From the IMG/VR virus record IMGVR_UViG_3300047321_000064, positions 1 to 25,553 of that record: a stretch of 25,553 nucleotides of DNA. One strand, given 5' to 3'. The position numbers and the translations under genes were made by a program. Shown piece after piece: positions 1 to 25,553 of this stretch; positions within the stretch are counted from its first letter, which is position 1; every line of letters starts with the position of its first letter. The notes under the pieces are model-generated. The model ran no database searches. It worked only from the letters and a program-made list of their open reading frames with translations, and had not been told where the DNA came from. Source of the stretch: a virus.

Positions 1-44
1 GTGCCCGAGCCGCAAAGGCCAACTGGTTCTCCAAGAAGAATCAG

Positions 45-431
45 GTGGTCAAGGTGAAGGCGAAGCTGCGCAGTGGTCTGGAAGACAAGATCGCCGCGCA
101 GTTGGACGAAGCCGGGGTCGAGTACACCTATGAGTCCCTCAAGGTCCCCTACTCGATCCCGCACAACTACAACCCCGACTTCATCCTCGCAAACGGGATC
201 ATCGTCGAGGGCAAGGGTCTCTTCGACTCGGCAGACCGCACCAAGCATCTGGCCGTGAAGAAGCAGCACCCGCATCTCGATGTCCGCTTCGTGTTCACCC
301 GCAGTGCCTCCCCGCTGTACAAGGGATCCAAGTCGACTTACGCCACCTGGTGCGAGAAGAACGGATTCAAGTACGCCGACAAAACAATCCCCCCCGAATG
401 GTTAGCAGAGCCAAAGAGAGAGAGCAAATGA
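45..431 (+). CDS. T7 gp3-like endonuclease I (Holliday-junction resolvase)
   Basis: Resolves branched DNA and, in T7, degrades host DNA and debranches replicating concatemers; it acts as a cytoplasmic homodimer. The protein closely follows T7 endonuclease I over its whole length: RSGLEDK at residues 9-15, KVPYSIP at 33-39, NPDFIL at 43-48, VEGKG at 54-58, KHL, LYKGS and IPPEWL near the end. The PD-(D/E)xK residues E13, D45, E55 and K57 match T7 E20, D55, E65 and K67, so it should be active. At 128 aa it is slightly shorter than T7 (149 aa). The chosen start is GTG at 45 with AAGAAGAA just upstream. The frame is open back to position 3, so the true start may lie outside the window. It overlaps the next gene by 4 nt. 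The family is secure; only the N-terminus is uncertain. Confidence 0.93.
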   Translation: MVKVKAKLRSGLEDKIAAQLDEAGVEYTYESLKVPYSIPHNYNPDFILANGIIVEGKGLFDSADRTKHLAVKKQHPHLDVRFVFTRSASPLYKGSKSTYATWCEKNGFKYADKTIPPEWLAEPKRESK

Positions 432-607
432 AAGATGATGTGCAGACGTTCGAAGGTGCAGGCCTCGTTGACTACCCTACAGCACGTGCCCTGTCCTCGG
501 TGGACGTACTGATCAAAGTTCCTTCTCAGTACTACAGCCACAAGGACCTCAAGGGACTCATCAAGTTCCTCAAGACCATCAAGCGCCAGATGAAGGAGCA
601 GATGTAA
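428..607 (+). CDS. Small hypothetical protein (59 aa)
   Basis: I do not recognise this protein. The ATG at 428 overlaps the end of the endonuclease gene and is preceded by a purine run AAAGAGAGAGAG, a variant of an initiation motif repeated in this module. The frame is open further upstream, but that part is the other-frame reading of the endonuclease gene. The protein has an acidic N-terminus and a strongly basic, Lys-rich C-terminal helix (KFLKTIKRQMKEQM). Its stop codon overlaps the ATG of the following HTH gene (TAATGA), implying translational coupling. A small DNA-associated accessory protein would fit the charge pattern, but that is inference. Confidence 0.7.
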   Translation: MKDDVQTFEGAGLVDYPTARALSSVDVLIKVPSQYYSHKDLKGLIKFLKTIKRQMKEQM

Positions 608-819
608 TGACACAAACCCAACGACTCCTGAAGCACCTCCGCACCGCTGGCTCGATCACGCAGCGCGAAGCGATCATGGACCACAGCATTCAGTCCCTCA
701 CCCGCCGCGTCACGGAACTGCGCGACCACGGCTACAACATCCACTCGAGCCTGCGCAAGCACCCGGTGACCGGCCAGCGTTACTGCCGCTACATCCTCGG
801 GACCCCGGAGAAACTCTGA
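607..819 (+). CDS. Small helix-turn-helix (winged-helix) DNA-binding protein
   Basis: A 70-aa protein, nearly all of it one winged-helix domain: LLKHLRTAGSITQREAIMDH (helices 1-2), SIQSLTRRVTELRDHGYNI (recognition helix), then a beta-wing ending RYCRYILG. The pattern resembles the small phage HTH_39-type family that recurs in replication modules. Its partner and target are unknown; it could regulate early transcription or load replication proteins. Start and stop both overlap neighbours by 1-4 nt, so it is translated as part of the early operon. It has no catalytic motifs. Confidence 0.8.
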   Translation: MTQTQRLLKHLRTAGSITQREAIMDHSIQSLTRRVTELRDHGYNIHSSLRKHPVTGQRYCRYILGTPEKL

Positions 820-983
820 TGCCGTACCGCGTAGTCATCAACCACTGTCGCTGCCATCCCGAGACCTGCTGCTGCAATGACTACGCAGTCGTCGACGAGC
901 TAGACAAGAAGTTGACCACATGCTTCCGCCGCGAGGCTGCGGAGGAAATCGTCGAGGCCCTGAACGCCAAGGAAAAGCAATGA
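819..983 (+). CDS. Small Cys-rich hypothetical protein (54 aa)
   Basis: A short gene whose ATG overlaps the TGA of the HTH gene and whose TGA overlaps the ATG of the next gene; this coupling is the main argument that it is real. The N-terminal third has a dense Cys/His cluster (HCRCHPETCCC, residues 9-19) and a further Cys at 35, which could bind a metal ion such as zinc. The rest is a charged helix (REAAEEIVEALNAKEKQ). I do not recognise a family, and metal binding is inferred only from residue spacing. Confidence 0.65.
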   Translation: MPYRVVINHCRCHPETCCCNDYAVVDELDKKLTTCFRREAAEEIVEALNAKEKQ

Positions 984-1177
984 AAGTCAAACACACCAAG
1001 AATGGCAACGTGAAAGCCACGATGCCCCTGGACACCGCGGTCGTCCTGCGGGGGATCCTGCTCGACACGTACAAGCCGGAAGTGCGCACCGCACTCAACC
1101 TGTCGATCTTCGAAGCTCAGGTCCTCTGGGAACTCGAAGACGAACTTGACGAAGCAGGTATCCAGACACCCTGGTAA
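980..1177 (+). CDS. Small hypothetical protein (65 aa)
   Basis: Not recognised. The start is the ATG at 980, which overlaps the TGA of the preceding gene; a longer open frame from 920 only duplicates the previous gene in another frame. The N-terminus is basic (KVKHTKNGNVKA) and the second half is an acidic helix (WELEDELDEAGI). The layout resembles a small folded adaptor, but no motif supports a function. It is followed by a 37-nt gap carrying the initiation region of the next gene. Confidence 0.7.
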   Translation: MKVKHTKNGNVKATMPLDTAVVLRGILLDTYKPEVRTALNLSIFEAQVLWELEDELDEAGIQTPW

Positions 1178-1214
1178 GCCCTGACGAACACACCCACACA
1201 AGCGAGAGAGAACC

Positions 1215-1586
1215 ATGAAATACAACCGCACCTTCATCCTGGCCGTGGCCGCTGTTGCGTCCTCCCGTGGAGACACAGAGGCAGAGGCAGTCTTCAACAA
1301 GCTGTTCGACATCAACACGGCCCCGGTGGCCCGAGTGGTCACGAAGACCCCGATCGAACTGAAGGCCGAACTCAACAGCAAGATCAGCGGCTACGTATAC
1401 CTGACCTACATCCTCGCGGCTACCAGGCGAGTCGGCAAGCCCTGGGACGCAAGCACTGGTGCGGTGTCATGGATTGAGGCGATGCGCGAAGAGAGCGGCC
1501 TGGGTCTGAAGGACGCTAAGAACACGTACGACTTCGTCAAGGCAAACCCGTCGATCCTCGACGACTACGACCTAAGCGGCTTCTGA
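1215..1586 (+). CDS. Hypothetical protein with an L7/L12-like C-terminal motif
   Basis: A 123-aa protein. Residues 6-16 are hydrophobic but are followed by a mixed, soluble-looking sequence, so I do not call a signal peptide. Residues 88-102 (EAMREESGLGLKDAK) closely resemble the GLGLKEAK helix-turn of the ribosomal protein L7/L12 C-terminal domain, a surface known to contact translation GTPases. Small phage proteins with this motif exist, but their role is unknown to me. The ATG at 1215 follows AGCGAGAGAG by 4 nt, an initiation motif repeated three times in this module. It lies directly upstream of the primase-helicase gene with a 7-nt gap. The function remains open. Confidence 0.75.
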   Translation: MKYNRTFILAVAAVASSRGDTEAEAVFNKLFDINTAPVARVVTKTPIELKAELNSKISGYVYLTYILAATRRVGKPWDASTGAVSWIEAMREESGLGLKDAKNTYDFVKANPSILDDYDLSGF

Positions 1587-1593
1587 TCACCCC

Positions 1594-3213
1594 ATGACCC
1601 AACACGAAGAATCCACACTGATCCGCAAGGGGCCGTGCGACGAGTGCGGCTCGAGCGATGCCAATGCTCTGTACTCCGATGGGCACTCCCACTGCTTTTC
1701 GTGTGGCCACTTCGAGCGCGGGGATGGCGAAACATTAACGATAGGAAGGAAGAAAGTGGCAGACAACCTGGACTTCTATGCCAGAGCGGACGTAAGCGGG
1801 CTTCGTGCCCGTGGGATCAACGAAGATACCTGCCGGTTCTTCGGTGTCCGCGTAGGGGCATTAGGGGACCAGACGGTCCACATGTACCCGTACCTTCGTG
1901 ATAACCAAGTAGTGGCAGTAAAGACCCGAGACTCCAGCAAGGACTTCAAGTTCCTCGGGGACGCCAAGCACCCGCCCATGTTCGGCCAGAACCTCTGGTC
2001 TAAGGGCAAGAAGCTGGTGGTGACCGAGGGCGAAATCGACTGCCTGACGGTCTCCCAACTACAGGGCAACAAGTGGCCCGTGGTCTCCGTGCCCAATGGC
2101 GCGAAGGCCGCAAAGAAAGACATCGCACGTCAGATGGACTTCTTCCAGCAGTTCGACGAAATCATCCTGATGTTTGACATGGACGAGCCGGGCCAGACCG
2201 CAGCGAAGGAAGTTGCGGAGATGTTCGGCCCTGGCAAGGCGAAGATCGCCTCCCTGCCCCACAAGGACGCCAACAAGTGTCTCGCGGAGGGCCAAGGTGC
2301 CGAAGTGATCCAGGCAATCTGGAACGCGAAGGCTTATAGGCCCGACGGTATCAAGTCGATCAGCGAAGTGGCTGCGGATGCGGCTGAAGACATCCCCGAT
2401 GGTGCCCCGTGGTGGGACGACCGGCTCACGAAGCTGACGTACGGTCGCCGCGAGGGTGAGTGCTATGCCTTCGGGGCGGGGACTGGTATCGGGAAGACCG
2501 ACTGGTTCACCCAAGGGATCGCATTCGACCTCCTGAAGCTGAAGCTGAACGTCGGCGTGATCTACCTCGAGCAGCCGATTAAAGAGACCGCCAGGCGGAT
2601 CGCAGGCAAGGCGGTAGGTAAGGTGCTCCACGTACCCCGCAAGGCCACTGTGGAGGAACGTAGGGCCGCTCTCGAGGTTATCTCGGAGGGTGACCGCCTG
2701 CACCTCTATGACTCGTTCGGCGCTGCCGATTGGGAAGTGGTCAAGGCGAAGATCCGCTACATGGTCCACGGCCTCGGCTGCAAGTCGATCTACCTGGACC
2801 ACCTAACTGCGCTGGCAGCGAACGTAGAGGACGAGCGGCGCGGCCTGGACCAGATCATGGCCGAGCTTGCGGCACTCGCACTCGAGCTGAAGATTTACCT
2901 CCACTTCATCTCCCACTTGACGCGGCCCAAGGACGGCCCTCCGCACGAGGAAGGCGGTCGAGTGAAGCAGACGCAGTTCCGAGGCTCCAACGCCATCGGG
3001 ATGTGGAGTCATTTTATGTTCGGCCTTGAACGAAATACGCAAGGAGAGGACGAGGAGAGTCGCATCACCACGTTCCGCGTCATCAAGGATCGCAACACCG
3101 GCCAGGCAACGGGTAAGACCCTGCCCCTGGGATACGACACCGCGACAGGTCTCCTCTTCGATACGGAGGCCTTCGCCCCCGAAGAAACCGCAGAGGAAGC
3201 ATATGGCTTTTGA
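1594..3213 (+). CDS. T7 gp4-like bifunctional primase-helicase
   Basis: It unwinds DNA 5'-3' as a hexamer at the phage fork and primes the lagging strand. Domains in order: a four-Cys zinc-binding primase domain (C15, C18, C34, C37), a TOPRIM RNA-polymerase domain (TEGEID at 144-149; DMD at 195-197), a linker, then a RecA-like DnaB/gp4 helicase with Walker A GAGTGIGKT at 294-302 and Walker B IYLDH at 399-403. The C-terminal tail is acidic and ends in Phe (EETAEEAYGF), the feature by which T7 gp4 contacts its polymerase. Length 539 aa against 566 in T7. The ATG at 1594 has little Shine-Dalgarno complementarity. An in-frame GTG at 1756 behind AAGGA could give a zinc-domain-less short form. It sits four genes upstream of the polymerase in the same operon. 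Confidence 0.97.
   Translation: MTQHEESTLIRKGPCDECGSSDANALYSDGHSHCFSCGHFERGDGETLTIGRKKVADNLDFYARADVSGLRARGINEDTCRFFGVRVGALGDQTVHMYPYLRDNQVVAVKTRDSSKDFKFLGDAKHPPMFGQNLWSKGKKLVVTEGEIDCLTVSQLQGNKWPVVSVPNGAKAAKKDIARQMDFFQQFDEIILMFDMDEPGQTAAKEVAEMFGPGKAKIASLPHKDANKCLAEGQGAEVIQAIWNAKAYRPDGIKSISEVAADAAEDIPDGAPWWDDRLTKLTYGRREGECYAFGAGTGIGKTDWFTQGIAFDLLKLKLNVGVIYLEQPIKETARRIAGKAVGKVLHVPRKATVEERRAALEVISEGDRLHLYDSFGAADWEVVKAKIRYMVHGLGCKSIYLDHLTALAANVEDERRGLDQIMAELAALALELKIYLHFISHLTRPKDGPPHEEGGRVKQTQFRGSNAIGMWSHFMFGLERNTQGEDEESRITTFRVIKDRNTGQATGKTLPLGYDTATGLLFDTEAFAPEETAEEAYGF
1746..1758 (+). promoter_or_regulatory. Internal ribosome binding site and GTG start in the primase-helicase gene
   Basis: AAGGA at 1746-1750 lies 5 nt before an in-frame GTG (codon 55, 1756-1758), exactly where the zinc-binding domain ends and before the TOPRIM domain. 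T7 gene 4 makes a short helicase form (4B, starting at Met64) from an internal start at the same position in the domain order. That the site is used here is inference. Confidence 0.5.
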
Positions 3214-3409
3214 ACAGATCACCACGCAGGACTGTCCCAACCAGGTAACCCTGTACCAGGACGAGAACATCCAGATCGGCAAGTTCGTCAACGAGGACCC
3301 GTACCTGTATCTGATCCAGGAAGAGTATTGCGACACGGTCGTCATCGGGTTGGACCGTGCGGCGCAGGTAGCCCTACTCGCAATCCTCAAGAACAGCCTC
3401 GAGGCCTGA
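3203..3409 (+). CDS. Small hypothetical protein (68 aa)
   Basis: Not recognised. The start is the ATG at 3203, inside the last codons of the primase-helicase gene, with AGAGGAAG ideally placed upstream; the longer open frame from 3026 is only the other-frame reading of that gene. The sequence suggests a small beta-rich fold (TLYQDENIQIGKFV, YLYLIQEEY, DTVVIGL) followed by a C-terminal helix (AAQVALLAILKNSL). Its tight coupling to the helicase suggests a replication accessory role, but nothing in the sequence proves it. Confidence 0.75.
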   Translation: MAFEQITTQDCPNQVTLYQDENIQIGKFVNEDPYLYLIQEEYCDTVVIGLDRAAQVALLAILKNSLEA

Positions 3410-3410
3410 C

Positions 3411-3899
3411 ATGACCGAACTGACCGTCGAACGTCTTCGGGACCTCCTGCATTACGAGGTGGTCACCGGCAGGTTCTACTGGAAGATGTGGCGAGGCGGG
3501 TCTGCAAAGGCTGGGACCATTGCCGGATCCATTGACACCTGGGGACACAGGCAGATAAAGATCGACGGGGAAGTATATGGGGCGCATCGCCTGGCGTGGA
3601 TGTGGGTCACAGGAGAAACCCCACCTCCCCTGCTGGACCATGTTAATGGAGCTACGGACTGTAACGGGTTCCACAACATTCGCCCGGCAACATCCGCTCA
3701 AAACGCATTCAACAGTAAGGCCAAGTCTAGCTCTACCTCCGGCATCAAAGGCATCAGCAAGGTCAGAAGCGGCCGCTGGCGCTGGCGAGTGTATGTAGGA
3801 CGCACACTGCTGACAGGGACGGTTGATACGGCTGAGGAGGCTGCGGCAGCAGTACAGAGTGCCAGAGAGAAACTACACGGTGAATTTGCTCGCCATTAA
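3411..3899 (+). CDS. HNH homing-type endonuclease with AP2 DNA-binding domain
   Basis: A free-standing homing-type endonuclease that would nick or cut phage DNA at a specific site and promote its own spread. The HNH core lies at roughly residues 57-102 (HRLAWMWVTG, then LDHVNG and a NIRPATSAQN motif, as in the HNH_3 family). Residues 107-162 form an AP2-like domain (SGIKGISK, GRWRWRVYVG, TAEEAAAAV, KLHGEFARH). Length 162 aa is normal for this class. It sits between a small gene and the DNA polymerase gene, a common landing place near replication genes. The ATG at 3411 follows the previous stop by 1 nt. Most catalytic HNH positions appear intact, though the alignment was made by eye. Confidence 0.9.
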   Translation: MTELTVERLRDLLHYEVVTGRFYWKMWRGGSAKAGTIAGSIDTWGHRQIKIDGEVYGAHRLAWMWVTGETPPPLLDHVNGATDCNGFHNIRPATSAQNAFNSKAKSSSTSGIKGISKVRSGRWRWRVYVGRTLLTGTVDTAEEAAAAVQSAREKLHGEFARH

Positions 3900-3913
3900 C
3901 ATTTAGGACTGCA

Positions 3914-5890
3914 ATGCGAACGACTTTCTTTGACCTTGAAGCAGACGGCTTCTTGAATAATGCAACACAGATTCACTGCCTCTCGCTCAAGTGCCGCGAA
4001 CTCGCGAAGAGGAAACTCTTCACGACCGCTGCGGGGAACATCAAAGAAGGCGTTCGCCTGCTGATGAAGCTGGGCGAGGAAGGCAAGGTGGTCGGGCACA
4101 ATGTGATCGACTACGACCTACCCCTCATCACCAAGTTCTTCCCGTGGTTCCAAGTGCCGCTTGCTAACGTAGTGGACACCCTTGTCCTCTCACGCCTTTT
4201 CTTCAGCGACATGTTCAACCGGGACGGGGCTTTCATCAAAGCGGGGAAGCTACCGAGCAAGCGCATTGGTTCTCACGCCCTTGAGGCGTGGGGGATGCGG
4301 CTTGGACTTTTGAAGGGCGAATACGCAGACGACTTCAAGCAGAAGTGGATCGACGACTTCGGCCCATCGGCGTGGCATGACTATTCGGAAGAACTCGCAC
4401 ACGACGAGCCGAAGAAGTTCGCCAAGCTCACCGACGAGGACAAGGCGAAGTGGATTGCGGCATGGGGCAAGGAGAACTACCCCGAGGGCCTCGAGTGGAA
4501 GGAGTACAGCCCCGAAATGGGGGCGTATTGTGAACTCGACGTAGATGTGACGGAGGCTCTGTATGACCACCTCATGAAGCTCGAGTACTCCGACCTTGCG
4601 GTAGAGATGGAGCACAAAGCACGCCACTACTGCTCCATGATGACCCGCAGCGGGTGGCCCTTTAATGTTGAAGCTGCGGTGGCCTTGTACGCGAAGCTGG
4701 CCCAAGAGCGGGACGCCATCCGCGCAAAGATGATGGCGACCTTCCCTCCCTTGGTGATCGAGAGGGTCTCTGAGAAGACAGGGAAGCCCCTGAAGCCTAA
4801 GGTCATCGAGTTCAACCCAGGGAGCCGCGATCAGATCGCCCAGCGCCTGAAGCTCAAGTACGGTTGGGAGCCTAAGGAGTTCACCGAGAGCGGAAAGGCC
4901 AAGATCGATGAAGACATCCTGAAGAAGTTGCCCTACGAGGAAGCACAGATCCTGGCGGATTACTTCCTGTTGGAGAAGCGTGTCGGCCAGATCGCTGAAG
5001 GCGACCAGGCGTGGCTCAAGCTCGAGCGCAACGGCCACATCCACGGGTCGATCAACACGAACGGCGCGGTTACGGGGCGGTGTACACACGCGGCCCCCAA
5101 CGTGGCCCAGGTGCCCTCGGTGAAGCTCGGGAAGGATGATGTGCCTCTGCTTGGCAAGGCCGGAGGCTGGGGAGTAGAGATGCGCTCCCTGTACACCGTC
5201 CGGAAAGGCTTCAAACAGGTCGGGGCTGACTTGTCGGGTATCGAGTTGCGGTGCTTGGCGCACTACATGGCCCGTTGGGACCATGGGGCCTATGGTGATG
5301 TGATCCTGAACGGGGACATCCACACGGAGAACCAGAACGCTGCAGGCCTTCCGACCCGCGCCAACGCGAAAACTTTTATCTATGGGTGGCTCTACGGAGC
5401 GGGTGACGCGAAGATCGGATCTATCGTCGAACCGGCCGCTTCGGAGGTTAAACAACGCCGCCGAGGGAAGATGCTGAAGGAGAAGTTCCTGCAGTCCCTG
5501 CCGGCCCTTGGGAAGCTCAAGGAAGCCGTCGACAAGAAGGCGAAGCAAGGGTTCCTCACGGGCCTGGACGGTCGTCGGCTGTCCGTGCGCTCCGCCCACG
5601 CTGCCCTGAACACGCTGCTGCAAGGCGCGGGTGCGGCTGTGGCGAAACGCTGGCTGATCGAAGTCTTCGAAGAGTGCGAACGCAGGGGTCTCAAGTACGG
5701 TTGGGATGGTGATTTCACCATGCTCGGCTGGGTACATGACGAATTCCAGATGGCAGTGCGGGAAGGACTCGAGGAGGACTTCGGGAAAATGGTCGTCGAG
5801 TGCGCAGCGCGTGCAGGCGAGTTCTTTAAATTTAGGTGTCCTGTGGGCGCTGAGTTCAAGATCGGGACATCGTGGTATGACACACACTGA
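3914..5890 (+). CDS. T7 gp5-like family A DNA polymerase with 3'-5' exonuclease
   Basis: The replicative polymerase of the phage. The exonuclease domain has all three motifs: D7/E9 (FDLEADG), D68 (GHNVIDYDLP) and D209 (YCELDVDVT), so proofreading should be active. The polymerase domain has motif A GADLSGIELRCLAH (catalytic D439), motif B NAKTFIYGWLYGAG (K486, Y490) and motif C WVHDEF (H608, D609, E610), nearly identical to T7. Length 658 aa against 704. The missing residues fall mainly in the thumb insertion that binds host thioredoxin in T7: only a few residues separate KTGKPL (288-293) from FNPGSRDQI (300-308). The ATG at 3914 follows the HNH gene by 14 nt with weak Shine-Dalgarno complementarity (TAGGA). 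Its end overlaps the next gene by 14 nt. Confidence 0.98.
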   Translation: MRTTFFDLEADGFLNNATQIHCLSLKCRELAKRKLFTTAAGNIKEGVRLLMKLGEEGKVVGHNVIDYDLPLITKFFPWFQVPLANVVDTLVLSRLFFSDMFNRDGAFIKAGKLPSKRIGSHALEAWGMRLGLLKGEYADDFKQKWIDDFGPSAWHDYSEELAHDEPKKFAKLTDEDKAKWIAAWGKENYPEGLEWKEYSPEMGAYCELDVDVTEALYDHLMKLEYSDLAVEMEHKARHYCSMMTRSGWPFNVEAAVALYAKLAQERDAIRAKMMATFPPLVIERVSEKTGKPLKPKVIEFNPGSRDQIAQRLKLKYGWEPKEFTESGKAKIDEDILKKLPYEEAQILADYFLLEKRVGQIAEGDQAWLKLERNGHIHGSINTNGAVTGRCTHAAPNVAQVPSVKLGKDDVPLLGKAGGWGVEMRSLYTVRKGFKQVGADLSGIELRCLAHYMARWDHGAYGDVILNGDIHTENQNAAGLPTRANAKTFIYGWLYGAGDAKIGSIVEPAASEVKQRRRGKMLKEKFLQSLPALGKLKEAVDKKAKQGFLTGLDGRRLSVRSAHAALNTLLQGAGAAVAKRWLIEVFEECERRGLKYGWDGDFTMLGWVHDEFQMAVREGLEEDFGKMVVECAARAGEFFKFRCPVGAEFKIGTSWYDTH

Positions 5891-6119
5891 CCTCATGCAC
5901 GTCCTTCGGGAGTGCCGCAACGCCCCTGTGTATGTGAAAGGGAATTTCGCCCGCGCGTGTGCAGTAGACATCGCCATGGCCGCAAGCCTTGGCTTCATCA
6001 CAACGCAATTCGAATGGGGGGAATTCAGCAATCGCTGGTTCCTCACGACCAAGGGCCTTGAGGTCCTTAACGCCGAGTCCAAGAGTCGGCAGAACCCCAA
6101 AAAGCGAGAGAGAAAATGA
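5877..6119 (+). CDS. Small hypothetical protein, possibly winged-helix (80 aa)
   Basis: The start is the ATG at 5877, overlapping the polymerase stop by 14 nt; the open frame from 5706 is the polymerase gene read in another frame. The protein begins with a helix (TDLMHVLRECRNAP), then ARACAVDIAMAASLGFITTQ and a WFLTTKGLEVLN segment. That order resembles winged-helix proteins in which a wing precedes a final helix, but the match is by eye and weak. The C-terminus is very basic (SRQNPKKRERK), consistent with nucleic-acid binding. The 3' end carries the AGCGAGAGAG initiation motif of the following gene and overlaps it by 4 nt. Confidence 0.75.
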   Translation: MTHTDLMHVLRECRNAPVYVKGNFARACAVDIAMAASLGFITTQFEWGEFSNRWFLTTKGLEVLNAESKSRQNPKKRERK

Positions 6120-6700
6120 ACAACATCAGCGGATACAGCATCGGCGACAAGGTTCGCCTGAAGACCTTCAATGCAGACAATCACCCCGAGGCGTTCCGTG
6201 GGGTCATGACGGTCGACAGTCTCAGCCCTGCCCTCAAGGGCCGCGTGGGCGTCCAGGGAAAGGGCGACATCGGTGCGTTCTTCCCGGCTGAACTGGAGCG
6301 CGATGGTTTCCGCGTGGGTGACCGCGTGGAGTTCGTCGAGGACTACAGCGCCACGCTTACCAGGGGCGTTAAGGGGACTGTGACGGGTTTGAGCGACGAC
6401 GGCATCCTCTATGTGTCGGCAGATAACGGCACCCGGGGTAGCTGCTTCTCCATGCGCGTGAAGCACGTCGAGGAAGTGGTCGAGGTAGTCGAGCAGGAAG
6501 CCGAACCGCAGCCGGTCACCTACCGCATCTGCGTGGGTTCGACCATCGGCAAGACCGAGTACCCGAGTCTCGAGACCGCCAAGGCTGCTGCCCTGCTGCA
6601 TGGCAAGGACGGCGAAGAGTTCTCCATCTGGGAAGTGGTCAAGGTCGCGGACTTCCGCGTGAAGGTCACGAAGTCCCTGGAACCCGTGGAGACGCTCTGA
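6116..6700 (+). CDS. Hypothetical protein with two SH3/KOW-like barrels
   Basis: A 194-aa protein not assignable to a named family. Residues 5-60 (YSIGDKVRLKTF... GVMTVDSLSP... KGRVGVQGKG) and 65-118 (FRVGDRVEFVED... GVKGTVTGLSDDGILYVSAD) both read as small KOW/SH3-like beta-barrels. An acidic linker (VEEVVEVVEQEAEPQP) leads to a C-terminal alpha/beta domain (SIWEVVKVADFRVKV). The C-terminal FWxVVKV-type strand resembles that of the 70-aa protein at 9091, so the two may share a small domain. The ATG at 6116 has the AGCGAGAGAG motif 3 nt upstream. The stop overlaps the exonuclease start. Nucleic-acid or protein binding is plausible from the fold only. Confidence 0.75.
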   Translation: MNNISGYSIGDKVRLKTFNADNHPEAFRGVMTVDSLSPALKGRVGVQGKGDIGAFFPAELERDGFRVGDRVEFVEDYSATLTRGVKGTVTGLSDDGILYVSADNGTRGSCFSMRVKHVEEVVEVVEQEAEPQPVTYRICVGSTIGKTEYPSLETAKAAALLHGKDGEEFSIWEVVKVADFRVKVTKSLEPVETL

Positions 6701-7428
6701 TGATGCTACTGGACGCGGACATCGCGCTGTTCTCATCGTGTGCTGCTGCAGAGACCGAGATCGAGTGGGAAGAGGACGTCTGGACGATCACCACTGACCT
6801 CAAGCTGGCTAAGGAGAAATTCCAAAGCTGGATTGACAAGGTGATGGCTCAGACTGACGAGACCGAGTTCGTCCTCTGTATGACAGGTCCGGACAACTTC
6901 CGGCGCAAGGTCTACCCGCCCTACAAGGCAAAGCGTGGGCGCAAGCCCGTGGGATATGCGGCGCTCAAAGAGTGGGCCAAGGAGAACTACAAGACCTTCG
7001 AGAAGCCCACTTTGGAGGCTGACGACTGTTTAGCCATCCTTGCTACCAAGTACCCCGGTAAGGCGCACATTGCCACCATGGACAAGGACCTTCTAGGAGT
7101 GCCGGGCAGGATGCTGCATTTGAACCAGAAGCTCGAGGGCACCTGGGTCGAGACGGACGAGAAGACAGCGTTCCGCCACTTCCTGTACCAGACGCTGACT
7201 GGGGACGCCACGGACAACTATCCGGGGTGCCCGGGTGTCGGTCCGGTGGGTGCCGAGAAGCTGCTGAAGACCAAGGGCGCAGTATGGGCAACGGTCATAC
7301 AGGCATTCGAGAAGGCAGGCCTTACCGAAGAGGACGCACTGGTCCAAGCGCGTTGCGCATGGATGAACCGCATCGAGAATTGGGACGCAGAAAAGGAGGA
7401 AGTGATCCTATGGACTCCCCCTGCATAG
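6700..7428 (+). CDS. T7 gp6-like 5'-3' exonuclease (FEN family)
   Basis: Removes RNA primers from lagging strands and digests DNA 5'-3', as T7 gp6 does. Family hallmarks are in order: metal-binding D5 and D7 (LLDADI), the helical-arch basic stretch FRRKVYPPYKAKR at 67-79, EADDC at 106-110, MDKDL at 127-131, and TGDATDNYPGCPGVG at 167-181 leading into the helix-3-turn-helix DNA-binding motif (GPVGAEKLL). All acidic metal ligands seem present. Length 242 aa is somewhat shorter than T7 gp6 (about 300 aa). Either of two adjacent ATGs (6700, 6703) could start it; 6700 overlaps the previous stop. Its last codons (TGGACTCC...) are part of a 13-bp sequence repeated at the far end of the next gene. 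Confidence 0.94.
   Translation: MMLLDADIALFSSCAAAETEIEWEEDVWTITTDLKLAKEKFQSWIDKVMAQTDETEFVLCMTGPDNFRRKVYPPYKAKRGRKPVGYAALKEWAKENYKTFEKPTLEADDCLAILATKYPGKAHIATMDKDLLGVPGRMLHLNQKLEGTWVETDEKTAFRHFLYQTLTGDATDNYPGCPGVGPVGAEKLLKTKGAVWATVIQAFEKAGLTEEDALVQARCAWMNRIENWDAEKEEVILWTPPA
7406..7418 (+). repeat. Left copy of direct repeat bracketing the HNH gene
   Basis: TCCTATGGACTCC here and TCCAATGGACTCC at 7822-7834 differ at one of 13 positions. This copy spans the end of the exonuclease gene and the start of the HNH gene. Confidence 0.85.
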
Positions 7429-7838
7429 AGGCGCCTGGCGCGAGAAATAAGGACGGCTACTGCCAGACCACCTTCGACGGTAAGCAGTCGCTGGCCCATC
7501 GGGTCGCCTACTGCAAGCACCACGGAATCCCTATCGAGAGCATCAAAGGGCTGGTAGTTCGGCACCACTGTGACAACCCTCCGTGCATCAACCCAGAGCA
7601 CCTGGAAATAGGCACCCACGCTGACAACATGCGGGACATGTACAGCAGGGGTCGTCGCGCCGCAGCACGCGGTGAAGCGAACGGACGCGCTGTCCTCACA
7701 GAGGCGCAGGTCCACCAACTCCGCGCTGAGTATGTCAAAGGCTCTCCGACCCACGGAACCCTGGCGCTTGCCAAGAAGTATGGAATTGGTAAGTCGCAGG
7801 CACACAACATTATCAAAGGACTCCAATGGACTCCGTAA
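7410..7838 (+). CDS. HNH homing-type endonuclease (HNH_3) with C-terminal HTH
   Basis: A 142-aa free-standing homing-type endonuclease. The HNH core is HRVAYCKHHG (residues 30-39), then VVRHHCDNPPCINPEHLEIG (49-68) and THADNMRDM, a typical HNH_3 pattern with paired Cys that may bind zinc. Residues 93-140 (LTEAQVHQLRAEYVKG, LALAKKYGIGKSQAHNII) form a helix-turn-helix used for target binding. The ATG at 7410 has an excellent AGGAGGA Shine-Dalgarno sequence inside the exonuclease gene; the open frame from 7227 is that gene read in another frame. The gene is bracketed by a near-perfect 13-bp direct repeat. Its first three codons match those of the downstream gene, and its last residues (WTP) match those of the exonuclease, strong signs that it was inserted at the junction. 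Confidence 0.9.
   Translation: MDSPCIEAPGARNKDGYCQTTFDGKQSLAHRVAYCKHHGIPIESIKGLVVRHHCDNPPCINPEHLEIGTHADNMRDMYSRGRRAAARGEANGRAVLTEAQVHQLRAEYVKGSPTHGTLALAKKYGIGKSQAHNIIKGLQWTP
7822..7834 (+). repeat. Right copy of direct repeat bracketing the HNH gene
   Basis: TCCAATGGACTCC, one mismatch from 7406-7418. It overlaps the last codons of the HNH gene and the first codons of the DUF5664-like gene. Confidence 0.85.
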
Positions 7839-8446
7839 AACACCCTGGCGTCGGTGCCAACTGGTACCCCCCGCATCAACCGTGGGCGGCTCCGGACCCG
7901 AGCTACTGGCAATGCACCCCGGCCCCCACGGCCCTTAACGGTCTGAGCAGTGCCCAGTTGCAAGCCATGGGCGAGAAGGCTGCTGCAGCGATGAAGGCCC
8001 AAGAGAAGCCCCCGAACCCCAAGCAACTCTACGGGGACAAGAAACCGCCCCTGCACCTGATCCACATGATCGCACAGCTTCACGAAAGCGCGGCGCTCAA
8101 GAGTGGTGCCCTGAAGTACGGCACGAACAACTACCTCGAGACCGAGGTCGAGGCCATGACGTACGTGGGCGCGATCCTGCGGCACCTCGGCCAGTGGGTC
8201 TCCGGGGAGCGTGTGGACCGCAAGGAACTGGTCCATCACCTGGGCGCGATCCGCGCTTGCACGAACATCCTGCTGACCGCTGAGGCCACTGGCATGCTGA
8301 TCGACAACCGGCCCCGAAGGTTTAACGAGACGCTTCCCTTCGACACCCGTCGCCCACCGAGCTACCAAGAGGCCACCGACGAGACGTTCGCGGAAGTCGA
8401 GCGGACCATCGAGCACCTGAACAAGCTGTATCCGGAGAAGCTGTGA
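7826..8446 (+). CDS. DUF5664-like dATP/dGTP pyrophosphohydrolase-family protein
   Basis: A 206-aa protein whose central part (about 66-152) matches the DUF5664 family, annotated as dATP/dGTP diphosphohydrolase and related to all-alpha MazG-type NTP pyrophosphatases. Visible hallmarks are GDKKPPLHLIH, ALKYGTNNY at 95-103, YVGAILRHLGQWVSGE at 113-128 and ELVHHLGAIRACTNILL at 134-150. It would adjust deoxynucleotide pools during phage replication. The N-terminal 60 residues are Pro/Trp-rich and look unstructured; the C-terminal tail is a charged helix. The ATG at 7826 overlaps the end of the HNH gene, with AAAGGA 5 nt upstream. The related MazZ enzymes help 2-aminoadenine phages, but I see no PurZ or DatZ here. 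Substrate assignment is by family only. Confidence 0.8.
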   Translation: MDSVKHPGVGANWYPPHQPWAAPDPSYWQCTPAPTALNGLSSAQLQAMGEKAAAAMKAQEKPPNPKQLYGDKKPPLHLIHMIAQLHESAALKSGALKYGTNNYLETEVEAMTYVGAILRHLGQWVSGERVDRKELVHHLGAIRACTNILLTAEATGMLIDNRPRRFNETLPFDTRRPPSYQEATDETFAEVERTIEHLNKLYPEKL

Positions 8447-8700
8447 GCACCGTATTCAAGCGGTACGACATGGTCGAGAAGTGTCGTGGGTTCCAGTGGA
8501 CCGCCTCGATGGAAGAGGACCGCGAGGGCGAGTATGTGCTGGCCCAGGACGCCTACGACAAGGTCTCGGTCCTCGAGGCCGAGATCACCACACTCAAAGC
8601 ACAACTGAAGGACGCGAAGCGCGAAGTCGCCGCGTTCAAACCCTCGGGCGCATCCGTCCAGGGCCGCATCTTCTACACCAAACAAACAGCGAGAGAGTAA
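8443..8700 (+). CDS. Small coiled-coil hypothetical protein (85 aa)
   Basis: Not recognised. It starts with GTG at 8443, overlapping the previous stop, with GGAGAAG upstream. Residues 36-66 (AQDAYDKVSVLEAEITTLKA onward) show heptad spacing of Val/Leu/Ile typical of a short coiled coil, suggesting a dimer. The N-terminal part (FKRYDMVEKCRGFQWTASME) may be a small beta unit. Many phages carry similar 80-90 aa proteins of unknown function in their early regions. Its last codons contain the AGCGAGAGAG motif that initiates the next gene. Confidence 0.75.
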   Translation: MSTVFKRYDMVEKCRGFQWTASMEEDREGEYVLAQDAYDKVSVLEAEITTLKAQLKDAKREVAAFKPSGASVQGRIFYTKQTARE

Positions 8701-8942
8701 TGACACCGAATCAACTGATGCTGAAGGCCACCGTGCTGACGGCCCTCATGCAGACCGTGCAGGCCAAGGGCCGCGCACCGACCGCGCAGGAGCGCGAAGC
8801 CGTCGAGCAGTTCAACAACTTCCTCGAGCAACTTCCCGAGCACGCCCAGGCCGAACTGGACCTGGACATCGACGCGGTCTTCCCGGATCTGCTCGCAGCC
8901 ATCGACTGCATCGTCGAACTTCCGAGGATCGCACTGGCATGA
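8700..8942 (+). CDS. Small acidic helical hypothetical protein (80 aa)
   Basis: Not recognised. The ATG at 8700 overlaps the preceding TAA and follows AGCGAGAGAG by 2 nt; the open frame from 8481 is a shadow. The protein is predicted by eye to be almost entirely helical. It starts with an uncharged segment (QLMLKATVLTALMQTVQ), then a Glu/Gln-rich helix (AQEREAVEQFNNFLEQL), and ends in a hydrophobic acidic helix (AVFPDLLAAIDCIVEL). The 3' end overlaps the next small gene by 4 nt. Confidence 0.7.
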   Translation: MTPNQLMLKATVLTALMQTVQAKGRAPTAQEREAVEQFNNFLEQLPEHAQAELDLDIDAVFPDLLAAIDCIVELPRIALA

Positions 8943-9094
8943 AGACGTACTACGGCGGCTACTTCTGCCAAGCGACCCCCGAGGCCCGCAACAACATCCA
9001 GGGATACAAGGTCGTGATCCCTTCGTACAACAACCATGAGTCGTGGGTCCCTGCGGACTTCTTCGACCTGTTCTTCAAGGAACTCACGCAATGA
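8939..9094 (+). CDS. Small hypothetical protein (51 aa)
   Basis: A 51-aa gene identified from its ATGA overlap at both ends (ATG 8939 inside the previous stop region, TGA 9092-9094 overlapping the next ATG) and consistent codon use. It begins MKTYYGGYFCQATPEAR and is rich in aromatic residues (Tyr, Phe, Trp), suggesting a compact beta-fold. No family was recognised. Confidence 0.6.
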   Translation: MKTYYGGYFCQATPEARNNIQGYKVVIPSYNNHESWVPADFFDLFFKELTQ

Positions 9095-9303
9095 AGCTCG
9101 AGAACCAAGAGTTCTATTGGGCGCTGACCCGCACTGTCGAACCGGACTCGAAGTACTTCCCGGCCAAGGGCACCTTCATGGGTGGACCCTCGGGCACCTC
9201 GAGCGCCCCGCACCTGTACCGAAGCGCAGCCAAGGCGCAGGCCAGGGTCGGAGACACATCGTTCTGGAAGGTAGTCAAGGTGAAACTGGAGATCGTCGAA
9301 TGA
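9091..9303 (+). CDS. Small hypothetical protein (70 aa)
   Basis: The ATG at 9091 overlaps the preceding stop. The protein begins with a strand EFYWALTRTVEPDSKYFPAKG, has a Gly/Ser-rich turn (GGPSGTSSAP), a helix (SAAKAQARVGD) and a final strand FWKVVKVKLEIVE. This strand-helix-strand plan resembles the C-terminal part of the 194-aa protein at 6116 (YRICVG..., LETAKAAALLHG, FSIWEVVKV), suggesting two copies of one small fold in the same operon. No function is known. It is coupled to the next gene by ATGA overlap. Confidence 0.7.
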   Translation: MKLENQEFYWALTRTVEPDSKYFPAKGTFMGGPSGTSSAPHLYRSAAKAQARVGDTSFWKVVKVKLEIVE

Positions 9304-9458
9304 AGTACAAAGGCAAGCAACTGAACCCGCTTCACGTCATCGCGCGACGTCTTATCGCCTACCCGTTCCTGCAAGCGTTCCGCTTCCTGTTCTGCCTGGC
9401 CGTACTGGTCGGCTGGGGAACCTATGACGCTCAACGCATGTGGGAGGAGACCGAGTGA
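9300..9458 (+). CDS. Small single-pass membrane protein (52 aa)
   Basis: The start is the ATG at 9300, overlapping the preceding stop. A basic N-terminus (KYKGKQLNPLHVIARR) is followed by one hydrophobic segment, about residues 18-40 (LIAYPFLQAFRFLFCLAVLV), then an acidic C-terminus (DAQRMWEETE). By the positive-inside rule the N-terminus would be cytoplasmic. The role is unknown; small inner-membrane proteins in early phage regions often modify host envelope or exclusion functions, but that is only a possibility here. Confidence 0.7.
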   Translation: MKYKGKQLNPLHVIARRLIAYPFLQAFRFLFCLAVLVGWGTYDAQRMWEETE

Positions 9459-9625
9459 ATCGCTCAGCCCTATACGTCTACAACGGAACCGCGCACCAGT
9501 ACAGTGGGTTGGACTTTGCGTGGTCCTTCGGGGACACGATGCTGTCGGTCTACTCCAACGACCGCAAGGTGACGCACTTCTTCCCCTACGCGACCGCTCT
9601 GCGGATTACGGTGACCCACGAATGA
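9455..9625 (+). CDS. Small hypothetical protein (56 aa)
   Basis: The start is GTG at 9455, overlapping the previous TGA, with GGGAGGAG upstream; an alternative GTG at 9440 adds five residues but has a poorer context. The protein appears all-beta (SALYVYNGTAHQY, FAWSFGDTMLSVYS, RKVTHFFPYATALRITV). No family was recognised. The stop overlaps the start of the next gene. Confidence 0.65.
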   Translation: MNRSALYVYNGTAHQYSGLDFAWSFGDTMLSVYSNDRKVTHFFPYATALRITVTHE

Positions 9626-9840
9626 AAGACATCGAAGAAATCTACGAAGAACTGGCCATCGGGTCCGAGGTGCTCTCGGTGGAACTCCAGATCGAACTGA
9701 CCAAGCGAATCACCAAGCTCGACGAGATGACGCGGTCTAACCAAGTGACCCACGACATCTACCAGCTTGCCAAGGAGATCCAGATTCTCTCCACGCGGCT
9801 CCGGTTCACCCTTCACTACGAGATGACCAAACAGAAGTGA
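9622..9840 (+). CDS. Small helical hypothetical protein (72 aa), last gene of early operon
   Basis: The ATG at 9622 overlaps the preceding stop. The protein is helical and charged, with heptad-like spacing of Leu/Ile (ELAIGSEVLSVELQIELTKR, then DIYQLAKEIQILSTRLRFTL), so a small helical bundle or dimer is likely. No function was recognised. A strong intrinsic terminator begins within 10 nt of the stop, so this closes the early operon. Confidence 0.72.
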   Translation: MKDIEEIYEELAIGSEVLSVELQIELTKRITKLDEMTRSNQVTHDIYQLAKEIQILSTRLRFTLHYEMTKQK

Positions 9841-9845
9841 ACCCT

Positions 9846-9869
9846 CCCCTCCCTCCGGAGGGTTTTTTT
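9846..9869 (+). terminator. Rho-independent terminator of the early operon
   Basis: A CCCTCC/GGAGGG inverted repeat (GGAGGG at 9857-9862) with a C/T-rich upstream arm that allows a short loop, followed by seven T residues (9863-9869). It lies 6 nt after the last early gene. Confidence 0.85.
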
Positions 9870-9880
9870 CACTGACCCTA

Positions 9881-9914
9881 TTGCATTAGGTAGTACAAGT
9901 AGGTACAGTACAAC
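9881..9914 (+). promoter_or_regulatory. Promoter-like element ahead of the integrase gene
   Basis: TTGCAT (9881-9886), a 17-nt spacer, then TACAGT (9904-9909) continuing as TACAGTACAA. The same layout recurs at 11115-11147 ahead of the RHH gene, sharing the 11-mer GTACAGTACAA. It lies about 55 nt before the integrase ATG. It could be a sigma70 promoter, a regulator site, or both. Confidence 0.5.
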
Positions 9915-9965
9915 CCAAGCAGAGATACGCCTGAATAACAACCATCAGACGAATAGGGGACCACC

Positions 9966-10775
9966 ATGAAGACCGCAGCCAAACAGAAGGCACCGACGAA
10001 CCTCCACGAACTCCTTCGGATCGCCGCCAAGGCCCTGTGGCGCGGCAAGGCCTACGAACTCACCGCTTACCGCAACGTCGAGCAGTTCATCAAGGTGGTC
10101 GGCAACCTGGCCCTCGAGGACGTCCGGACGACGACCATCGACGACTTCATCCTGGAGGTCCAAGGGACCATCGCGGACGCCACGGTCAACCGCAAGCTGG
10201 CCAACATCCACACGGTCCTCAAGTACGGCTTCGAGCGCGAGTGGATCGCCAAGCTGCCGAAGTTCGAATGGAAGGAAGAAACGGAGGGACGCACCCGCTG
10301 GTTGACAGAAGTCGAAGAAATTCAGATGTTCGCCCTCTTGGACACTTGGGGAGAGGCCGAGGTCGCTAGGTTCCTTACGGTCTCCATCGACACCGGAATG
10401 CGCCGCTCGGAGATCCTGAAGCTCGAGGCGAAGAACGTGGATGGACCGTGGGTTCGGCTGTGGATCAACAAGACGAAGAAGCCCCGCTCGGTGCCCCTCA
10501 GCGTCCGTGCTCAGGATGCGATTGCCCAGGGTCTGCCCTTCGCCCTGGACGAGGGGAAACTGCGGGCTGTATGGCTGCGCCTGAAGGTGGCTATGGGCCT
10601 CGAGGGGGACGACGACTTCGTCCTTCACGCCCTGCGACATACCGCCGCAACTAGGACGCTGTCGAGGACTGGGAACATCGCGGTAGTCCAGAAGCTCCTC
10701 GGACACCGTAAGATACAGACGACGATGCGCTACGCCCACATCTCGGACGAGGACCTGCTGGCGGCTGTGCGGTAA
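9966..10775 (+). CDS. int: Tyrosine recombinase / phage integrase
   Basis: Site-specific recombinase of 269 aa. The N-terminal part (about 10-105) is a SAM-like core-binding domain (YRNVEQFIKVVG, NRKLANIHTVLKYGFER). The catalytic domain carries the full set: R146 (TGMRRSEIL), Lys in the KTKKPRSVPL hairpin (about 171), H221 and R224 (HALRH), H247 (LLGHRKI) and nucleophile Y256 (TMRYAHI). The ATG at 9966 has AGGGGA upstream. With parA, a rep-like gene and an origin beside it, the enzyme may resolve plasmid multimers, as Cre does in P1, rather than insert the phage into the chromosome. No att site could be recognised from this window alone, so both roles remain open. Confidence 0.95.
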   Translation: MKTAAKQKAPTNLHELLRIAAKALWRGKAYELTAYRNVEQFIKVVGNLALEDVRTTTIDDFILEVQGTIADATVNRKLANIHTVLKYGFEREWIAKLPKFEWKEETEGRTRWLTEVEEIQMFALLDTWGEAEVARFLTVSIDTGMRRSEILKLEAKNVDGPWVRLWINKTKKPRSVPLSVRAQDAIAQGLPFALDEGKLRAVWLRLKVAMGLEGDDDFVLHALRHTAATRTLSRTGNIAVVQKLLGHRKIQTTMRYAHISDEDLLAAVR

Positions 10776-10915
10776 TCCTCTAACTTAGGGAAAGTTTACT
10801 GTTGGGTTTTTGTCACATTCATCCTACTTGTAAACCTTTCCTTCAAATGCTACATTTAATGCCGCCGCGAAAGCGTTTGCAACAAGTTGTAACGAATCTT
10901 GACCCCTCAAAGAAC
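10776..10915. other. Intergenic region after the integrase gene
   Basis: This 140-nt stretch is less GC-rich than its surroundings. It contains CCTACTTGTA (10823-10832), an exact inverted copy of TACAAGTAGG at 9894-9903 ahead of the integrase gene, and a short palindrome CAACAAGTTG at 10880-10889. I see no terminator, tRNA or convincing promoter. If the doubtful ORF at 10916 is not a gene, the non-coding stretch runs to 11177. Confidence 0.4.
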
Positions 10916-11215
10916 ATGCAACTGATCTCTGCCTATTTGTCTGATAATACTACGGTGTCCTTGGTCTCCGAAGGCACCGAGGAAGACCCTGAGTCGCACC
11001 AGCACCACCTGCTGATCGATGGGAATCTCGAGTGCTCCTATAGCACCTGGGACCACGCTTGGGAAGAGTTTGGCCTCTGTGTTAGATGTACCACACTAAC
11101 AGAAGTGGTAAAGGTTGCTAGGGACTGCACGAGCCTGTACAGTACAAGCACTGAAAACACAAACGAGGACCAGCCAAATGAACGCAGCATCGGGCAAGAG
11201 TGTAGCTCCTGCTAA
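10916..11215 (+). CDS. Doubtful small ORF (99 aa)
   Basis: A possible gene starting at ATG 10916 after a weak AAAGAA; an upstream ATG at 10859 would add 19 residues. The first half (QLISAYLSDNTTVSLVSEG, HHLLIDGNLECSYSTWDHAW) reads like a protein, but codon use is less GC-biased than neighbours. The last third overlaps both the promoter-like element at 11115 and the first 38 nt of the RHH gene. No family was recognised. It may be a real short accessory gene or just an open frame. Confidence 0.35.
   Translation: MQLISAYLSDNTTVSLVSEGTEEDPESHQHHLLIDGNLECSYSTWDHAWEEFGLCVRCTTLTEVVKVARDCTSLYSTSTENTNEDQPNERSIGQECSSC
11115..11148 (+). promoter_or_regulatory. Promoter-like element ahead of the RHH gene
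   Basis: TTGCTA (11115-11120), a 17-nt spacer and TACAGT (11138-11143) within GTACAGTACAA, the same arrangement as at 9881-9914. It lies 35 nt before the ATG of the RHH gene, a suitable distance for its promoter. Confidence 0.5.
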
Positions 11216-11534
11216 GGCAGATTCAAAGGCAGCATACAAAGCGGCGATGAGTGTTGAGGAGCAGTTGAGGGCGGCACAAGCGGAGATCGCCCGATTGCAG
11301 GAGTTAGCCCGTGAGGAGGCGACCAAGTCGGCCCGCTTCCCTTGGGAAAACCCGGACATAATCCAAGCGCAGCCGCGCATGGGGTACAACTTCAAGATGG
11401 AACCGGAGTTGTACCTCAAGGTCAAGTGGATCGTTGAGAACGTGGGTGGGATGAAGTCGATGCAGGTGTTTCTGGACCGTGCGGCAAACGAGATGGCCGA
11501 TGCGGTGATCGATAGGTTCACCAAGGTGAAGTGA
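11178..11534 (+). CDS. Ribbon-helix-helix-like DNA-binding protein (118 aa)
   Basis: A likely transcriptional regulator or centromere-binding protein. The N-terminal part is Ala/Lys-rich and probably disordered (SGKSVAPAKADSKAAYKAA), followed by a short coiled coil (EEQLRAAQAEIARLQELARE, 27-46). Residues 70-113 match an RHH/CopG pattern: strand YNFKMEPELYLKV, helix A, then SMQVFLDRAANEMADAVI as helix B. The ATG at 11178 is preceded by a promoter-like element. It is transcribed alone, ending at an intrinsic terminator immediately downstream, separate from the par operon. It could repress itself and the integrase gene, which share an upstream 11-mer; this is inference. Confidence 0.75.
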   Translation: MNAASGKSVAPAKADSKAAYKAAMSVEEQLRAAQAEIARLQELAREEATKSARFPWENPDIIQAQPRMGYNFKMEPELYLKVKWIVENVGGMKSMQVFLDRAANEMADAVIDRFTKVK

Positions 11535-11539
11535 TCAGT

Positions 11540-11562
11540 GCCCCGCTCTGTCGGGGCTTTTT
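11540..11562 (+). terminator. Rho-independent terminator after the RHH gene
   Basis: Perfect 6-bp stem GCCCCG (11540-11545) / CGGGGC (11552-11557) with a CTCTGT loop and five T residues directly after. It starts 6 nt beyond the stop codon. Confidence 0.9.
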
Positions 11563-11572
11563 CCTACCCGGC

Positions 11573-11602
11573 TGTAAAGATGTAAAGAAACATGTCTTTA
11601 CA
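11573..11602. repeat. par operator: TGTAAAGA repeats
   Basis: TGTAAAGA occurs twice in tandem (11573-11580, 11581-11588) and once inverted (TCTTTACA, 11595-11602), separated by AACATG. The inverted copy contains the -35 box of the par promoter. Short direct and inverted repeats over the promoter are typical binding sites for RHH partners of type-Ib ParA proteins, which use them both as operator and centromere. Confidence 0.75.
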
Positions 11603-11625
11603 CACGGAACGTGATCACCTAAGAT
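11597..11625 (+). promoter_or_regulatory. par operon promoter
   Basis: TTTACA (11597-11602, 5/6 to consensus) and TAAGAT (11620-11625, 4/6) with an ideal 17-nt spacer. The predicted transcript starts about 20 nt before the parA ATG, leaving room for its AAGGAGG ribosome site at 11641-11647. The operator repeats overlap the -35 box. Confidence 0.7.
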
Positions 11626-11651
11626 TTTTGGACACCAAGGAAGGAGGACAC

Positions 11652-12305
11652 ATGCTGATCGCGGTTGCAACGGAGAAAGGGGGAGTTGGAAAAAGCACGC
11701 TGTCGACGAACCTAGCGGGGCTGATCGCTTCGAAGGGACATCGCGTGCTGCTGGTAGATACCGACATCGACAACCAAAAGGGGCGCTACAGCTACGCGTG
11801 GGGGACCACACGGCGCAGTGAGGAGAGCCTCCCGCACGTAAGTCTAGCCATGGGCCAAGGTAAGGTGTACGCCGACCTGGTCGCACATCGAGAGGCATAC
11901 GAAGTCGTGATCGTGGACGTGCCCGCAGGGAGGGGAGTGGAGATGGTGGACGCTTGCCTGGCTGCGGACGTCATCGTCATCCCCGTGGGCATCGGTCAGT
12001 TCGACACCTCAGGCCTAGAGCCGATGCTCCTGATTGCCAACCGACTGAAGACCGAGCGACCGGCGACGCGGATCCTTGTGGTCCTGAACAGCGTCCCTCC
12101 TAATGCGAAGAGGGACCTCCAAGACTCCAGGGAGATGCTCGAGGGCCTCAAGGACTACTTCAAGCCTGTCTCGAAGACAATCTTCAACCGCCAGGCATTC
12201 CGGGACTCGTCGAAGACGGGCAGGGCGGTAACGGAGTTGAAGCGCAAGGACCCGCGGGCCACCGAGGAACTGACGAACCTCTACGAGGAGATTTTCAATG
12301 TCTGA
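11652..12305 (+). CDS. parA: ParA-family partition ATPase (small, type Ib)
   Basis: Partitions the phage-plasmid to daughter cells by ATP-dependent movement on the nucleoid. It has a deviant Walker A box KGGVGKST at 9-16 (signature Lys9), a Walker A' VDTDID at 35-40 and Walker B VVIVDVPAG at 85-93. At 217 aa and without an N-terminal HTH it is of the small ParF/type-Ib class, whose partner is an RHH protein; exactly such a gene follows with an 8-nt overlap. The start is the ATG at 11652, with a very strong AAGGAGG site; the open frame from 11592 would run through the promoter and operator. Expression is probably autoregulated through the TGTAAAGA repeats. Confidence 0.95.
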   Translation: MLIAVATEKGGVGKSTLSTNLAGLIASKGHRVLLVDTDIDNQKGRYSYAWGTTRRSEESLPHVSLAMGQGKVYADLVAHREAYEVVIVDVPAGRGVEMVDACLAADVIVIPVGIGQFDTSGLEPMLLIANRLKTERPATRILVVLNSVPPNAKRDLQDSREMLEGLKDYFKPVSKTIFNRQAFRDSSKTGRAVTELKRKDPRATEELTNLYEEIFNV

Positions 12306-12672
12306 AAGGCCCAACATCAAAGGCCCCGCGCTGCCTGAACGGAGCGCAGACGATTCCGCGGTCACCAGGATGCGCCAGGAGGTCACGAAGGGCGTACCCG
12401 CTACCCAAGTGCCTCCGGAGCCTCACGAGGCCGTTGGCGCGCCTGTAGACAAGCCGCACGGGGTACTGCAGAACTACTTTGACACCATCGTCGAGATCGT
12501 CCCGAAAAAGGCCGACACGAAACCGATGAATCTGAGGATCCCCACGGAGCTCCATCGGCGGCTCAAGATCCTCGCGGGGCTGCAGGGCGTGACCATGACC
12601 GAGATCATCGTCGACTGCCTGGGGCCTGAGGTCGACAAGCGGGTGGCGAGGATCAACAAGGGGAGGGTGTGA
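12298..12672 (+). CDS. RHH centromere-binding partition partner (ParB/ParG-like)
   Basis: A 124-aa protein directly overlapping the end of parA. Residues 1-70 are low in hydrophobics and Pro/charge-rich, as in the flexible tails of ParG-like proteins that stimulate ParA ATPase activity. Residues 75-115 form a ribbon-helix-helix: strand KPMNLRIPTELH, helix RRLKILAGLQG, then TMTEIIVDCLGPEV. Position, size and fold together indicate the centromere-binding and autorepressor half of the partition system, likely acting at the TGTAAAGA repeats. Its stop overlaps the start of the rep-like gene, so all three genes form one operon. Its binding site is inferred, not shown. Confidence 0.85.
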   Translation: MSERPNIKGPALPERSADDSAVTRMRQEVTKGVPATQVPPEPHEAVGAPVDKPHGVLQNYFDTIVEIVPKKADTKPMNLRIPTELHRRLKILAGLQGVTMTEIIVDCLGPEVDKRVARINKGRV

Positions 12673-13229
12673 TGGCGAAGACACGAATCGATACAACCTA
12701 CCAGACCATGCAGCGCGACTTGTTCGAATCGGGGATAGTCGCTTCGATTGGGGGTAACGCCTTTACAGTCTGGACAGCGATAAAGAACCACGCGGACTTC
12801 AAGACCGGTGAGTGCTGGCCAGGGCTGCGCCGGATCGCGGAACTGACCGGCAACAGCGTAGGGACCGTCCACAGGTACCTCGAGGTCCTGGAGAAGGCCA
12901 AGCTACTGCGGGTGACCCGTGAGGGCCGTGGGAACGTCTACGTGGCACGGGAGCGCATGGACGTGAAGATGGGCGACCGAACGCTCTGCACCATCGTCGT
13001 CGACTACGTTCCCGACACGATCCGGGAGACCCTCGCGGGGATCGAGGACGCCGTGACGATGAAGACTAATCCTCAGGCCTTTGCCGCCTGCGAGATCATC
13101 CCCGGAGACGGTTTTGTCTGGGATGCGGAGGCTGGAGTGCTTCGAGCGTCGATCCCCGCATCCGAAGTTCCGGAGCAGAGCTTCCTGAGTTTTCCACAGA
13201 AGCCGCAGTTGCCTGACGCTTATAGTTAA
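12672..13229 (+). CDS. Winged-helix replication initiator-like protein (Rep)
   Basis: A 185-aa protein with an N-terminal HTH_36-type winged helix, about residues 15-85 (NAFTVWTAIKNHAD, CWPGLRRIAELTG, SVGTVHRYLEVLEKAKLLRV, then the wing GRGNVYVA). This domain is used by many plasmid Rep proteins and phage replication initiators to bind iterons. The second half (TIVVDYVPDTIRETLAGI, FAACEIIPGDGFVWDAEAG) is not recognisable. The start is taken as the ATG at 12672 with GGGAGG upstream; a GTG one codon earlier is possible. It follows the par genes without a gap, and the origin-like region with iterons begins right after its stop. That position argues for an initiator; the alternative is a plain transcription regulator. 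Confidence 0.75.
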   Translation: MAKTRIDTTYQTMQRDLFESGIVASIGGNAFTVWTAIKNHADFKTGECWPGLRRIAELTGNSVGTVHRYLEVLEKAKLLRVTREGRGNVYVARERMDVKMGDRTLCTIVVDYVPDTIRETLAGIEDAVTMKTNPQAFAACEIIPGDGFVWDAEAGVLRASIPASEVPEQSFLSFPQKPQLPDAYS

Positions 13230-13334
13230 GATTTATATGTTTACAATATGTTTATGTTCAATGGGTTGAACACTTCGGCGTTCAATTTGAACACTTTGCG
13301 CCGATTTGGTGCAGCAGATTGAACACTTCTTGTG

Positions 13335-13343
13335 TTATCCACA
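13335..13343 (+). promoter_or_regulatory. DnaA box 1
   Basis: TTATCCACA, an exact match to the strong DnaA-box consensus TTATNCACA, located between iterons. It lies on the same strand as box 2, with 26 nt between their starts. Confidence 0.85.
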
Positions 13344-13360
13344 GGCTCCGAGTCAGCCAG

Positions 13361-13369
13361 TTATCCACA
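13361..13369 (+). promoter_or_regulatory. DnaA box 2
   Basis: A second exact TTATCCACA, direct repeat of box 1, both followed by G (TTATCCACAG). Confidence 0.85.
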
Positions 13370-13465
13370 GCAATTACCTCAAAATTGAACACCCGTTCCG
13401 TGTTTAGTGTTCAGCCACAGACACACTGGAGCGTACCGGAGTGTTCAAAAAACAAGACCAGACAA

Positions 13466-13690
13466 ATGAAAACGATCCTATCCCTTATGGCAGCCCTGTC
13501 CCTTTCGGCCTGTGCGACCCCTGACTTCGACTGGCGCTACGCCGACCACTCGTGCTCCATGCACTGCTCGGACGCCTACAACGAGTGCCTGTCGTCCAAT
13601 CCTCTGACCCCAGGGATCCAGAAGCTCCAGTGCAACTCGTCCCTGAAGCTCTGCGCGACCACCTGCGGAGCCACACTCGTCAACAATTGA
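13466..13690 (+). CDS. Small Cys-rich lipoprotein (74 aa)
   Basis: Probable outer- or inner-membrane lipoprotein expressed beside the plasmid functions. Residues 1-15 form a lipoprotein signal (MKTILSLMAALSLSA) with lipobox LSAC and lipidated C16. The mature part has six Cys with symmetric spacing: C30-x3-C34-x6-C41-x14-C56-x6-C63-x3-C67, suggesting a disulfide-pinned helical hairpin in the periplasm. I recognise no family; it is not Pro-rich as Rz1 usually is. The ATG at 13466 is chosen because the longer frame from 13319 runs through the iterons and DnaA boxes. It ends 10 nt before a strong terminator. A lysogenic-conversion or exclusion role is possible but unproven. Confidence 0.75.
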   Translation: MKTILSLMAALSLSACATPDFDWRYADHSCSMHCSDAYNECLSSNPLTPGIQKLQCNSSLKLCATTCGATLVNN

Positions 13691-13696
13691 AATCGA

Positions 13697-13746
13697 AAAA
13701 GACCCCCTCAAGGTTCCCGTAATGGGTTCCCGAGGGGGTATTTTTT
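13697..13746. terminator. Bidirectional intrinsic terminator between converging operons
   Basis: ACCCCCTC (13702-13709) pairs with GAGGGGGT (13732-13739), with a smaller internal GGTTCCC/GGGTTCCC region. A T-run follows on the plus strand (13741-13746) and an A-run precedes (13697-13700), giving a U-run for leftward transcripts. It can therefore stop both the rightward maintenance genes and the leftward late operon. Confidence 0.85.
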
Positions 13747-13773
13747 CACTGCGGGCGCTATCCTGGCTATAAT
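13745..13773 (+). promoter_or_regulatory. Promoter of the candidate small RNA
   Basis: Perfect -10 box TATAAT at 13768-13773, 17-nt spacer, and TTCACT (13745-13750, 4/6) as -35, the latter lying at the end of the preceding terminator T-run. Predicted start near 13780. Confidence 0.65.
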
Positions 13774-13779
13774 GAGAGC

Positions 13780-13894
13780 GACACATGTGCCCTCCTCAAG
13801 TTCGCATGTGACGACCGCTCGAAGCTTCCTAGGGCCAGTGAGCGTAGGGGTTGGCTAGACACGGGAAAGCCCGCTTCGGCGGGACTTTTCTTTT
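13780..13894 (+). ncRNA. Candidate small RNA (~110 nt)
   Basis: A stand-alone transcription unit in the gap between converging operons: promoter at 13745-13773, no convincing ORF, and an intrinsic terminator whose CCCGC-TTCG-GCGGG hairpin (13870-13883) is followed by ACTTTTCTTTT. The 5' part can form a hairpin from CACATG and CATGTG arms around 13781-13810. Possible roles are plasmid copy control, a regulator of phage or host mRNAs, or interference with leftward late transcription that would read across the same DNA. No RNA family was recognised. Confidence 0.5.
13870..13894 (+). terminator. UUCG-loop terminator of the candidate small RNA
   Basis: Stem CCCGC/GCGGG closed by a TTCG tetraloop (13870-13883), followed by ACTTTTCTTTT. 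The T-rich tail is on the plus strand, so it terminates rightward transcription best. Confidence 0.75.
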
Positions 13895-13933
13895 GGTCCG
13901 AAGAATTGATAACTTCTATTACGTAAACTCGGA

Positions 13934-14161
13934 TCAGTGAAGGACGAGCTTCGTCACCACTTCCTTGAGGCCCAGGACGTTCACCGCGAACACCATGCCA
14001 CCACCGTAGAGCGCCCACTTGATCTGCAGCAGGACCTTCTCGATGGCCTTCAGGGAGGCCCCAAAGTCCTCCTGTGAGTCCTCGAGGTCCTCGAGCTTCT
14101 CTTCCTGTGCGTCCATCCTGAACTCCAGCTTCGCTACTCGGCTGTCGATGTTGTCTTCCAT
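13934..14161 (-). CDS. XhlA-like coiled-coil membrane protein (lysis accessory)
   Basis: A 75-aa protein. Residues 5-45 form a strongly charged coiled coil (SRVAKLEFRMDAQEEKLEDL onward), followed by one membrane segment, about 47-68 (IKWALYGGGMVFAVNVLGL), and a short tail. This layout is that of XhlA/hemolysin-type proteins that work with holins in host lysis. It is the last gene of the late operon, 5 nt beyond the holin gene. The exact part it plays here is inferred from architecture and position; it could also be a spanin-like or holin-modulating protein. Confidence 0.7.
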   Translation of the reverse strand: MEDNIDSRVAKLEFRMDAQEEKLEDLEDSQEDFGASLKAIEKVLLQIKWALYGGGMVFAVNVLGLKEVVTKLVLH

Positions 14162-14166
14162 TTTCG

Positions 14167-14721
14167 TTACTCAATCGGCTGCGCTTTCGCGAGCAGTGTG
14201 GTCTTGTCGTTGCTCGAGTTCGTGTCACCGAACCAGAAGTGAATGGTGGCCAGCCAGGCGGTGCCGAGCGAGCCGATGAGGCTGTACAGGATCGCCTTGT
14301 TGGCGTCCGGGGTGTTGAGGAACATCATCCCCGCCACCAGGCCGAAGAAGCCGAGGGTGATGACCAGGGTGAGCACCGGGGGCACCCAGGAGCGCGTGGA
14401 GGTCTGCATGGTGCGTGCCCCCTCGACGTCCTGGACCTTGAGAGCAGCGAGGGCCTCTGCATCCTTGAACCCCAGGGACGCCATGGCCACCTGGAAGTCC
14501 TGATCGGCCTTGCGCACGGCTGCAAGCTGCTCCGGGGTGGCCCCAGAGATCGCCTGCGCCACAGCGTCCTGGCGCTGCTCCACGGGGTCGTTGGAACCCG
14601 GAGTGAGGCCGAAGACCTTCTCCAGGGCTGTGACCGCTGTTCCTGCCAAGGGGCCACCGATGGCCGATGCGATAGTCGGGGCGAGGCTAGTTACGGCACC
14701 TGCGATTGCTGACCAACTCAT
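14167..14721 (-). CDS. Holin of the 3-TM type
   Basis: Permeabilises the inner membrane at the end of infection so that the endolysin can reach peptidoglycan. The 184-aa sequence has an N-terminal Gly/Ala-rich hydrophobic segment (about 5-32), a charged helical middle (48-105), then two clear membrane segments: VPPVLTLVITLGFFGLVAGM (113-132) with flanks, and AILYSLIGSLGTAWLATIHF (143-162). The end (WFGDTNSSNDKTTLLAKAQ) is the usual C-terminal signature of the gene-transfer-agent/phage 3-TM holin family. Its ATG overlaps the endolysin stop (ATGA), coupling translation of the lysis pair. Confidence 0.85.
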   Translation of the reverse strand: MSWSAIAGAVTSLAPTIASAIGGPLAGTAVTALEKVFGLTPGSNDPVEQRQDAVAQAISGATPEQLAAVRKADQDFQVAMASLGFKDAEALAALKVQDVEGARTMQTSTRSWVPPVLTLVITLGFFGLVAGMMFLNTPDANKAILYSLIGSLGTAWLATIHFWFGDTNSSNDKTTLLAKAQPIE

Positions 14722-15176
14722 GCTGCCACCTCCTTGAGTCCGAGAAAAAACTCTGCCATCTCGCCAGACCGCCGGTTGACTAGGCCCGCGAGGACCTTAC
14801 CTGCCGCCTTGTTCCACTTCGGGAACTCGTGGCCTGCCTCTTCGACCTTGCCCTCGTTCAACAGGGAGAGCAGCGTCGAGTGATCGAAGTTGCCCGTGCC
14901 CACGTTGTACGAGAACGAGCACAAAGCGGCCTTCTCTTCGTCCGAGAGCGACACCTTGACCACGGAGTCCAAGTGGGCACCAAGGGCCTCCACGCGATCC
15001 AGGAGATCCTGGTCGGCTTGCACCTGGGTCCACACGGTTGCGGGGCCGATCTTGGGTCCCGTTGCGCCGTAGCCAATGGTCCATGGTGCGGCACCAGTCG
15101 CAGGGTCCGGATAAGCCTTTAGCTTGCATCCTTCGAACTGCTTAATAAGTTTCAGTGCTTCGTCGCACCATGTCAT
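14718..15176 (-). CDS. GH24 lysozyme-type endolysin
   Basis: Cleaves the glycan chains of peptidoglycan. Catalytic triad of phage GH24 lysozymes: E15 (QFEGCKLKAYPD), D24 and T33 (PWTIGYG). Further family motifs are ALCSFSYNVGTGNF (about 93-106), LLSLLNEGK and GLVNRRSGEMAEF. Length 152 aa is typical. The start is the ATG at 15176 with AAAGGA upstream; the open frame to 15299 adds an Arg-rich stretch that is only the other-frame reading of the 73-aa gene. There is no signal peptide or SAR segment, so export should depend on the adjacent holin. It sits in a lysis cassette: 73-aa gene, endolysin, holin, XhlA-like. Confidence 0.93.
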   Translation of the reverse strand: MTWCDEALKLIKQFEGCKLKAYPDPATGAAPWTIGYGATGPKIGPATVWTQVQADQDLLDRVEALGAHLDSVVKVSLSDEEKAALCSFSYNVGTGNFDHSTLLSLLNEGKVEEAGHEFPKWNKAAGKVLAGLVNRRSGEMAEFFLGLKEVAA

Positions 15177-15196
15177 GTTTAAATCCTTTGTGAGGC

Positions 15197-15418
15197 TTAA
15201 TCGGGGATGATGGCCCTTGCGCCCTCGTCGGGTTCCAAGGACCGCTTGCAGTGATCCTTCTGGATCTTGTCGAGGAGACCGCAGAGGATGCAGCCCCAAC
15301 GCTTCCCCTCGGCCTCAGCTTTCGCTGCGCGACTCGAGATGGTTTCGTCGGGGTCTCCACCCGCCACGGTGTTCACGAACTGGTCCAGAGAGACCAGGAG
15401 GTTCCATAGGTATTGCAT
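15197..15418 (-). CDS. Conserved-looking lysis-cassette protein (73 aa), unknown function
   Basis: The protein begins with an amphipathic or weakly hydrophobic helix (LWNLLVSLDQFVNTVAGG) followed by DPDETISSRAAKAEAEGKRW, CILCGLLDKIQKDHC and an acidic end. Proteins with the motif GDPDETISSR occur, to my memory, beside lysis genes in other phages, always without known function. The start ATG at 15418 has only a weak ribosome site. The gene lies between the fibre-assembly-like gene and the endolysin and is cotranscribed with both. A membrane-associated lysis accessory is possible but unproven. Confidence 0.72.
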   Translation of the reverse strand: MQYLWNLLVSLDQFVNTVAGGDPDETISSRAAKAEAEGKRWGCILCGLLDKIQKDHCKRSLEPDEGARAIIPD

Positions 15419-15433
15419 GGCGTTAGTCGAGGG

Positions 15434-15862
15434 TTAATCCAGCGGGAACGGAGGGAGAAGCCCAGGGACCTCAGAGACCGTGGGGAACCCGCGCGTCCCT
15501 GCCTGGACATCAGCCAAGATGCTGTAGGCCGTGTTCCATACCTGAGACCGCCACGCACGGAACGCTTGGCCTTCCTGTTGGAACTTAGGGACCGAGGGTT
15601 CGCCTGCGTAGGTCACAGCCGTGGTCAGGTCGTCGTAGTGATACGACTGGGCCTTGGCGTCCATGATGGACTGTACGGTGGACGTTAGGAGGGCCTGGAG
15701 GGCCGTGGGGGTAGGCTGAGGGGGACTGTAGGGAGTCGCTGTGTTGCCTTGGGAGACCCAGAGCAGGTAGGCGACATAGTCGGAGTTGGCTTCGTCTTGG
15801 GGGATGAAGGCTCCATCGGAGTCCCTAACGACTCCCCCGAGTTGATTGATTGTGTAGGCCAT
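15434..15862 (-). CDS. Tail-fibre-associated / fibre-assembly-like protein (142 aa)
   Basis: The N-terminal half (IPQDEANSDYVAYLLWVSQG followed by a Pro-rich TPYSPPQPTP) is the pattern of phage fibre-assembly and fibre-cap proteins, in which an 'xxYLxWVAEGN' motif precedes a Pro-rich linker. The C-terminal half is helical (LQALLTSTVQSIMDAKAQ, FRAWRSQVWNTAYSILADVQ), as in proteins that sit after a fibre gene. It directly follows the tail fibre gene with a 3-nt gap, supporting a chaperone or fibre-linked structural role. Which of the two cannot be told from sequence. Confidence 0.75.
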   Translation of the reverse strand: MAYTINQLGGVVRDSDGAFIPQDEANSDYVAYLLWVSQGNTATPYSPPQPTPTALQALLTSTVQSIMDAKAQSYHYDDLTTAVTYAGEPSVPKFQQEGQAFRAWRSQVWNTAYSILADVQAGTRGFPTVSEVPGLLPPFPLD

Positions 15863-15865
15863 CGT

Positions 15866-17317
15866 TTAGAGTTCCGCTGAGGCCGTCCAAGTTCCCGCAC
15901 CGTCCCACCCGCACCAGCTAGTCAGCCCGAGTCCCTGCCACGTGAACGTGCTCACCATTCCCATCACGCTAGTAGGTGTGAAAACCACGTCTGAGCCGCC
16001 GCTGTAGTATTTCCAGCCGGTAAGCACCATCGTAGGATTTGTGCGTTTTTGTACTAGGAAGGGGACTGTTCCATACGCGGAAGTTACGCCTGTAAGCCCC
16101 GACATATAGGTAAACGGTTCGACACCAGTCTCGTAATACCGCTGACACAACGCGAGTTCCAAGCCATACGAACGGCGTTCGAAGGGGGTCGCTACGGTGC
16201 CTGCTTCGAGTTGCACGAGGCCCACGGTGCCCCCAGAGAACCTCACGGTTGCATTGGTGTTCGCCGTTAGAGTCACCTGCCCGTTCTTCGCTACAGCAGA
16301 CCCGTTGACCGTAGCGGCAGCCGTGCCGGTCCATGAGAGCGTGAACGTCCCCCCTTCGATGTTGTTGCCCTCGATAGCCTGCTCCATGCCCCCTGCGGGG
16401 GCCGTGACCAAGTTACCGTTGGCAGACGCTGCGAAGGTTAAGGACTGCCCACTCACGACCACGCGCCAACGGTCGAAAGTGTACTGATTGGCTCCGGTCG
16501 TTGCGGCCCCACTTGCGTAGGCCCGTTGGTTGACTCGGAAGTCTCCGTTGATGATCCGGTTCTTGCCGACAACCGACGAAAGGATGCTCTGGGCGTTCGT
16601 TGCCGAAGTGGCGGCTGCGGTAGCCGAGTTAGCAGCATTGGTCGCGCTGGTAGCGGCTTGGGACGCCGAAGTGGCCGAAGCTGAGGCACTGTTCGAACTA
16701 TTGGTCGCCTGAGTGGCCGAGCTTGAGGCGCTGGTCGAGGCCGCTGCGGCGCTAGACGAAGCAGCCCCTGCACTTGTAGATGCTGAGGATGCCTGATTGG
16801 TTGCCGTGGTGGCACTGGTCGATGCTGAGGATGCCGAAGCGGAAGCAGACGAGGCGCTCGAGGCGCTGTTGTTCTCAGACGTCTTCGCAGCGTTCTGGCT
16901 TACAAGTGCCGCTGCTGCACTGGCGGCACTATTGGATTCCGAGGTGGCCGCGTTGGTCGCGCTCGTCGAGGCGGCTGTGGCCTGAGTCGTCGCGATGCCT
17001 GCCTGGGTCGTTGCCGTGTTGGCGTTCGTTGCCGAGGCAGTTACCGCAGCGTTCGTCGAGGCCACTGCGGTGTTCGCCGTAGCGATAGCAGCCTGGGCCT
17101 GGTTCAGCGTGGTGGTTGCCTGCTGGGCCAGGGACGACACGTTGGTCTCGGAGATCGCGGCGTTGCTCGCGGAGGCTTCGGCTTGCACGGCTGCCGCTTG
17201 GGCTTGGGAGTTCGCTGCGGTAACCGTGGCGACCTGAGACGTGAGGTTGTCGATCAGTGCGTTGGTCGAGTCAGCCTCCGGGGCCACGTTGGTGCCCGAA
17301 AAGAAGGAGGTGGTCAT
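15866..17317 (-). CDS. Tail fibre protein with Ala/Ser/Thr/Asn repeat shaft
   Basis: A 483-aa receptor-binding fibre. Residues 1-25 form a short attachment region. Residues 26-247 are a low-complexity shaft of Ala, Ser, Thr and Asn with repeated SATNAA/TSAS units, as in phage fibre-repeat proteins that form trimeric coiled coils. Residues 252-395 (NRIINGDFRVNQR, FDRWRVV, VQLEAGTVATPFERR, LALCQRYYETG) match the carbohydrate-binding-like domain found at the end of many fibres. The last 90 residues form a variable tip, presumably the host-binding part. No enzymatic motif is seen. The start ATG at 17317 lies 7 nt after the adaptor gene, with a weak ribosome site. Confidence 0.9.
   Translation of the reverse strand: MTTSFFSGTNVAPEADSTNALIDNLTSQVATVTAANSQAQAAAVQAEASASNAAISETNVSSLAQQATTTLNQAQAAIATANTAVASTNAAVTASATNANTATTQAGIATTQATAASTSATNAATSESNSAASAAAALVSQNAAKTSENNSASSASSASASASSASTSATTATNQASSASTSAGAASSSAAAASTSASSSATQATNSSNSASASATSASQAATSATNAANSATAAATSATNAQSILSSVVGKNRIINGDFRVNQRAYASGAATTGANQYTFDRWRVVVSGQSLTFAASANGNLVTAPAGGMEQAIEGNNIEGGTFTLSWTGTAAATVNGSAVAKNGQVTLTANTNATVRFSGGTVGLVQLEAGTVATPFERRSYGLELALCQRYYETGVEPFTYMSGLTGVTSAYGTVPFLVQKRTNPTMVLTGWKYYSGGSDVVFTPTSVMGMVSTFTWQGLGLTSWCGWDGAGTWTASAEL
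16585..17245 (-). repeat. Low-complexity Ala/Ser/Thr/Asn-coding repeat region in the fibre gene
   Basis: The DNA encodes degenerate units such as SATNAA, TSAS and SSAS; the nucleotide repeats are imperfect (GCN, AGC/TCN-rich), with local similarity between GCCGAAGCGG-type segments. Such tracts allow length change by recombination. Confidence 0.75.
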
Positions 17318-17324
17318 CTGTTGA

Positions 17325-17936
17325 TCAGTAGTCCGTGTTGTAGGCAGGAGAGACGGCCATTGCCGACTGCTCCATGTCAGTCATGCGGGCCTGCTCGTCC
17401 AGGTCGTCATAGAGTTGGTTGAAGCGTCCTTCGAACGTGGCCGTGCGGTCGTCGACGAAGTAGTCCGTCGCGTAGCTAAGGGCACCGTAGATCAGGAGGT
17501 CAGCAGCGATCTGTCCGAAGAGGTTCTCGTCCGTGTCCGCAACCATGGGAGGCTGCGCTGCGTGGTAGACCATCGTGGTCTGGTGGCCCGCAGGGAGAGT
17601 CGGCTTGATGAGGAGGGAGCCGCCCACACGCACGTAGTACCTTGGGTCCCCGGGGGCCATTTGGAGCCTCAGGAAGTGCCCGAGGTCCCTGGTCTCCATG
17701 AGACCGCAGTCACTGTAGAGGTACTTGATGCTGAGGAAATCGGGAGGGAGGACAATCTGGTCCGAGGGAACGTCTTGGGTCCCCTGGGTGATCATCATCT
17801 TCTCCATGCCAGGAATGCGGAGCGTGCGCTCGATACGCGTCTGGGCCATTCCGAGGAACTCGTTCAGCAACTCCGTGGTTGCGTCGTTTCGGTTCAGGAT
17901 CGCTGCGAGCTTCGTGCGGAGTTGTAGAAGGTTCAT
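17325..17936 (-). CDS. Head-tail adaptor protein (SU10/P22 gp4-like)
   Basis: Forms the ring between portal and tail in short-tailed phages. The 203-aa sequence has the family's plan: an N-terminal helical region (MNLLQLRTKLAAILNR, LLNEFLGMAQTRIERTLRI), a central beta region ending in ILPPDFLSIKYLY-type sequence (VLPPDFLSIKYLY), a LIKPTLPAGHQTTMVYHA strand pair, and C-terminal helices (IAADLLIYGALSYATDYF). It lies downstream of the capsid genes and upstream of the fibre gene, as expected for an adaptor. The start ATG at 17936 is 3 nt beyond the previous gene. The assignment rests on pattern recognition, with the fold class more certain than the precise subfamily. Confidence 0.8.
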   Translation of the reverse strand: MNLLQLRTKLAAILNRNDATTELLNEFLGMAQTRIERTLRIPGMEKMMITQGTQDVPSDQIVLPPDFLSIKYLYSDCGLMETRDLGHFLRLQMAPGDPRYYVRVGGSLLIKPTLPAGHQTTMVYHAAQPPMVADTDENLFGQIAADLLIYGALSYATDYFVDDRTATFEGRFNQLYDDLDEQARMTDMEQSAMAVSPAYNTDY

Positions 17937-17939
17937 GTC

Positions 17940-18236
17940 TTAGATAGCCTTTTCGGTGGCGAGGAAGTACTCGAGGTTCTCGTTCTTGAGCTTCGCCACG
18001 GTCTTCTTGATCGGCTCCTGGAACACGTCATATCCATCGCGGTACCACTTGTCTACGAGGGCCGCAGGGATGGAGGCTACGTGCATCATTTCGCGCTCCC
18101 GCACGTTGTGGGAGGCAAGGCGCTTGTCGGCGAGGTCCTTGAGGAGCGAGTCGGGGATGGTTTGATGTGTGGTGACGATGTGCCCGTCTGTGTTGGACTG
18201 GACGTCTACAGACACGCCGTTATCGAGTTTCAGCAT
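17940..18236 (-). CDS. Hypothetical structural-region protein (98 aa)
   Basis: Not recognised. It begins with a short beta part (LKLDNGVSVDVQSNTDGHIV), then mostly helix (DSLLKDLADKRLASHNVRER, IPAALVDKWYRDGYDV, IKKTVAKLKNENLEYFLATE). Its position between the capsid and adaptor genes suggests a small virion or assembly protein. Its first codons overlap the end of the HNH gene by 17 nt, so the HNH gene probably arrived upstream of an existing gene. Only its coding status is reasonably secure. Confidence 0.75.
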   Translation of the reverse strand: MLKLDNGVSVDVQSNTDGHIVTTHQTIPDSLLKDLADKRLASHNVREREMMHVASIPAALVDKWYRDGYDVFQEPIKKTVAKLKNENLEYFLATEKAI

Positions 18237-18672
18237 TGCGGAGGGATCGGATGTGGGCGATGGTCGCTCCGAGGAGCTTCATCTCTGAGGGGGAGAACGT
18301 GTCACTGCGCACTCGATTACATTCGGTGCAGCAGGAGACCACGTTGGACTGGAGGTGTCCGAGGGAGTTATCGAGGCGGTCGAGGCCGCGAATATCAGCG
18401 GTAGTGCCACAGTAGGTACAAGGCTCCTCGGTGGTCTTTAAGAAGAATTCACCGGTAAGGTCGTTGTCCCTGCCCGCTTTGATGTCATGCTGCTTGTACG
18501 CGTACATCCTGCGCAGCCGTTTAGGCGTGCCTAGGGACGCATACGCCTTGTTTCTGGCGTTGAAGCACGGCTTACATTCGCTAGTCATCCCGTCGCGGTT
18601 AGCTGAGGCCTTGTAGAAGAACTCGCTGGTTGACGGATGTGTCTCCCCGCACTTGGTGCAGGTCTTTTGCAT
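18220..18672 (-). CDS. HNH endonuclease with N-terminal zinc-ribbon
   Basis: A 150-aa free-standing endonuclease. The N-terminal KTCTKCGETHP and ECKPCFNARNK segments (C5, C8, C33, C36) form a zinc-ribbon. The HNH core is CTYCG (about 90-94) followed by RGLDRLDNSLGHLQSNVVSC and CTECNRVRSD, in which paired Cys hold zinc around the catalytic motif. It is the third HNH gene of the window and interrupts the structural genes between the capsid and 98-aa genes. It lacks a visible ribosome site and starts directly behind a terminator-like hairpin, so expression is probably low. Homing is the likely role; a packaging-related nick is an alternative. Confidence 0.85.
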   Translation of the reverse strand: MQKTCTKCGETHPSTSEFFYKASANRDGMTSECKPCFNARNKAYASLGTPKRLRRMYAYKQHDIKAGRDNDLTGEFFLKTTEEPCTYCGTTADIRGLDRLDNSLGHLQSNVVSCCTECNRVRSDTFSPSEMKLLGATIAHIRSLRNAETR

Positions 18673-18674
18673 GG

Positions 18675-18715
18675 AAGAAAAAGAGGGGCCACCGCGAGAG
18701 TGGACGGAAGCCCCT
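18675..18715 (-). terminator. Terminator-like hairpin after the major capsid gene
   Basis: Reading leftward, AGGGGC (18715-18710) pairs with GCCCCT (18689-18684), with a further internal GTGG/CCAC pairing, and is followed by CTTTTTCTT. It could reduce transcription of the downstream HNH, adaptor and fibre genes relative to capsid. Confidence 0.6.
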
Positions 18716-18730
18716 GTAAAGGAATCTGGA

Positions 18731-18748
18731 GGACCCCCGAAGGGGTCC
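18731..18748 (-). other. UUCG-type hairpin after the major capsid gene
   Basis: Perfect 7-bp stem GGACCCC/GGGGTCC with a tetraloop (TTCG on the coding strand), 20 nt beyond the capsid stop and without a T-run. Such hairpins protect mRNA 3' ends from exonucleases. Confidence 0.6.
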
Positions 18749-18767
18749 CGAGGTGTTACTCAGCCGG

Positions 18768-19712
18768 TCATTGGCCGATGGTGACGTTCGAACCCGTCAG
18801 GCCACGGATTGCAGCCGACGCCTTCTGGTTCAGGTGCTTCAGCGAGAACTCGCCGATCAACTGCGTGCGGTTCGCATCGCCGGTCACTGCGAGCGGGATA
18901 CGGGTCCACGGACGCAGCACAGCGATCTTCCAGTACTCCGGAGCGAACAGGAGTGCCGAGTCGGCCTTCATGAAGCGGTTCAGCACGACCTTCTGCTCAC
19001 CGAACGGCGAGACGTACAGATCGACCACGTTGACGACCGTCTTGTCTGCCGAGCCATCGAAGAAGCGCGTACGGCCAGCAGCAGCCGTGAAGCCTGCCAC
19101 GGTGAGCGAGTCACCCGGCTTGATCATCATGATCTTCGCTTCGCCGCCGCCTTCATACAGCTTCTGGTTCGCGGTCAGGATGTCGTTTTCCGACAGAGCA
19201 ACCGGGGTTGCCGTGTGGTCGATCACGTTGCCCGCGTCGATCAGCGCTGCACCCGTGGCACCCGTGCCGAACACGTTGCCGAACTTGCGTGCCGTGGTCT
19301 CGTTACCGACCGCAGCGTTCTGCGCCGTACCGATGAGTGCGTACTCGAGTTCACGCTTCAGTTCTGCCGACTTCTTCGAGAGTTGCAGTGCCGTTTCCTT
19401 GGCGCGACCGTAGGTGCTGATCTTGTCAGCCGTGTTGGACACGCGGACCGTCTTCGTGAGGATCTGCGTGTAGTTCGACAGCATCGTGGTAGCGTTCATT
19501 GCGCTATCCGAAGCATCTGCGCCTTCAACTGCAGCGTTCGAACCGACTGCCGCGAGGCTGTCTTCTTGCCACTGGAACAACGTGTTGTGGACCGATTCGG
19601 TCTTCACCAACGTCTGGAAGGGGGTATTCGTCGGGCTGATGTTCGAGATCACGTCCGAAATATCTTCCTTCACGCCGACCATATCGTACGTCTTGAATGC
19701 AGTGCTGCTCAT
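18768..19712 (-). CDS. Major capsid protein (DUF5309 / SU10-like)
   Basis: The main shell protein, HK97-fold. The 314-aa sequence has the DUF5309 pattern: N-terminal KTYDMVGVKEDISDVISNIS and PTNTPFQTLV, a DSLAAVGSNAAVEGADAS strand, then NYTQILTKTVRVSNTADKIS, RELEYALIGTAQN and a C-terminal strand set (KTVVNVVDLYVSPFGEQKVV, WKIAVLRPWTRIPLAVTGDA). The Q-W-Q-x-D and KTVRVSNT features recur in the family. It lies immediately downstream of the scaffold gene, as usual for capsids. The ATG at 19712 has AGGA at a suitable distance. Two hairpins follow its stop. Confidence 0.9.
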   Translation of the reverse strand: MSSTAFKTYDMVGVKEDISDVISNISPTNTPFQTLVKTESVHNTLFQWQEDSLAAVGSNAAVEGADASDSAMNATTMLSNYTQILTKTVRVSNTADKISTYGRAKETALQLSKKSAELKRELEYALIGTAQNAAVGNETTARKFGNVFGTGATGAALIDAGNVIDHTATPVALSENDILTANQKLYEGGGEAKIMMIKPGDSLTVAGFTAAAGRTRFFDGSADKTVVNVVDLYVSPFGEQKVVLNRFMKADSALLFAPEYWKIAVLRPWTRIPLAVTGDANRTQLIGEFSLKHLNQKASAAIRGLTGSNVTIGQ

Positions 19713-19738
19713 TGTGTGTATTCCTAAAGATGGAGTGA

Positions 19739-19764
19739 GGGCCGCGAGGATGTGTGTGCGGCCC
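19739..19764 (-). other. Hairpin between scaffold and capsid genes
   Basis: GGGCCGC (19739-19745) and GCGGCCC (19758-19764) form a perfect 7-bp stem with a 12-nt loop in the leader of the capsid gene. There is no T-run, so this is more likely a processing or stabilising element than a terminator. Confidence 0.5.
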
Positions 19765-19787
19765 TTGGGGTACTTGAGAGTGTTGGG

Positions 19788-20825
19788 TTAAGACCAGCGA
19801 GCCATGAACAAGTCCGCAGCGTCCTCGGTGGATCCCGACTTCGCCAGGCGCTGCTTGAGCTTCGTGGTGGTGTCGACCTTGTTGGCCGACGAGGAGACAA
19901 CCTTGTTGGGCTTGAGGACCTTGGCGGGAGTCTTGTTGACCTTCTTGGTCACGACCGACTTGGCCTGGTCAAACTTCATTGCCTTGTACATCATCTCGAG
20001 AGCGAACTGATCGACCACTCCGTTGACTACATGCTCGGGCATTCCCTTGGAGACCGCATACGACCGCACCTCTTCATACGTCTTCGGGTTCCACCCATTG
20101 ACGTTCTTCGAGAGGTACTCGACGGCCTTGGTCGCCGCTTCCTTGACTTGCTTCTGGCGTTGATCGTTCGCAGTTGCAACGAACTGGTCAACTTCCTGGG
20201 TGATGAAACGCACTTCCTCGTAGGCTGCCTGGGCCTCAGCGCGAAGGGCTGCGAAAGAATCAGCGTCCAGTTGCTTCGATGCGACGAGCATGTCGATCTT
20301 CGCGTACGGCTCCCATCGGGCCAGTGCCTTCTGGTGCAGGCGATCAAGCTGCGCTGCCGCTTTCTGGTTTGCTTCTTCCACTGCCTTGCGCTGGGCCGCG
20401 ACTTGCTGCGACTTCTGCGTCAGTGCCGCCTCTTGACCATAAAGGCGCTTCAGATCCTTCACGGATACCTCGAGGTCCTTGTCGTCGACCTTGAGCTTGA
20501 CCACAGCATCGTCGTCGAGAACCTTGCCCTTCTTGGGCTTGGTTTCCTCGGCTTCTTCGCCTTCGTCTTGCTCTTCGTCCGACTCCTCGGCCTCTTGAGG
20601 GTCCTCTTCGGATTCCTCTGCTTCTTCTGGGTCTTCTTCGGCTTCCTCCCGATCGACTGGTTCATCATCCTCGTCGCTCGGGTCTTCGTCCTCAGGGTCT
20701 TCGGATGCCGTTGCCGGGTCCTCTTCACTCCATCGGTTCAGAAATTCGTTTGCTGCGTCAGCTTCGTCTAATGCTTCGAATGACGGCGCAGCATCAGCCA
20801 CGCCCGATTGGGTGGTGGTCGTCAT
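19788..20825 (-). CDS. Capsid scaffolding protein
   Basis: Guides procapsid assembly and leaves before DNA packaging. The 345-aa sequence has the usual build. Residues 34-95 are extremely acidic (runs of Glu/Asp with DP, EEAE units). Residues 96-250 include LKVDDKDLEVSVKDLKRLYG and long helices with heptads (KSQQVAAQRKAVEEANQKAA). The C-terminus is basic and helical. The motif DAAxxFxxRWS occurs near the N-terminus (23-33) and again as the very last residues (335-345). It sits just upstream of the capsid gene. The ATG at 20825 is 5 nt beyond the previous stop. Confidence 0.88.
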   Translation of the reverse strand: MTTTTQSGVADAAPSFEALDEADAANEFLNRWSEEDPATASEDPEDEDPSDEDDEPVDREEAEEDPEEAEESEEDPQEAEESDEEQDEGEEAEETKPKKGKVLDDDAVVKLKVDDKDLEVSVKDLKRLYGQEAALTQKSQQVAAQRKAVEEANQKAAAQLDRLHQKALARWEPYAKIDMLVASKQLDADSFAALRAEAQAAYEEVRFITQEVDQFVATANDQRQKQVKEAATKAVEYLSKNVNGWNPKTYEEVRSYAVSKGMPEHVVNGVVDQFALEMMYKAMKFDQAKSVVTKKVNKTPAKVLKPNKVVSSSANKVDTTTKLKQRLAKSGSTEDAADLFMARWS

Positions 20826-20830
20826 GTGTT

Positions 20831-21079
20831 TTACTCTTCTTCAGTGGGGGAAAGGAGCGAGTCTTTTTGCGTGACCCAACTCCGAAGTTCGTTCGTGATG
20901 TCCTGCAGCGCCCGAAGCTGGAAGAAGCGGTTCTCCCGCAACTCCTTGGCGTTCAGGTCGCTTGCAGTGATCTCGGCGAAATATTGGTTGTAGAGTTCGT
21001 TCACCGAAGTGATGAACGCCTCGTTTGCTAGAAGCTCCTCGGCAGCAGTGCCGCGTTGGAGCATTAGGGTTTGGTCCAT
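20831..21079 (-). CDS. Small helical protein between portal and scaffold (82 aa)
   Basis: Not recognised by name. The protein is helical throughout (AAEELLANEAFITSVNELYN, KELRENRFFQLRALQDITNE) with an acidic tail (SPTEEE). Podovirus head operons often carry a small gene between portal and scaffold whose product is a minor assembly protein; position is the only evidence for such a role. The ATG at 21079 abuts the portal stop without a gap and the stop is 5 nt from the scaffold start, so it is fully coupled to both. Confidence 0.8.
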   Translation of the reverse strand: MDQTLMLQRGTAAEELLANEAFITSVNELYNQYFAEITASDLNAKELRENRFFQLRALQDITNELRSWVTQKDSLLSPTEEE

Positions 21080-23134
21080 TTAGGTCCTGAGAACCGCTTG
21101 GGTTTGCGGCGGGTTCTTCTCCATCTCCTTCTCGGCCAGGTGAAGCTCTTGGGTGTGCAGCGCTGCCGTGGACTCGGCCACGAACTGCTTCACATCCACC
21201 TCGCGACCCTTGATGACCTGCTCCATCTGCATCTGCATCTTCTCCAGTTGGAGCTTGAGCATCTCGATCTGAGCGTGTTGGTCGGTCTTCTTCGCGGAGG
21301 TTTGAGCCACGGACTCCTGGACTTGGACCTTGCGCTGCTCCAACTGCATCTCCTGGACCTTGAACGGGTCAGGCTGCGGGGGCGGCAGGGTCTTCGGATC
21401 GGTGAGGAACTGGTTGACTTGTTTGATGCCCGTCTTCTCGAGGGCAGTCTTGAACACGGCGTATCGGTTGGCTTCGGTGTAGAGGCGTGCGTTACCAGGG
21501 TCAGCGGCAAGCGTCGAGTGGATCGTGAGGAACTTCATCGCCTCTTGCTGTTGCTCGTTGTATCCGAGCTTCAGTTCGACGGTACATGTCACCTCTTCCG
21601 ACCATTCCGTCGGATCGACCTGCACGAAGTTGCCAGCGATGCGGACCACCTTCGTCTGCTTCTCGTTCATGAGCACCAGGCGGTACACCTCGAGGTACAA
21701 CTCCTTGACGAAGTGGTTCGCGAAGTTGCGGGCGATGATCTTCTCGCGCTGCTGCGACAGGCTAACCATGTCGTTGAGAGACGCTTGCGAGTTCTGCTTC
21801 GATACCGCGTCCTTGTTCAACCCTTGGGACAGCCGCGACACACCTGTCACCTCTTCCTTGTCCTCGTCCAACATCTGGATCGTTTGGAATACGAAGGGAT
21901 TCAGGCCCGACTGCGGCATCGGGAGGATGCCATCGGGGCGCGACACGTTGACCAGGCCGCCGACGCGGTTCTCCAAGAGTTCCTTGGGGTTCTGCACGGC
22001 ACCCTTGACAACCATGAGACGCGGGTTGTTGGTGATGACCGTGTGATCCAGGATGCCTCGGACGAGCACCGTGCGGGCGTTCTGCGTCGGGATGACGCGG
22101 GCCGCATAGTTGCCACCATAGAATGCATGGGGGAGCGGCAGCGGCGTGAAGCAGATGAACGGCTTGCGGTCGACTTGCTCCTTGTCGAGCAGGACGTCCG
22201 TACCGGCCAGCGTGATCTTCCACAGCTTCGCCTGACCCGTGCCGTCCATGTCGATTGGCATGTAGGCTTCGGTGATGAGCACGTGTTCAGTCTGCTCCTG
22301 GTCCTGATCCTCCTCGAGGTTGGTCACTCCGGTGCCGATGTCTTCGAAGCGGGCGAGCCGCTCGGGGGACATGGACAACTCGTCGTCATCGTTCGTTCCG
22401 ACGCTGTAGACCAACTCCTTGTCGTAGCCCATGGCGATCAACTCGGACTTCGTCTTGCGGGTCCGGTGGGCCACGAAGTGGGCCTCCTCGATGCTCGGGG
22501 CCGTCGAGGTGATGAGGAATTCCTCGGGTGCTATGGGGACGTAGCGGACCTGGGACTTGTCGATCAGGCGCGTGATGGTGCCGCTGAACAGGCCCGTCTC
22601 CGGGTCGTGCTCGGCCTTCACTTCCTTCACGTCTTCCTGGGACTGGAGCATCTCGAGGGAGTCGACGTCAACGTCACTGAACTCCTCTTCCTGCTCTTCC
22701 TCACGCTTGTCCCAGAACACCTTGACGATGCCCGTGCGGGCCATCAGGCCGTCCTGGATCACCGAGGCGAACGTGCCGTAGCTGTCGTTCTGCCGGTGGA
22801 TCACGTAGTCCGCATACTCTGTAGCGATCCGCATGGGTTCGACGTCATCGTCGGTTTGCGGGTCGAACGATACGATTTTGTTGCCTGCGCTGAAGGTCTC
22901 CAAGAGCACAGCCTTGAGGGACTCCACCGCATCGAACACGTCCATTGAGACGTACTTCGAATTACCTGCGTGGGAAGGAGCGGGCTTTTCGCCATGGTAG
23001 TACTCCATGACCTTCTTGCGCTCGTCGGACAGCTTCGATGAGTAGTACTCGACACTGGAGGTGGAGTACTTCTCGACGAGAGCCTTGAGTTCCGATTCCG
23101 ACACAGGCTTGAACTTCTTGGAAGCCTTAGCCAT
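21080..23134 (-). CDS. Portal protein (P22/SU10-like)
   Basis: Dodecameric ring at the capsid vertex through which DNA enters and leaves. The 684-aa protein follows the P22-type portal family: N-terminal KYSTSSVEYYSSKLSDERKK, the diagnostic SMDVFDAVESLKAVLLETFS, a VIHRQNDSYGTFASVIQDGL helix and MARTGIVKVFWD. Later come RYVPIAPEEFLITSTA, LPHAFYGGNY, and the helical wing-stem region MLDEDKEEVTGVSRLSQGLN. The C-terminal 110 residues are a Gln/Glu/Lys-rich coiled coil (EMQLEQRKVQVQESV, MLKLQLEKMQMQMEQV) forming a barrel-like extension. The start overlaps the terminase stop by 1 nt. Confidence 0.93.
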   Translation of the reverse strand: MAKASKKFKPVSESELKALVEKYSTSSVEYYSSKLSDERKKVMEYYHGEKPAPSHAGNSKYVSMDVFDAVESLKAVLLETFSAGNKIVSFDPQTDDDVEPMRIATEYADYVIHRQNDSYGTFASVIQDGLMARTGIVKVFWDKREEEQEEEFSDVDVDSLEMLQSQEDVKEVKAEHDPETGLFSGTITRLIDKSQVRYVPIAPEEFLITSTAPSIEEAHFVAHRTRKTKSELIAMGYDKELVYSVGTNDDDELSMSPERLARFEDIGTGVTNLEEDQDQEQTEHVLITEAYMPIDMDGTGQAKLWKITLAGTDVLLDKEQVDRKPFICFTPLPLPHAFYGGNYAARVIPTQNARTVLVRGILDHTVITNNPRLMVVKGAVQNPKELLENRVGGLVNVSRPDGILPMPQSGLNPFVFQTIQMLDEDKEEVTGVSRLSQGLNKDAVSKQNSQASLNDMVSLSQQREKIIARNFANHFVKELYLEVYRLVLMNEKQTKVVRIAGNFVQVDPTEWSEEVTCTVELKLGYNEQQQEAMKFLTIHSTLAADPGNARLYTEANRYAVFKTALEKTGIKQVNQFLTDPKTLPPPQPDPFKVQEMQLEQRKVQVQESVAQTSAKKTDQHAQIEMLKLQLEKMQMQMEQVIKGREVDVKQFVAESTAALHTQELHLAEKEMEKNPPQTQAVLRT

Positions 23135-24699
23135 TAAATCATTTCGATGTAGAAGTCATCTGTACTCTCAACGGGAGTAAAGCGACCTTCGTGGATGAAA
23201 TTCGCTAGTGCGAGGGACATCACACAGTCATCGTGACAACCCGGTTCCGCTTCCATCTTGCCCTCGTCGGTCACCACGTAAGTGATGAGTTCGCGGAGGG
23301 TAGTCTTGTCGACGACCTCAATATCCTTCTCACGGAGCGACGCGCGGAGCTTGTCGATGATGAGAGGCTTGGTCTTGGAAGTCGTGCGGAATCCGTAGAC
23401 TTGGGTCTCCTGCTCTGTCTCTTTGTCGACGTGAGTCTCGAAATAGAGTGCAGGGTACGCCAGGTCTTTGCCGAGGCGGGTGACTGTGAGAATGCCGTGG
23501 TTGTTGTTTTCCACAGCGAGCTTGGCGGTATTGAAGAAGTAGCCGAGCTTCTCGAGCACTGTTGCGAAATAGTCTGGATGCACCTGGGATCGGTAGAGGC
23601 CCACTTGGCGCTTCTGTGAGTCGAGGATCTGTGCGACGGACCAGTCCCCTCCTTTGACGCCCATTGCCACGTCCGCGCCGATGTAATACTGCTCACCGGG
23701 GTCGTGTAGGCGGTAGAGGATGAGGTCGCCGCGTTGGGCCTCCTCGAAGGACTCCCCGATCAACTCCATGCGGCTCTTTATGTCCGGAGCGGTCTGGAGG
23801 TATCCATGGATCTGTTGGGTGTGGAAGACCGGACGGCCCGAGGTCAGGAACGCTTCATCGGCGTGGCAGGGGTACTCCTGCTGGAAAAGCTCCTCCCCGT
23901 TGATCGCGACCTTGTGTCGGCGGAACATGAGTTGTTCATCGTCAAGACCGTACTTGTCGCCGAGTTCCTGCTCCTTTGGCGTACGCTCGAATCCCTTGGG
24001 AACCGGAGATCGGTACTCCTTCTGAAGGAACCACTCAATGAAGATTGGCTCGAATTCAGACTTTCCTTCGACGGCGTTTGTCCAGATGTTATGGAATGGG
24101 TTTCCGATCCCGTTCGCGGTACTCTCGATGAACACCATGGTGCCTGGGTTGTTCGGGATAGCCTGGAACAGGCCGTTGACGTTCTCGCGTGCGGTCGCTG
24201 GTGGATAGAACGCCACCTCGGATAGGTGTGCAAGCTGAATCGTCTCTCCCCGCCCGATGCCCTCTCCGCCTGCGGTGGCGACCATGTATGAGCTATCGAG
24301 GATGTCGAACGACAGTTCCTTGCGGGAAGAGTACTTCGTGTGCGGTCGGAGGATCTCTGGGCACTCTTGATGGTATCGCTGGGTCATCGTGAAAAGCGCC
24401 TTCGTGGATTCGCTCTGGTGCGTAATCACGATTGCCTTAATGGCCCGGTGTTGTGAGGTCCACCAGTAAAGCATCCCCTGAATTACAGTGGACAGCCCCT
24501 GCTGGCGACCTTTTAAGACCACTGCGCGAATCTTTCCAGTCTCCTGGAGTTGCTTCATGCAGCGGCCTACAAAAATCTTCTGGGCTTCGTTCAGGACGAG
24601 GGGCTTGATGGCCCCCTCCTTCGTTCGAATCTTGAGCGCGTGCTTGGCATAGAATTCGAAGTCCTCGAATAGCCGCTTTCGCACGGCGTCAACACTCAT
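23134..24699 (-). CDS. terL: Large terminase subunit
   Basis: ATP-driven packaging motor with nuclease. The N-terminal ATPase has Walker A KGRQQGLST at 63-71, an adenine-binding Q motif before it (NEAQ), Walker B IQLAHLSE at 154-161 with catalytic E161, and coupling motif IESTANG at 191-197. The C-terminal RNaseH-like nuclease has D343 (YIGADVAMG), E397 (LAVENNNHG) and D490/D491 (CHDDCVMSLALA). Length 521 aa is usual. The start overlaps the end of the small subunit gene by 4 nt. All catalytic positions seem intact, so packaging should work. Confidence 0.97.
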   Translation of the reverse strand: MSVDAVRKRLFEDFEFYAKHALKIRTKEGAIKPLVLNEAQKIFVGRCMKQLQETGKIRAVVLKGRQQGLSTVIQGMLYWWTSQHRAIKAIVITHQSESTKALFTMTQRYHQECPEILRPHTKYSSRKELSFDILDSSYMVATAGGEGIGRGETIQLAHLSEVAFYPPATARENVNGLFQAIPNNPGTMVFIESTANGIGNPFHNIWTNAVEGKSEFEPIFIEWFLQKEYRSPVPKGFERTPKEQELGDKYGLDDEQLMFRRHKVAINGEELFQQEYPCHADEAFLTSGRPVFHTQQIHGYLQTAPDIKSRMELIGESFEEAQRGDLILYRLHDPGEQYYIGADVAMGVKGGDWSVAQILDSQKRQVGLYRSQVHPDYFATVLEKLGYFFNTAKLAVENNNHGILTVTRLGKDLAYPALYFETHVDKETEQETQVYGFRTTSKTKPLIIDKLRASLREKDIEVVDKTTLRELITYVVTDEGKMEAEPGCHDDCVMSLALANFIHEGRFTPVESTDDFYIEMI

Positions 24700-25154
24700 T
24701 CGCTATCCTTAACTTCACTCGCCAAGTCGAGGAGGAAATCTTCCGCCTTCTTGACGTTCAGGTTGGTTTCGTTGGCGGGCTTCGCCAGTGTGAAATCGAG
24801 CAGCGTTCGTGCTGCTGCTAGTTTGTCCTTCGGACTGATGTCCTCGAGGTGCATCACCGCAGCTACGGTTTCGATGGCCTCGCGGGCATACTGATCCTTC
24901 GGGAGGACGTATCCTTTTTCTTCCATGGTTTTCAGTAGTTTTAAGCCCTGGGTATGGGCGTAGGCCCACACCTTCTGGCGCATGTGTTTGGTCCACCCCG
25001 CCTTGGCCCCGAAGGGCCGTTTGGGGGTAGTCTTTCTCCGGGAACGCCACTCAGCTAACTGAGCGCGGCCTTCAGGCGTCTGACTCAGCTTCGCGAAGTG
25101 ACTTCCCGGGTTTTTTCGGCCCTTTCGAGCGTCCGGTTTCGGTGCTTGCGACAC
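24696..25154 (-). CDS. Probable small terminase subunit
   Basis: Recognises phage DNA and hands it to the large subunit, which it directly precedes. The sequence begins with a basic segment (KPDARKGRKNPGSHFAKLSQ, then EWRSRRKTTPKRPFGAKAGW), then helical parts (RQKVWAYAHTQGLKLLKTME, YAREAIETVAAVMHLEDISP, KDKLAAARTLLDFTLAKPA) and ends with an acidic tail. Position and size fit TerS, but the sequence does not match a family I can name. The frame is open up to 25328, yet everything before about 25154 is Arg/Ser/Pro-rich other-frame reading of the overlapping gene. The best start available is GTG at 25154, with only GAGA upstream. Confidence 0.7.
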   Translation of the reverse strand: MSQAPKPDARKGRKNPGSHFAKLSQTPEGRAQLAEWRSRRKTTPKRPFGAKAGWTKHMRQKVWAYAHTQGLKLLKTMEEKGYVLPKDQYAREAIETVAAVMHLEDISPKDKLAAARTLLDFTLAKPANETNLNVKKAEDFLLDLASEVKDSE

Positions 25155-25359
25155 TGGGTTTCTCGATGGTGTCCAGGCGAGTCCGTATGGACTTCTGAGC
25201 GGCCAAAAGGGTCGCCTGGGTGGTTGGGACGAGGTGGGAATGGGGGAGTTGGAAGAGGACCTCCTCCCCACATGCCAGTTTTTCCTCGTTTGTGAGCGCT
25301 GCGTCTTCCCACACACGGTCGAAGGCACGCAGCAAGTGGATAATGTCGATGAGTTTCAA
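25072..25359 (-). CDS. Small hypothetical protein upstream of TerS (95 aa)
   Basis: Not recognised. It starts with TTG at 25359 (weak GGAAAA upstream), directly after the preceding stop. The first 60 residues are helical (KLIDIIHLLRAFDRVW, TNEEKLACGEEVLFQL, TTQATLLAAQKSIRTRLDTI); the rest is Ser/Lys/Pro-rich and probably flexible (VASTETGRSKGPKKPGKSLR). The 3' end overlaps the TerS-like gene by about 83 nt in another frame, an unusually long overlap that leaves the exact limits of both genes uncertain. It might be a packaging accessory. Confidence 0.65.
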   Translation of the reverse strand: MKLIDIIHLLRAFDRVWEDAALTNEEKLACGEEVLFQLPHSHLVPTTQATLLAAQKSIRTRLDTIEKPSVASTETGRSKGPKKPGKSLREAESDA

Positions 25360-25362
25360 GGG

Positions 25363-25553
25363 TTATTTTCCGTAGCGGATTAAAGTTTCGGCAACGCGCT
25401 TCGCTTCAATCTGCTGGTCGGTAGACGCACCCTTCATGAAGTCATCGAATGCCTTTTGGCGGGCCTCGTTGGGGTCCTTAGCAGTCTTCACGTTCTTCGT
25501 GTCGATCAGTTTGGCCACCAGCTTCTGAACTTCAGGGTCCTGGGCTTGCGCCA
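25363..25553 (-). CDS. Partial hypothetical protein, truncated by the window edge
   Basis: An open frame on the minus strand that enters from beyond 25553 and ends with TAA at 25365-25363. The visible 62 C-terminal residues are charged and helical (AQAQDPEVQKLVAKLIDTKN, DPNEARQKAFDDFMKGASTD, QQIEAKRVAETLIRYGK). Codon use fits the neighbouring late genes and the stop is 3 nt from the next start. No family was recognised; the missing N-terminus could change this. Confidence 0.65.
   Translation of the reverse strand, partial: AQAQDPEVQKLVAKLIDTKNVKTAKDPNEARQKAFDDFMKGASTDQQIEAKRVAETLIRYGK

Follow-up and report, generated by a model that had tools for sequence, protein, structure and literature searches.

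The free-standing HNH endonuclease gene of the window (the whole stretch analysed here, a virus fragment from IMG/VR, 25,553 bases long) probably derives from a homing-type invasion of the 3' end of an exonuclease gene, joined through microhomology and filtered by the readability of two overlapping genes. The insertion is of a known kind and has left a junction that is unusually legible. Little is documented on how a free-standing homing gene makes its first entry into a new site with the neighbours left intact, because old sites keep few traces. At this site, filled and empty alleles, two overlapping genes and the HNH gene of a second phage at the same junction make the joins readable almost base by base. 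The joins also yield a direct cleavage prediction, and a further pattern that can be tested is the repeated use of exonuclease gene ends.

The locus, on the + strand, consists of a T7-type 5'-3' exonuclease gene (6700..7428; PF02739/PF01367, phrog_107), the HNH_3 gene (7410..7838; 142 residues, motif residues intact) and a gene of the dATP/dGTP diphosphohydrolase N-terminal family PF18909 (7826..8446; dGTP_diPhyd_N, formerly DUF5664). The HNH gene has its own start and stop and sits between the two others; no group I intron or intein was found around it, the Rfam search detecting no intron in the window. Its HNH_3 domain (PF13392) scored 44.1 bits against a curated cut-off of 24.8, and the protein has every residue that is invariant in an alignment of 12 sequences, H52, N56, H64 and N73 among them (motif residues 52-73, HHCDNPPCINPEHLEIGTHADN, 7563..7628). 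The last codons and stop of the exonuclease (LWTPPA-stop) fall within the HNH gene, where the TAG (7426..7428) is out of frame in the C-I-E codons (TGC ATA GAG). An AGGAGGA ribosome-binding site (7394..7400) precedes the HNH start, and AAAGGA in the HNH 3' end (7815..7820) likely serves the downstream gene as its new ribosome-binding site, judging by sequence and spacing. A nucleotide search of public phage records returned no close relative of 6700-8446, and sequence and profile searches returned no solved structure for the HNH protein. The PHROG label of the downstream gene (phrog_2252, "endolysin; inhibits RNA polymerase"), which has been copied into public records, conflicts with the Pfam assignment dGTP_diPhyd_N.

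The repeat described in the first-pass annotation was confirmed: TCC[T/A]ATGGACTCC occurs as a left copy (TCCTATGGACTCC, 7406..7418) and a right copy (TCCAATGGACTCC, 7822..7834), matching at 12/13 positions and starting 416 nt apart. Each copy is read in two frames. The left one provides the W-T-P of the exonuclease end (TGG ACT CCC) and the M-D-S of the HNH start (ATG GAC TCC), while the right one provides the HNH end (QWTP; TGG ACT CCG TAA, W-T-P-stop) and the start of the downstream gene (MDS; ATG GAC TCC GTA). One repeat period, the inserted unit of 416 nt (7410..7825, with edges ambiguous within the 9-nt repeat), contains the intact HNH_3 gene as its sole gene, and no transposase was found in it. 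Removal of one unit had been said to leave an exonuclease ending LWTP-stop and an intact DUF5664 start; a script join of 7409 to 7826 bore this out, giving ...GGAGGAAGTGATCCTATGGACTCCGTAAAACACC, with the exonuclease ending VILWTP-stop, the next gene starting MDSVKHPG and AGGAGGA standing ahead of that start. The exact part of the repeat, ATGGACTCC, is absent elsewhere in the window; 0.24 copies are expected by chance, and at least two copies appeared in 4/100 shuffles. The bare repeat is unremarkable by itself, such flank matches being equally frequent at ordinary neighbouring genes. It was taken as real because it is placed on two start codons and because empty relatives exist.

Using the exonuclease and downstream protein as queries, we gathered 14 loci without the HNH gene (L001, L075-L086 and L090), in which the exonuclease gene is followed directly by the DUF5664 gene. 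The site is thus polymorphic for the presence of the HNH gene, with an intact empty allele. In L001, whose exonuclease is 96% identical to that of the window at the protein level, the exonuclease ends VILWTPQ-stop over ATGGACCCC, and the downstream gene opens with ATGGACCCC, 15 nt ahead of the end of the exonuclease stop. AGGAGGA precedes this downstream start, in agreement with the earlier proposal that the ribosome-binding site of the HNH gene formerly served the downstream gene. In L075, the exonuclease ends KLWTP-stop over (T)TGGACTCCGTAAAGCATCC, and the downstream gene starts TTGGACTCCGTAAAGCATCC (LDSVKHPG), which matches the right side of the window. The motif CT[A/T]TGGAC[T/C]CC is common to both genes in 12 of the 14 empty loci and lies at the junction in L001 and six other aligned representatives; the junction reads CTATGGACTCCCTAA in L084 and CTCTGGAC.CC in L086 and L090. 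HNH-less relatives therefore have the uninterrupted overlap that was predicted for them, with an exonuclease ending WTP (or WTPQ) and a next gene starting [A/T]TGGAC[T/C]CC. Judged from these aligned sequences, the alleles show that a single stretch of DNA, now present in two copies (at least 9 nt, ATGGACTCC), once formed both the end of the exonuclease gene and the start of the DUF5664 gene. The exonuclease gene is 83-95% identical to L001 in nucleotides (60-nt bins) up to the junction, whereas the right side of the insertion matches L075 (TGGACTCCGTAAAGCATCC); this combination is consistent with the joining of two alleles. We also observed that identity to L001 from about 6500 to 7409 was 81-95% per 60-nt bin, compared with 33-68% in most bins just upstream, and that this block stops at the junction, which points to the exonuclease allele having been exchanged recently.

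The ends of the HNH gene were then compared with those of its family. Relatives at unrelated sites (L198/L204, L202, L194, L197 and L203) start MDTPCI and the HNH protein of Acinetobacter phage B1 starts MKTPCID, the usual N-terminus of the family being MD[S/T]PCI or M[K/I]TPCI and the DNA start of the MDTPCI/MKTPCI-type relatives ATGGA[C/T]AC.CC. Close to the C-terminus, W140, whose TGG codon (7827..7829) lies in the right copy and overlaps the downstream ATG (7826-7828), is conserved in at least 90% of the aligned HNH set. Because the MD[S/T]PCI start is native at unrelated sites and the near-C-terminal W is conserved, the family start [A]TGGAC[A/T]CNCCNTGCAT and the W codon are shown, at the level of sequence, to match the target ATGGACTCC natively. 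The first-pass annotation had taken the HNH ends as copies of the ancestral ones. The match itself stands, as does the WTP ending shared with the exonuclease; the first codons are not a simple copy of the downstream start, MD[S/T]PCI being family-native, and W140 is itself a family residue. Residue 3 of the HNH protein is S (TCC), as in the target, and T in other MD-type members, which is weak evidence for a left join immediately behind TCC.

We propose that the HNH gene entered at the point where the T7-type exonuclease and dGTP_diPhyd_N (DUF5664) genes share about 12 nt. A cut in the empty junction, or close to it, would have been followed by repair on the donor with microhomology joins, the left one formed within ATGGAC.C and the right one at TGG; ATGGAC beyond the start codon could be a chance match at a few percent, and the right-hand microhomology is TGG only. 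The exonuclease end and the DUF5664 start would each come from a different copy or allele of the site, which would account for the duplication. The HNH start would have taken over the old AGGAGGA site, captured in position, while the C-I-E codons would give the exonuclease its new stop and the HNH 3' end would supply the downstream gene with the AAAGGA site. Two overlapping native genes both stay readable only when the join repeats their overlap, and selection for such joins would explain the neatness of the footprint. In phage T4, microhomology joins have been described in the repair of endonuclease breaks (PMC2988022). Homing genes of this type are often located at borders of exchange and close to essential genes (PMC10448857).

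A second phage, L332, has the same order exonuclease-HNH-PF18909 and the same 19-nt overlap. Its exonuclease is 55% identical to that of the window and ends LWTPPA-stop exactly as the latter does, and its HNH protein (49% identical) starts TTGGACACCCCCTGCAT, making the left junction the same. At the other end, the HNH protein finishes W-K-H-I-stop and the next gene either shares ATGA with the HNH gene or has its start at the W codon; the 9-nt repeat is absent from the L332 exonuclease/PF18909 junction. Absence of the repeat from relatives carrying the same HNH gene had been named in advance as evidence against the insertion, and L332, with its 49% identical protein, shows it in part. In an 87-member tree, the window HNH grouped with one from a Cupriavidus prophage, situated at another site (94/86), and the L332 HNH with another phage (98/88). 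We did not adopt an independent origin from these differing groupings, as a single clade of the two was not rejected (p-AU 0.386); one old arrival and two separate arrivals are both possible.

Exonuclease 3' ends appear repeatedly as sites. The phrog_107 exonuclease was the commonest recognised family among the upstream neighbours of non-redundant HNH relatives (6/70), the six loci being the window, L332, B1, L265, L276 and L279. In five of these six, the window counted, the HNH gene starts 13-20 nt before the exonuclease stop ends. That stop is the TAA of HNH codons TGC ATA ACT in L332. In B1 it is a TGA located 20 nt inside the HNH gene, as it also is in SPN1S, where the HNH gene lies behind an exonuclease VIII. 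A DNA pattern scan for the exonuclease-HNH junction gave no HNH locus among the matches listed. A single clade of the six HNH genes was rejected (p-AU 0.015), so the exonuclease 3' end has been settled more than once: HNH genes sit at T7-type exonuclease 3' ends in six phages, through at least two arrivals. A bolder reading, which we regard as doubtful, is that the coding ends of this HNH lineage act as landing adaptors for overlapping gene pairs, allowing repeated entry without damage, with the window and L332 as two landings. The HNH start ([A/T]TGGAC.CNCCNTGCATA) would then match T7-type exonuclease genes at their conserved W-T-P end; a new exonuclease stop would come from the C-I codons, and the start of the next gene from the conserved W codon.

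Could the repeat be a coincidence of three look-alike start/stop overlaps, with no duplication? For each of 209 non-redundant HNH genes we aligned the left flank with the right one (gapped local alignment), with mismatched pairs and neighbouring ordinary genes as controls. HNH flanks beat mismatched pairs, and ordinary neighbouring genes did so equally: flank matches equal to or better than that of the window (scores of at least 21) were reached by 3.8% of the 209 HNH relatives and 3.9% of the neighbouring genes, with mean scores of 13.48 and 13.50. A general excess of flank repeats, considered with 82, 76 and then 209 HNH relatives, vanished against the neighbouring-gene control. Repeats alone say little about how rare clear footprints are, because ordinary neighbours show repeats as often. 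That about 4% of ordinary genes reach such scores would suit coincidence, but in empty relatives one set of bases serves as both exonuclease end and DUF5664 start, and each of these exists in two copies here. Since the empty relatives have a single copy and the window two, a duplication of some kind is required at any repeat score; coincidence is extremely improbable, and the empty relatives refute it as far as exonuclease-DUF5664 loci go.

A transposon-like insertion, in which nicks staggered by 9 nt at ATGGACTCC were filled in and the first three HNH codons are target sequence, would account for an exact 9-nt repeat whose copies correspond to one ancestral copy, and for the S (TCC) at residue 3 as in the target, where other MD-type members have T. 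We nevertheless consider this quite unlikely. M-D-[S/T]-P-C-I is the native family start elsewhere, the same-site HNH gene of L332 lacks such a repeat, and flanking repeats are not in family-wide excess over neighbouring genes. Neither transposase nor terminal inverted repeats were found (no inverted repeats in 7000-8300), and independent insertions do not share a duplication of constant length (L332, the family as a whole, SPN1S, AbTP3phi1); comparison of SPN1S with PAT1 and of AbTP3phi1 with APK32 revealed small deletions or replacements, not duplications. L330 carries a longer footprint than the window: its HNH protein and next gene both begin MAVNVKVLIPAKIAENTQT, the HNH gene starting with the downstream gene's first 19 codons (L330:1447-1503 and 1932-1988; 19/19 residues, 43/57 nt). 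These copies are diverged alleles, impossible from a staggered cut, and point to a join between two genomes rather than to filling-in. The opposite history, an HNH gene ancestrally beside the exonuclease and lost from the empty relatives by deletion between direct repeats, draws on the gene order and 19-nt overlap shared with L332 and on the unrejected common clade (p-AU 0.386). Against it, 14/14 exonuclease-DUF5664 relatives are empty, including L001 with its 96% identical exonuclease, L332 lacks the repeat that would support precise loss, and the larger tree places the window HNH with a prophage HNH at another site (94/86); such a loss seems very unlikely.

A target-duplication reading by eye in SPN1S, AbTP3phi1, L204 and L084 was set aside, the matches being short, suggestive and statistically unsecured. 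In L204 (L204:2501-2923), the nearest HNH relative, comparison with L239 and L240 showed that the last codons W-Q-P-stop continue as GGCAGCCATGAATACC; this right join is clearly target, GGCAGCCATGAATACC being what the empty allele has ahead of the next gene and at its start.

The putative homing gene of the window resembles the free-standing mob (HNH) and seg (GIY-YIG) genes of T4, small endonuclease genes between conserved DNA-metabolism genes that overlap the upstream gene; segC, segF, mobA and mobC starts do so by 11-24 bp (PMC2988022). Unlike in T4, the invaded junction was itself a gene overlap, which is now duplicated. In lactococcal Skunavirus phages, several distinct I-HmuI-like HNH genes can share one insertion location, most of them in the replication module (PMC12724721), which recalls the different HNH genes at one location here, although those locations are mapped approximately, not to junction bases (PMC12724721), and the phages and HNH lineages differ. 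Closer parallels are Friunavirus B1 (L226), L265, L276, L279 and L332, with HNH_3-family relatives directly behind a phrog_107 exonuclease; in B1, however, endonuclease VII follows, and the join bases differ from those of the window in B1, L265, L276 and L279, not in L332.

Other HNH genes were seen in the window. An HNH-like gene at 18220-18672 (-) starts exactly at the position of the next gene's start codon in the empty loci L182, L184 and L191; the ATG of that next gene (17940-18236) reappears at the HNH 3' end, giving a 17-nt overlap, and a relative in L180 is likewise inserted at the ATG of the following gene. A third HNH_3 gene (3411-3899, +) lies between a small gene and the DNA polymerase gene, and is found at the same place in L183 (G002; 100% identical) and L179 (G001; 55%). 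Two close relatives carry group I introns (RF00028) at one place in the DNA polymerase gene (L183:10710-10947 and L077:3108-3719), at which the window gene is uninterrupted.
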